Source: Hydractinia symbiolongicarpus
Lineage: Eukaryota > Cnidaria > Hydrozoa > Anthoathecata > Hydractiniidae
Length of the DNA stretch: 64,000 nt
NCBI RefSeq assembly: GCF_029227915.1
Contig: NC_079876.1
Span: forward strand, 13,580,001-13,644,000
Reading direction: 5' to 3'
Of the stretch, positions 1-64,000 are shown one piece after another (within the stretch, counting starts at the first letter, position 1; the number at the start of each line of letters is the position of its first letter). The notes below the pieces were generated by a model. The model was given only the letters and a program-made list of their open reading frames with translations, was not told the DNA's origin and made no database searches. Made by a program: the position numbers and the translations under genes.

Positions 1-820
1 CCATTAACTAGTCTATAGCCACGCGTGCAAGACATACAAAGGTGGTACCACTTGTTGTGACTTCTGTTTCACAGAAAAACTATGTACTTTGAGAGCTGAC
101 TCAAAAAATCTGTTAAACAAAAGGAACAAGCTCATCAGCAAATGTTGTCATAGAAACAAATATGTAGTTAACAATGTAAAATAAAGTCACAATTGTAAAT
201 CCCTTGGTCAACTGTAATTTTGTAATTTTATAAAACAATTTCACATTTTGTAGTCACTTGTAGTTTGAGAATTGTTGAGAAACATGAAACTCAGAGTTGG
301 CACTAAATTTTATGTGGTTACTTAGTTTTACTTTAACATATATATTATTATGTAATTACTAGCCGGGAAACCCGGTGTCGAAACGCCCTGAGGGGTGCTT
401 AATAAGAGTCGTAAACTGTGCCACACGGTCAGGTGGGTCCTTTAGTACAGGTATGCAGTATGCCGTAAATCAAGCAAAGCGCATACACCATTATAGTGTT
501 GCAACTGTCACATATTTTTCAAAAAAGAACTTTCCCACAACAAAAGCTGAAATAAAAACAGAGTTTACAAACCATTGTTACTCCGTCATAGCAAAAACAA
601 TTAGTCAATATTATTTTATTTTGCGGAATCAGTTTCAGTAAACGTTAAAAAATTAATCGTGACATCGGGCTAAGCGTTTAGTACAGTTAAACAGAGTTGA
701 AGAGGCGTGAAGGGACAATACCCTTTTGAAAAAACTTTCTCGCAGACTCTGTTTAAATAAAAACACCAGAAATAGTCCATTACCAACACAGGGTTGAGTG
801 GTTAGTCCAGGTAAACAGTG

Positions 821-866
821 TTGCACACCCGTACATACGGGATATGCACACCCGTACAGACGGGAT
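821..866. repeat. Two tandem copies of a short palindromic unit
   Basis: The unit GCACACCCGTACATACGGGAT occurs twice in a row with one substitution. Each copy contains the inverted repeat CCCGTA/TACGGG. Its function is unknown. Confidence 0.6.
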
Positions 867-933
867 AGGTACATAGCACAGGTACTCTGTGTCTCATTAA
901 TAAACTTTTGACTTTTGCTAAATTTACCTACCT

Positions 934-973
934 CTACCTCTAGCTAAAACTTTTACATTTTAGCTAGAGGTAG
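934..973. repeat. Perfect 16-bp inverted repeat
   Basis: The arms CTACCTCTAGCTAAAA (934-949) and its exact complement (958-973) are separated by 8 bases. It could be a MITE remnant or a simple-sequence palindrome. Nothing nearby shows a function. Confidence 0.75.
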
Positions 974-2734
974 CTAACCACAGTTCACAACCAAGTAAAG
1001 TTAACACAAAAATCAGAAATGTTAGATAACATCTACGTTGGTAGCCAGAATCTTAAAATTGGTTTTGTTTAAGATTAATAAATGGCTAGAAAACGTGACA
1101 GTAAGAGGCAAATAAAAATAATACAAATCTTTAGGTGGCTGAATAGGTAGCTTAGCTAGTAGCTAGCTAGCTTACTATAAAGTAAAGGTGAATAAAAATG
1201 TAAACAAAAAAAAATACCCGAAAGTAAAAGAAACTGCAATCTTGTTAGAATACAAATAGAAGTATCAGAAAGAAAAATTAAAGCAAACAGTTAAGAAGCT
1301 TTTCTTTCTCCAGCAATGAGTTGGTTCAATCTGCTTGCCAATTTCGGACCGATAACATAAAAATCGTTGCTAAGAAATATGAAGAGCTTTAGTTTCTGAT
1401 TGGTCATTTATATAAAACTCCGCCCCTGATTGGACCTTTATTTTAGCGGCAATTGTCCCTGTGCCAGTGGGGGCCCAACGGTTTCTCGCCCTGTATATTT
1501 TCTATTTCGTGCGTGGTTAACACAAGTCGCTTTTGACGCACAAACAGACAGACGACGGCTATTATTATAGAGATATATTTATATTTTTATTAAAAAATTA
1601 GGGTCCTTAAAAAAATTGCCGTTTACTGTTTTCCAGCCTACCATTGCATTTTCTTGCTGACCACAAATATTTTGATCCTTTAATATTCTTTTATTTTCCC
1701 AGTATTTCGCTGATTTCTGACACAAAAATGGTTAAATTACTGACGTAAATTAATTCTCCATAAGTATAAGCATAGTTAAATAAAAACATAGCAAACAAAT
1801 CGCTAAGCAAATGAATAATCAAAACAAAAGAGTACCTTATGTATTTACGCTGACATGTTTCAAGTTAGTTAAGATGGTGCCGACATTTGCTGTGACTGCT
1901 GTGGAGCACTCAGCTATGGAGAACATTGGTTCTTTCCATAAACAAGCTATTAAAGCTTGACAAAGAGCAAACTTTTTAAGTTATATTGATGTCAACATTT
2001 CCCGGTTTAGAAAATCCTGAAGTAACGATTGAACTGGACAACAACACCTGATAATAGCAGTCCATGCTGGGGACTAAGAACAACAACAAACAGCAGTTCT
2101 GAAGTGCAACGATTGTTGTCCTGGAGGTACAAAAAATAGACCCAGCATTATACAGTAAAGCAAGGGTCACGAAGAGACTGAAGTAGAAAAAATGACTTTT
2201 TTTTGTTTGACGAAAAGGAAAAAATAAATAATCTGCCACCCGACCGACTTAAGCGCAGCCTAACCTTTTATTGGCACTTAATTTTAATGTTATAGATGGT
2301 ATATAGTGCTTATCACTTGTGGCTTTCTGGTCCCATATGAACAAAAGTTTCCTTGTTAGGCAAGATAAATTTATGTTGCTGTGGCATAATTTCGAAAATA
2401 AACAATAGATTCTTATCACAAGAATCAATATAAACTTATCACAAAAATTTCAGCTTCTAAGTGACATTTGTGACCGAAAAAGCGTTTTGAATGCACAAAC
2501 AACAGAATTTCTTTAAACATACAACGTCAAATAACATATTAAAGGTACACATTGCTCGAAGAAAGATAAGGAAAAAACCTAACAAAATATTTGAATTAAC
2601 GCACAAATACACGCTGGTTAAGGCATTGAAAGAGCCTTTTTACCAAAATAGGTTTGTTATTTTTAGGAGACTATACAAAAGTTATTGACAGTTTAAGCGA
2701 AGAAATCTCTTAACAATTTTGGAAGTGATCCTGA

Positions 2735-5700
2735 AATGGAATAATGTATTGTGTCCGACATGAAGAGAAGGAAATGAGAAAGCAAGGTTTAAGAATCCAT
2801 AAAAATTATGATAGAAATTATGAATTACGTTTTAGCTAATAGATGCAAGGATTGTGTGTTTTTGTACCATAAAAGAATTTAATGATGAAATTAAAAAAAA
2901 ATTAAGAGACCTAAGAATGCTGGAAAATCTCTTTAATATGTGGCTAATGACAAATTACAAAAAGAACCAATGAGTTGTCTGCTTTGTCATACGGCAAGGC
3001 AGTTTTATCAATAGAATGTACAATTACAAAGAAATACTTAAACACTTGATAGAGAATGCAATCTTTAACATGCTACACACTTTTTTTTTGAATTTTGCAC
3101 CGTATAACATAATTCTGATATGCAAAATGTCACGAACAATCATCAAAGAAACTGGTAATGTTCCTATCAGTGTTTTTTTCAATCTCAAAATTGACTTTTA
3201 AACTCAATCTTATAAAATGAAAAATATTTGAAGTAAAAAATCCTACTTGATACAATTTTTAAATAAAAAAGTCTGTAAAAACAGAAAAATAAAACATTCA
3301 GATAAAAAAGGTTGAATGATGGATAAAAACAAAATGAAAACATCAAAACAAGGTATATTATAGAAAAATATTGCTTATTACTGTTGTTTTTATTCGAAAG
3401 TGGTTGTGAATTGCGTGTGTCTGCTGAGATCTACAATGCAAAGTCATTAGAAAGGCTGTTTTAGACTTTAGTTAACATAAAACAGTAGTACCTTTAAATC
3501 CTGAAATAATCTACCAATGGAATATAAAGGTGAGCAATAAAGTTCAAAAACATAATGTACACCATTCTTTGTTATAATGCCTATTTGCAAGTTTTTAATT
3601 AGATTTTAGACCTAAGAATTTTGGAAACAAGGTTTTTGCTAAATTAGGATTATTATAACGTAACATATGTCTGTATTTTTGAATGATTAAGGCATTGGCA
3701 CAGAATATCGGATTGTAAATAAGAAAAATATACCTAACAAAGACATGGAATGGGAATGAAACCTTATTAGAGGGTAAAAAAATTAAATTGTTAGCAATGG
3801 TGACTACAATTATTGAAGCACTTGGATTTTTTTAAGCATAAGCGAGTAATGGTGTCATATGCAGCATAACATACAAATAAAAATATAACACTAATCTTCT
3901 AAAAACCTGTACTTCTAAACTTGATTTTGCTCAACCCATCCCCATGCAATAATTGAAATACGACCCTCTGAATGATATTTTTCTGGTGGTACCTAAAGAC
4001 AAAGAGCAAAAAGTTTTAAAACAAATTTTATGAGTTAAGAACATTTACCTGTCCACCTACGTCAAGAAAAAACTAGAGGAGAATTAGTATGTCATAATAC
4101 TGACATACAGAAACATCTTCCATACCTGCAGAATCCCATGCCTCGAAATCACATTTACATCTTTGGAAAATACATATATTGTACCATTTGGTTGTGGCAT
4201 TGAAATAACTGTTTTTGTAGTTGCATGCTCAAATGCTGCTTCTCTCTCGGCTCCAAATGAGACAGCAACTGTAAAATTTTGTGTTTTAGCTTTATCAGGT
4301 TTAATAGCTGCAGCATCATGATGAAAAGGCTTCCACTCTTTTGAATCACGATACCAATTTAAACGTGTCGCTATAAAAAAAAAAAATGAATTTATTAAAG
4401 GTTGCAAAAGTTGTCTAAAAATTATTTTTCTGAACCATTCTTATACACGGTTCAGTTTCAGCCTACAATTGTTTAAATAAATCTTTTTATCTTGTTAAAA
4501 TGCTCTTATAGATGATTTCTGCCATTTACAATTCCAGCAGCAAGCTCTTTCGGCTCAGGCATCTCTTGTGGCAGGAAAAAATATTGGGCTCTAGGTGAAG
4601 CAAGATTATTTTAGTACATTTCTTTACACAAAGGGATTTGTTAGGACGCTGAAATTCATCTTTTGAGAATTGAAGGAAGGAAAATTGTTATGAATTAAGA
4701 AGGCTTTGACCATGAAGAGTGAAATAAGTGAAATAATTTTTTTGTGAAATTTTGTGAAAAAAGTTTACAAATCCTTCATATGTGTCTTAAGTACTGTTAC
4801 CAAGCAATCAATTTTTTCATATTTGTTTTTCACACTTCAAGATTATATTTTTCTTCTTTTTCTTATCATCTGCAATTACATGGCTGTCCCCATGCCACAA
4901 CTGCCATAAGTCTGTTTCCTCAATGCCAGATTGTCGTATTTCCCCCAATAACTTGTTATAAATTGTCAAATCATTTGGCTCACAAAAACAAATCATTCAC
5001 AACTAATACATCTCGCGATGTTATTTTGTATAATTTGGCTGATGAGTGTATAACACGAAACTCGGAGTACCGAACCAATGTCAAGTTAATTTTTACTTCC
5101 TTTACTAGATTATATTATATATTTAAACAATGGTTAGCTGAAACTGTGAACTTGTGTATTTAGCTAGTCTTTACCCTTAAAATCCATGTCAAAATAATCG
5201 CTGATCTTATTTAGGACCATGTGAAATGTGGGACAAGACTCCTTCCACTTTTTCTTATCATCTGCAATTACATGGCTGTCCCCATGCCACAACTGCCATA
5301 AGTCTGTTTCCTCAATGCCAGATTGTCGTATTTCCCCCAATAACTTGTTATAAATTGTCAAATCATTTGGCTCACAAAAACAAATCATTCACAACTAATA
5401 CATCTCGCGATGTTATTTCCCTACTGTATTTTTTCCAACCAGCATGGGCAGCCAAAATTCTCATCTCTGCTGGCTTGTGAGAAGGTTTGAATGTCTCAGT
5501 ATTCTTTTTTCTTGGTGTCATAACACGTTCCTCTTGCACATGCTTTCTATATGATGGTTGGTAATATGGTTTTTGTTCATTACTATTAGATACAAAATTA
5601 AAATTTTCTGGATTATTTTGTCCCCAAGAGTTTCTGTCATCATAGTTTTTTAATGAAGAACTGCTATGTTGTTCGCCATATTTACTACCTCTGTGAGATC

Positions 5701-5956
5701 CCCGTCCACGATGACGTCTACCATCATTACTTCTTCCAAACAAATGGCTGTTTACACCTCTTCTGCTGGGACTTTTTTTCTTGTGGTGATTCACAGGGGC
5801 TTCACATCGAAGTCCTTCCTCGCCTGTGTTCCTATCTTCTAAAGAAACTTGGTTAAAGCTATCAACTATATCTTCATCAGGGTTGTGTTTACTTTTCGGT
5901 TGATAACGTTCAATTGAATTTCTTCTTTTGTTGTGTTTATGGTTACAATGCACGTG
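2735..5956 (-). repeat. Arm A of a ~3.2-kb inverted segmental duplication
   Basis: This arm is the reverse complement, with indels, of 42890-46045. The match starts at CACGTGCATTGTAACC in both copies and runs through all three exons of the oxygenase-like gene. It ends near the sequence around TGTATTGTGTCCGACAT at about 2745. Arm A carries a roughly 260-bp insertion (about 4850-5108) that arm B lacks. The arms are about 37 kb apart. Confidence 0.85.
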
Positions 5957-5989
5957 TGTAGTGAAATATGTTGGATCATCCTCATTCAA
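3915..5989 (-). pseudogene. 2OG-Fe(II) oxygenase-like gene, copy A (three exons, one frameshift)
   Basis: This looks like a non-heme iron, 2-oxoglutarate-dependent oxygenase-like gene with a basic, RG-rich N-terminus. Exon 1 runs from 5989 down to about 5175, exon 2 is 4370-4126 and exon 3 is 3992-3915. The introns show canonical splice signals (for example CTGCAG|GTATGG at the exon 2 end and CTTTAG|GT at exon 3). The core has the iron-binding pattern KPFHHDAAA and a distal histidine in SRHGI, followed by EGRISI, as in a widespread family related to AlkB-type oxygenases. One extra T in a T-run near 5376-5381 shifts the frame between DVLVVNDLF and CEPNDLT, so the coding sequence is broken as given. 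Arm B lacks this insertion, which makes the indel either private to this copy or an assembly error. The substrate cannot be inferred. Confidence 0.65.
4856..5026 (-). repeat. 171-bp duplicated fragment of the oxygenase exon 1
   Basis: This segment repeats 5248-5418 (392 bp away, same orientation) almost exactly, including the exon piece encoding LTIYNKLLGEIRQSGIEE. It lies inside an insertion of about 260 bp in the intron that arm B lacks. The insertion therefore followed the segmental duplication or was lost from the other arm. Confidence 0.8.
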
Positions 5990-7228
5990 CCGTTTTATCT
6001 TTCTGATTATAAAATAGATGACTGAAGTATTTTGATATTAATAAATAGATCACAGAAAGAATGATATTTTGCTTTACTATACCTAGCTAGCTGCTCCCCA
6101 CTTTTTTGGACACACAGGCCAGTCCTTTTGAATAAAAGCTGACGAAGTAAGTAAGTAAATCATCTATTTCGTAGCTTGCTCAAAACTATTTTATATATTG
6201 GTAAGGACAAAAAAATATTTCACAATTTAAATAGATAATATATATAATATATACAGTGCAATAATATACATACCGCTATTTAGCTAGCTAGCATGAAACC
6301 ACAAGAAGCAGGGTTCGAAGAATGTGAGGCCCAACTACACAAAACTATAACCGGTGACAATTTAGGGACTTGATATGTAAAAAAGGTAGCTACATCTATA
6401 TTATAATACCCATATACATCTGTCTGTCTGTCACGCAAAATGGTAGCTTAGCTGCGCAAGTAGCGAGACACATGCAATGCAGTTATAAAAAGGACGGGCG
6501 AACCTGTAACGACTAGTAGCTAGATAAAAACACAAAAACAAAAAGAAGCAGAAACAAATTAGCACACACAAATACACAACATAATCATACAACAAAACAG
6601 TAATACAAAACAGTAATACAAAACAAACAGTAATATGTACAGATGCATACAAAACTACTTAATATAATACAGCAAGGTTTTAGCAATTGACATTAAACAG
6701 GGTGGAAATAAAACGTTTACAAATGCTGCCTAATAAATTTTTAGAACCATTTGAGATTTTTCAAAAAAGTGGAAAGATTTGTAAACAACTTTTCAAGCTC
6801 CTTCATATGAACTTCCTGCAAGGAGCATGCAGAATAATAAATATATATGCCAGATGATAAAATGATCTTTTTTTCATAAGTTAAGAATTATTAGACTTTT
6901 TGATAATTTGTTAATTTGTCATTCTAAATATATATAGCTCTACTGTCAGGAATCCTGTAGTAATATTTTAGCAATTTTGAAGTGTACTATCTCAATAAAT
7001 GTATACGTATGATTGCTACAATTGTTCGTTTACGGGATGTATATGTAGTGTGTATATATTTAGTCATTTTCAGTTTAACATAAACATGTGATTTTTCGTC
7101 TACTATAGTGTCAAAAACTGCAATTTTAGGTGGTACAAAATTGTCTTCATGTTAAGTTAATGTGTTAGTTTTTTGAAGGTTATAATTATTTTTTCTTGAC
7201 AATTTAAAATAAATTTAAAAAAATGATC
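5990..7228. other. Intergenic, no gene seen
   Basis: This is AT-rich sequence with TAGC/CTAG repeats and short runs such as (CTGT)n near 6420 and tandem ACAGTAATACAAA units near 6598-6632. No open frame has a recognisable domain. Confidence 0.4.
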
Positions 7229-7527
7229 ATGTGCTTATAGTAAAGCTAAGGGGGCACGAGGGACATATCTAATTTGTACTGCAATGGAGCAAAAAATGTT
7301 GCATGGAGCAACATTTTTTTGCTCCACAACTTTTGGGACAAAATATATCTGAATCTGTTTTGTACCTGTGCTCCGGGGACAAAATTTGATGAACATATTG
7401 TTGCATAGCAAATGTTGCTCGTGTCACCACCTGCTTCAACATCCTGGGACAAAATTATTGTTATGACACATTTGTGCCTTGTGTCCCCATATCATGCAAC
7501 AAATATTTTGCAAAATCATTTGAGGCA

Positions 7528-7555
7528 GTCAATTACACTATATAGTGTAATTGAC
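7528..7555. repeat. 28-bp perfect palindrome
   Basis: GTCAATTACACTAT joined directly to its own complement, with no spacer. It lies at the centre of the 7229-7857 MITE. Confidence 0.85.
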
Positions 7556-7579
7556 CAATGAAAATGCAAGAAACATTGC

Positions 7580-7611
7580 TATTATTTTTGTAGTATACTA
7601 CAAAAATAATA
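7580..7611. repeat. 32-bp perfect palindrome
   Basis: TATTATTTTTGTAGTA is followed immediately by its complement. It begins 24 bp after the 28-bp palindrome, and the pair marks the fold axis of the MITE. Confidence 0.85.
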
Positions 7612-7857
7612 ATATCTGGTTAGTTACTTCAACAGCGCATACAGCTCCAATAACTTCGAATAAACTTTACACTTACTTCACATCTATACTTTGGGATGTA
7701 GGAACATTTAAATCAAAGTTTTTCATAAGACCATTCTGCAGCTAATCAGAAGTGACATCACAAAAAACATTTCATGCGCATGCTATGGGACATGTTGCAT
7801 AGCATGGGAATGAAAATATCCCTCGCGTCCCCTTACCTTAATGAGCTATAAGCACAT

Positions 7858-10079
7858 TTTCAAATGCATTCTAATTAAAAATTGATGTCATTGATGTAAG
7901 CATAAGTTAATATTTGCTCTTTTTGTGTTATAACACCTTCCAAATTGTTTTAAAGTAAAGTATGATACTTGCTGAGAAAAACAATAGCTACATAGTAACT
8001 AGTGTAGATATATAACTAGTTATTAAGCTGCATTTTGTTTTACATTGGGACTATTTCGCAAATTCAGGACTTTAGGGTATTTGATCCATGTTATTTTCTT
8101 CTTTTTAGATACTGATTTTCTAGATTAAGAAAGCACACAAGTTTCAAAAGTGACCAAAAAGTTATGATGGTTTTGGTTTCGGCTCAGGTCATCATTACCT
8201 TCACAAAGTGCAGAAAAAAGGTGCAAATTGATCTCTTATTTTAACTGTTCTTTAATAATTCATGAAATATAATAAATTTTGTTTCTACACAAAAGCATCG
8301 TTTCTCCTTTGTAATTGTTAATATGCACAGCATTTTCTTGTTTATACATTTTGTTTCCTTTTCGGAATGTGTGTTTTTACATTCGTTCTCTAGGAAACTG
8401 TATCACTAACAAAAGCAGTAAACAAAGGGACTCCAACAGTGTGTGTTTCATGTTCTTTTTGTTACAAAGAAATAAATTGAGCCACTTCTGTTGCAAAAAA
8501 AGCTGGGGGAGAAATCATTTGCTATTTTTTGTTTTGAAATGTATGGAATCATCCATAAAGGATGTTTGAATCTTTGAGAGTAAGGTGTCTTGATTGTACT
8601 TTTACTGATTTCGTTGTCGTCTTTGGAGGGAAGAGTATTGTACTTTATTTTGTTTGTTGGGTGTGGATGTTATTTCAGAAGCCCTGGTTACAAAGTTTTT
8701 CTCTAATTTAAGAAGCACGATTATCAGGAACAAATACCAAGAATATATTTCCCTGTCAATAAATGTCCAGAATGTATTCAAGCTTCTTTCCAATGGGGAA
8801 AAAACCTTGTAGCCATTTGAAATGAAAATAAAGTATACAATTTTCGAAGTACTCAAAGTTGCTATTTTTGACATATTTAGAAACAGCTGCTTCAGAATTT
8901 TATGCTCACAACAAGGTAAGCATTTGCACAAATCTTTCATTGATTTTCAGTCTTTTATTTTGCATTGTTTTCTCAGAGAATTATTTTTTAATTTCCATTG
9001 TTTCTCTAGAAAATAGTTTTATCTTTTTTCAGAAAATTTTTCTTTAATTTGGCTCTTTCCTCCGAAACTTATTTTTTAATTTAGCTTTTTTTCCACAGAG
9101 GTTAAAATTGTCTCTCTTGCTGTTATAGAAAATGATTAAATCCATATTAACTAGAAATGCAAATGCTTTATTGATGATACATTATAATCGAGGCTAAACA
9201 AATCTTTGGTAAAAAATAATGATAACTTATTTTGAATTTAAATGATTTATTAATAGTAGAAACAAATTCAGGTTGAATGGGGGCTGTTCCCTATCAACTG
9301 GATTTTCCTCCATATCGGGCAACAGTCTTCGAATGTCAGATATAAAAGATTGCAGAAGTAACATATCACTGTGGCAGAAAAACTGCCAAAGACAATGGTC
9401 AAAAGCAAATGTCTCTGCAGATTTTTTAATTTTTTAAAATTAAAAAAATATATATTATCGAAGTGAGCAGTGAGAAGTTTTTTGTCATTGTGGTGGGATC
9501 TAGGAGTATGAAAAATTTGAATATATAATCATAAAAAAAGCCTTATAACTGCTTATAATTTGGCATTTGCTGAAGCAAAATTCGAAGGCTGGGGCAAAAT
9601 TTGAAGATGTTTTTGATTTGAAAAAATTTGATTTGTACTAACATTTTTACACTATATTAAATTAAAATTATGATAATAGAGAAAAGAAAAATTTAATGTA
9701 ATGAGCTCATTATTTGCCAATAATGGGGTCATTATGATTTCACTTTCAAGAAAGTAACTTTGTGAAAAAAATCTGAAAAACATTAAAGACCAGACTGTAA
9801 CTGAAAGCTAACTTCACAAATTATGTAATCAAAAAGAAAAGGTTTATTTATCTTCTTTTTTTTTACATATATTACTATAGGTACAATGCAGGAGTAGACC
9901 ATGAAAACCATTAAGTTTTTAGTAGCAAGCGAAACTTATCTTCACCAAGTAGCACCATAATGCTAAATTTAGAGGAATATGCAGTGTAAATTTGATGAAG
10001 GGTTGTGTAATTTAACAAGTGTGAGTAAAATTAGTTGCAGAATGACAAGCTATATTGTGTCAGTGCCTGAAGATTATTT
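7858..10079. other. Intergenic, no gene seen
   Basis: AT-rich DNA. The open frames here (for example around 8315-8569 and 8602-8940) are Phe/Lys/Ile-rich and show no conserved motif, so I do not call them genes. Confidence 0.4.
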
Positions 10080-10545
10080 TATATTTAACAAAATTGCGGT
10101 ATCAAAAATACCATGTTCAAGGCATGATCAGCGTTTTTTTCAGGATTTTTTTATTACTGTTAAACAGTAGTAAAAAAATCACTCTTGAAGTTGGGTTTTA
10201 ACTCAATCTTATAAAATAAAAAAATATTTGAGGTAAAAAAAAAGCTTATTTGATTCAATTTTAAAATTAAAAATTCTCTAAAAACAGAAAAGTAAAACAT
10301 TCAGATGAGAAAAAGGTTGAATGATGGATAAACTCAAATAAAAACATCAACATGTGTACCAATGTACGGCTTTTTAAAAAGACGCTCCAATTTTGTCTAC
10401 CATTGTCTTTACACCATAAACGAACCTAACGGTGGTTGAAGAAACTTAAAGCTCCTCCGGGAGTAAATTTATTTTTAAAGAAAAGAGTTTAAGCACAAGG
10501 TATGTTACAGAAGAATATTGGTTGTTCGTTACCGTAATAGTAGTA
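10080..10545 (+). repeat. Third, diverged copy of a repeat found in both duplication arms
   Basis: The stretch from ACTCAATCTTATAAAAT through GGTTGAATGATGGATAAA closely follows 3200-3350 in arm A and the inverse of 45400-45560 in arm B. It also contains a near-perfect palindrome around 10144-10181. The element therefore exists independently of the segmental duplication, probably as an unclassified dispersed repeat. Confidence 0.65.
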
Positions 10546-11509
10546 GTACAAATCCCTAATTTAGCTGCACAACTTGTTTTGATCACAACTAAAGTCATTC
10601 CAAAAAATATGCTAGACTAGCTATGTCCATTTTTTGTTTTAAAAACACTGTTTTGCAGGATGTGTAATCAACAAACATTCAAAGAATTTTGTCTTACTTG
10701 TTTCCTGTTTAATTAGCTGTGAAATTTATGCATCAGCAATATAGCGCTGTTATCGATATTGGCAGAGAAAACAAATCAACTAAATGATAAATATTGCTTA
10801 GCATTGCTTATAGCTATGTAGCAAATCAAGTGGCCATACAGTGATCAATTTTTATTTAGCAATAAATTTATTGTTTTTTTATCTAATTATCGCTAAATAG
10901 TTATTGTTAATTTTTTGCTTGCTATCAAATTCCCTGCAATTATCACATAGCTGCAGTCATCGCATTTTCCTTCTTTAAAGGTCCTTGTGCTAATCACAGA
11001 TAAAATTGATCTTCATTGTATATCAATGACAAAATCCAATTTTGATGGCAATTTTCCTCAAATAATTATTTTTATTCAACTTCACATGCAACTCACTTAT
11101 TATTTCAAATTAAGAAACAATTCAGGTTAACAGACGAAAAAATATTTATATATAATGGTTTTTGTAAAATATATTTTCGTACAAATATTCTATCCACTTT
11201 ACTCAGATATAGGGCAATAATGATAATAACAAAAAAATTATTTTTTAGAAACACTATCTACAAAGTCGATGTATGACGGTTGTACTTTTTATCCATATTT
11301 GCACAATTTAAACTTGTCAAGTTCATTTGCCATAGTTCACAGCAGACTTTGGACTAAAGATATTAAGTAATTTAGTTAGATCTACACTCTTAGAATGTGC
11401 TAATTGTTGCTGAATCAACATGGCCATGTATTTAGATGTAGTGATGGATTAGTGTGAGTAATCCTTTTTAAATTCTGCTTTCCTAAACTATCATCATCAT
11501 CATTCTTGG

Positions 11510-11930
11510 CTTAATGTTGGTTTTCTCTGCTGGCGTTAGATCTACACTCACCATTTTTCTTCATCAAGTCTCTCCTTATTACCTCCTGTCCAGCCTTTCT
11601 TGGTCTACCTATGGGCTTTGTTCCAAGAACTATTAAATTTTCAAACTTTCTTACCCAATTATCCTACTCCATTCTTTCCTAATGCCCCATACAACTCGAT
11701 CCTCTTATTTGGATAATATCTTTAATGCTATGCATACCTAGCCTTTTTCTTGGCTCATCTGAACTTTTTCTGTCTCTAAAACTGGCGTTACACATCCATG
11801 CAACTAATTTCATATCATTCCTTTCTAAACAATCAAGACCTTGCTGGCTTACCGCCCATGTCGAACTACTATACAACATGTACTATGCTTCCATCTTCAA
11901 AAGTATCAATTTTGTGCCCTTCACTGCAGC
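11510..11930 (-). mobile_element. LINE 3' fragment (reverse transcriptase C-terminal region)
   Basis: On the minus strand the frame reads CLERNDMKLVAWMCNASFRD followed by RKSSDE. After a frame change comes a segment like IVLGTKPIGRPRK. This is the C-terminal region after the catalytic domain of a non-LTR reverse transcriptase. It closely matches the LINE at 53340-53700 (LERNDMRMVRWMYNASLRDR), so both belong to the same family. It is 5'-truncated and frameshifted. Confidence 0.75.
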
Positions 11931-13319
11931 CTACTAGTAATGTAGAATTTTCAAGTTGATGTGTTTACCAAATTTGTAAGCTACAAAAGGTGAAAAACTT
12001 GCTATGATTTTGAAAAGAATACCTTTAGAACTATAATAAAAACACAAAATGTATTACTCCTTTCCTCATGTTGAGTTTAAATTTCAAAAATTTAGCAGCT
12101 TCACAATATTTCGATAGAACACTACAAAACCCATGATGGTTTTTGATTTGTGGAGGTTATTTTCTGTTTGGTTCCAACATGTTCAGGGTGACCTAAAATT
12201 TATATTTCCCAGTGTCCTTCCGGAATATAATTTAATTGCCTATTCCATGTAGTTTAAAAACTGTTTCTGTTGTTGTAAAGCCATGAAAGCTATTGGTTCG
12301 AATCCAATCCATCTTTACAAGGTGGTAGTTCAAGTGGAAGAACAACATGGTGTGCAAAATTAAAACTGTTCAATGCTGAACTACAACTTACAATACTGTA
12401 AATCAATCCTAAATTAATTGCAAAGAAAATGGGTTGGGTTAAAAGTTAGATCCAGCGACATGAAAATAAAATAAAGAGAGACCCTAAATTTGATGTACAT
12501 AGAATTTTTTTTCACATTTTTTCTCCTGGTTTGTGGCAGTAACTCACAGGGTTTAGTTAAAAAATAATTTTTTGAGGAAATTAAAAGTATACCACCATTT
12601 GTACGTAGAACCTTGGTAAAACTAATACTTTTTTGTTCTTTTTAGGAAGTTATCCTCTCAAAAGACATTTAATTAAAAAAATCATATTGTTTTGCGCTTT
12701 TGCAATCCTTTCACAGCTTTCCTCATTGTGTAACAGCAGGGACATTGCTTGACATGTCAAGAAAAAGGCATTCACATGCTAAAATTTCAAATAGCTGTTA
12801 CTCTAAACGAAAATTTGCAGTAAAATAGTAAGAGAGAAGTGAATATAATGTCTGCTGATGTCCGAATTTTTCGCTTTATAGGATGTCTGTTTTAGAGAGG
12901 TCTTTTACCATGCTATTGTGTTTCTATGAAGCTGCGCTCTCTGTATTTGAACGATGGACGAAATTAGAACAATAGAAGAAGCAATGCAATAACTATTTTG
13001 TAAAAAGTCTAATAACGTAACAAAATCTTTCTAATAGTATGTACATAAAAATAACCTCTCCCAGGGTCTTAAAGCGGTACTTCTCATACTATTGAGAAAA
13101 AACAAGACAGAACAGAACTACACATCTTTCAAGATTACTTCAATTTAGAGTTTTGAAACGTTGGCAAATCTTCGATCCTAAATGTTCCGCATAAAGGTGA
13201 AGTGTTTTTGACTTCTGTAGTAAAAAACACTTTCTTCTAAATTCAATATATGCTACTGATTTAATCCGAATTAAAAATATATCTTGGCTTAGGGAATGTG
13301 TGTTGAACACCTCAGTTAA
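11931..13319. other. Intergenic, no gene seen
   Basis: I see no coding or structural signal beyond AT-rich sequence. A tRNA T-arm-like motif near 12292 lacks the rest of a tRNA and was rejected. Confidence 0.4.
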
Positions 13320-14210
13320 AAAAGAACAATCTCTTGGGTGATAGGTTGCTGGTATGGAAATGACACTGGTGCAAGTAAGCCTTCTGCTACCATTACTTCC
13401 CCGAAACTGACCATGCTGCCAACAGCAGCTGAGGTTTTAGTATTAGAGGATGGCTGGATCCCTCATTGATAATTGTAAAAGAACTGAATACCGTGACTGA
13501 CTTTGCCATGCGGATGTTATTATCAAAATTCGAGATGTTCTCTTTTGACTTTGGCTAGAAGTTTGCTGAAACAAAGTGGGGGAACAGCATACCCAAAAAT
13601 ATTCTTCCACTTCTGAATCATTTATGTCCGTTTGCGCCCTGATGATTTAAATTTGGTTAGACTCAGTATTTGTTGCCTTTGCAGATAACGATGTTGTAAT
13701 CACGCCGATAAAATAGCTTGTATTGTGAAAACTAATTTTAGAATAGTTGTCTTTGATGACGGAAGTAGAAGGACACTTTTTTCTTCTGGAAGAGTCAATG
13801 TCATGTCCACAGAATCTATCACTAACCCTAGAAACTTTTTCTGTTGGGTTGGTTGCAATTGAGTTTTCTTTTGGTTTATCACAAACCCCAGATTTTGTAA
13901 AACATAAATCAATGTGTTTCTGGTCATTACTAACTCGTCCCATGTTTTCCCTATTAACAACATTACTCTTAATTTTATCGTTCCTAGCACAGATATCGAA
14001 ATTTTGTGAAAATTAGTGAGCCTGACCTATTAAGAGGCAACTTTACCCGATAAGATTGCTGCAGAAAAGGTATTTTGTACCCTCTCACAATTGATAACAT
14101 GTTTTGATCCTTGGTCAGATGTTCCCAGTTGTATAGAAAATATTTTATTCTGCCAGCCAGGGGCGCAGGAGTATCACTTACCTGCTGTGTGGACTTTCTT
14201 CGCACCAAAT
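13320..14210 (-). mobile_element. DIRS-like retrotransposon fragment (reverse transcriptase)
   Basis: Two minus-strand blocks resemble DIRS-type reverse transcriptase. The N-terminal block near 14160-14040 reads AGRIKYFLYNWEHLTKDQNM then SIVRGYKIPFL. A palm block at 13950-13780 reads LLIGKTWDELV then LQNLGFVINQKK and KFLGLVIDSVDMTLTLPEEK. The middle of the domain between them is missing, and the YxDD position before LLIGKTWDE is degenerate. Frameshifts follow toward 13560. It is a dead, internally deleted copy. The assignment to DIRS rather than another YR-type element comes from remembered family features and is moderately sure. Confidence 0.65.
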
Positions 14211-14620
14211 AAGCTGATTAATTAATTAATCGTTCAATTTCCACGTGCTTTGTGAAGGGAAATTTTGTGATTTCCAAATCGGTTCATCATTTTTCGCACC
14301 TCTGGACAACAAACAGGCAAAAATATTTTGATCTTTTAACCAATTCTGATCTTAGCTGCTAGACTAAATAATTATATTTTAAAAATATGTAGCTTGTATC
14401 GTTAGGGCTATGTGAAATGTGTAATTTCTTTTTTGAATAAAAAATGTGATGAATAGGTTCCAATCGTTAGCATTCTTTTTTGTTCCTGCCTCCAAAACAT
14501 AACAAAAGATAGCCTACTCAACTAAACTCTATTTGAAGATGTTAAAACGAGTTTTTCTTGTAAGTACTTCTAGATGAATTCATTTGGATCAGCTCGTGTG
14601 CTTTGCAAGTGTATAGTTTA

Positions 14621-15117
14621 TCAGTCTGGTGTAACATTTACGTGGATCTTAGATGCGCTCTCCACCATCTCTTCGATTGTCGTTATGAAGTATTTAAATT
14701 CCAGAACGTTGCCATCGAAATAATGCGGATGTACTTCTAATGCTCCGTGATGTAAAAAAAGGTTTTGCAAGGCTTCTTCATTAGTGTTGCTTCGCACTCC
14801 ATTCGTTAAATCGTTTTTTATAAGACGGAACTTTATTTCTCGATCATTTGATTGAGCTAAATTTTGTGCTTGATCGGACGAGCGAACATTGACGTCTGGA
14901 GATATAGATTTATGCATTGTTCGTTGTGTATCATCTTCTTCAGCCAACTCATAACAAGTACTTCTGAAGAGATAAAGGTTTTGGTCGTTTTCGTATTGTG
15001 TTCGCAAATACATTTGTCTGACCAACAACATACTAACAACAAATCTTGGAAGTTGCAATCACTTCTCACGAAATCGTACATGTGTTGTAACATATTATCG
15101 ATGTTGCGTTCGTTCAA
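14621..15117 (-). mobile_element. BEL/Pao-like gag fragment
   Basis: A minus-strand frame of 145 codons ends with VHPHYFDGNVLEFKYFITTI then EEMVESASKIHVN. This resembles the conserved segment near the capsid/protease boundary of BEL/Pao polyproteins (FDGNP.. YxxFI..FEE). The N-terminal part is in a second frame (14857-15117), which suggests a frameshift. No protease, RT or LTR is visible nearby, so it is a fragment. Confidence 0.5.
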
Positions 15118-15119
15118 CT

Positions 15120-17524
15120 TGATTTACGACAAAAAACTGATGACAACTCGAATCAACGTTAAGTTATTTTACACTAATTTTGTTTAAGCTGCATCATCTT
15201 AAAACGAACTCCTCTGGTCCTAATGTGCTAGGACAAACTGCTCCTATCAGAAAATCTATGCGTATTTCTACGTTCGACTGAGCCAGAATTTCATCGTTTG
15301 ACACTGGCATAGTTTGACACTCCGAATGGCCATTTTTGGACGCATTAGACCGTTAGACAAAAAACAGCTTGGATGTGTTAGTATCTTCGCCATCGAGCGT
15401 TTTATAATGATTTTGCTTGCACCAATAAAGGTGTGCCATATAATTCAAATACGGAGGCCTGAAATATATGGCACCCCTTTCGGTGTTGAAGAGTTATGTG
15501 TCTGTTAGGAGGTGTCGGTCAACGCCCTAGGTGTAGCCATATAATTCAATACCGTATTATTCGTCTATTCGCATTATATTTCAACATGTTGTATTCGGAC
15601 TAGTCGTTAGCTCGTGAGACAATCTACGAGAATTTGCCCGTCGTTTTCATTTACCGACCGTTTTTTCATGCATCTGTTATGAAGCTGCTTTGCACAAGTC
15701 ATGTTCCCTGAAATGATCCACTTTAGGCACTAAAGTATTATGCACTACACGCTGTCCTTTTTCTAGTCAAATTTGACAAAGTTAAATAACAAAATCATTT
15801 GATCAGAACATTTAGGCTTATATTTGCCAAAAAAGTACAGCTATGCCCTTCTTATATGCAATACATATTTACTAGAGAAAAAGGCTCCTCTTGTAAATAG
15901 ATTTTAAAACAGTTAAGAACATAATACAACAATTTCAGCAGAAAAAATAAAACCATCCAGCTTCGGCTTTCAGAATTTAAATTTAACAATCGTATTTTTA
16001 TTATAAGTCGCTTTGCTAATTCAAACTAAAACGCGGGGAAAATGGTCAATAAACTAAAAATCAACTTAAACTTTAAAAAGTATTCTTCTTCTCTTCTCCA
16101 TCAGTTTTTGTTATTTCTTTCGAAAGGCGCGAACAATTATTAATAATTAAAATTATCGAATTAGGATAAATGCCATAGCATCAATAGTTGATCTCAAACA
16201 CTTCTACCATAAGCTTTTATTTCCAGCACTTTTTGAACAAAAGAAATCTAAAAAATATGAAACAAAAGTCAATTGAAACAATGTTGTTAACAGAAAGAAT
16301 ATATTTTGCAGTCTGAAAACGTCCCAAAAATACCAGGCACCATTCTCACCTCCTTATTAAACGCTCTTAACGAAAAAAACTCTGTACAGGAGTGCGGAGG
16401 GTTGGTTAAAAATAACATGTAAGTTCATTGCATCATCAAGAAAAAAGACTTCTTTTGTTATTTTTAGTAAAAAACTTTGTTAGGATGGATATCTAACTGG
16501 AATAACAAACTCGATTGTGTTGCGTGTTGAAATTATGGTGATTTAATAACTATAAATGTAAATATCAAGGTCTCCAAAATTTAATCTTAACACGCTCAGG
16601 TTATGGATTTTCTTATAATTTTCTTAAGATTTAGAGGTTCTTGAGGCTAAGTATTTTTTTTTATATTGAAATAAAAATAAGCGTCGCTTGTGCAGTATTA
16701 ATAAACTCATTTAATTTGGCGAAATTAAACACCTTGGTCTAAGCATATTTTATAAGAGATATTTAAGATATTCCTCGCTTCTCCTTTCACAACTTCCGTA
16801 GAATCTTTTTTGGGAAGTTTGTAAAGTTCATTGTTGAAGTGTTTATTGCGCTGGTTAATGTAATCAGGTGTATTCATTGTTGATGTTCAACATGTTAAAA
16901 AAACCCAATTTTTGGCGGGAAACTAGTTAGTTTCTCATAAAAAACACTGTGTATCACATTTTTTGAACAGTAATTTGAAAGTCATGTTAAGAATTGTTTC
17001 GGACCTACAATATCGATTTTTTAAAAATCACGGAGCTCAAACAGAGAAGTAGCGATATGCACAATGAAACGTATGGCGTTTTATTTACAATTATCACTCG
17101 CTTTTTCTGGATGCACGCAATTAGAAAAATATGTATGAAACACATTTTTCTAATTCGATAGAGAGCGTCCAATAAAGAATTTACAATACATATTTTCACC
17201 TTTTCTAATTCCGCTTTATAAAACAGGAAGGCTTGTTAGACAAGTTATGGTGTGTCTACAAAGATGTTTCGCAGAAGTCGTGACATCAAAAAAAAAAAAG
17301 AGGCAAATATTTATAGAATCTCACACTAGCTCAATAGGTGGTCATTCGCGTGAAATAAAAACCGTCGACAAAATAAGGAAAAAAGTATTACTGGCCTGGG
17401 ATGTGCGCTGATACAAAAAAGCGTGGGATGTTGTGATCAAAATTATAAAATTAACCTTGCAAAGGTTATACTTTCCCTACTTATCAGTACTTTTGACTGA
17501 GTAATATATCCTTTTCTTTCGTAG
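15120..17524. other. Intergenic, no gene seen
   Basis: No supportable gene. A 51-bp imperfect hairpin lies at 15428-15478. The frame at 15314-15508 runs through that hairpin and has no recognisable domain. Confidence 0.4.
15428..15478. repeat. Imperfect ~20-bp inverted repeat
   Basis: The arm AAGGTGTGCCATATAATTCA pairs with TGAAATATATGGCACCCCTT after a short loop. A further related motif (GTAGCCATATAATTCA) lies about 100 bp downstream. Confidence 0.55.
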
Positions 17525-19212
17525 GTTAAACGATGTGCCACTTGCCAACAACATGGGTCATTGCCATCATTAAGAAAGGAAATGACGCCTCTTAAGGTTC
17601 GATTTTTTCCAGTCTTTTCTACAAAAAGAAATTGATGTTTGTCATGCTTTGTGTATTAATGTTATTATTTAGACGAGCCAAGTGTGGAAATGGATGGGTA
17701 TAGACTTTGTTAGGTAATTGCAAGAAACCAAACGAGGAAACAAGTACATACTTATTTGCACAGATTTATTTTCAATATGGCGTCTTGCATACGCATTGCC
17801 AAATAAGAATGCTGAAACAGTGACCATTAGCATGCTAAAAGTTTTAACCACATTTGGTATACTAAAAGCCATACTCTCAGATAATGGGAGTGAATTTAAC
17901 AACAAGGAAAGAATCTGAAAATATAAAAGTTAGTATTGTTTACAAAGTTTGTTCCGTTGTTTCCATGATCCTCATATTTAATCCTTATTTAGTTAAACGA
18001 CGAAATTTATGTACGAATTCAAAGGAGGAAAACAGCGGTTTATCATCCACAGTGAAACGGACAGGATGAAAACACAAACTTTAAAAAGTTAGATTCTTTG
18101 TTTTCTATTTGTTACCCCTTGCATTTGAGTGCCGTAACATATTTGGCATGCTTATCTATTTTTTTTTATTTTTTTTATTATATAATATAATATACAAATT
18201 ATGCTTTAGCCAAAAACAAAAACAAAAAGTAAAAATAAAATATTCAACGGTACGTTGCGTTCTCGTTCGCACGTCAATTCTACCAACTGATTGGGATATA
18301 AGGATATGTTTGATGGATCAGTTGGCATGGCATTCCTTTTCAAAGTTTTCGATCCTCCTATACACAAGATTGCTGATTTCAATAGCGTGAATGATATTTT
18401 CGTTTGTAACTAGCTCATCACAACACCCTCTACCGTTCCTTGACTACGCGCTAACTTCAACGAAAGTTCTTTAATGAATCGTTCTGTCTCACGACTACAA
18501 CCACCATGACTCGAAAACACCAAAGGAGTAAATGAGCCGTGCTCTATTTCAATCACTCGTTGGTTGTATTTTCGTTTCTTCTCTTTCTCATTGTTGCAAA
18601 TTACCTTCTAAAGATTCTGATTTACATAACTTGAAGCGAACGTGTTGAAAAACCTTACATCAAAGAATGTTCTTTGACCACGGTTCCAGAAACTTCTAGC
18701 TGCAATATCTAGTCTGGCTTCATCCCATAGCATTTGGTGAAAGAGCTTCTCCATTTTCTTTTTAGAAAATTGAAAAAACGGGTCAGTGAAACAGGGGCAG
18801 ACTGGGCTTATTATCTTGACGTCTGTCTCTTCTCTATGAGAACGAAACGTCAAAACTCTACGAAGCTTTCGCCGTTCGAAGTTATGTTTGGTGAACGACC
18901 ACCAAAATTTAAGGAGGATTTCAATGAGGTACGAATATCTTTGTCTGCGCACTGCCTTTATAAGCGCGATATGCTCAAACATAAAGAGGAGATTGGTGTG
19001 AAGTTAACGAAAGAAGTATTGTAGCAATTTGAGAAACATATATCCTCTACTTATATATACCTTCGGTCTTCGCGAGCTAAATTTAATTGTGTGTTACTTT
19101 CAAATTATACTAGAGTATAGTTTTGGATGGCTTACCTTCTTCTGAAGCTGTCGAAGCTGCAATGAATTTAGCTGTTGCTAATATCAAGAAAGCTACTAAA
19201 CTTGTAAGAAGA
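17525..19212 (+). pseudogene. Integrase-derived multi-exon gene, 5' part
   Basis: Several exon-like blocks with splice signals encode a retroviral-type integrase. Block 17525-17596 follows TTTCGTAG and has CATCQQHG, half of the zinc-binding HHCC finger. Block 17673 to about 17907 has WMGIDFV, YILICTDLFSIW and ILSDNGSEFN (first and second catalytic Asp). Block 17993 on has YHPQ and NGQDENTN (catalytic Glu region). Block 18766-18928 follows TTTTCTTTTTAG and has SETGADWAYYLDVCLFSMRT and SPFEVMFGERP. Block 19121-19212 ends with the strong donor AGAAGA|GTAAGT. In-frame stops at FVR*LQE and HPQ*NGQ show decay. Introns make a host gene derived from a Ginger- or Gypsy-type integrase (as in KRBA2/GIN-like genes) more likely than an active element. 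Further exons resume beyond the Polinton at 36409. Confidence 0.65.
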
Positions 19213-19262
19213 GTAAGTATATCGTATTTATAGCATGTTAATAATAAAATTCGTTTAGTGTG

Positions 19263-19268
19263 TACGTT
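19263..19268. other. Polinton target-site duplication, left copy
   Basis: TACGTT directly precedes the TIR start AGAGATAGG, and TACGTT recurs at 35155-35160. If the last TIR base T at 35155 belongs to the element, the duplication is the 5-mer ACGTT. If it belongs to the duplication, it is the 6-mer usual for Polintons. Confidence 0.75.
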
Positions 19269-19603
19269 AGAGATAGGAAAAGGCGGATCCTAGTGCAATC
19301 ATGTCAAATAAGCGGGCATCCACATCAAATCAACGTAAAAAAGGCCCATACCACCCCTTAGCGATTAATAGTCTGCGCACACTCCACGTCAAATTATAGA
19401 TCATCCACGTCAAATCAACGATAGAGGAGTCCATAAAATCCATGTGCACTTTACCACTTTACGTTAAATAAGCGGGCATGCTCTATAATATCCGCCCAAA
19501 ACCCCCTCCCCAGCCGTGTCCCCCCTGGCCCCTCCCCGTCCCATGGGTCCCTCCCCACCCTCATCTGTCGTGCCCTATAATTTATAGTGATATGTGTGTC
19601 TAT
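19269..19603 (+). repeat. Polinton left terminal inverted repeat
   Basis: This 335-bp repeat matches the complement of 34821-35155 with about two mismatches by eye. It holds iterated motifs: AAATAAGCGGGCAT at 19306-19319 and 19466-19479, and CCAC(A/G)TCAAAT at 19320, 19384 and 19405. It also contains a G/C-tract-rich inner part. The inner 29 bp encode the last residues and stop codon of the polymerase. Confidence 0.95.
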
Positions 19604-22600
19604 AATGTCCTCTTGCCAGTGTTGTAATACCATCTTCCAAAATTATGCGTTTATCATCATCGGCATTGAGCGCCAGTTTATTTGTTTTCACCGTGTGAAC
19701 ATCATGCTTAATCGATCGAAAGGTCATTTGGGTTCTGTAAATGTTCTCACCCTCAAACAGGCATCTCTTATAATCATCGAAACCTATGGTCTCCCTTACC
19801 ACACATTTCTTCACCCCCTTACACCTCTTACCCTCCCTACCACATAGCTGTTTGTATGCGTAGGTCTTAGCTCTTAGGGCGATGAACTCAGTCATCACCT
19901 TACCACCCAACTCGTCCTTCATCAGCCCAATGATCTTTTTATTCAAACCTAATGGTAGAGGTCTACCATCTTCCTTATCATACCCAGTTGTGTCAAATCT
20001 CGCAGGCACATCGTTCGCGATATCTTTGTAGAAGTCGTCTGTTTTTATGTGGTAAACGAATGAATCCGTATCCATGTAGCAAAGTTTCACATCATCACCA
20101 TATTTCGGTCTCGTGTAATCATGGTGGAACTCATACATAACCATCTTGGATAGATGGAGGATTGTGGGGCCGAGGTAGATCGGTTTGTTCATTTTGATCT
20201 TGATCTTGGACATCTCTATCCCCATCAGTGTTTCCGAGAAACGGATTGCACCCCTGAAGTTTGGCTTCATCACCATTTTCTCATAATTCTTTTGGTTTGT
20301 GGCCAAACGTATATCCTTCTGTCTTCGTTGATTCTCTATTGTCTTACCAAAGACGGAATTGTTCATCAGCTTGAAGAAATCCTTTTCAAAGTCATTCTTT
20401 GACTCCGTGCGCAGCTGTGTATTGAAGTCGATGTAAGGTTTCAACCATGCGCTCTGATCAAACCTCAGTACCCTATGAACCTTATCCAGAACAAGACCGT
20501 GATTCAAAGCTTGAGCAAGCGCACGGATATGAATCACATAGTTCCTCTTGTCCGAAAGACACGGTGTCAGCTTCTCGACACCATTGATAACCTTCCTCTC
20601 GGGCATGAAAGGAAGATCGTTATGTGTGTCATGAAGATCATGTGGATATCTAACATCAACCTCAAGCATGTACCCATTTTCACCGTTTTCCACAGCCAAC
20701 TCTGAAATGAGTTCGGGTGTAAATTTACCGGAATCATCCCACTCAAACCCCCCGGTGGGCATCTTCTGTATCATAGCCCATCCATACAGATTGTTAGCAT
20801 CAAGATACTGTAGATAGGTTGTATCTTCTGAAGTATTATACATATCACCCATATATGGATTATTTGCCTTCGCGTGTCTGTGAACGGCCTGACAGAGACC
20901 GCCCCTAATACCCATCTCCATAAACAGTAACATATCCATATCTGACAACAAATCCAGCTTAACATCTGTCTTTTTCAGGCATGCCTGCCAAGCTAATCCG
21001 GGGGCCGTGTAAAAATGAGCGGGATCTAGTTTATAGTTTCTCAAACATGTCTCTCTGAATGTCTCAAACACATCACTCAGAAGCAGAACATCCGTCTTGA
21101 GATAAATATCATGATAAACGCCCATATTTTCAACTTTCATGTCCTTCCACACCTTCTGGGCATGCGCATAATCGGCATCGCTGATACCATTCATGTTCAA
21201 CTTGCTATAAAAGTCATCTTTCGAAGGAAGCCTGGTTTCATTAAACCTATCGAATGAATCAACATACTCATATGGGTATACACCCTTCCTTCTCATTATG
21301 TTGAATTGCTCATCATTGAAGAATTTTCTAAGGTTTTTACACTGATCATCGGATAGATTGTCAGCCAAGGAACCTAATCCTCTTGACATAAATCTAAATG
21401 AATCGATGAATCTCAGCTTTATCTTTTTGTCTTTGGTCTCACCATTTTTGTTGGTGTATTCACCAACCTTAACATCGGTCGAGAAAGAGATATATTTCTC
21501 TTTATTTTCAGCGATTACACTCATACCACCTTCTCCATACTTCTTCGCAAGCTCTTTGATAAATAGATGCGCATCATATCCGCTCAGATTATGGAAGACA
21601 ACCGGAATATAATTAGGCACCTTGTAACGGAGATTACATTTCATGTGTGCCGATCCACGAAACTTGCCGGTAAAATGACAGTGATCCCTAACCTTGATGT
21701 CATCATCACCAAATTCTCTCATACAGATGTGGCAGTTGGTGGAATTTTCATATCCATCAAGTTCTTCATCGGTTAGATCTTGCATACCAAGTTGTGGAAA
21801 CATGTTGTATAACCTTTTCGCCTCGGAAACCACATGATCCACAAATCGTGGAACACAGTCATCACCACGGTAAAGCTTCAGAGGGTCCAAAACTTCACCA
21901 TGAGCATATTTACTATAACAACAGAATCCGGTGGGGATATGTTTACCAACTTTCTCGGTGGACGATCCACACTCTATCTCTTCAGGTTTTGTAAAAGCTT
22001 CGAAATCGGCATACATGATGAATGGGGCTTTGAGCTGGTACTGACCGTGGGTGAAGGTTAAGGTGCTACCCTCCCTAGGGAGTTGAATATTAACAGCATC
22101 GTTATTCTTACAATACTCAAAGTGCCCATCCCTTTTCTGTTCGCTCGGAAAACCAGAGAGACAATTCAAGCAATAATACTCTTTATTTTTATGCTTTGAG
22201 TTGACCTTGCTCAGGACACCGCTCAGGTTCTTAACAGCGATATAATGCCTCTTATCCCCTTCGCACAGTAAAAACAAAACAACCGTCTTCTTACGATCCA
22301 GATGCTTCGACTTGCGACACATGTAGATACCTTCTATCTCATCTTTTGTCAAAACATGCACAGCGATATCAGGGTTCCTTCTCTCAAACAAATCTATCTT
22401 GTTTAGTGCCATAGGGAAAGATAGACCATCCCAATTATACTTATCATGCTTCCTAAGGATTGAGATTCGTTCAGGGTTATTATTGATCTTACCATGATTG
22501 AGAGCAGCGATAACGGCCCATTCGAAGCATTCATCATCTTCATTTTTAGGATTGATCACGGAGAACTTACCACTGAAATTCTTGGGTAGCGGCAAGTAAG

Positions 22601-23456
22601 AACTACCTCTAGTTAATTTTAGTTTGTGAAAGTCCACATGCATATGTATGATCCTTTCGATTGGGAATCCGCTGGCGGGTAGAGCAGGGTTTTCAATCTG
22701 CTCGATTATCTTATTAAACATACGATCAAAAACATCAGAAATGTCACCATGTGCATGTAGTATCTCCATATAGCTATTGAAAGCTTTATCAACATATACA
22801 CACGGGGCATCAGCCGAGCTGGTGTCCTCCCTTACCCATTTCACCCACAGGGTCGACTGAGTCTTCAGCGACTTCTTCTGCCCGAGCACGTCACTCATTA
22901 GCCTCTTAACGACATGCTCGACCTTTTCGAGAAAGACCTTGACATTCTTCCCACCATCCGAGTTTATTTTGAAACGTTTGTATGAACCTACAAAAGCTTC
23001 TTCAACGGGGGTATAGGGGTTTTCCTCCTCTTCCTCCTCCACCTCTTCCTCTTCCTCTCCACTGCCCTTTTTATACAAACCCATGATCTTATCCTTCATG
23101 GTTTTGAAAGCTTTGCTCGCTTTCTCCTTAATAGCCTTAGGTACATGATTTATTAACCAGTCTCTCCATTCGATCAACTTGCTTTTCACAATAGGTCTAG
23201 TTTTAGCCATTTCTTGCTCTTCAAACAACTCTATGTCCTGTGCCGGTATGGGTCTAAGAATCGGTATGGGTCTATTTGGTCTCGGTGCTGGTACGGGTCT
23301 AGCGGGTCTAGGCGCTGGTACCGGTCTAACCGGTGCTGAAACGGTAGTTGGTCTCAATAATTCGATAATCTCGGCCTTTCTGAGCTTTGCGGAGCCATGT
23401 AGGCCGCGTTCTCTAGCGAGAGCTCTTAATTCGGAAACTGTATTTCTCGAAGTCAT
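19575..23456 (-). CDS. POLB: Polinton protein-primed DNA polymerase B
   Basis: Intact 1293-residue family B DNA polymerase of the protein-primed type that replicates the element from its ends. From the N-terminus: a SAP-like helix-turn-helix (residues 5-35), a Pro/Arg-rich repeat (40-72), an acidic stretch (133-146), and a conserved cysteine-containing domain (about 305-405). A zinc finger follows (C429, C432, H445, C449). The 3'-5' exonuclease has ExoI at MYADFEAF (D484, E486), ExoII at NLSGYD (D628) and ExoIII at YLKTD (Y785, D789). An HNH/endonuclease-VII-like finger sits inside it (C575, C578, DHCH 591-594, H604, C607). Polymerase motif A is DANNLYGW (D886), motif B is NNSVFGKT (1032-1039) and motif C is MDTDS (D1129, D1131). 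All catalytic residues are present. The start follows a TATA-like TATATAAAA 40 bp upstream. The C-terminus lies inside the left TIR. Confidence 0.95.
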   Translation of the reverse strand: MTSRNTVSELRALARERGLHGSAKLRKAEIIELLRPTTVSAPVRPVPAPRPARPVPAPRPNRPIPILRPIPAQDIELFEEQEMAKTRPIVKSKLIEWRDWLINHVPKAIKEKASKAFKTMKDKIMGLYKKGSGEEEEEVEEEEEENPYTPVEEAFVGSYKRFKINSDGGKNVKVFLEKVEHVVKRLMSDVLGQKKSLKTQSTLWVKWVREDTSSADAPCVYVDKAFNSYMEILHAHGDISDVFDRMFNKIIEQIENPALPASGFPIERIIHMHVDFHKLKLTRGSSYLPLPKNFSGKFSVINPKNEDDECFEWAVIAALNHGKINNNPERISILRKHDKYNWDGLSFPMALNKIDLFERRNPDIAVHVLTKDEIEGIYMCRKSKHLDRKKTVVLFLLCEGDKRHYIAVKNLSGVLSKVNSKHKNKEYYCLNCLSGFPSEQKRDGHFEYCKNNDAVNIQLPREGSTLTFTHGQYQLKAPFIMYADFEAFTKPEEIECGSSTEKVGKHIPTGFCCYSKYAHGEVLDPLKLYRGDDCVPRFVDHVVSEAKRLYNMFPQLGMQDLTDEELDGYENSTNCHICMREFGDDDIKVRDHCHFTGKFRGSAHMKCNLRYKVPNYIPVVFHNLSGYDAHLFIKELAKKYGEGGMSVIAENKEKYISFSTDVKVGEYTNKNGETKDKKIKLRFIDSFRFMSRGLGSLADNLSDDQCKNLRKFFNDEQFNIMRRKGVYPYEYVDSFDRFNETRLPSKDDFYSKLNMNGISDADYAHAQKVWKDMKVENMGVYHDIYLKTDVLLLSDVFETFRETCLRNYKLDPAHFYTAPGLAWQACLKKTDVKLDLLSDMDMLLFMEMGIRGGLCQAVHRHAKANNPYMGDMYNTSEDTTYLQYLDANNLYGWAMIQKMPTGGFEWDDSGKFTPELISELAVENGENGYMLEVDVRYPHDLHDTHNDLPFMPERKVINGVEKLTPCLSDKRNYVIHIRALAQALNHGLVLDKVHRVLRFDQSAWLKPYIDFNTQLRTESKNDFEKDFFKLMNNSVFGKTIENQRRQKDIRLATNQKNYEKMVMKPNFRGAIRFSETLMGIEMSKIKIKMNKPIYLGPTILHLSKMVMYEFHHDYTRPKYGDDVKLCYMDTDSFVYHIKTDDFYKDIANDVPARFDTTGYDKEDGRPLPLGLNKKIIGLMKDELGGKVMTEFIALRAKTYAYKQLCGREGKRCKGVKKCVVRETIGFDDYKRCLFEGENIYRTQMTFRSIKHDVHTVKTNKLALNADDDKRIILEDGITTLARGHYRHTYHYKL

Positions 23457-23495
23457 ATCGGGTTGTGATATACTATATGTGGACCTTTAATATGG

Positions 23496-23504
23496 TTTTA
23501 TATA
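23496..23504 (-). promoter_or_regulatory. TATA-like box upstream of POLB
   Basis: TATATAAAA on the minus strand lies 40-48 bp before the polymerase ATG. A similar TATATATAAAG lies just upstream of the SAP-like gene ATG (25003). Confidence 0.4.
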
Positions 23505-23528
23505 ATCGTGAAACCAAAAAAATATTAA

Positions 23529-23552
23529 TTTGTTACTCGCGTGAGTAACAAA
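23529..23552 (-). terminator. 3'-end hairpin of the RING gene
   Basis: Perfect 10-bp stem TTTGTTACTC / GAGTAACAAA with a 4-base loop, 22 nt after the stop codon at 23574. The stem is identical to that at 24658-24681. It may be a transcript-end signal. Confidence 0.55.
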
Positions 23553-23573
23553 AACAATCTGACCCCAAACAAA

Positions 23574-24492
23574 TCAATTATATTGTTTAATGACAAGATC
23601 GATGGATGCGCGACATATGGGGCATTTATCCCCCCTATTCTCCAATTTATATGCACATGATAGACAGCAGCAGCAATGTCCTGTTCTACCATGAACAATG
23701 GTTGCGGTCTTTCGTTTAGAAAGACAGATTATGCATTTTTCCGATTCAACCGGATCATCATCCTCATCATCATCTTCATAAACTCACATCATCCTCATCA
23801 TCATTCACATCATCCTCATCATCCTCATCATCCTCATCAATATTTTGAAAATATCTCCGTACGCAAAATCGGCACCAACATTTGGGATAAGGGCCATAAT
23901 CATAATCACCATCTTCAAAATAATTATAATAATGGCCCTTATATGATAAGTATTTTAGCAATGGGGTTATTAATCTGATGTTCACATCCTGTTTATAATC
24001 AATGGATCCGTACCGAGTCTCACCATAACCCTTGGTATGATTACGGCTATAACCCATATCTTCAAACCATTGTTGGCTATAAAACCCACCCAATTTATGC
24101 CTATTCACATGTCTATTTGCAACAATAGGTACATATCCAGGAAGTACTTCGAACTGTGGTTCATTAGGAGCGTCAACAGATGTTGATACAATATACCGTG
24201 TCAAATGGTTTATAATCCGTCGATCCTCATCACCCAAGTCATTCTTCAGTACACTTTCACTTATTTCGAGGTGTTTGGCTATACCTCTTATGTTGTCGGG
24301 GACCAGTTCATTATTTATGATCCGGGTTTCGTATTCAACTTTTCTTACCCAATCACTTGGATATCCGGGTTCCGAGATATCTTCGCTTGGATATCCGGGT
24401 TCCGAGATATCTTCATCGTAGAAAAATCTTCGGAATAATATCCAGTGTATTTCGAGAGGTGGGGAGGGTTCGTTATCAACTGTCGATGTCAT
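23574..24492 (-). pseudogene. Acidic protein with MDM2-type C-terminal RING finger, frameshifted
   Basis: Frame 1 (24492-23776, 238 residues) begins MTSTVDNEPSPP, carries a duplicated EDISEPGYPS, then a Tyr-rich region, a CWCRFC motif and a long Asp/Glu tract, and ends VSL*. The tract continues in another frame, open from 23783 to the stop at 23574 but without its own ATG. That frame ends in a RING finger with CIIC, VHGRTGH, CLSC and CPIC. The eight zinc ligands have the same spacing as the C2H2C4 RING of MDM2/MDMX (C-x2-C-x10-H-x4-H-x3-C-x2-C-x10-C-x2-C). The protein ends 11 residues after the last Cys, near where MDM2 ends. Acidic region plus C-terminal RING is also the MDM2 order. The likely role is a ubiquitin E3 ligase acting on host factors (inference). 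The one-base offset at about 23780-23790 could be decay, an assembly error or recoding. Confidence 0.75.
24357..24416. repeat. 30-bp tandem duplication inside the acidic-protein gene
   Basis: Two exact 30-bp copies, each starting TTGGATATCCGGGTTCCGAG, give the repeated peptide EDISEPGYPS. The length is a multiple of three, so the frame is kept. Confidence 0.85.
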
Positions 24493-24657
24493 GCTTGGCT
24501 ATGACATACGATTGTGTAATCTTTAACCCAATTTTTAAAAATCGTGCTGAAGGGTTGTGAGTGTCCTAGTTTGTGGTTGCCCCACCATGCTAAAATTGTA
24601 GTAAAACACGCTAAAACACACATACATCGATAGACCATGGGTACCCACCCACCAACA

Positions 24658-24681
24658 TTTGTTACTCGTCTGAGTAACAAA
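24658..24681 (-). terminator. 3'-end hairpin of the SAP-like gene
   Basis: TTTGTTACTC / GAGTAACAAA stem with a 4-base loop, 16 nt after the stop at 24698. The arms are identical to the hairpin after the RING gene. The 165 bp between this and the next ATG (24492) shows no other gene. Confidence 0.55.
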
Positions 24682-24697
24682 AAAAAGGGTTGTTCAA

Positions 24698-25003
24698 TCA
24701 CTTGGATCTTTTGTCGTTATAACGTTTTTGAGATTTTAGATATGCCTCCCTGTTTTTCGACCTCCACCTTGAACAGTATCCATACCATTCCCGTTTGGTA
24801 TCCAGATCTATGGTGTAAGATGGGTCAAGATCATTCTTCTCAATCACCTCAACCAGTTTAGCCTTTTTCATCCCGGTGATATACTTCACCCCACGGGATT
24901 TAGCAACCTCTCGCAACTCTCTCAGTTTCATCAATTTGTAGTCGGGTACACCACCATCGGTGGTATCACAATGTAGATCAGTTTGAGTAGCCACGTCAGA
25001 CAT
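24698..25003 (-). CDS. Small SAP-like protein
   Basis: 101 residues. Residues 24-60 (KLMKLRELREVAKSRGVKYI followed by TGMKKAKLVEVIEKND) fit a SAP/Rho-N-like helix-extended-loop-helix fold, normally used to bind nucleic acid. The C-terminus is strongly basic (KNREAYLKSQKRYNDKRSK). The polymerase of the same element also starts with a SAP-like segment, so the element carries two. A DNA-binding or packaging role is plausible but is inference. The ATG is preceded by TATATATAAAG, and the gene is divergent from the integrase with a gap of 93 bp. Confidence 0.75.
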   Translation of the reverse strand: MSDVATQTDLHCDTTDGGVPDYKLMKLRELREVAKSRGVKYITGMKKAKLVEVIEKNDLDPSYTIDLDTKREWYGYCSRWRSKNREAYLKSQKRYNDKRSK

Positions 25004-25096
25004 CTTTATATATAATCAGTAAAAATACATTTAAGCACTTTTATCGTACTACATCATAACAAAAAGGAGATAGATAAAGGTGTGCATAAATAAAAC

Positions 25097-26080
25097 ATGT
25101 CAAACTCTAAACTTCAAGAGACTTACTATCAACCTCAAAATTTATGGAAAGGACAAAAGGCTGTTCAGAATTTAAGAGGATTCGGTTTCAAGCCAAAGGA
25201 GATTAAGAAGTGGCTATCAAAACAAGCATTTTGGCAAGTACATTTACCCTCTCCAAAACATGTTGAAAGACCACATTATGAAGTTACCACCCCTAATGAT
25301 TTACATCAATTCGATTTATTGTACATGCCCGGTGACATACTGTATGGTAATAAATATAAGTACATTTTGTAGGGAATCGATGCTGCTTCCAGATACAAAG
25401 TAGCCCGACCTTTGAGGAGTAAGAAAGCCAAAGAGGTTGCCGCTATGATTGAGGACATCTACAAGGCAGGACCATTAACTTATCCGAAAACTTTCCAATG
25501 TGATAACGGTTCAGAATTCAAAGCAGATGTAACAAAGCTGTTGGAGAAGCATAAGGTTGAAATTAAAAGGGCGACTACAAAATATAAGCATACGCACACA
25601 GCTTTTGTTGAGGCGTTGAACAAGATACTTGCGGAAAATCTATTCAAAATACAAGATGCTCAAGAACTGAATGATTCGGAAAAGGTATCATCTACATGGG
25701 TTAAGCATCTGTATAAACTGATTGATAGGCTAAACGATACAAAGACGCAGATGATTGGTATGAAACCAAAAGATGCTATTATAATGAAAGAGGTGCCTCT
25801 TGCTAAACGAGAAAATTATCCACCTGAAGTAGAATTACCTAAAGATGGCCTGTATAGATATCTACTACAACCCGGTGAAGAGCATGATGATGGGCGGAGA
25901 CGGGCAACCGATAGAATATGGTCGAAAAACACATATAGATTGCGTGAGGTAATAGCGCAACCTGGTAACCGTGTAATGTACTATGTTCAAGACGGACCCG
26001 GACGGGCTTTTATAAAAGAGGAATTGATGTTAATACCTGAAGATACAGAATTACCTCCTGATTATGTGCAAGGTTGGTGA
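25097..26080 (+). pseudogene. INT: Polinton retroviral-type integrase, interrupted by one TAG
   Basis: A DDE integrase that inserts the element into host DNA. The frame is continuous from ATG 25097 to the stop at 26078-26080 (327 codons) apart from TAG at 25370-25372 (codon 92). Catalytic residues are HQFDLLY (D73), QCDNGSEFK (D136) and AFVEALNK (E172), giving the classic D,D-35-E spacing. A basic, chromo/SH3-like C-terminal part follows (TDRIWSKNTYRL, about 270-327). The stop falls just after YKYIL and before GIDAASRYK, in the catalytic core, so the two remaining frames are 91 residues and a long second part. It could be a point nonsense mutation or readthrough. Everything else in the frame is intact. 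Confidence 0.9.
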
Positions 26081-26106
26081 AAAAAGGGGGACGATACATA
26101 AAAAGT

Positions 26107-26131
26107 ATCTTTACCTGTATCTGGTAAAGAT
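26107..26131 (+). terminator. 3'-end hairpin of the integrase gene
   Basis: Perfect 9-bp stem ATCTTTACC / GGTAAAGAT with a 7-base loop, 26 nt after the integrase stop. It is nearly the same 25-mer as the hairpin at 34798-34822 after the element's last plus-strand gene. Confidence 0.6.
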
Positions 26132-26280
26132 GATGCCGGGTATCACACAGGGCGGTCGGCAGATAGGGCCGCTATGACTCGGGACGATCGCGCCACATAA
26201 TGTCACAAACCGCCTTACTTTCAAATATTAATTTTTCAAATAGCACACGAAATATGCAAGCGGCGTACATGCACACATCA

Positions 26281-26874
26281 CTAACTTTGTTCCTGATTTA
26301 CTGTCTTTCTGAGGCTTTGAACCTCGGCCATTAGACTTTTTTCAAACTGGTTGCGCGTTTCGCTCTCCATCTTTCTGTCGGTTTTCGTAATTTTGTCCAG
26401 AGCTTCATAGTATATACCACACAGGGTTTGAAATTCAATGTGACTAATGTCATCATTATTCAGGGCCCGCGAGAAGGAGTTTTCAAACACGGCGATGGCA
26501 GACGTTGCAACATCATATAATTTCATGACTTTGTCCAGTTTGCTCTGATATCTTTTAATCAAGGCCGTGATAGAACCTGTGAAAATGGATCCCGACAGTG
26601 CTACGGCACCCAATCCGACAGAAACGGGTATCCCAATGAGTGTAGCACCTGTTACCACCGAACCTATGCCGGAAGTGATGGTTAGGGCCGTGGCGCCGGC
26701 ATTTAGAATCACAAGTCTGTGTAATTTCTTGTTGTATTTCTCATACTTTGTGTTGAATTTTTTTTTTAATTTTATCAACTCCTCAAGATGAGAGTTCACG
26801 GTATTAGTATTAAACTTGTCCCGCTCGCTCGAATACTCAGGAGCCGTGGGTAGCTTCGGATAAATCTCTGCCAT
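26281..26874 (-). CDS. Polinton membrane protein, paralogue 1
   Basis: 197 residues with an N-terminal helical, likely coiled-coil part containing NSHLEELIKLKKKF (about 29-42). A long Gly/Ala/Val/Ile hydrophobic hairpin follows (about 53-105), probably two membrane passes. A C-terminal helical part has HIEFQTLCGIYYEALDKI. The layout and spaced motifs match the neighbouring gene at 26910-27371, pointing to a tandem duplication inside the element. I do not recognise a named family. A virion membrane or membrane-active role is only inference. The upstream region shares an ATTTAGAGGAaAGTTTTTC motif with the paralogue. Confidence 0.75.
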   Translation of the reverse strand: MAEIYPKLPTAPEYSSERDKFNTNTVNSHLEELIKLKKKFNTKYEKYNKKLHRLVILNAGATALTITSGIGSVVTGATLIGIPVSVGLGAVALSGSIFTGSITALIKRYQSKLDKVMKLYDVATSAIAVFENSFSRALNNDDISHIEFQTLCGIYYEALDKITKTDRKMESETRNQFEKSLMAEVQSLRKTVNQEQS

Positions 26875-26887
26875 TAGTTATTACAAA

Positions 26888-26906
26888 GAAAAACTTTCCT
26901 CTAAAT
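26888..26906 (-). promoter_or_regulatory. Shared upstream motif, copy 1
   Basis: ATTTAGAGGAAAGTTTTTC on the minus strand, 14-32 bp before the ATG of the 197-residue protein. It recurs upstream of its paralogue with one substitution and one extra T. Confidence 0.5.
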
Positions 26907-26909
26907 AAC

Positions 26910-27371
26910 CTATGGTTTATCTAGTTTATCCAGATCCTTGAGAGTTCTGTGATATGTATCACACAAACTTTCAAAATCGGCTCTACTGATGTATGATGAA
27001 AAGTTTGGTAGCGTTTTATCGAACACATCGATGGCATTTTGTACAACGCGATATGAGGCTCTGACTTTGTTTTGTTTCTCCCGATATATCTTAACATATT
27101 CGGTGGTAACCGCACATGAAGCAGAGCTTAATAGACACATACCCGAACCCCAAACTGCGCGGCCTTTTCTAATAATGGCCACTGCGGTCGCTATCGAGCT
27201 GGTAACGGCCACGATTCCGGATATACCCCCCATAAGCGCCGATATAATCAGAGATCTGCCGTATTTGTCTATCCTGTCATAGAACTTATGTCGTAATTTC
27301 ACCAGCTCCTCAAGTTGGGAATTGGATATATCTGTTTTAAACATTTCCACAGGACTAGAATGCTCTGCCAT
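26910..27371 (-). CDS. Polinton membrane protein, paralogue 2
   Basis: 153 residues. It shares with the 197-residue neighbour the order helical N-part (NSQLEELVKLRHKF), glycine-rich hydrophobic hairpin (about 42-90, with LIISALMGGISGIVAVTSSI) and C-terminal helix (ISRADFESLCDTYHRTLKDL). It is shorter by the C-terminal coiled tail. The two genes lie head-to-tail 35 bp apart. Divergence between them is large, so the duplication is older than this insertion. Function unknown. Confidence 0.75.
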   Translation of the reverse strand: MAEHSSPVEMFKTDISNSQLEELVKLRHKFYDRIDKYGRSLIISALMGGISGIVAVTSSIATAVAIIRKGRAVWGSGMCLLSSASCAVTTEYVKIYREKQNKVRASYRVVQNAIDVFDKTLPNFSSYISRADFESLCDTYHRTLKDLDKLDKP

Positions 27372-27385
27372 TTCTATTATCTTAA

Positions 27386-27405
27386 GAAAAAACTATCCTC
27401 TAAAT
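27386..27405 (-). promoter_or_regulatory. Shared upstream motif, copy 2
   Basis: ATTTAGAGGATAGTTTTTTC on the minus strand, 15-34 bp before the ATG at 27371. The 44-bp gap to the divergent plus-strand ATG at 27416 must also hold that gene's start signals. Confidence 0.5.
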
Positions 27406-27415
27406 AAATAAAATA

Positions 27416-27928
27416 ATGGCGGACATTGATATTGATCCGTTTGGTGAACATGGTCAAACCGACGAGGGTGCCGATGAAACCACGCCCCTGGTACCGAAGG
27501 AACGCACACGGGTACAGATACACACACCCGATGAAAAGGAGACATCATTCGGTGGAGGCTCCTCTCAACGCGCTAGAGTTACTAGTGAGCGGGTTAAATC
27601 ACTCTATGAGGTGCTACTAACTAAATATCCAAACGAGGACCCGAGTGTGATACATACCGACCTGTTTGAGATTCGTGGTGGTGAACTATACTACAAGGGT
27701 GATAACAGACCGCTGACACATGGTGGATCTCTAAGGTCTACCGGTACCATTGCAGATTTACTTGGCAAGAAAAGGCTGCGCAGTTTGGGGTTCGATATAC
27801 CGAAAGGTAGTATAACCCCCCGACAGGCCGCCGGACTAAACAAAATAGAAGAGAGACTACCGTCACCTGATAAAATAGAAACGGCGACCGATATAGAATT
27901 AGAAACAATATCCATAAGGAACAAATGA
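27416..27928 (+). CDS. Conserved-looking Polinton protein of unknown function (170 aa)
   Basis: The N-terminal third is acidic and low in hydrophobic residues (MADIDIDPFGEHGQTDEGAD). A folded-looking central part with RVKSLYEVLLTKYPNEDPSV and FEIRGGELYYKG follows, then a charged C-terminus. No catalytic motif or membrane segment is visible. The stop overlaps the next ATG as ATGA (27925-27928), which points to coupled expression with the following membrane-active-looking protein. A virion-internal or scaffold role would fit the context but is only inference. Confidence 0.7.
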   Translation: MADIDIDPFGEHGQTDEGADETTPLVPKERTRVQIHTPDEKETSFGGGSSQRARVTSERVKSLYEVLLTKYPNEDPSVIHTDLFEIRGGELYYKGDNRPLTHGGSLRSTGTIADLLGKKRLRSLGFDIPKGSITPRQAAGLNKIEERLPSPDKIETATDIELETISIRNK

Positions 27929-28499
27929 AGTTGAAGGAGTTGGAAGATCCCTCATACACGGATGAACAAAGGGAGCAGGTGGCCGAGAGGTTGGAAAAGC
28001 TAAACGATGAGTTGGAAGCCAACCAGGATGCCATCGATATCCTTAAGGGTGAACTTAACACCAAGATAAAAAGCATAAAGGAGACAATCGCCAAGGTACT
28101 TAGCAAAGATACAACATTGGGTGAAAAGATACGAACGCTATTCCGTGAGCAGGGTATCACCGTTGTCAGTGTACTAACGGCATTTGGTATGGTTAACGGC
28201 CTTCTAGTAGAAGCTTTGACACCCGGGGTGGGGGGTCATCCACCAGTAATACAAAAAATCATGAAAAAACAGAGGGTGGTGCGAGGGAATGGATAAAGAA
28301 CAAGCTGAGCGCACTAGGATCTCTCCTGGGTAGATTAGCCAGTGCCGCGACTGCATCACTACCGGGTATAATTAGATCAATCGTATCGTGGATCTTCAAT
28401 AGAGCAAAAGAGGCTGTTGGTTGGTTGAGTCAAAACCTTTGGGCTTTGATAGTTGGAATCGGAGGTCTGATAAACACCTACATGGTTACAAAGCGTTAG
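27925..28499 (+). pseudogene. Coiled-coil/amphipathic membrane protein, frameshifted in a G-run
   Basis: The first frame (27925-28296) gives a charged coiled coil (TDEQREQVAERLEKLNDEL, residues 12-30) and a hydrophobic segment ending VEALTPGVGG. Just downstream of the six-G run at 28230-28235 a second frame takes over and stays open to TAG 28497-28499. It encodes EWIKNKLSALGSLLGRLASA, amphipathic and Trp-rich helices, and a final membrane segment (LWALIVGIGGLINTYMV). The single-base offset in a homopolymer suggests either decay or a base-call error. The architecture (amphipathic helices plus a C-terminal anchor) resembles membrane-lytic virion proteins in layout only. A hairpin follows 17 nt after the second stop. 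Confidence 0.7.
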
Positions 28500-28516
28500 T
28501 GGAATCTGGAATATAT

Positions 28517-28535
28517 GTTACATGACACATGTAAC
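28517..28535. terminator. Hairpin between convergent genes
   Basis: GTTACATG / CATGTAAC stem with a 3-base loop. It lies 17 nt after the plus-strand stop at 28499 and 21 nt beyond the minus-strand stop at 28557, so one symmetric element could serve both transcripts. Confidence 0.5.
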
Positions 28536-28556
28536 GTAGTAGTAGTACCACGCGTA

Positions 28557-28984
28557 CTATTTTTCGAAATACCACACGGCGCCCCCGACACCAATCATGC
28601 TTAGCGCGATAAATGCCAATTCTCGTTCATGCTGGCCATTGCTGGGTGTATAAAAGTCGCTCAATACAGGTTCGCGCGGAATATCCGTGAGAGTTGACCC
28701 TCCAAACACTTTTCTATATATTTACGCATCGCATCATCCAGCTCTGTGAATTTCCCCTCAGCCTTTTTCTCAAGTCTGAGCTGCTTATTGATAAAGTCCA
28801 CCCTCTCTTGTCTTTTACGTTGCCATATAACCTGAGCCTTTTGCAGCTGTTCTATGGCCAGATCATGCCGCTTCCGTTCCTTATCTATCCTATCCTTGGA
28901 TAAACTTGAAAAGAGGTAGCTTGATCCGGTGAAAGCCAAAGCGTTCGCGAAGGCACCTCCCAACATCATTGCAATTGAAGCCAT
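28557..28984 (-). pseudogene. Small coiled-coil membrane protein, frameshifted
   Basis: The frame from ATG 28984 encodes an N-terminal hydrophobic segment (MASIAMMLGGAFANALAF), a basic/acidic coiled coil (about 30-90) and KYIEKCLEG. It then leaves the conserved register near the G-run complementary to 28698-28700 and stops at 28661. An overlapping frame continues without stops to TAG 28557-28559 and ends in a clear membrane segment (ELAFIALSMIGVGGAVWYFE). The two parts together look like one protein with membrane segments at both ends and a coiled coil between. The offset of one base sits at a short homopolymer. Function unknown. Confidence 0.65.
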
Positions 28985-28989
28985 GTTTC

Positions 28990-29008
28990 ATATACTACTA
29001 CAGTATAT
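28990..29008 (-). terminator. 3'-end hairpin of the 43-residue gene
   Basis: Perfect 7-bp stem ATATACT / AGTATAT with a 5-base loop, 10 nt after the stop at 29019. It is also close to the next ATG (28984), so a promoter role cannot be excluded. Confidence 0.35.
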
Positions 29009-29018
29009 TTTAGTGTTG

Positions 29019-29150
29019 TTATTTTAATACGATAGCTTCCGAGTCTATGACATCCGTATCCACCTCCGTGTATTCCACCTTGGGTAAAATACTCTCAACT
29101 TTCTTACGTCGATATAAAACCCAGACCAACCATTCCAGTATTCGCAACAT
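29019..29150 (-). CDS. Very small membrane protein (43 aa)
   Basis: A 43-codon frame: MLRILEWLVWVLYRRKKVES followed by an acidic C-terminus (EYTEVDTDVIDSEAIVLK). A short Trp/Leu-rich hydrophobic segment at residues 2-13 is capped by RRKK, as in small type II or tail-anchored virion membrane proteins. Its ATG overlaps the TAA of the gene before it by one base (TAATG), supporting translation as part of the same minus-strand block. Function unknown. Confidence 0.65.
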   Translation of the reverse strand: MLRILEWLVWVLYRRKKVESILPKVEYTEVDTDVIDSEAIVLK

Positions 29151-29377
29151 TATATATTTATAGTTTCAGGTATAATTTTTTGCTTAACTAGATATTCTCT
29201 TGTCATTTCACTTAGGGCGACTATGGCTACAAGCTTTCCGGTATCTTCCAGGTCAAACTTCTGAATTGAGGGTGGTGTCATTTTTAATACCTTTTTCCCG
29301 AGCATTGAATAGCCTACAGCGAAAACGCATACGACCGATGCCTTATAAATATCGTTGACTATACTTTTCTTATCCAT
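29150..29377 (-). CDS. Small membrane protein (75 aa)
   Basis: 75 residues: a short N-terminal helix, one probable membrane span (ASVVCVFAVGYSMLGKKVL, residues 13-31), then an amphipathic C-terminal part. It is packed between the 129- and 43-residue genes on the same strand, and its stop overlaps the next start. No family is recognised beyond its position in the small-membrane-protein block of the element. Confidence 0.65.
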   Translation of the reverse strand: MDKKSIVNDIYKASVVCVFAVGYSMLGKKVLKMTPPSIQKFDLEDTGKLVAIVALSEMTREYLVKQKIIPETINI

Positions 29378-29398
29378 GTCTTATATTTACTTCAAGAT

Positions 29399-29416
29399 TA
29401 TAGTATCGCGATATTA
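29399..29416 (-). terminator. Possible 3'-end hairpin of the 129-residue gene
   Basis: Near-perfect inverted repeat around TATCGCGATA (29404-29413), extended by ATA/TAT on each side with one mismatch. It begins 6 nt after the stop at 29422. This is a weaker case than the TTAC...GTAA hairpins. Confidence 0.3.
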
Positions 29417-29421
29417 TCCCT

Positions 29422-29811
29422 TTATTCCATTTCAAGCTTACTTATTCTCATAGTTTTTTTATTACCTGAGTTACTTGGTGGGGTACCCTTCACCTTAATA
29501 TTTTTGTCCTTATTTTTATAGACCACCAACGCTCCAATTAGTAGCATAACTATCACACCACCCATTATTGTGTAGTTCACTCCACCGTGTTTAGGGCCAT
29601 CTGTCACAGAATCCTCGATGACAATATCCTTAGGATCTTCCAACTGTGTCTGAGGTGCTGAGTGTGTCTGAGGTGCCGACTGTACCTCCGTCTGTGCCAT
29701 GAGCAATCTTTTATATTCTTCCCTAGTTTTACGATTGAATTCGGCCAGCCTCTTACCAGCCTCAACCTTTTTAGGGTTCTTCGTTGTCACCTGAACCGGA
29801 GTATCCGACAT
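29422..29811 (-). CDS. Single-pass membrane protein (129 aa)
   Basis: The N-terminal 45 residues are basic and helical (EAGKRLAEFNRKTREEYKRL). A Gln/Pro-rich acidic linker with a doubled SAPQT follows, then one strong membrane span (IMGGVIVMLLIGALVVYKNK, about 83-102) and a short basic tail. The start overlaps the end of the upstream 219-codon frame by 41 nt, typical of tight packing in this block. It is likely a virion-associated membrane protein, judged from context only. Confidence 0.7.
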   Translation of the reverse strand: MSDTPVQVTTKNPKKVEAGKRLAEFNRKTREEYKRLLMAQTEVQSAPQTHSAPQTQLEDPKDIVIEDSVTDGPKHGGVNYTIMGGVIVMLLIGALVVYKNKDKNIKVKGTPPSNSGNKKTMRISKLEME

Positions 29812-30376
29812 CTTTAGTATCCGTATCGATATTGTTTAAATTTTTTCCCGCGATATAATGCCTACCTGTTATTAAACCTACGCTGATTGGTGAAAGTAGT
29901 GATCCGAACTTATAATATAGATCACATGTGAACCTTTGGAGTGCCGAGTTTAGGAATGGATCATTCTCCAGGTCATCACTCAGAGCTTCTTGATTTTTTA
30001 TACCCAGGGCTGTACAGGCACCCAGGGAGTACATGTGGATTATTGACTCCCCTAGAGACTTTACCATTTGACCAGACAGTTTAGCCTCGTATATTGTGAA
30101 CAGTTTATCCACCTCATCATTCTTGAGCTTCTGTATCTCCGCCTCCGTATACATCTTACCCAGATATAGCTTGCTATTTCCCGTCAGCACGCACTCGAGC
30201 AATTTCTGTCTCTTCCCATCATCTTGGTCCTCGATAAAAATTAGGTTGTCAATTGCGGTCTCAGCCATTTTCAATAGCGATAGGTATTTTTTAATACAAA
30301 AAAGACAGAAACTAACCAATACCAGCAATAGCACTATAGCTATCACCAGTAATATGAAATTTATATATTCTATCAT
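29771..30376 (-). CDS. Membrane-anchored protein of unknown function (about 201 aa)
   Basis: I place the start at the Met of MIEYINFILLVIAIVLLLVL (30376). The longer frame to 30430 would run through the hairpin that ends the ATPase gene. An N-terminal membrane span (residues 5-27) is followed by a soluble helical domain beginning MAETAIDNL, which could be an internal start. The soluble part has KLYLGKMYTEAEIQKLKND and a Cys-containing helical segment (HMYSLGACTALGIKNQ). No protease triad or other catalytic motif is visible. Confidence 0.65.
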   Translation of the reverse strand: MIEYINFILLVIAIVLLLVLVSFCLFCIKKYLSLLKMAETAIDNLIFIEDQDDGKRQKLLECVLTGNSKLYLGKMYTEAEIQKLKNDEVDKLFTIYEAKLSGQMVKSLGESIIHMYSLGACTALGIKNQEALSDDLENDPFLNSALQRFTCDLYYKFGSLLSPISVGLITGRHYIAGKNLNNIDTDTKDVGYSGSGDNEEP

Positions 30377-30406
30377 TATAGGATAGTACTGTAGTTTTCC
30401 TATAGA

Positions 30407-30431
30407 TTTGTTACAAGGGTCTTGTAACAAA
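30407..30431 (-). terminator. 3'-end hairpin of the ATPase gene
   Basis: Perfect 11-bp stem TTTGTTACAAG / CTTGTAACAAA with a 3-base loop, 11 nt after the ATPase stop. It shares the TTTGTTAC start of the stem with the two hairpins at 23529 and 24658. Confidence 0.6.
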
Positions 30432-30442
30432 AAACTTCCAAT

Positions 30443-31039
30443 CTAGCAAATCACGTGGGTTCTTGGATGTTCCATCCTCATGACTAAATGTGTATATTTA
30501 CCATCTTTTAGCCTTTCCTTAACCTTCTGTATCTCTGATGATTCAATGACATCATTCTCCTCGTGGATAGTTGCGAGATCATGTCTATCCTTCGGATACC
30601 ACACATATAACATTTTTGCCTGCCTTCGTAAGTTCTTCGGTATCGCGGTGTATGATTGTGTGAGTAGCCACATGGTGTGGTTTTGATGCCGACCGCTGAT
30701 GGCCAGCTCCAGCAATGGTTGCCTCTTTTTGTCCAGTTTCTCATCCGCGATGATATCGTCGATCAGGAATAATGTTTTGTATCCCGCGAATAAATCCGTC
30801 ATCTTTTGGATCCATTCATACAACATACCTCTGGGCTCAATTAGAATAACATATCTATCCCTCCAGAACCATTTTCGACACATATATGTCTTATTCCATC
30901 TTAATGTTGGACATATAATCACAATGAAATCGAAGTGATCAAAGTATTCACTCTCTAGTAGCGTTACTACGCGTTTGGATTTTCCGCAGCCGGTTGGACC
31001 GACGAATAGTGCCGTGTGGGGATCTTTCATGTAGTCCAT
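30443..31039 (-). CDS. ATP: Genome-packaging ATPase (FtsK/HerA, A32-like)
   Basis: This ATPase drives element DNA into capsids in the related virus families. Walker A is GPTGCGKS near the N-terminus, Walker B is LFLIDDII, and a downstream motif is WLLTQSYTAIP with a conserved Gln. About 198 residues is normal for Polinton packaging ATPases. The frame opens at 31066, but I choose the Met of MDYMKDPHTALF (31039), which starts one base after the major-capsid stop. The ATPase-capsid gene pair is the typical Polinton morphogenesis core. A strong hairpin follows the stop. Confidence 0.92.
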   Translation of the reverse strand: MDYMKDPHTALFVGPTGCGKSKRVVTLLESEYFDHFDFIVIICPTLRWNKTYMCRKWFWRDRYVILIEPRGMLYEWIQKMTDLFAGYKTLFLIDDIIADEKLDKKRQPLLELAISGRHQNHTMWLLTQSYTAIPKNLRRQAKMLYVWYPKDRHDLATIHEENDVIESSEIQKVKERLKDGKYTHLVMRMEHPRTHVIC

Positions 31040-31040
31040 C

Positions 31041-32360
31041 TTAATATAGTACATCCATAATTTCACCGTTTTGAATATTTAATTGAGCATCCATTATTAG
31101 ATATATGTAAGCGTTTAAAGATCCCGCTGCCTCGGCCGTCTTTTCAACTTGCAGTGTGATACCCTCGCTCGCATTTTCAATCCGTCGACCAGTCCCGTGC
31201 AGTGAGTTTTCATCTATGGTTCTGAAATCCAGCCATAGAGCATATTTCGTGGTTAGGTAGTCCGCTACCTTCACATCATGTAGTTGCAGATGTTTTTGTA
31301 TTTCACCGGCGTTGCCATCCCTTTGTTTGCCCTCCGCAAAATACTTGCAAATTTCACCATAATGCTCAAACGGTTGCATTCCCTGAGCGAAAAGTTGGTT
31401 GGGTTTACCCTCAACTATGGCGGATACCTTTTTGATCTTAGGATTGTAGAACCTACCTGTATCTCGTTTGTAAACTTTCTCTTCCTCAAACAGAACCAAT
31501 ATACCCTTCAGGGACTTGCATGGTGTATTGAATGACCAATTCCACGTTGTGTCTGACTTATCCATCCTAATTTGTCTATGTCTCAAGAATCTGTCATAGA
31601 GCACGGCCATGTTTTGGTATTCATTTGAAATGAATCTGGCGAGTGTGGGTTGTGTCACAATCTCATATTCCAGAGATATGTTGGAGATTTTGTATTTAGC
31701 ATCCGGCGCCGGTGCCGTGGCGGAACCTGAAGGTTTGGTAGGTGTTGATAATACTACCCTGTCATAATTGTTGAATGTTATCTCATAACACAGCCTATTA
31801 CCTAATCCAGCCTGATAATATGGGATCGTGCTATCTAACATTTCAAAATCTAGTGGTATGGTGAACTTGTTTTTGTATGCATCATAAATAGCTTTGTCCG
31901 CTACCTCCGATGCGTCTTTATCCGCGGCTCCAACTCTCAGTTTCATACAGTTTTCTGTACACCCTTCATCAAAGATGATACCTTGTCTTATTGCATTTCT
32001 TTTTTCAGACTTGGTTAACCATAAATCTCTGTAGCACCCGAAAAGATCAAAGTCATCAATGCTCAGAATCTCGGTACCCTCGAACTTGATGGCCAACTTT
32101 TTAACAATTGCCCTCCCTATGTTAGAGACCAATGTTCTCTTCGTGTCGGCTTTTGACTCGAGATCAATGTCGAAACTTATTTTCGAAGTACCAGGAACAA
32201 TGACATCATCGTTACCTAAATTAGGGAACCTAATCAGGAGTAACTGGTTCTGATCAATCTCACTTGGGTTGTGAGTGACAATTACTTTTTGATGCGTTCC
32301 TTTTACGCCATGTGCGGTTCTAAGTGAACGCTCTGGGTTTAACTTTTTCCCGTATTCCAT
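31041..32360 (-). CDS. MCP: Double-jelly-roll major capsid protein
   Basis: 439 residues, intact. The length, position beside the ATPase and penton-like gene, and segments such as QNQLLLIRFPNLGNDDVIVP, YYQAGLGNRLCYEITFN and MQPFEHYGEICKYF fit the Polinton hexon-like capsid protein, which forms the pseudohexagonal lattice. Two beta-rich halves are seen, roughly residues 25-235 and 236-439, joined by a Pro/Ala-rich stretch (KPSGSATAPAPD). The assignment rests on family resemblance and gene order rather than a run comparison. No frame damage is visible. Confidence 0.85.
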   Translation of the reverse strand: MEYGKKLNPERSLRTAHGVKGTHQKVIVTHNPSEIDQNQLLLIRFPNLGNDDVIVPGTSKISFDIDLESKADTKRTLVSNIGRAIVKKLAIKFEGTEILSIDDFDLFGCYRDLWLTKSEKRNAIRQGIIFDEGCTENCMKLRVGAADKDASEVADKAIYDAYKNKFTIPLDFEMLDSTIPYYQAGLGNRLCYEITFNNYDRVVLSTPTKPSGSATAPAPDAKYKISNISLEYEIVTQPTLARFISNEYQNMAVLYDRFLRHRQIRMDKSDTTWNWSFNTPCKSLKGILVLFEEEKVYKRDTGRFYNPKIKKVSAIVEGKPNQLFAQGMQPFEHYGEICKYFAEGKQRDGNAGEIQKHLQLHDVKVADYLTTKYALWLDFRTIDENSLHGTGRRIENASEGITLQVEKTAEAAGSLNAYIYLIMDAQLNIQNGEIMDVLY

Positions 32361-32404
32361 GCTATTCCATATTACTTTTTATTTTATTTTACTTTAATTC
32401 GGTA

Positions 32405-32968
32405 TCATCTGTCCGCCGTATCTCTTATGTGTAGGGTAACTGTTGTCTTCATACCACCCCATAGCACCTTACCATCCTGTCCTGTGACTCTAATGGTAAG
32501 TGATTGAAGTAAACCTTTCTTTAGTTTCTTATATTGCGGATTTTTCGGTTCAATATATGTAAAATCACCACCATACTCGGATATATGATATGTCATCAGG
32601 TTGTTGCTATATTCACCATCTTTAAGATTTAACGAGTTATCCAATTCATTAAGATTAAAATGTAGTTCCGTTACACCCTCCATATTGAATATTTTACCCA
32701 ACTTAGAGTTTCTAGCTAGTGGTGTTGATTTTACATCACCTCTCACGATTGAATTTAACTCCCTCCATGTGTATTGCCGACCCTGTGGTAACCTAACCGT
32801 GGTAACTCCATCAGCCAAGGGTATATCTATTGGAGCTGTAGCTACATATGTGACATTATCCGAAAACGTCTCCACGATCGCAACCTCCTTTGTACCATGT
32901 GAGTTGTCTATCGGTTGATACAAATAGATTTTCTTCTCGCTATTTACGTCCTTTATTGTGATATACAT
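32405..32968 (-). CDS. Probable minor capsid (penton) protein
   Basis: 187 residues, beta-rich, ending in LTIRVTGQDGKVLWGGMKTT and TLHIRD. The gene lies directly upstream of the major capsid gene on the same strand, 44 bp away, which is the usual place for the single-jelly-roll vertex protein in Polintons. No membrane segment or catalytic motif. The role is inferred from position and secondary-structure impression. Confidence 0.7.
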   Translation of the reverse strand: MYITIKDVNSEKKIYLYQPIDNSHGTKEVAIVETFSDNVTYVATAPIDIPLADGVTTVRLPQGRQYTWRELNSIVRGDVKSTPLARNSKLGKIFNMEGVTELHFNLNELDNSLNLKDGEYSNNLMTYHISEYGGDFTYIEPKNPQYKKLKKGLLQSLTIRVTGQDGKVLWGGMKTTVTLHIRDTADR

Positions 32969-33006
32969 TATTATATTAGAGATTGTGAATATATTTAAAT
33001 CAAAGA

Positions 33007-34179
33007 ATGGATGACATTTTCAGATATAACCCGAATGCGACATTGAAAACAAATGGAGGGCGGGATCTTCAAATATTGAGCGCTAGGGATCTGTACAAAC
33101 AGGCCATTATTGTGTCTGAAAGTGGCTCTTTCCCCGCTTCCTTTCCTAATATTTTTACCAATTATGAACTTAGTCAGAACGCGCAACGTATGAGAATTTG
33201 GAATGAGCAACCTTTTAGATTATGGCAAACCCAGCTAAATTTCGCCACTTGGTGTGCTTCAAGTGCCTGTGGGGTAAGTTTCGAACACCTTAATGATGGT
33301 AGATCTATGGTCAGGTCGATATATCGTTTTCATGTGTATTATCACATTAGACGAATCATTAAGCGCCTGCAAACACCTCTGCCCTTTGAGAATAGTTTTA
33401 ATCAATATGATAATCCCTATTCAAATGAGGAATTTCTAAAAATCTGTGGCGAGTATGATGTGGATTCCAACCCCATAAAATACAGAGGTCAGTACTTTTT
33501 CAGTTCATATCAAAAAAGACGTAAAGACTATCCAACTCCCGGGTTGAGTTATTTCACTAACGACTCCATGACGCGGTGGATTGTGGAAAAATCCGATGGA
33601 TTTACAAAAACGGGCCTTGTGAAGATCTCTAGCAGTGTTAGGGCCTATGCCTATCTTGTTCTTAGTTCTCAAGCCTCGGCACGCTCCTCCATCCTTGGTA
33701 ATGATTCAAGTGCTCTGACCGCCCAAAGAGTTTTTATGAATAACCTTAAAGACATTGTTAACCGTAGGGTTGATATTCAGGAGGATATTAAGCGTTATCA
33801 AGATACGTTAAACTACGCTTCAAGTAAGGTTGATTATTCGGTTGGACAAGGTATTTATATGTTACCTAGTGACATGAATCTCAGAATTAAGACAGGGGTG
33901 GTGGGTTACAACAACAAGATTTTGATATCTGGTGAAGATCTGACCATTGGTATTAATCGAAAGGTCAATGTTATTGAAAAAACAGCTGAATCGCATAAAA
34001 AGAAGCCGGTAACACCCGATCATCCTGATATCCATCCTGATAAACATATTACCGTACACCACGTGGATACTACAGATAAACACATTACTGCACCTTACCA
34101 CAAAGATACTCCTCCTACACACGAAGATGAGAAGATCGCTCTTGTGATTGTTATGACGACGGGTTATTTCATATGGTAA
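33007..34179 (+). CDS. Conserved Polinton protein with His-rich tail (390 aa)
   Basis: A long folded region (1-330) rich in Tyr, Arg and Asn, with stretches such as QNAQRMRIWNEQPFRLWQTQ, HVYYHIRRIIKRLQTPLP and QDIKRYQDTLNYASSKVDYS-like segments near residue 260. I believe this family recurs in animal Polintons, but its function is not known to me. The last 60 residues differ: they are low-complexity with repeated HPD and DKHIT units (HPDIHPDKHITVHHVDTTDK), then a short hydrophobic end. It is divergent from the minor capsid gene across 38 bp. An inverted repeat begins right after the stop. Confidence 0.75.
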   Translation: MDDIFRYNPNATLKTNGGRDLQILSARDLYKQAIIVSESGSFPASFPNIFTNYELSQNAQRMRIWNEQPFRLWQTQLNFATWCASSACGVSFEHLNDGRSMVRSIYRFHVYYHIRRIIKRLQTPLPFENSFNQYDNPYSNEEFLKICGEYDVDSNPIKYRGQYFFSSYQKRRKDYPTPGLSYFTNDSMTRWIVEKSDGFTKTGLVKISSSVRAYAYLVLSSQASARSSILGNDSSALTAQRVFMNNLKDIVNRRVDIQEDIKRYQDTLNYASSKVDYSVGQGIYMLPSDMNLRIKTGVVGYNNKILISGEDLTIGINRKVNVIEKTAESHKKKPVTPDHPDIHPDKHITVHHVDTTDKHITAPYHKDTPPTHEDEKIALVIVMTTGYFIW

Positions 34180-34192
34180 TTGTTTAGATAAA

Positions 34193-34217
34193 GATTGACG
34201 TCAATTAAATGTCAATC
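34193..34217 (+). terminator. Possible 3'-end hairpin of the 390-residue gene
   Basis: GATTGAC / GTCAATC stem with an 11-base loop, 13 nt after the stop, also containing the palindrome ATTGACGTCAAT. The right arm is shared with the 147-bp inverted repeat that follows, so the fold is ambiguous. Confidence 0.35.
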
Positions 34218-34357
34218 AAACCAGAATAACAATAGAGAAACAATGCATTCCTTACATACCAAATATCCTTAGCAACGGCTACTTTCGTTTTGACTTTTTT
34301 CTTATGTAAACAACTTTCTGGTATGTAAAATCCTATTGTTATAAGCGTTTGATTGAC
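34211..34357. repeat. 147-bp inverted repeat inside the Polinton
   Basis: GTCAATCAAAC (34211-34221) pairs with GTTTGATTGAC (34347-34357). Inside, ATAACAATAG pairs with CTATTGTTAT and TTACATACC with GGTATGTAA. The three paired blocks in mirror order suggest a small foldback insertion, or a relic of an internal terminal repeat. No open frame is in it. Confidence 0.7.
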
Positions 34358-34442
34358 AGATGGTTTTACAAGATAACAAAAACTGCTTTCCGATAGAATC
34401 TATAAAGTGGTATAAAGAGATGTAATCGTGAATATAAACACA

Positions 34443-34778
34443 ATGGCTTTTCCAACAGTTTAAGAATTTGAACAAAACATAGAACAAGTTACTCCAATCA
34501 TAAAGTGGAGAGAGCTGCCTAAAAACGATATTTACCTTGTTAAATATGTGAAAGAGATGGAAATATCAAGACCTGGTGCTCTTTCTGAAAAATCTATGTA
34601 TGCGAAGGTTCAAGATAGAATGGGAAATAAATATAAGACATGGTTGCCCGCAAGACTTTGTGATGAATTGAAGGATTATGGTTGGAAGGGTGATGCCTTT
34701 GTCAGATCAAATGGTCTCAAACAATCTCAAAATAATCATCAAAATCGATTCTTCAGTTTTGACATTATGTGGCGCTAA
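34443..34778 (+). pseudogene. Small Polinton protein (111 codons) with an early stop
   Basis: Frame from ATG 34443 (MAFPTV) meets TAA at codon 7 (34461-34463), then stays open to TAA 34776-34778. The open part has PIIKWRELPKNDIYLVKYVK, a middle KYKTWLPARLCDELK and a C-terminal FVRSNGLKQSQNNHQNRFFS. The beta-rich pattern and WRELP start look like a small family I associate with transposon-encoded proteins, without a known function. A later start would have to be non-AUG (GTG 34548) or the internal ATG 34557. The 25-bp hairpin and right TIR follow directly. Confidence 0.55.
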
Positions 34779-34797
34779 ACCTTGCAACATTGCAATC

Positions 34798-34822
34798 ATC
34801 TTTACTTGTTTCTGGTAAAGAT
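34798..34822 (+). terminator. 3'-end hairpin before the right TIR
   Basis: Perfect 8-bp stem ATCTTTAC / GTAAAGAT with a 9-base loop. It differs at two positions from the integrase hairpin at 26107-26131. It begins 19 nt after the last stop and touches the TIR start. Confidence 0.6.
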
Positions 34823-35155
34823 AGACACACATATCACTATAAATTATAGGGCACGACAGATGAGGGTGGGGAGGGACCCATGGGACGGGGAGGGGCCAGG
34901 GGGGACACGGCTGGGGAGGGGGTTTTGGGCGGATATTATAGAGCATGCCCGCTTATTTAACGTAAAGTGGTAAAGTGCACATGGATTTTATGGACTCCTC
35001 TATCGTTGATTTGACGTGGATGATCTATAATTTGACGTGGAGTGTGCGCAGAATATTAATCGCTAAGGGGTGGTATGGGCCTTTTTTACCTTGATTTGAT
35101 GTGGATGCCCGCTTATTTGACATGATTGCACTAGGATCCGCCTTTTCCTATCTCT
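34821..35155 (-). repeat. Polinton right terminal inverted repeat
   Basis: Complement of 19269-19603 over 335 bp, with about two mismatches seen (near AATATTCTGCG and CAAGGTAAAA). It ends CCTATCTCT followed by ACGTT. It carries the same iterated motifs as the left copy but no gene end. Confidence 0.95.
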
Positions 35156-35160
35156 ACGTT
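35155..35160. other. Polinton target-site duplication, right copy
   Basis: TACGTT at the outer edge of the right TIR, matching 19263-19268. The first T may instead be the terminal TIR base. Confidence 0.7.
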
Positions 35161-35365
35161 TTTTTTACTTTACTTTTGTAGGTCATGTTAATTTTGTAGG
35201 TCACGTTAATTTTAACGTTATCATAGTGCTTAAGTAGAATTTAGCATACATTTGTTTCTTTGAACGCTAAAAACATCGAACTTTTGTAATTTGTAAAAAC
35301 TAGGTAAAAACAAAGGCAGATCTTGCTGCTTATTCGAACTGCCAATAATTTAATCATTTTGCTAA

Positions 35366-35918
35366 AGGCGGAGGCAAACCAGTCCAACATTTCATCCAAC
35401 ATTCTCGGCAAGATCAAAGGAATTCTCTATCTGAGTTGCGTGAATTTTCATGTTGGATTGGTTTGATGGTACTTTTAATCCAACATATAAAAATCCCGCG
35501 AAATTCAAACGTTGATGATAGATGGGATATTTCATTAATTAGGAAATCGAAACCCCCACATCCATCCTAAACATTTCCGTAAATCCGAATCTGTCCTCGA
35601 TCTTCAATTCTTTAATGATATTACTAAAATATCTATTTTGTTCTCTTCTCTTTATCCACTCTCTTGTTTTTCCGCGGGTTGGTTTTTCATCGTGTGAATC
35701 GACGAGTTTGTTCAGCAACATAAGCAGCACTGAAGACATCCTTCCGTCCGCCATTTTGTTTTTCATAAATGAATAAACTATTTATCGTTCAAATGTTTTT
35801 AAAAGCAGTCCCACAAACCTAAAACTTTGCTTCATCCAACATGCATTGTTTTATCCAACATTTCATCCAACATGGGAAAAGAATGTTGGATGAAATGTTG
35901 GACTGGTTTGCCCCGCCT
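35366..35918 (-). mobile_element. PIF/Harbinger-derived element (553 bp)
   Basis: Flanked by TAA on both sides (35363-35365 and 35919-35921), the 3-bp duplication typical of PIF/Harbinger. The roughly 40-bp TIRs start AGGCGGAGGCAAACCAGTCC on the left and AGGCGGGGCAAACCAGTCC on the right, each continuing AACATTTCATCCAACATTC. The element contains the truncated transposase start described separately. It is a MITE-like deletion derivative. It lies in the same intron as the Polinton, 206 bp away. Confidence 0.85.
35539..35766 (-). pseudogene. Truncated PIF/Harbinger transposase N-terminus
   Basis: 75 residues with KTREWIKRREQNRYFSNIIK and ELKIEDRFGFTEMFRMDV, matching the start of Harbinger-type nucleases (a basic R-x-W region, then a helical KEL..D...F..MFRM segment). 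The DDE nuclease core is absent: the frame ends at VGVSIS* before it. It is carried inside the TAA-flanked element, so the parent was an autonomous Harbinger deleted internally. Confidence 0.7.
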
Positions 35919-36408
35919 TAATCGAACGATTCTTTAATTCTCAAACCCAAATCCGTATTTTTTCACTGATAAGCCCACCTCCATGTTAACCCACCCGTGT
36001 ATAAGCTCATGTATTTTTTAATAATAAAGGGAATAAAGGAAAAACTATTATGGCCTTCACACATTTTCATATGTTTTTTATCCTACAATGTGTGTAGACA
36101 CACCCGTCTTAAGCCCATTTATGAGACTTGCCATGAGATAAGCACATAAATTATCTGCAAAAAGAAGGTGTGTCCGTTAAGTAGAAATAAAACTTTTTTA
36201 TTATCAAACACACAATGCGTTAATAAAAAGGCGCTTGCAAGGTAGACATTCGAAAGCTTCTCCCATCGCCAAGGTTTATCCTGTAACTTTAACTTAACTC
36301 GACTTCCGTTTATTTTATTTCTTTAAATTAGTTAACATCCACTGGTTCATGCAAAGAGTTCGTTTTTTTGCTAAATTTTTAATAAATAACTAATTATTCC
36401 ATATTTAG

Positions 36409-37760
36409 AACATAGAAGTCGCTCAAGAAAAGCAAAGTAAACGCTTATGGTAAGCGTATTAGAGCAACGGCTGTCAAAAGGGATTTTAAAGAAGATGCAA
36501 TGGATATTTTGGCAGATCAAACAAAAAGAAAAGGCCTCAAAACCAGATTTAAAGGTCAGTTTATTGTTGAGGCAGTCACACCACATGGAAACATCAAACT
36601 AAAAAAAATGACAAACACAGCCATTTGAAACTAAGCATTTGAAAAAAATTGTTGAAGGTAGGCTTGTAACGCAACGCATATTTAAATAAAATTAACGGAA
36701 GGAGGAAGAAAAGGAGAGAGAAAAGCAGAAAGAGAAAAGGGGAACTTGTGGTTGTCTTTTGTAAGGTCACTTCATATTACGAATAACACATTTCTTGTCA
36801 AAACCAGACTCTTACATATAATAACAGTACTCAGTTATTGGGACAGGACTATAAGCAACTATAAAATGTTAATAGTTATGTTATCATTGTAATCTTTTCA
36901 ATGTTAGCTCCTGAACCAACCATCATACCCACCGAAGAGATACGACTTGATGATATTGATAACGGTACTATTAAATCAGTAGTTCATTCTCTATAGCAAC
37001 TACAACACTTTAGGAAATCACTGTATAGTAGTTATGTTATCATTATAAATTAACTCATTTCAATCATAAAATTGCTTCCAGCAAGTCTGAGCAGATGAGG
37101 GACATAGTGGCCCCCACTATCATATTATATAAGGAAAAATCACTAGCTGACATTCAGCTACAAATAAGACAAGTTTGGATGCTAAAATTAAGAGCTATAT
37201 AAAGCAAGGTATATCTTTCGTTCTCGTTGCAACACATAGAAGGTCATTATTACATACTCCTAACGAAAGAACTCAGCCTTATAATATTCACACAGTTCAT
37301 GTAACAAATCGTAATCATTAAAACTTTTGCTGTAAGCACTTATTAAAGACTTTGCGTCAAGCCGGGAAACAAATCTATTGGCTCGTTTAGTTCAGTTGTT
37401 CTTATAAAGACTTGCATCGTATCAACCTTAAAAACTTTGATTTTACTTTTGATTTTAAGAGATTTTCCCCGTTACAGATAGGGAAACTATTAGCTATTGA
37501 ACACAGATTAATACAACAAAATATATTTTTTGAATTATATTTAGAATGAAGAAGTCGCAGCCAGCCAAGGTATGTTTCTATGGAAGATAAGTGGAAAATA
37601 TAATTAGCAAATATTTCTCACGATCGCTCAGGTTCATTAACAATTTCTTCTGGATCAAATTTGTGCATATATAAGATTGCTGTCTAACTTTATCTTATCT
37701 CTAGAAGAATGATACAGAAGTTGACGATGGATGGTTTATAATAAAACCAACAAATAATTA
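36409..37760 (+). pseudogene. Integrase-derived multi-exon gene, 3' part
   Basis: Three exon-like blocks continue the gene cut by the Polinton. Exon 36409-36657 follows ATATTTAG and ends GAAG|GTAGGC. It reads NIEVAQEKQSKR, then in a shifted frame GKRIRATAVKRDF and TKRKGLKTRFKGQFIVEAV, a typical integrase C-terminal beta-barrel. Exon 36908 to about 36964 follows TTCAATGTTAG and encodes PEPTIIPTEEIRLDDID. A block from 37705 follows TTATCTCTAG and encodes KNDTEVDDGWFIIKPTNN. Single-base offsets within the first exon show decay or sequence error. Phase and content follow on from the donor at 19212, so the Polinton and the Harbinger element both sit in one intron. Confidence 0.55.
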
Positions 37761-38949
37761 CATGCGTAAATGTGCAAGATGTTGTGGCAACTTTTCAAAC
37801 TCTGACATGTGCTTGATTACCACGAAGTTGCGACTAATTAGAGGGGAAAAGGCGCCCGACGAAAAAAAAAAAAAAAACAAATATGCATTTACATACTGAT
37901 AAAAAATGCTTGGGCAGAGGATTTAGTATAAAGAAGTACTAAATCCAATGAAAGTAAGCATTTCTCAAGCCCAGTTTAAAACATTCAAACAAAGAGGCGT
38001 AGATTTAAAAAACAACAAAAATTTGTAAAATCATTACCTCTTTGTATATATTCTGTGACTATATTATCACTATAAATCTGTTTAAAAATGTGGCCTGTTT
38101 TGTCTAAAGTAACCACAATTTAAAAGAAATACTACTATAAACTAATACAGGAAGTGAATTAGTTAACTTGACGAGTTTATGCCTGAATTATAATGCACCT
38201 CCCCTTGTTCGGAAAGCATAAGTTAAAGTCAAAGTAGCATATTTGGTATTTTTATTGTATAATTATTAATAATTACGTTTAACATTTATGCAACATACAA
38301 TATTTAACTCGTTTTGTTTTATGGGAAAGAGTTGAGTGTGCTGAAGTTTATGTAATTTTACGGTATAATCTGTTATTTAATACTTAGTCTTGGAAACTTT
38401 TGATTTTGAAAAGTCTTGTCCATTCTGCTTATGAAATACAATTAAATCTTACTGTTCTCCTTGTTTTTGTAATGCAACAAAACTCTGAAAAAATGAAGTT
38501 GTTCAATTTGAGTTTACATTCACATATCAAATAGTGATCAACGCAAACTTAAAAAATAATTTTTTGAGGAAAAAGTCAAACTTATAATGTTGCTTAAAGA
38601 TAAAGCATTTAAGCCTTTACAAATAAAAAAATTACTAAAGTTCTAAGATAAACATCTCCAGAGTTAAATTTTCTCTTAAAAAAAAATTTTATTCACGCTA
38701 TTAAAAAAGTAACCAATAATAACCAATATATATATATATAGCTAGATATATAATTTTACTGTTCTACTTTGTTGTATTTTAACGATCTAGGCATATTGCA
38801 TTGTTATTGGAACTTTCTGTTCAACCACTCAGCTCAGTTCAAAACTACTATTTCTGAAGAACTTTTCTTGCTCTTATTAAGGCCAGCTCCATTCTGTTCA
38901 ATTTTTGTATAAATATTACTTTGGCTTTTCTAATGGCTAGTGACGTTTA
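37761..38949. other. Intron or intergenic sequence, no gene seen
   Basis: AT-rich sequence. It contains a perfect 10-bp inverted repeat (37919-37946) and a TATATATATATA run near 38728. It may be an intron if the exon at 38950 belongs to the integrase-derived gene. Confidence 0.4.
37919..37946. repeat. Perfect 10-bp inverted repeat
   Basis: GGATTTAGTA / TACTAAATCC with an 8-base loop, flanked by weaker complementary bases (CTTGGGC and GCCCAG further out). Probably a small foldback repeat. Confidence 0.5.
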
Positions 38950-39349
38950 GTCCAACCCTGGGTCTGTCAACCCAGATAAAATAGTAATGGGCTCATTTCA
39001 TCAAGGTCATTCTAGATTTGGAGAATCAACAGGTAGGCAATGCGTCTGCAATGCTTTGTGGGCCATCTGTTACCCTTCTATTGCGTCTGTGCGTTACTGG
39101 ACTGAATGGGATCTTGATCGTATTTTGACACTAGGGAATGATATTTACGTCAGCTTAGGTTACACCAGTCAATATCTTGCTTTAGACGAACTGCCCAATT
39201 CAATTGCAACTGAAAACGGGAATATTCAAATTGAAAGTCAGATTCCTATTTATTTGAATTTTCGAGAAATAGTACTTCCTTTCTCCGTGCCCAGTAATAT
39301 GCCAATTATCTCACGCTATCTCGCAGTGGAAATCAAGCATAAGAAGTAA
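38950..39349 (+). CDS. Exon with cysteine-protease-like (USP/OTU-like) domain start
   Basis: Open from the acceptor-like GACGTTTAG|TCC to TAA 39347-39349. It reads NPGSVNPDKIVMGSFHQGHS, then GESTGRQCVCNALWAIC and later WTEWDLDRILTLGNDIY and LALDELPNSIATENG. The pattern QGH.RFG...G.QC..NAL..I resembles the catalytic-Cys start of a ubiquitin-specific or tegument-type cysteine protease domain often carried by transposon genes. Only the N-terminal half is seen here, and the expected His/Asp part is not. It could be the last exon of the integrase-derived gene or a separate transposon fragment. Confidence 0.45.
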
Positions 39350-42300
39350 GACGATATTTGAACTAATATCGTTATTCAGAGGAAAGTGGGTAAATTTTAC
39401 TATCTTGAAGCGGAAGAAAATATTCTTTCTTACTTTCGTGGATAAATTCTCACTCACACATTTAAAATTCTCAGTCGCGCTGACCTCAAGGTCTAAGGGC
39501 CTCTAGTTATTCTTCGTATTACATGTCAACTAAACCACCTTTGGAAAGCTTGAGAGGTATACGATTAGAGCTGTCTCAGTTGACGGGCTAAATGCGCGTT
39601 TTTGCAATTTCGCGGGAAATGTTATTTTTCTGCGTCTTATAACTTTTTAACACCACAATCTAAACACATCAACACGTAAAGGTGCAATAACGATGTATTT
39701 TCTACGCATACTTTATGGAGTCGCGTGAGATGGTAGAAATCTTACAACGGATTTATCTGAAGCACTGGACATCCTGGTTTCCAGCAGGGTCTCCTGGCTC
39801 CTGAGACTTTATTACTGAATCAAACCAACATGCCCTTGGAACAAGGAACAAGGTTGTAAAACAGTCACACATATGACTGTAAAGATTTCGAAACCCATGC
39901 TACAAAAATGCTGCCAGAATTTATTGCTTAAGCATGCTTTGACCGTTCGTGTATCCTCCGCCATGTTTGTTTATATTCAAATGCTAAATATAATCTTTTG
40001 CGGAAAAACATAGAATTCTCATAATAGATCAATCAGAATCCATCACGTGACCACCTAGGTCCAGAGCTACTTTCGAGTTTATCTAGGTGTTTCAAATTAT
40101 GTATGGCTATAGTCACTTTTAAAGTCAGGATTCACTGTTATTCTTTCAAACGTTTGTCTATTTCTGCAAGATTTGCTTATTGAGACATGCGCTTTTTGAC
40201 TGAGACTGGTGTCTATAAATATGCTGCACTATGGCGATTAGTGTTGGAGTGTTTTTGTTATCACAAAAAACAGACTTGTCATGACACATTCCCTATTTAA
40301 GTATTCCAGACAAGCCGTTTATTGAAAACAGCTAGCTATAGTTGCTGAAACACGGAAAATTAATCTGTCGTGGAACATGGTAACATAGTTCCCAGGACTC
40401 TTTTTCTCTTTGTGATAATCTCGGTCAGTGAGAAAAAATATTTTCTTCTCGCAGTCCGAGGTTTTCAGACAGAGAAAAAGTAACCTGGGGACAAAGTTTG
40501 TTTATGATGACTAACTATGGCCAATGATTTTATCAAAAAGGCACTGGTAACGAGAATAAGTACGAACACAAGAAAAAAGAATTTTTTTTTCGGATATCCT
40601 TCGTTCTTTTATAAATGTACGATAGATACTGTATATCTATGGTTCTGTTGTATATTATTCGCACATCAATTTGGTTCGACAAGATTTGAAATTATAAAAC
40701 ACAATAAAAAGCATGAATTTATCTATTGCAATACGAAGCACACTTTTTTTTTAAACATAACCTGCTACCCAGGGTCTTGTAGCCGTTATTACTGAGTGGC
40801 CACTACCAACTTTATCTATAGAGGCAATACGTTCTGGGAACGAAGTTGTGGAATTCTAACATGTATTCCGAATTCAGTAGGAACTCGATGTGGGAGTATC
40901 AGAGATTTGGAAATGATTTTCAAGTTATTCAAAATGGTAGGATTTCTAGGCGCCAGGCGCGAGACATTAAACATTGTTTCACAGGGCAAGGAATACTTAA
41001 AAAAAAACTTAGAAATAAAAGAGAAAACGCATTTACGACTTTATATCAAAATTTCTAACACATTTTGTAGAAGCGTCAATAACCGCCAAAACTTTTTTCC
41101 CCTTTAAAATAAACAATACGCAAGCACGTTGTCACAATCTATTGTACATATTTCATTTGAGGATAATTTTATATATTTACGTTTATTATTTGCTTTTTAT
41201 TATGTTCTTTATATAAATTTACGTGTCTACTAACGTTTTAACATTTTATACCGATCGATTTTTCAGAAAACTAGTGGTGTCCGGGGGAAAATGCACAGAT
41301 TCGCCCGTCGCGTCTCACTACTCGTGCTACCATTTTGGGTGACAGACAAACGGATACGGGTATTTTATTTTGATATAGATAAAAGTATTTTTTGTCTACA
41401 AGCACCACAGGAGCACTTGCATTCTTTTTGTACAGAAATCTTTGGTTTATGAAAGAGCACTGGAGACGAAAATAGAGCGCATGTGCGGGGTTTGACAGGT
41501 TTAGTCGAATATAGCATATAAGGGGAACACTAAATATCTGATCGACTTTATTCGCACACCGTATGATTTGTAAGTTATCACTAAATAGTTTCAATTCTTC
41601 TGGAATTTTTTGAATTGTTCGGACTTAGCTTTTGCTATTGAAAAAAGGCGCTTGTTAAAGCTGATTCTCCAAATGTTCCGGAATTTATTTTTGACAATAA
41701 ATGTCTTAAGTTTGCCTTCCTTAAAACTGTTGAAAATTGAAAAGTATAATTTGTAATGTGCTGGAATTGCTGCATTGAACATGTCATGGTCACACTGTCT
41801 AAACACTTAACCACATGTTTGTACGCAATCAAGTAGGACTGGCACATATGGTTTTCGTCATTCTTCTACTTAACATGGCATTCTCGTCCTCAAGGTTTCT
41901 TTCGTTAAAGAAGTTAGCGCTTACTTGACGGCTAAACCTCGGGCCAACTTTGATGTCAAGAAGGCAAGAGCGCCTGGGGACAATGTTGCTTAAGATGGCT
42001 CAAGTTTTCTGTTCATTTAACAGGTATTATTTAAATCGAGCAATTTCAAATTTAGGTTGTTCATCTGCTTATGTGCTTATTCGCGCGTACACAATTACTC
42101 AAAAATGTCGGGAAATCAAAACTCATTCCAGGTAAAAATCACTTTCGTTCCCAGAGCTCTATAAGATAAACTTCGAGGTTTTATCCCAAAAGGCTCTGGT
42201 AACAAGAAATGGGTATAAATTAAAGAATTACGCATAGGCGCCGGGATTACAGTTCTGATTTTATAAAATAAAATCAAGGGGAAAATATAATACTGCGATT

Positions 42301-42889
42301 GAACCTGACCGGTGCACTCAGACAGAGAAACCGCTGTACCACGCCGGACTCGTCATTACGAGTCCGGTCAATATGCATAAACAACCACAACCCGACAACT
42401 TTGATCGTAGAAGATACGTCACTTCACTTTGTTACTAAATATTTTTATTCATTGAGAAAGTAAAATTCCTTTTCTCATTTAAGTAAAAAACAGTTTGATT
42501 GCACGACATCTTTCCTGGCTAGTCTTTCATGGAAGGTTTAGGGGATTGGTGAAAAAACTACTACAGTCTTCTTCTTGTTTCTGCCATTTCCATGCCTACT
42601 CTAGCTGCACCTAAGGATGTGCAATCACATACTTCTAAATTCTACAATATAAGAGCGATAGTTTTGTATTTATTTTTCGGGCGTATTTTGGAGCTAGCTG
42701 GGATCTCATGATAAAGTGACCCTTATTGACCCATCATGGGGCCTAAGGGTCACATTATCATGCCATGATAACGTGACCCTTTAGCCTGAGTACGTGACAC
42801 CCTTTGAAACCAAAGAGTTAAAAAACGTAAAATTTAATGCATGCGCGAATTCCCATAATGGTACTTGTTTATTTAGTTGCTGAAGGCGC
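39350..42889. other. Gene-poor stretch
   Basis: No supportable gene. Short frames at 40517-41107 and 41271-41847 lack motifs. It contains a foldback repeat at 40391-40489 and, near 42690-42780, repeated GTGACCCTTA-type units around GATCTCATGATAAAGTGACC. Confidence 0.4.
40391..40489. repeat. 99-bp foldback repeat
   Basis: CCCAGGACTCTTTTTCTCT at the left pairs imperfectly with AGAGAAAAAGTAACCTGGG at the right. A second stem is nested inside (GTGAGAAAAAATATTTTCTTCTCGC). Confidence 0.6.
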
Positions 42890-45800
42890 CACGTGCATTG
42901 TAACCAAAATGGACCATAAACACAACAAAAGAAGAAATTCAATGGAACGTTATTAACCGAAAAGTAAACAAAATCCTGATGAAGATATAGTTGATAGCTT
43001 TAACCAAGTTTCTTTAGAAGATAGGAACACAGGCGAGGAAGGACTTCGATGTGAAGCCCCTGTGAATCACCACAAGAAAAAAAGTCCCAGCAGAAGAGGC
43101 GTAAACAGCCATTTGTTTGGAAGAAGTAATGATGGTAGTCGTGGTCGTGGACGGGGATCTCACAGAGGTAGTAAATATGGCGAACAACATAGCAGTTCTT
43201 CATTAAAAAACTATGATGACAGAAACTCTTGGGGACAAAATAATCCAGAAAATTTTAATTTTGTATCTTATAGTAATGAACAAAAACCATATTACCAACC
43301 ATCATATAGAAAGCATGTGCAAGAGGAACGTGGTATGACACCAAGAAAAAAGAATACTGAGACATTCAAACCTTCTCACAAGCCAGCAGAGATGAGAATT
43401 TTAGCTGCCCATGCTGGTTGAAAAAAATACAGTAGAGAAATAACATCGCGAGATGTATTAGTTGTGCATGATTTGTTTTGTGAGCCAAATGATTTGACAA
43501 TTTATAACAAGTTATTGGGGGAAATACGACAATACGGTATTGAGGAAACAGACTTATGCCAGTTGTGGCATGGGGACAGCCATGTAATTGCAGATGATAA
43601 GAAAAAGTGCAAGGAGTCTTGTCCCACATTTAACATCGTCCTAAATAAGATCAGCGATTATTTTGACATGGATATTAAAGGTAAAGACTAGCTAAATACA
43701 CAAGTTCGCAGTTTCAGCTAACCATTGTTTAAATATATAATATAATCTATATAATCTTGAAGTGTGAAAAACAAATATGAAAAATTGATTGCTTGGTAAC
43801 AGTACTTAAGACACATGTGAAGGATTTGTAAACTTTTTTCAAAAAATTTCACAAAAAAGTTATTTCACTTATTTTAGTCTTCATGGTCAAAGCCTTCTTT
43901 ATTCATAACAATTTTCTTTCCTTCAATTCTCAAAAGATGAATTTCAGCGTGATGTTATTTGTTTAATTATTGGTGAAAAGCTCTTTGGCTCTGGCATTTG
44001 CATGGCAAGAAAAAAGGTAAGATTTGGCGAAAAAAGGTCTTTTCCTGTCAATTTCTTCTCATAGAAACATTGTTTGACATTTAAACTATTACTAAGTGTA
44101 GATTGATGATTGATTTAAAGTCTAACACATCCCTTTGTGTAAAGAAATGGACTAAAATAATCTTGCTTCACCAAGAGCCCAATATTTTTTCCTGCCACAA
44201 GAGATGCCTGAGCCGAAAGAACTTGCCGCTGGAATTGTAAATGGCAGAAATCATCTACAAGAGCATTTTAACAAGATAAGAAGATTTATTTAAACAATTG
44301 TAGGCTGAAACTGAACCGTGTATAAGGATGGTTCAGAAAAATAATTTTTAGACAACTTTTGCAACCTTTAATGAATTCATTTGTTTTTTATAGCGACACG
44401 TTTAAATTGCTATCGTGATTCGAAAGAGTGTAAGCCTTTTCATCATGATGCTGCAGCTATTAAACCTGATAAAGCTAAAACACAAAATTTTACAGTTGCT
44501 GTCTCATTTGGATCTGAGAGAGAAGCAGCATTTGAGAATGCAACTACAAAAACAGTAATTTCAATGCCACAACCAAATGGTACAATACATGTATTTTCTA
44601 AAGATGTAAATGTGATTTCGAGGCATGGGATTCTGCATGTATGGAAGATGTTTCTGTACCTCAGTATCAAATTATGACATACTAATTCTCCTCTAGTTTT
44701 TTCTTGACGTAGGTGGACAGGTAAATGTTCTTAACTCATAAAATTTGTTTTAAAACTTTTTGCTCTTTGTCTTTAGGTACCACCAGAAAAATATCATTCA
44801 GAGGGTCGTATTTCAATTATTGCATGGGGATGGGTTGAGCAAAATCAAGTTTAGAAGTACAGGTTTTTAGAAGATTAGTGTTATATTTTTATTTGTATGT
44901 TATGCTGCATATGACACCATTACTCGCTTATGCTTAAAAAAATCCAAGTGCTTCAATAATTGTAGTCACCATTGCTAACAATTTAATTTTTTTACCCTCT
45001 AATAAGGTTTCATTCCCATTCCATGTCTTTGTTAGGTATATTTTTCTTATTTACAATCCGATATTCTGTGCCAATGCCTTAATCATTCAAAAATACAGAC
45101 ATATGTTACGTTATAATAATCCTAATTTAGCAAAAACCTTGTTTCCAAAGTTCTTAGGTCTAAAATCTAATTTAAAACTTGCAAATAGGCATTATAACAA
45201 AGAATGGTGTACATTATGTTTTTGAACTTTATTGCTCACCTTTATATTCCATTGGTAGATTATTTCAGGATTTAAAGGTACTACTGTTTTATGTTAACTA
45301 AAGTCTAAAACAGCCTTTCTAATGACTTTGCATTGTAGATCTCAGCAGACACACGCAATTCACAACCACTTTCGAATAAAAACAACAGTAATAAGCAATA
45401 TTTTTCTATAATATACCTTGTTTTGATGTTTTCATTTTGTTTTTATCCATCATTCAACCTTTTTTATCTGAATGTTTTATTTTTCTGTTTTTACAGACTT
45501 TTTTATTTAAAAATTGTATCAAGTAGGATTTTTTACTTCAAATATTTTTCATTTTATAAGATTGAGTTTAAAAGTCAATTTTGAGATTGAAAAAATCACT
45601 GATAGGAACATTGCCAGTTTCTTTGATGATTTTTCGTGACATTTTGCATATCAGAAAAATTTTTGCATATCAGAAAAAAGAAGTTAAACGATGCAAAATT
45701 CCTTGTCTGCTGATTTTTAGTGGGTAGCATGTTAAAGATCGCATTCTCTATCAAGTGTTTAAGTTTTTCTTTGTAATTGTACATTCTATTGATAAAACTG

Positions 45801-46045
45801 CCTTGCCGTATGACAAAGCAGACAACTCAATGGTGCTTTTTGTGATTTGTCATTAGCCACGTAAAGAGATTTTCCAGCATTCTTAGGTCTCAATTTTTTT
45901 TTAAATTTCATCATTAAATTTATTTATGGTCTATTAGCTAAAACGTAATTCATAATTTCCATCATAATTTTTATGGATTTTTAGACCTTGCTTTCTTCAT
46001 TTCCTTCTCCTCATGTCGGACACAATACATTCTTCCATTTCAGTA
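42890..46045 (+). repeat. Arm B of the inverted segmental duplication
   Basis: Inverse of 2735-5956. It has insertions of its own, for example roughly 150 bp between about 43960 and 44130 next to a repeated pseudo-donor region. It lacks arm A's 260-bp intronic insertion. Confidence 0.85.
42909..44854 (+). pseudogene. 2OG-Fe(II) oxygenase-like gene, copy B (three exons, two nonsense changes)
   Basis: Exon 1 from ATG 42909 to 43680 (donor AAAG|GTAAAG), exon 2 from 44394 (after TTTTTATAG) to about 44639, exon 3 44777-44854 (after CTTTAG). It encodes the same protein as copy A, including KPFHHDAAA, SRHGI and EGRISI. Two in-frame stops are present: TAA shortly after SMERY (copy A has a Gln codon there) and TGA after AAHAG (copy A has Trp). 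The last base of exon 2 is also changed so that CAT|GTATGG replaces CAG|GTATGG. Copy B lacks copy A's T-run insertion, so the two copies died, or differ, independently. Confidence 0.7.
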
Positions 46046-47030
46046 AAATTCTTTTATCAATGCACTCTACAGCTATATATGTTCGTAAAAAACTTGAAAG
46101 ATTTTATTGAAAACGTTACCTCTAATGAAATTCGGAATGATAATACAAGGTATCAGTGATCAAAGTTTTTTATGTAAATAAACGTACCAGTCAGTCAACA
46201 ATATATATATAGTGTGTGAAATGTAAAACAGAAGTGTAAATAACAATAATATCAACATCAGTGTGAATAATCCAATAATCTCTGCTGTCAGCGTTGACCA
46301 AATGTGTTATTCTACAACTTCTGCTTTATCTTTACTATTTGCTAACACCAACACCTTCAGTTGCGGCTTTGAAGGAGCTGTATAGGATTCTTTTCCATCC
46401 ATAAATCTAAGACTATATTTGCTCTTGTTTGCCATCTTATGAAGGTTTATAACTTCTGATTGTTCTTTCCAACTACAATTACGATGGTGCCGACGCACAT
46501 GCTTACCAATGCATGTTTCCATCAGATCACATTCAAAACACGCACATGGCTAGTCATTATGTATCCTTTGTGGTACTTAAACAGTTTCATTAGCACTTAA
46601 TGATGCAATTTACCGAAATGGCTGTTTCAATGCTGAACACCTCGATGATCATCATGATATAACTTTCCAACTTTTCCATCAGCACCACCATTTCTTTCAT
46701 TGTCAAAGTAATATGTTACAGGTTGTTCCACCAAAAACTTCAGTTTATCCTTGTATGTCCTCACATGTCGTATGTAACAACAGTAACACCATAATTTAAT
46801 ATTATTGGGGTGGTTTATCATTTCTTAAGACTATAACTCTAATATATGTATCCAACTTAATATACTACTTACCTGCATACGCAGGTTGTAAAACAGCATT
46901 TCGTCTTCATTCAAATCATACCTGGTACATACTCTTTTTTTTACTTTTCAGTAATTGTCCAACCACAGCTATATCTTGATAATAGATATCTATATTCCTT
47001 CAGTGCTTGTTAATTTGTTAATTTTTTGTC
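46046..47030. other. Unassigned, with two minus-strand open frames
   Basis: Minus-strand frames at 46307-46522 and 46627-46821 have Cys/His-containing stretches (METCIGKHVRRHHRNCSWKE and FDNERNGGADGKVGKLYHDD). Together they could be pieces of one diverged zinc-finger-like gene or transposon. I do not recognise a family. Confidence 0.25.
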
Positions 47031-47036
47031 ATTCGG

Positions 47037-47705
47037 TTAACCGTTATATTTGTAGCAATAACATTTGTCGTACGCAATGGCCACAACGAAATGCGCTATC
47101 TTGCCACCACTTCCCACATTTCTTCTCCTTGCAGTACAACCTTGACTTAATCCCTCACTTTTCCTTCTCCATTCCTGGCTATGATAGGCTTTGCCTTGGT
47201 CCTTTAGATTTTTCTTATGTTGAAAACTTTTGCAATCCAAAGGAAATGAAATCCCTTGTTTTCAAACATCTGCATAATCTTTTTACATTTTCGCACAAAA
47301 CATCCGCTTTTTAAACAAATCATTGATGGACATTCTTTCCTTTTTTCTCGTCTGTTGGTAGCTATATCCTGCCTTTTCCTAATGGTTACAAACTGTGCAT
47401 TTTGTGACATGAGTTACATCAGCTCAGACACCTAGATGATTTGACACAAAGGTGCCTTCTTCCTCCTGTAGCCGGTGTAATTCCCTAATTTCGTTTATCT
47501 CGTACTGTTAACGATTTTGGCGTTCCAGCATTTGCATGTCTTCTGTCATCAGATTCTGTGCAATATCAGCTCTTACGTGTCTATACACGGAGGATTTAGA
47601 GTAGTGTTTATATCTCTTTCGTATATCGCGGATCTTAACCCCTTTGTCTTTGTGCAAGACATATATGTGTACAGCATGGGATTTTCTCAATTTTTGATAT
47701 TTCAT
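47037..47705 (-). mobile_element. Tc1/mariner-like transposase fragment
   Basis: Three minus-strand frames in order. 47705-47508 carries a helix-turn-helix: GVKIRDIRKRYKHYSKSSVY followed by RHVRADI. 47410-47204 holds the linker with KRKECPSM. 47240-47037 starts MDCKSFQHKKNLKDQGKAYH and continues EWRRKSEGLSQGCT and GKIAHFVVAIAYD, the first catalytic Asp region of a Tc1-like DDE domain. The second Asp and last acidic residue are absent because the sequence diverges after 47037. It is a truncated, frameshifted N-terminal half. Confidence 0.6.
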
Positions 47706-47710
47706 TTTTT

Positions 47711-50700
47711 ATAGCTAAAATATAACACATAATAGCTAAAATTTCACTTTTTGAGACTAATCACAAAAATCACAAATGTTGCAGCTCATATCCGCCATTA
47801 TTGTTTCTCAAATAATAACAACACATACGTAAAACTTGTTACCTATTAGTTGAACATGCAAAAGTCAAAAGACCAGTAATTCTAAAGTTATGAATTTTTT
47901 TAAATTTTCAAAATTCAGACAACCTTGGAAAAAAAGTGATAAATGGCCAATTAGGCCTTATTTCCTTATGTTTTGTCCTAATGTCTTTCAACTGTCCCCC
48001 TTTCCCTCAAAAAGTCAATGTTATTTACCTCTGCGGTTCCTGGACTACTTCTGAATAAATCAGCTAGGCAAATACCATCTTGACTTTGGGGGGAAAGGTG
48101 AGCTCAAAATGAAAGGTTGTAGTTCTTGATAACAAAAAGGGGGTAACAGAATGTGTAAAGTAAAGCTACGAAGAGGTTCATTTAACCTTTTGTTAGCATT
48201 TCTTTAATTTTTTACACAGGCAATGGCACATTAATGATTATTATACCATGCTAAGATGTTTCTGGCAAGCTAACACTGTGTTATTGTTGCCCATTTCTCT
48301 TAAATAATAATATCTCTGTGTCTACTCACCAGATTTTTCCCTTTAAAAATCATGTTAGCATTGATCCTACAACGCATTGATGCGTAAGAACTTATATTTT
48401 AATTTGAATAAGTAATGTTTAAACTGCATTTATAGATTGTGACATTCTTGCATGTAGAATTTTTAAACCTATTTTTTCACGGGTTTATTGTAACGTTAGT
48501 GTACATTTTAAATATAATAATTCCTATCTAATGTGCTATTTTCTATCAATTTTAAGTAATGGCAATTTTATGCGGATTTCGCAGTATAAAAAAAAGTCGG
48601 TTGTCGAGATTGAATTAATCTGTGCATACACGTCGTAACTAAAACAAAATGGCAGGGATGAATTTTTGCTGATGTCGGCATTTGTGCGAATTTTTACATT
48701 CTATTCATAGTTCCTGACAAAGTAAAAGTTATTGACATATTGTCCGCATAAAAAATTGCCCCCAAATTCGTTTTTTCTGGATTTTCGGATGAAAAATAGG
48801 ATTAAACACTGACCAAAATTCTCAGAAATATTCCACTTGAATCCGGTATAAAAAGACCGGGAGAACCCGTGTATTTTTCCACGGAAAATTTTTGCATGGG
48901 CACTTATCGTGGAGGGTGCCTAAAAAGTGTTGATCGCTTAATCAGATAACGAGTGCTGACTGTGTTTTCCTTAATGGTTATTTGAATTGTATTTCCTCAC
49001 GTGATCATTATTAGGAAATCTCTTCTTCTTTAATATTTTGAGTAAGAATGAGCAAACATATTTCCCTTTCACGGCATATAAAAAATGCTCATGTCTCGGA
49101 TACTTTAGACTTACGGCTTTTTAGGCTTTTTTTACGCCATCACACCTCGACTGTGATCGACTGTCTCTTTTTCATAACGGGACGGCATATAACATATTCA
49201 ATATAGGAAACTGTAGTATTCCGAAGAGACATAGACATCCGACATGCTCACATAGACATCCGACAGGCTCCGCCGTTGTTCGGTAGAATAGGGAGCACGC
49301 ATGCGACCTTCTTAGTTTAGAAAAGATGACGTCTTACAGTACACACGCGTTTTGATTTTCCCAAGATTTCCATGCCTAATTAGGGATATTACAGAAACAA
49401 AACCAAAGATAACTTAGACAGTTTGCTAGCTAGGTATAAAATATGTTTTCAATGTCTTATTGGCTTTAAATTATTTATAAGCAACCCAGATTAATAATAG
49501 GATTAAAAGTGAGTCAAAATTAGCAACCTCCAGTCTTTATATCTACACTTCACTTAGCCAGGAGACCCAGCGTAATTTTTCTTACCACCGGGAAATCGGA
49601 GAAGTTAAGGTGGGAGAAATTACGCTGGGTCTCAAACGAATTTTCCGCGGCCACAATCTGGCCGCGCTTTTTGATTGGCTAATTCTATTGTTCTCTGCTC
49701 ACGTGATTATTATCGGGGAAAGCCCTTTCATCCCGAGTATCCCAACGAGTGGTTTCACTCACCCTAACAAACATTAGTATTCTACAAAAGTTTTTACCAG
49801 ACTCAGATTTGGCCAAGCTTGGTAAACAAATCACATATTAAATAAAATGGCCTCCGAAGCCATAAGTCACATTGTTCAATTTAAACTCGGGGTTTCCACT
49901 GAGTCATTTGTTCGCGTCTAAGCTTTTGTTTGAGAGAAACTCATTTTATCAACTCGAAGAAGAAAGCTTAGTTAACTAGGCTATACTACACTACGAACCC
50001 TTCCCTAAGCTAGCGAATAAACGTTTTCGCAGAAGCGTGCTGGCGTTTAAACAGCAATATAATGTGCTTTAGCATGGTAAATTCATTACTGATGAACGTG
50101 ATCCGAAAGGTCAAGGTCTGAGTAAGCGCTAGCAGCCCTGGCATAGGTAACAAACCCTAGGGACAAGGACGGGTCTGGCTCAGCCTTCCAACCTAAATCG
50201 TGGCATATATTATAAGGTGCAAATAAATTATCTATTTCGGATGTAAACTGCAGGCTTTGATGCCAAAAAAAGGAAAAGCCTGTGAGGACGATCTTGCAAA
50301 AGAAACGTTTTCGAACTGCGGATAACTCAATTGTACATGCGTTCCTACGGCTCCCCATCGTTTTACAATATCGGAATAAAGGAGGTAAAAATTGTGTTTT
50401 TATGAGAGTTTTTTAGAGACGAAAGCGTGTTTTCTCTAGTTTTTTAACTTCCGTCGTATCAGTATCTTTCAAATTTTAAGGAAACGGTAATAATAATAAG
50501 ATACAACTTATTATGTACTTCTCATTAAAAACAAAGCGCGGCAAGAAAAGTTATCACGAAAAAACGTGTTTTTTCATTAATAAACTCTTATAAAAGTGTG
50601 ATTTTTACCTCATCCGATTGCTAAATAAGCTGCGATGGAGTGTTAGTTTTCCTGAATTATCGTAAAGGTGTATTCCCTCTCGTATGGGATGCATGCCTTT

Positions 50701-51060
50701 AGAAAACCCAGAAAATTTTCCAACTAAAATCAAATTTAGATTATGAAGAGTTATGTTCTAACTCAATTTACGAATGCCGGTCCAACTTTATATTCGAAAT
50801 TTGGGTGTTTGCAAACAATCACGGCAATATAAATACTATTTGATCAAAATCTTCCTCTCAACTCTCATCTATTTTTAAACTACAAAAATCTGCCTTTCAT
50901 CTCTTAACTTTATCTGATTACTGTGCCCACTCTCAACCACTCTTTGATACTCTATATATACCTCCCCTTGCTGATATAATTATCACATTAAACATTGTAT
51001 TAGTGTATAAAACTCTTAACAACTTACCCTCTCAGAGAAGTTGGTAGAAAAAGTAATAGA
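47711..51060. other. Gene-poor stretch
   Basis: No supportable gene. The frame at 50086-50358 (minus) has no recognised domain. A 72-bp foldback lies at 49562-49633. Confidence 0.4.
49562..49633. repeat. 72-bp foldback repeat
   Basis: GAGACCCAGCGTAATTTTTC at the left pairs with GAGAAATTACGCTGGGTCTC at the right. Arms are about 25 bp with few mismatches. Probably a MITE-derived hairpin. Confidence 0.7.
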
Positions 51061-51074
51061 GTTATGTGTGTAGT

Positions 51075-53705
51075 CGTATTATAGTGATAAAGTTTTTGAT
51101 AGGTAATAGGTTTGTCACTTCTCTGTCAGTTTATGCTCCACAGTGTAAACTCAGTGAGGAAGATAAAAATAAGTTTATGATGAGTTAATAGCAGTCACAT
51201 TAAAGTTTGAAGACACTGAACTTGTCATGGTGGGCGGTGACTTTAATGGTCATTTTTGGAAGTCATCTGAAGGTTATAGAGGTGTGCATGGAGGCTATGG
51301 ATTTGGGGGCCGAAATAAGGAAGGGGAGAGATTGCTTGAGTTTGGAATGGCAACGGACATGGTGGTTTGTAACACATCATTCAGTAAGAGACAGAGTAGA
51401 CTGATAACATGAGTCAGGTGGTTGTAAGACACAAATAGATTACTTCCTGGTTAGAAAGTCAGACAAGAAAGTTGTGAAGGATGTGAAAGTTATATCGGGG
51501 GAAGAGTGTGTTTCCAAGCATAGGTTGCTGGTTTGCGATGTGATCTTGAAGAGTGTTAAAAAAGCCAAGGGAAAGTACAGGCCTGGTCGTAAGGCCTGGA
51601 AGCTGAAAGAAGAGATTGTACCAAGACAATTTAGTGCAAATGTTCAGCAGTTAGCCCACAATGGTCAATGTGATAGTGACAATGTTGAAAGTACTTGGAC
51701 TAATTTGAAGAATTGTCTTCTCTGTGGGTGGAAGAAAGGACCTGCTAGACATAGACAGACCTGGTGGTGGAATAATGAGGTTGACCAGTGTATAAAGGAA
51801 AAGAGGAAACTTTGGAAAGAGTGGAAGTCAGGTGGTAGTAAAAATATTTACTTAGAAGCCTAAGCGTCGTGCTCATACAGCAGTGTATAAGGCAAAATCA
51901 GAAGCAGAGAGAAACAGATTTGCAGATGAGTTAAGAAGGGAAGACCAGCGCAATGAGGTATTCAAGATAGCAAAGCAAATGAAGAAGACTAATCAAGATG
52001 TTGTAGGTGAGAAGTGTATACGTAATGATGAAGGTGTTTTGGCTAGCACAGAGGAGGAGAAAAGGGTAGCTTGGAAGAATCATTATCAGAGGTTGCTTAA
52101 CACTGAGTTTGATTGGGACGAGGATAATTTGTCTGATGATGATGTTGTAGAAGGGCCAGCTATGCAGATCAAGACAGAATGGGTAGTGGAGGCTATTAGA
52201 CAGTTAAAGTTTGGCAAGGCTGCAGGAGTATCAGGTATTGTTGCAGAGATGGTAAAAGCATCTGGATATATTGGAGTTGAGCTTATTACAAGTCTTGCTC
52301 ACCAGATTATAAAGGATGGTGCTATTCCGAGGGAGTGGCAGTCGAGTGTAGTAGTGAATTGTTTCAAGGGCAAGGGTGATGCATTAGAAAGGGGTAACTA
52401 TAGAGGTTTGAAGTTGGTTGATCAAGTAATGAAAGTTATTGAAAGAGTGATTGATAAGTTACTTAGAGAAGGAATTGATATAGATAAGACGCAATTTGGT
52501 TTTGTTCCAGGGCGGGGCACTACAGATGCAATATTTTTACTCAGACAGCTTCAGGAAAAGTATTTAGAAAAGAGAAAGAATCTCTATTTTGCCTTTGCAG
52601 ATTTAGAGAAAGCTTTTGATAGAGTGCCACGTAAAGTTATTTGATGGGCTATGAGAAAATTAGGTGTGGATGAGTGGCTAGTTACGATGGTAAAGTCTAT
52701 GTACAGCAATGCTAGAAGTTGTGTCAGGATTAACGATTCACTTAGTGATGAATTTAGTGTAAATGTTGGTGTACATCAGGGTTCTGTACTTAGTCCTTTG
52801 TTGTTTATTCCAGTCTTAGAAGCGCTGTCGATGGAGTTCAGAACAGGTTGTCCATAGGAGTTATTGTATGCAGATGATTTGGTTCTCATAGCAGAGTCGA
52901 TGGAAGAATTAGTTGAAAAGTTTGAGAGTGTGGAAGAAAGGACTAGAAGAAAAAGAGCTAAAGGTAAACACAGCAAAGTCTAAAGTCATGATTAGTAGCA
53001 TTGCAGCCAAGTGTGACCTTGTAGTTGGAAAGTGGCCTTGTGGAGTTGAGAAAGGGGTTGGTAGTAACACAATTTTTTGTCAGACTTGTAAGCATTGGGT
53101 GCATAAGAAGTGCAGTAGTATTGGTTGAAGGTTAAGAGCTGACATTCAGTTTGTATGCAAGCATTGCAAAGGTGAGATTATAGAGAATGAAGTATTTCCA
53201 GCTTTAATGATGTACAACAGTGGTCATTAGAGATAGTTGAGAACTTCTGTTACTTAGATGATATGTTGGGCAGTGAAGGGGGTGTTGGAGGAAGTTTTAC
53301 TTGAAGGATAGGTTCTGCTTAGAAAAAGTTCAGAGAGTTACTTCCTTTGTTGACTAGCAGAGTCTTGTCAATTGAGGTAAAATGTAGGTTGTATAAGGCC
53401 TGTGTAAGAAGTTTTATGTTTTACGGTAGTGAGACAAGGGCAATGAAGCAGGAAGATCTTGACCGTTTAGAAAGGAATGATATGAGAATGGTTAGGTGGA
53501 TGTATAACGCCAGTCTGAGAGACAGAAAGAGTTCAGATGAGCTAAAAAGCAGGCTAAGTATCCGTAGAATTAAGATGTTATTAAGATAAGAAGATTGAAT
53601 TGGCTGGGACACTTGGAAAGAATGGAGGAGGATAATTGGGTAAGAAAGTGTAGAGACTTGATTGTTCCTGGGGCAAAGCCCAGAGGCAGACTGAGAAAGA
53701 TGCAT
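51075..53705 (+). mobile_element. Degenerate LINE: endonuclease, reverse transcriptase, finger
   Basis: A 5'-truncated non-LTR retrotransposon. The AP-like endonuclease half shows SVYAPQC, VMVGGDFNGHFW, QIDYFLVR and SKHRLLVCDV (51120-51545). RT follows with KGDALERGNYRGLKLVDQV, QFGFVPGRGTTDAIF, ADLEKAFDRVPR, GVHQGSVLSPLLF and the catalytic YADDLVL (52370-52890). A PHD-like finger follows (IFCQTCKHWVHKKCSSIG, 53070-53127), then the C-terminal LYKACVRSFMFYGSE and LERNDMRMVRWMYNASLRDR block. Stops and frameshifts separate the pieces, so it is dead. The end near GAKPRGRLRK loses similarity at about 53700. Confidence 0.85.
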
Positions 53706-56571
53706 ATACAAAATTCTTTTAATCTGAGTTATCTTCCAAATACTCATGTAACTAGAGGATGCTCCTACAAACTATTTTCTATACCATCTATTAGGACTTT
53801 AACATATGGTACGGATTCTATTCACTATCAAGCAATAATAAACTGAACTCTCTCAAAAAGCATTTCAATTCCATTGATCTTACCTCACTTAGTCTTTCTA
53901 GACTTAAATTATTTACCTGTATATTTCTCCAAAAACTCTTACTCTTAAAAAATTTTTTTTTGCATATTGCACATAAACAAAAATAGTTTTAAACTATACC
54001 TAAAGATGGCCTCTTTAGATTAGCTTTTGCTAGTGGTCGGTTTCCTGACTGCTACAGCTTGTATTGTATTATTTTTATTTTTTAACATACAACTTTATAT
54101 ACATTTATACATACTATATAGCAGCAAATGAATTATACTAATCCTACATCATTGTGGGTAAACAAGCTTACACTTTTATTCTAACATTTAAAACTTCTCA
54201 GATATTTATAACAACAGTTAAGTTTAGTAACTCTAGTTAATTGCATACAGACATGGTTTAGGTGGCTCGGACCGTGCATCATTACTCCGCTGTCATGTTT
54301 GTTTTGATACATCTGCAATCTTTGTGCAAAAGGCTCTTTTTCAAAAAAAAAGTTTATTACGTTTACACTTGATGATGTCATAAGAAAATGACGAAACATG
54401 TCTTGTATGTTTACACTTATCCTTTTTCTTTGCAGGTTGCTGCAAGTTATCAGGTTTACCCAACCCACCAACTCTTTATGATAATTTGAGTCAGGTGTTC
54501 TGTCTGATTCCGTGAATCTGTCAGAAGGGTCATTTTATTTGTTGTCGATTGGCAGGTTGTATATATTTCATGATAGTTTCCTTTGTTGCCGTTTTGCAGG
54601 TTGTGTATGTTATTTTTTACTGGAGAGTAATGACAATGACATTCTAGTATATATTATTTATTTATACTTAGTTCTTTAGATCCTAACATTTGTTAGTATA
54701 ATTACAGAGAAATATAGATAAACATTCTAGTTTACATCTATAAATGACTTTTGTCCATATAAATTTTATTTGTAGCCGCTTGGCAAGTTATTTATGCCTA
54801 TTTTCCTCTTAGACCCTTGTGTGGTTGCTCGCAGGAAAAGATTCTACTACTGCTTCATTCAGGCATTTAGAGGTGTCTTTTTTCTACCACGTTTTTGCCC
54901 CTAGCGTCGATTTATTTATAATTTTCAAATGGTAACCAGTTTACTGTTTATTTAGGAATATTTTGTGTTTGTAAGCTGTCTTTGTTGACAGTGTGTGTTT
55001 TTAAGCTGTTCTTGTTGACAGTTTGTGTTTTTAAGCTGTTTTTGTTTAAGGTTTGTGTTCTGTAAGCTGTCCCGGTTGGCAAGTTGTCCTTTAGCCTGTC
55101 TTAGTTGAGAGTTTGTAGTAAAATCTGGTCCTGGGTGACCAGATTTTATACATGCGAGTTTATCACAATATGTATTTTTGGTAATATTTACATATGACAC
55201 AGCGCTTCTTTGGATATTCCCTGATTCAGCTAATTTAAATCAAATTTTTTTTGTCCAATTTTTGTTTGCAACATGAAGTAACAAAAAATTTGTTTGCCTC
55301 ACCAGTTTTTCACTTTTATATTTCTGTGTAAAGTGTTGACATATCCCTAGCGTGGTTGTGTGAAATGTTTTCAAATGTCTTGAGAATGAGGTCTCATTCT
55401 TCTACTTTTTTCTCTGGAAGCAATTATTCAAATTGTTCCTTCTGTGACAATAGTACTTGTTTGTTTCTGGTTACCTTTCCTTACACAATTCTTACAAATT
55501 GAAGTTTGAAAACAATTTTTTTCTGCTATGACAGACTCATCTCTATAATAATACGCCAGTTCCCTGTGTGTGCCTGTCACTTTTGCAATCGCAGTATTTT
55601 TTACCTAGAAGTAGTAAAGTTAAAAGTACAAAATGAATGCTGGAGTTTCAAGTGAATTGGAATTGAGAAAAGTAAGAATTTTGATTTTTTTAGACGTTCC
55701 GTTTTTATATGTAGCACATTAAAAATTGTCAAGGAAAATCACATTCTCAAATCCAATTGCATTGGAGTTTTATATTTTACCGCGTTTTTTATAAAAAAGC
55801 TAGCATTTGTTTACATTTTTTGCATAATTATGTATCCACTGGTGCGTAACTAATGTATTTGTCCTAAAGTTCAAAATACTGCATAAACCTGTTGGCTGGC
55901 TACCAAACAAATGTTCCAGCAAAATAGAAAGTTTTGGTTTGTTAAACTAACTGCAAATGTCATAATTTTTATTGTTTTCCTTTATATGTGTTTTACTAAG
56001 CACATATGGCTAGCTATAGACGTAGCTAAGTCTTCCCAGCCCAGTATATTTAACTGAGTGTCTTAGCTAATATTTTGTTAGCTGGCTAATGTTAGCTTCA
56101 AGGCTCCCTCTTTTTTAGGTATTTATAGGTACCTTAGTAGTCAAACTTCTCTTCTTTTTTGAACACGAATTAGGATGTAACACGCTAGCTACCTAAAAAA
56201 TCATTCTTGAACTTTTGGGATAGTGTTACTCATTGTTTATGCCCATAGAGTATCATTTTTTTCACATTACCTGTAAACTTTAGAAGGGGAGCACAATATG
56301 ACAAGTGGAACAAATTTTATTGAATTTAAAGTGTGTGTGTTAAGTTATTTTTTTATTGTTTTGTTTCCTCATTCTGATAAACTTTTGTCAGCCTACGTTA
56401 AAAATACCAAGTTATTTTTACAGGGGTTATTGACATTAGATTGGAAATTTATGTGGGTTTATGACTTTAGCTTAAAAAAAATTATGAGAGGATGGTTGTC
56501 AGTTTATAGTTTTGCATTGCAAAGTGCTGTTTTGTGAAATTTTGTGTAAACTTTTATGGAAATATACCACA
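53706..56571. other. Gene-poor stretch
   Basis: No supportable gene. It contains a 30-bp minisatellite at 54962-55111. The frame read through that minisatellite on the minus strand is a repeat artefact. Confidence 0.4.
54962..55111. repeat. 30-bp minisatellite, about five copies
   Basis: Unit TTTGTGTTTTTAAGCTGTTC followed by TTGTTGACAG. The first three units are clear; the last two are diverged. Confidence 0.8.
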
Positions 56572-56688
56572 TGAATGCGTGTACCATTAGACTCATTTGA
56601 TTTTCAACTATATAAATTGAAAATTGTGAATAATTTTGATTTTCAATTTAATTTGAAAATCAAATGGTCCTAAGTGTACACGCATTCA
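56572..56688. mobile_element. 117-bp foldback MITE
   Basis: TGAATGCGTGTAC at the left pairs with GTACACGCATTCA at the right. Inside, CATTTGATTTTCAA pairs with TTGAAAATCAAATG, so it folds almost end to end. Confidence 0.7.
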
Positions 56689-56872
56689 CCTGCAACATAC
56701 TGGAAGAACAATTTTTTGTAGAATTACACTTCATTGTAAGCTGTTGTGAAGCTAATGTTTGTTTATATTTCGAATTGTAAACTTTTGTTGGGAAAAAGTA
56801 TGTGATGTCATTTTTACTGGAAGAAAATTTCATGGTTTCATGTTTTTGTTGATAATTTTACAAAATTTTGTA

Positions 56873-61066
<4,194 letters not shown>

Positions 61067-61342
61067 ATTATATATTTTTATCCAGATTATATGAATTTCA
61101 GCATTGATATCTGCCAAAATAAAAATATTTTTTTTTTTGTTTTATATGAGAATTTTATCATTTTTATATAAATTATAAGACCAGCCTAAATCCTGCTATC
61201 AAATTTAAGACATTCTAATCACGTGACTAAAGTGCTTATTAAATGTGAATTTATATATACTTAGCTAATCTGTTCCCTAAATTTAAAAAGAAATCAAGAG
61301 AGTGACATAGCTTTTACTAAAAGTTTGTTTTTCTTTCTTTAG

Positions 61343-63036
61343 AAAAGCAATTAAACAAGATGAGCTCAACAAATGCAACATGTCAACTAGTGTTGAGTAT
61401 AGCTATCTGCAGCATTATACTGTGATACCTTCATTGCTGATAATCTTTGTACTTTATGCTTATGAACATTATAAAACTAGACAGGTTAAAGTTATTGCAC
61501 CATTTCTGTTTCCACTGGACAATGATAAGAATCGCTTCATGGTAATACTTGCTTTTGCATCAATGATTGGAGATATTGTGAATCTTTTAATGAACAGTTT
61601 CACTGTCCTTGTGTTTCTGCCTGGGGTTATTGGGCAGGCTTTTTGTGGTACTATTTATATTATAGAGATTGGACTTATAAACTTTCCGTTATTTGCTTGT
61701 ATTAATTCTTCATATGTTGTCATGGCGTATGTTTTTGGTGCATTGTTTACATTGTGGAAATTAATTTTTGTGTTGTTACAGTCTTGTTATTACTCCTGCT
61801 CCTTTAATGTTACGGAACTTGTTTTGGTAAATGTTATGGAAAACTTACCCAGCATTTTAAGCATGTTGGCTATTTTTGGAATATTTGTTAAAAATTGTTA
61901 CATGAATTTGAAGCAAGGAGTGTACTGCAGACCGTTACTGGAGCATAGACTAGTGAACGACTATCAAATTATTTACATGAATAAAGCGCTTAATGTCCTT
62001 TCAAGAGACGCTGTAGATTTTCATAGCAGCAACTTCCTCAACAGATTGTACAGCAGATACAGCAAGCCTTGGTTTAAGTTTTCTACTGTGTTTTTATTAT
62101 CTATTGTGGTTATCGTGATTGTGTATTATTATCTGGCTGTTTTATCCATATATGGTTTCAGTAAAGCAAATGGAATTCTTCGTACATCACTGGAGTCTAA
62201 TATCAATTCAACCCAAAACATATACCCAACACTTAAGAAAACAATGGAAGGTTTTTACATTTCATTTTATGTTTCCTTTGCTGTAACAGGAATAGTGTAT
62301 GGTCTGCTACTGTTTCACTTTATCTATTCACACCGTGTCAAATGTGTTAACTTTATATGCTGGCAAAAAAACTGATATTTCCAAACTTGTTAACTATCGA
62401 TTAATGGTTTATTACAACTTATTATTTCCTGGTTATTTGGTTGCATACATGACCTGGGGGATGATTGATTTTTTCATTGTATTTTTAATTTTGTTCTTCC
62501 TGATATATGGATTTATTGTTTTGGCAGTTGATTTTCCATCTGTTCAAGAAGTTGCGGAAAATCTTTTAAGGTACCTTGCATCATACTTGCTTATGCCTTT
62601 GATAACTTATCTCCTGCAATTACTGCTGGAATACAAATTTTTCACTGTGAAGCCCTTATCAACAATTGCGATCTATGTAAGAAATTTGAAAAATTATCAT
62701 ATTGCCATGTACTTTTTCTTTTTCTTCAATATCGTTATTGGTGCTGTATCATGCTTATCCAGATCTTTCAGCATTTTGTTTCTTGGACAAATTGACCATA
62801 CGGCAATGATTTCCAAGTTTTTCCAAAAATTTGATAGTGGTTTTTTAGCATACATTTGTTTCTTGCATGCTCAAGCTTCATATAAAAACCAAATTATGAG
62901 ATATTTTTGTCAAGTTTTATTGAATGCATCTTGCAAGAGCGATTCAACTATTTTAGAATACGGTTATTGTTTGTTCATTGATTCAAGATGTATTGTTCGC
63001 AGACAACACATTGTTAACTCAGTTGGTTTTAAGTGA
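61343..63036 (+). pseudogene. STRA6-like multipass receptor, large terminal exon with one frameshift
   Basis: A polytopic membrane protein resembling the STRA6 / retinol-binding-protein receptor family, which in vertebrates moves retinol across the plasma membrane. The exon opens after the acceptor TTCTTTCTTTAG (61342) and its frame continues upstream of the Met at 61380, so an earlier exon is expected. Family-like stretches are VIAPFLFPLDNDKNRFMVIL, IEIGLINFPLFACINSSYVV and TLYAGKKTDISKLVNYRLMV. At least eight strongly hydrophobic segments are visible. The frame shifts by one base near 62342 (between HRVK and LTLYAG), then runs to TGA 63034-63036, about 550 residues in total. A poly(A) signal AATAAA lies at 63169. 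A lone indel in good coding sequence suggests a base error or a very young pseudogene. Confidence 0.65.
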
Positions 63037-64000
63037 TGGTTTTTAGCATACACCTTGATAAACAATCCAAGTTTGGTTAAGGAAAGATTTAAGATAGTGA
63101 AACCAAGGTTACCAACGATAGTGTGTTGACATAATTTATATATTTTTCGATCAACTTTAAACTATTAAAATAAATACGTAATGTTTTATTCAAACAATTT
63201 TGTAAATAATACATAAATGAATAAAATATTGACCAATCATCACAAATCATGCGGTAAGTCTTTACAGTTTAATACTTATGCAGAATTTAGATACTCAGAA
63301 AGAGTTGCTTGTATAAATGATAATCATGGTAAATAAGTATTACCATAATGCTTCCAACCTTAAACCTAACATTTAGGAAAAAAGTGATTAAGTAAGTATA
63401 CTTTCACTATCGCCTATGAGGTAAGGGCCTCTAATCGAGGAGGCGTCTATTCGATGGGGGCGTTTATTTAAAAAATGACTGAAAAGGAGGGGCGTCTATT
63501 TGATGGGGGCGTTTCATAGAAGGGGGTGTTTATTCGAAACATTACTGAGAATAATAAACTGGATAGGTTAAAACATATTTACATCATCATACACCTTGAT
63601 AAACCCTTAAAACAGTGCTTTATTTACTTTAACACACATTGTCATACATTAATTATTAGTAAGTTTATCAAAGCTTGTTAGTCAAAGATTAAGATTAAAA
63701 CAAACATATCATAGACATCTTTTCCGGTTCTTAATCATATGTTACATCTGAAAAAAATATATTTTTATGTATAAGGCAGGGTATATAAATCTTAACGTAT
63801 TTTTTTAATTTTATTTTTAATTTTCCTGATTAATTTATTTCATATGAGTGTTTGTACAGGGTTACCACGCCTCCTCATAACTCCTCCTTAGTCCTCACAT
63901 CTCCTCAAATGTCATAAATTTTTTTTAAATTTAGGTTTTCTTATTAAATCTCCTCAAAAATATGAAATTTGGTTATTTTTTGTATATGCTGTTTTCATTT
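63037..64000. other. 3' flank of the receptor gene
   Basis: Poly(A) signal at 63169-63174, a G-rich minisatellite at 63427-63540, and a CTCCTC-rich stretch near 63869-63960. No further gene is seen. Confidence 0.5.
63427..63540. repeat. G-rich degenerate tandem repeat
   Basis: Units like GGGGCGTCTATTCGATGG and GGGCGTTTATT repeat about three times with short AT spacers. Confidence 0.65.

What the first reader, a model, noticed from the sequence alone, without database searches (positions are those of the whole stretch)
23574..23783. MDM2-type RING finger encoded inside a Polinton
The open stretch ends in a RING with CIIC, VHGRTGH, CLSC and CPIC. Ligand spacing equals the C2H2C4 RING of MDM2/MDMX exactly, the VHG.TGH core is kept, and the chain ends at nearly the same distance past the last Cys with the penultimate-region Tyr kept. 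It follows a long acidic tract, as in MDM2. I know of no described Polinton MDM2-like ligase. It suggests capture of a host p53-pathway regulator, or convergent evolution toward it.
Basis: partly seen in the sequence, partly recalled or inferred. Interest (0 to 1): 0.92.

Follow-up and report, generated by a model that had tools for sequence, protein, structure and literature searches.

The report
MDM2-type ubiquitin-ligase RING in Polintons
Virus-like DNA elements in this genome carry their own gene for a protein-tagging enzyme domain of the kind found in the cancer regulator MDM2, kept intact by selection and apparently switched on with the element's DNA polymerase, although its closest host relative found so far is a different ligase rather than MDM2.

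Summary
On the minus strand, 23574-23783 encodes a C-terminal C2H2C4 RING with MDM2's ligand spacing, close to MDM2 (58.8 bits) and MDM4, far from the next solved RING (29.6). It lies in a 15.9-kb Polinton whose copy here is damaged: the RING frame has no start codon and is out of frame with its N-terminal half; the integrase has an in-frame stop. The own genome has at least 150 scored matches. Of 45 loci read, 44 are Polintons; in 36 the RING gene lies just upstream of the polymerase gene. The RING is under purifying selection (pN/pS about 0.25), C-terminal in all 41 Polinton copies read, and joined to differing N-terminal parts, often SAP-like. A promoter-like motif before it is shared with the polymerase gene, suggesting an early gene. 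The other locus is a host gene with C1/ZZ repeats and a RING 65-75% identical to the Polinton RINGs; vertebrate MDM2 is 41-49%. No p53-binding or MDM2 zinc-finger domain was found in the proteins scanned. So: an MDM2-type E3 ligase gene by inference, probably not a captured MDM2. The host's own MDM2 could not be searched.

The parts
23574..23783 (-). Open frame holding the C-terminal MDM2-type C2H2C4 RING (P0001); no start codon in this copy
   Evidence: Pfam PF13920 7.4e-11
23754..23839 (-). Acidic tract (3-bp repeat) in which the reading frame of this copy changes
23776..24498 (-). N-terminal half of the same gene (P0002, 240 aa stop to stop, first ATG at 24490-24492), no known domain; one open frame with the RING in relative L004
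24503..24536 (-). Promoter-like motif 10 nt before the first ATG of the RING gene
23467..23499 (-). Same motif 10 nt before the ATG of the polymerase gene
19575..23486 (-). Protein-primed type B DNA polymerase (PolB) with N-terminal SAP/Rho_N-like module, directly downstream of the RING gene
   Evidence: Rho_N 3.6e-4, Endonuclease_7 1.5e-4, both under the Pfam cut-off; polymerase identity read from its motifs (recalled), no Pfam polymerase hit
24698..25015 (-). Small SAP/Rho_N protein
   Evidence: Rho_N 1.6e-7
25094..26080 (+). Retroviral-type integrase with an in-frame stop at 25370-25372; L002 and L003 read through this place without a stop
   Evidence: (rve 3.7e-7, 30.8 bits, cut-off 32.6)
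30443..31078 (-). Packaging ATPase
   Evidence: Pox_A32 8e-7
31041..32378 (-). Major capsid protein
   Evidence: Capsid_N 0.008, under the cut-off: weak
19268..19603 (.). Left terminal inverted repeat
   Evidence: 336 nt, 2 mismatches
34821..35156 (.). Right terminal inverted repeat

Best explanation
The stretch is the C-terminal RING of an early accessory gene of a Polinton family that is abundant in this genome. Relatives with open frames encode a protein of about 150-300 residues: an N-terminal part (one or two SAP-like modules, the P0002-type domain, or an acidic FGSWAD-type domain), often a Pro/Arg-rich linker and an acidic stretch, and a C-terminal MDM2-type RING with its short tail. Shown: the RING class, the place in the elements, purifying selection, the shared promoter-like motif, and the likeness to a host C1/ZZ-RING gene. 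Inferred: the protein dimerises through the RING and its tail as MDM2 does, binds ubiquitin-charged E2, and marks a target chosen by the N-terminal part; the SAP-like modules would place it on host or element DNA early in the replication cycle, most likely to remove a nuclear host factor that limits replication. The RING probably came from, or shares an ancestor with, the host C1/ZZ-RING ligase. The window's own copy is a damaged member.
For: RING class: MDM2 58.8 bits, MDM4 49.3, next MUL1 29.6; yardstick MDM2 to MDM4 69.5 bits and to the best other RING 22.2; an HMM of MDM2/MDM4 gives 60.5 bits against a maximum of 27.3 among 2000 shuffles that keep every Cys and His. Abundance: 150 scored of 173 candidates in the own genome, 149 of 150 without an internal stop (the 150 include the window copy and the host locus). 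Context: PolB match in 44 of 45 loci; in 36 of 45 it starts 22-652 nt downstream of a RING on the same strand. Open frames: 38 of 41 Polinton copies read have 140 or more residues stop to stop; 11-13 residues follow the last Cys in 41 of 41. Selection: 32 distinct RING sequences, pooled pN/pS 0.269; 22 nearest-neighbour pairs 0.236, changes by codon position 19/15/56. Regulation: two motif hits in the 64-kb window, each 10 nt before the ATG of the RING gene and of PolB; 88 hits in 45 loci, 28 before RING proteins, 27 before PolB; 0.0 expected per simulated element. Modules: Rho_N (SAP-like) plus RING in 8 of 10 relatives' RING proteins, 6 above the Pfam cut-off. Host relative: 65-75% identity to 31 Polinton RINGs; branch separating host C1/ZZ plus Polinton from MDM2/MDM4 98/83.
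Against: No biochemical or structural test: the single-sequence fold was uninformative (mean pLDDT 45.5). The closest RING pairs (pS below 0.05, 22 pairs) show pN/pS 0.84, so young copies decay. The window copy is frame-split with no start codon. In 8 of the 44 Polinton loci the RING is farther from PolB or on the other strand. The motif at the strictness used precedes 28 RING proteins only, 6 of 88 hits precede none of the expected starts, and the fetched stretches cover late genes only in part. The tree rests on 53 columns, its bootstrap had not settled, long branches are flagged, and the forks inside the host-plus-Polinton group are unresolved. Direction of transfer is not shown. No target is known. 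No relative was found in IMG/VR or prokaryote genomes, so spread beyond this genome is untested.
Confidence: 0.7

Rival explanations
1. A captured host MDM2 that lost its SWIB and zinc-finger domains and still acts on the host p53 family, alone or by pairing with host MDM2.
For: RING near MDM2/MDM4; C-terminal tail and Tyr kept; acidic stretch before the RING in many copies.
Against: No SWIB or RanBP2 zinc finger in the proteins scanned; the host C1/ZZ RING is much closer than vertebrate MDM2; the acidic runs vary and are lacking in several copies.
Confidence: 0.12
2. A zinc-binding assembly module without ligase activity, for example a scaffold of the replication complex through SAP-DNA contacts.
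For: Similar SAP/Rho_N-like modules occur in PolB and the small SAP protein; the gene sits with PolB and shares its motif.
Against: Residues recalled as E2-contacting or linchpin in MDM2 (Ile before the second Cys, CP, Arg after the last Cys) are kept in the 33 distinct Polinton RING peptides, and the tail length is constrained.
Confidence: 0.15
3. An inert remnant: the stretch in the window does nothing.
For: Fits this copy as read: no start codon in the RING frame, split frame, stop in the integrase.
Against: Cannot explain selection and open frames in the family; the terminal repeats differ at only 2 of 336 places, so the insertion looks recent.
Confidence: 0.1

Closest known systems
MDM2 / MDM4 (MDMX) RING domain
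   Same: C2H2C4 ligands with identical spacing, VHG.TGH core, C-terminal position, short tail with the Tyr
   Different: No SWIB or RanBP2 zinc finger in the proteins scanned; basic KKLKKR stretch not kept; 41-49% identity
Host gene with C1/ZZ repeats and an MDM2-type RING (own genome C12:20932320-20942961)
   Same: RING 65-75% identical, CCCLSCA core and VIK/R tail shared, short acidic stretch before the RING
   Different: Multi-exon host gene by its splice signals, with C1_2/ZZ repeats; the Polinton frames are uninterrupted and carry SAP-like or other N-terminal parts
Polinton/Maverick and adintovirus accessory genes (including the motif-defined Oncoid class)
   Same: Accessory gene beside PolB and integrase
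   Different: A term search in the main text of PMC11071296 (passages only) found 0 mentions of MDM2 and of ubiquitin; its Oncoid class is defined by short linear motifs
Viral RING E3 ligases, e.g. the equine herpesvirus 1 RING (1chc)
   Same: Virus-encoded RING
   Different: A different RING class: 1chc scores 22.2 bits to MDM2 and is not among the 60 of 63 matches shown for P0001

Membership tests
MDM2-type (C2H2C4) RING domain | Eight ligands with MDM2 spacing and VHG.TGH core | tested here: met
MDM2-type (C2H2C4) RING domain | Scores to MDM2/MDM4 well above other RINGs | tested here: met
   58.8 and 49.3 against 29.6 bits; controls
MDM2-type (C2H2C4) RING domain | C-terminal position with a short conserved tail | tested here: met
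   11-13 residues after the last Cys in 41 of 41 Polinton copies read
MDM2 family (whole protein) | N-terminal SWIB-like p53-binding domain | tested here: not met
   None in P0001, P0002 or ten relatives' RING proteins scanned with Pfam
MDM2 family (whole protein) | RanBP2-type zinc finger before the RING | tested here: not met
   Same scans
MDM2 family (whole protein) | Closest host relative is the host MDM2 | tested here: inconclusive
   Closest host RING found is the C1/ZZ gene; the search for the host MDM2 did not complete
MDM2 family (whole protein) | Binds and ubiquitinates p53-family proteins | not testable with these tools
   Needs biochemistry
Polinton gene family | Recurs in related Polintons near the polymerase gene | tested here: met
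   PolB in 44 of 45 loci (36 within 652 nt downstream on the same strand), integrase in 39 of 45 stretches
Active RING E3 ligase | E2-dependent ubiquitin transfer | not testable with these tools
   Inferred from conserved residues only

The most novel reading that the evidence does not exclude
A clade of animal Polintons has evolved a family of early, DNA-tethered MDM2-type ligases, some elements with two, that pair through the RING tail with host MDM2-type RING proteins (the C1/ZZ ligase or MDM2) and so redirect or block a host stress or antiviral pathway, including p53-family control. That would be a tumour-virus-like strategy in an ancient virus-like lineage.
Probability: 0.15. Interest if true: 0.88.

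Novelty: new variant of a known kind. Interest (0 to 1): 0.64.

Why it matters
Polintons are usually described by replication and capsid genes; a selected, multi-copy family of MDM2-type ligases in them would suggest host-interaction genes like those of DNA tumour viruses. It offers a natural set of N-terminal swaps on one RING, a promoter-like motif for sorting early genes, and a host C1/ZZ ligase as a candidate source or partner. It also warns that MDM2-type RINGs occur outside MDM2, so a RING alone does not imply p53.

Tried and rejected
Rejected: convergence on MDM2 by chance (2000 shuffles that keep Cys/His reach at most 27.3 bits against 60.5); a lone chance frame (150 scored genome matches); an intron over the frame change (judged by eye: the donor-like site in the tract leaves only a few bases before the RING frame).

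Led nowhere: protein searches with P0002 (2811 candidates, none scored) and P0001 (none; only proteins of about 38-120 residues could be seen); IMG/VR scans and prokaryote genomes: no relative; phage records: none; NCBIfam and PHROGs: nothing significant; single-sequence fold: uninformative. Paper searches: three answered; searches failed and met the cap. Papers: PMC12085832 and PMC11071296 were seen as passages only; the adintovirus founding paper was not held (failures 92, 96). Any statement that such a gene is undescribed rests. The search of the own genome with an MDM2 RING, meant to find the host MDM2, was sent many times between and never answered; one PF02201 request did not complete either.

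Dropped rows: the strict RING scan missed six Polinton loci (L010, L016, L024, L040, L041, L043); 3 of 41 copies with other spacing were left out of the pN/pS count and 2 of 33 distinct peptides out of the identity count.

Full report
What is there. The reverse strand of 23574-23783 reads as 69 residues ending in a RING: CIIC, VHGRTGH, CLSC, CPIC, then 12 residues to the stop. The ligand steps are those of MDM2. Against all solved chains it scores 58.8 bits to MDM2, 49.3 to MDM4 and 29.6 to the next protein, MUL1. As a yardstick, MDM2 itself scores 69.5 bits to MDM4 and 22.2 to the best other RING. An HMM of MDM2/MDM4 gives 60.5 bits; apart from the RING frame itself the best of 1112 window fragments gives 11.0, and 2000 shuffles that keep every Cys and His reach 27.3 at most.

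The element. Terminal inverted repeats of 336 nt (2 mismatches) at 19268-19603 and 34821-35156 enclose an element of about 15.9 kb with polymerase, small SAP protein, integrase, packaging ATPase and capsid genes (the polymerase was named from its motifs, by recall, and the capsid match is weak). The two ends do not show a 6-bp target duplication. The RING gene lies directly upstream of the polymerase gene on the same strand.

This copy is damaged. The RING frame has no start codon. The 240-residue frame in front of it (23776-24498), which ends in the acidic repeat, runs in another frame. The integrase has an in-frame stop where L002 and L003 have none. In relative L004 the same N-terminal part and RING are one open frame of 289 residues, so open copies exist.

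The family. I read 45 loci (L001-L028, L032-L048): 44 have a polymerase match, 39 an integrase match; four of the five Polinton loci without integrase are only 3.2 kb long. In 36 of 45 the polymerase match starts 22-652 nt downstream of a RING on the same strand; in the other 8 Polinton loci it is farther or on the other strand. I group nine loci (L009-L016, L026) as a second type: L009-L016 have two or more RING matches near the integrase, on opposite strands in 7 of 8. A strict motif scan read 41 Polinton copies in 38 loci (six loci with altered motifs were missed); 38 of 41 have stop-to-stop frames of 140 residues or more, and all 41 end 11-13 residues after the last Cys. N-terminal parts differ: one or two SAP-like modules, the P0002 type, or an acidic FGSWAD type. 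Of ten relatives' RING proteins scanned, 8 match Rho_N (SAP-like; 6 above the cut-off), all ten match the RING family PF13920, and none matches SWIB or a RanBP2 zinc finger. In L005 and L006 a P0002-like protein is a separate gene, so parts have been joined and exchanged.

Selection. Among 32 distinct Polinton RING sequences of standard spacing, pooled pN/pS is 0.269; 22 nearest-neighbour pairs give 0.236, with changes at codon positions 19/15/56. Pairs with pS below 0.05 give 0.84, as expected if inserted copies decay. Host C1/ZZ against Polinton RINGs: pS 0.88 (saturated), pN 0.14.

Regulation. A motif (AAAA, TTAAAG, RTATRTC at set spacings) occurs twice in the whole window, each time 10 nt before an ATG: that of the RING gene and that of the polymerase. 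In the 45 loci it occurs 88 times: 28 before RING proteins, 27 before polymerase, 3 before P0002-like genes, 24 before truncated or other SAP-like starts and 6 elsewhere; 0.0 are expected per simulated element in 300 simulations. Not every RING gene has it at this strictness, and the fetched stretches show late genes only in part. I infer that the RING gene is early, co-expressed with replication.

Origin. The one locus outside Polintons (C12:20942725-20942961) appears to be the last exon of a host gene whose upstream exons on the same strand encode C1_2/ZZ repeats (Pfam), with fitting splice signals judged by eye. A recalled human SWIB sequence finds nothing better than E 2.8 in the 30-kb stretch up to the RING. 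Its RING is 65-75% identical (mean 71%) to 31 Polinton RINGs; two vertebrate MDM2 RINGs are 41-49% identical to them, MDM4 (recalled) 35-47%. A tree puts host C1/ZZ and Polinton RINGs apart from MDM2/MDM4 with 98/83 support, on only 53 columns, with long branches flagged and the bootstrap not settled. So MDM2-type RINGs exist in this host outside MDM2, and one of those is the nearest relative found. The host MDM2 itself could not be sought: the tool did not complete.

Mechanism. By analogy with MDM2 (recalled): RING dimer with the C-terminal tail, E2 contact by the Ile before the second Cys and the CP motif, Arg after the last Cys as linchpin. These residues are kept in the 33 distinct Polinton peptides; the host RING has Val for the Ile. 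The N-terminal part would choose the target; SAP-like modules suggest DNA or chromatin. This is inference; no activity was measured, and the fold was uninformative.

What is known. Answered literature searches (listings) and passages of two papers (PMC12085832; PMC11071296) showed no Polinton or adintovirus MDM2-type RING; the single Polinton plus MDM2 hit concerns a SWIB/MDM2-domain protein of an algal virus. Most searches failed, so novelty is only lightly tested.

Noticed in passing
25370-25372: The integrase of this copy has an in-frame stop where L002 and L003 have none, although the terminal repeats are 99% alike: a young but damaged copy.
   Followed up: partly
27404-28296: Two frames that overlap at 27874-27928 here have their matches about 160-170 nt apart in L009 and L022; whether this is a rearrangement or a frame change is not resolved.
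   Followed up: no
L009-L016: A second Polinton type in the same genome has two or more RING matches near the integrase, on opposite strands in 7 of 8 loci.
   Followed up: partly
L023/L031 (own genome C12:20932320-20942961): A host gene appears to join C1/ZZ repeats to an MDM2-type RING; what it is called was not searched for.
   Followed up: partly
24503-24536 and 23467-23499: A long promoter-like motif 10 nt before the ATG marks RING, polymerase and SAP-like genes in these Polintons; it may define an early class.
   Followed up: yes
26281-26877 and 26910-27392: Two neighbouring genes of the element match each other weakly (about 29-33% identity in relatives), apparently an old duplication.
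   Followed up: no
38951-39349: Open frame outside the element matching the herpesvirus tegument N-terminal family (PF04843, 5.9e-6).
   Followed up: no
own genome C11:29433554, 29511296, 29589038 and C3:29900006, 30000582, 30101659: RING matches recur at about 77.7-kb and about 100-kb steps, suggesting large tandem duplications or assembly repeats.
   Followed up: no
62296-63036 and 51856-52644: A retinol-binding-protein-receptor match and a reverse transcriptase fragment lie in the host DNA beyond the element.
   Followed up: no
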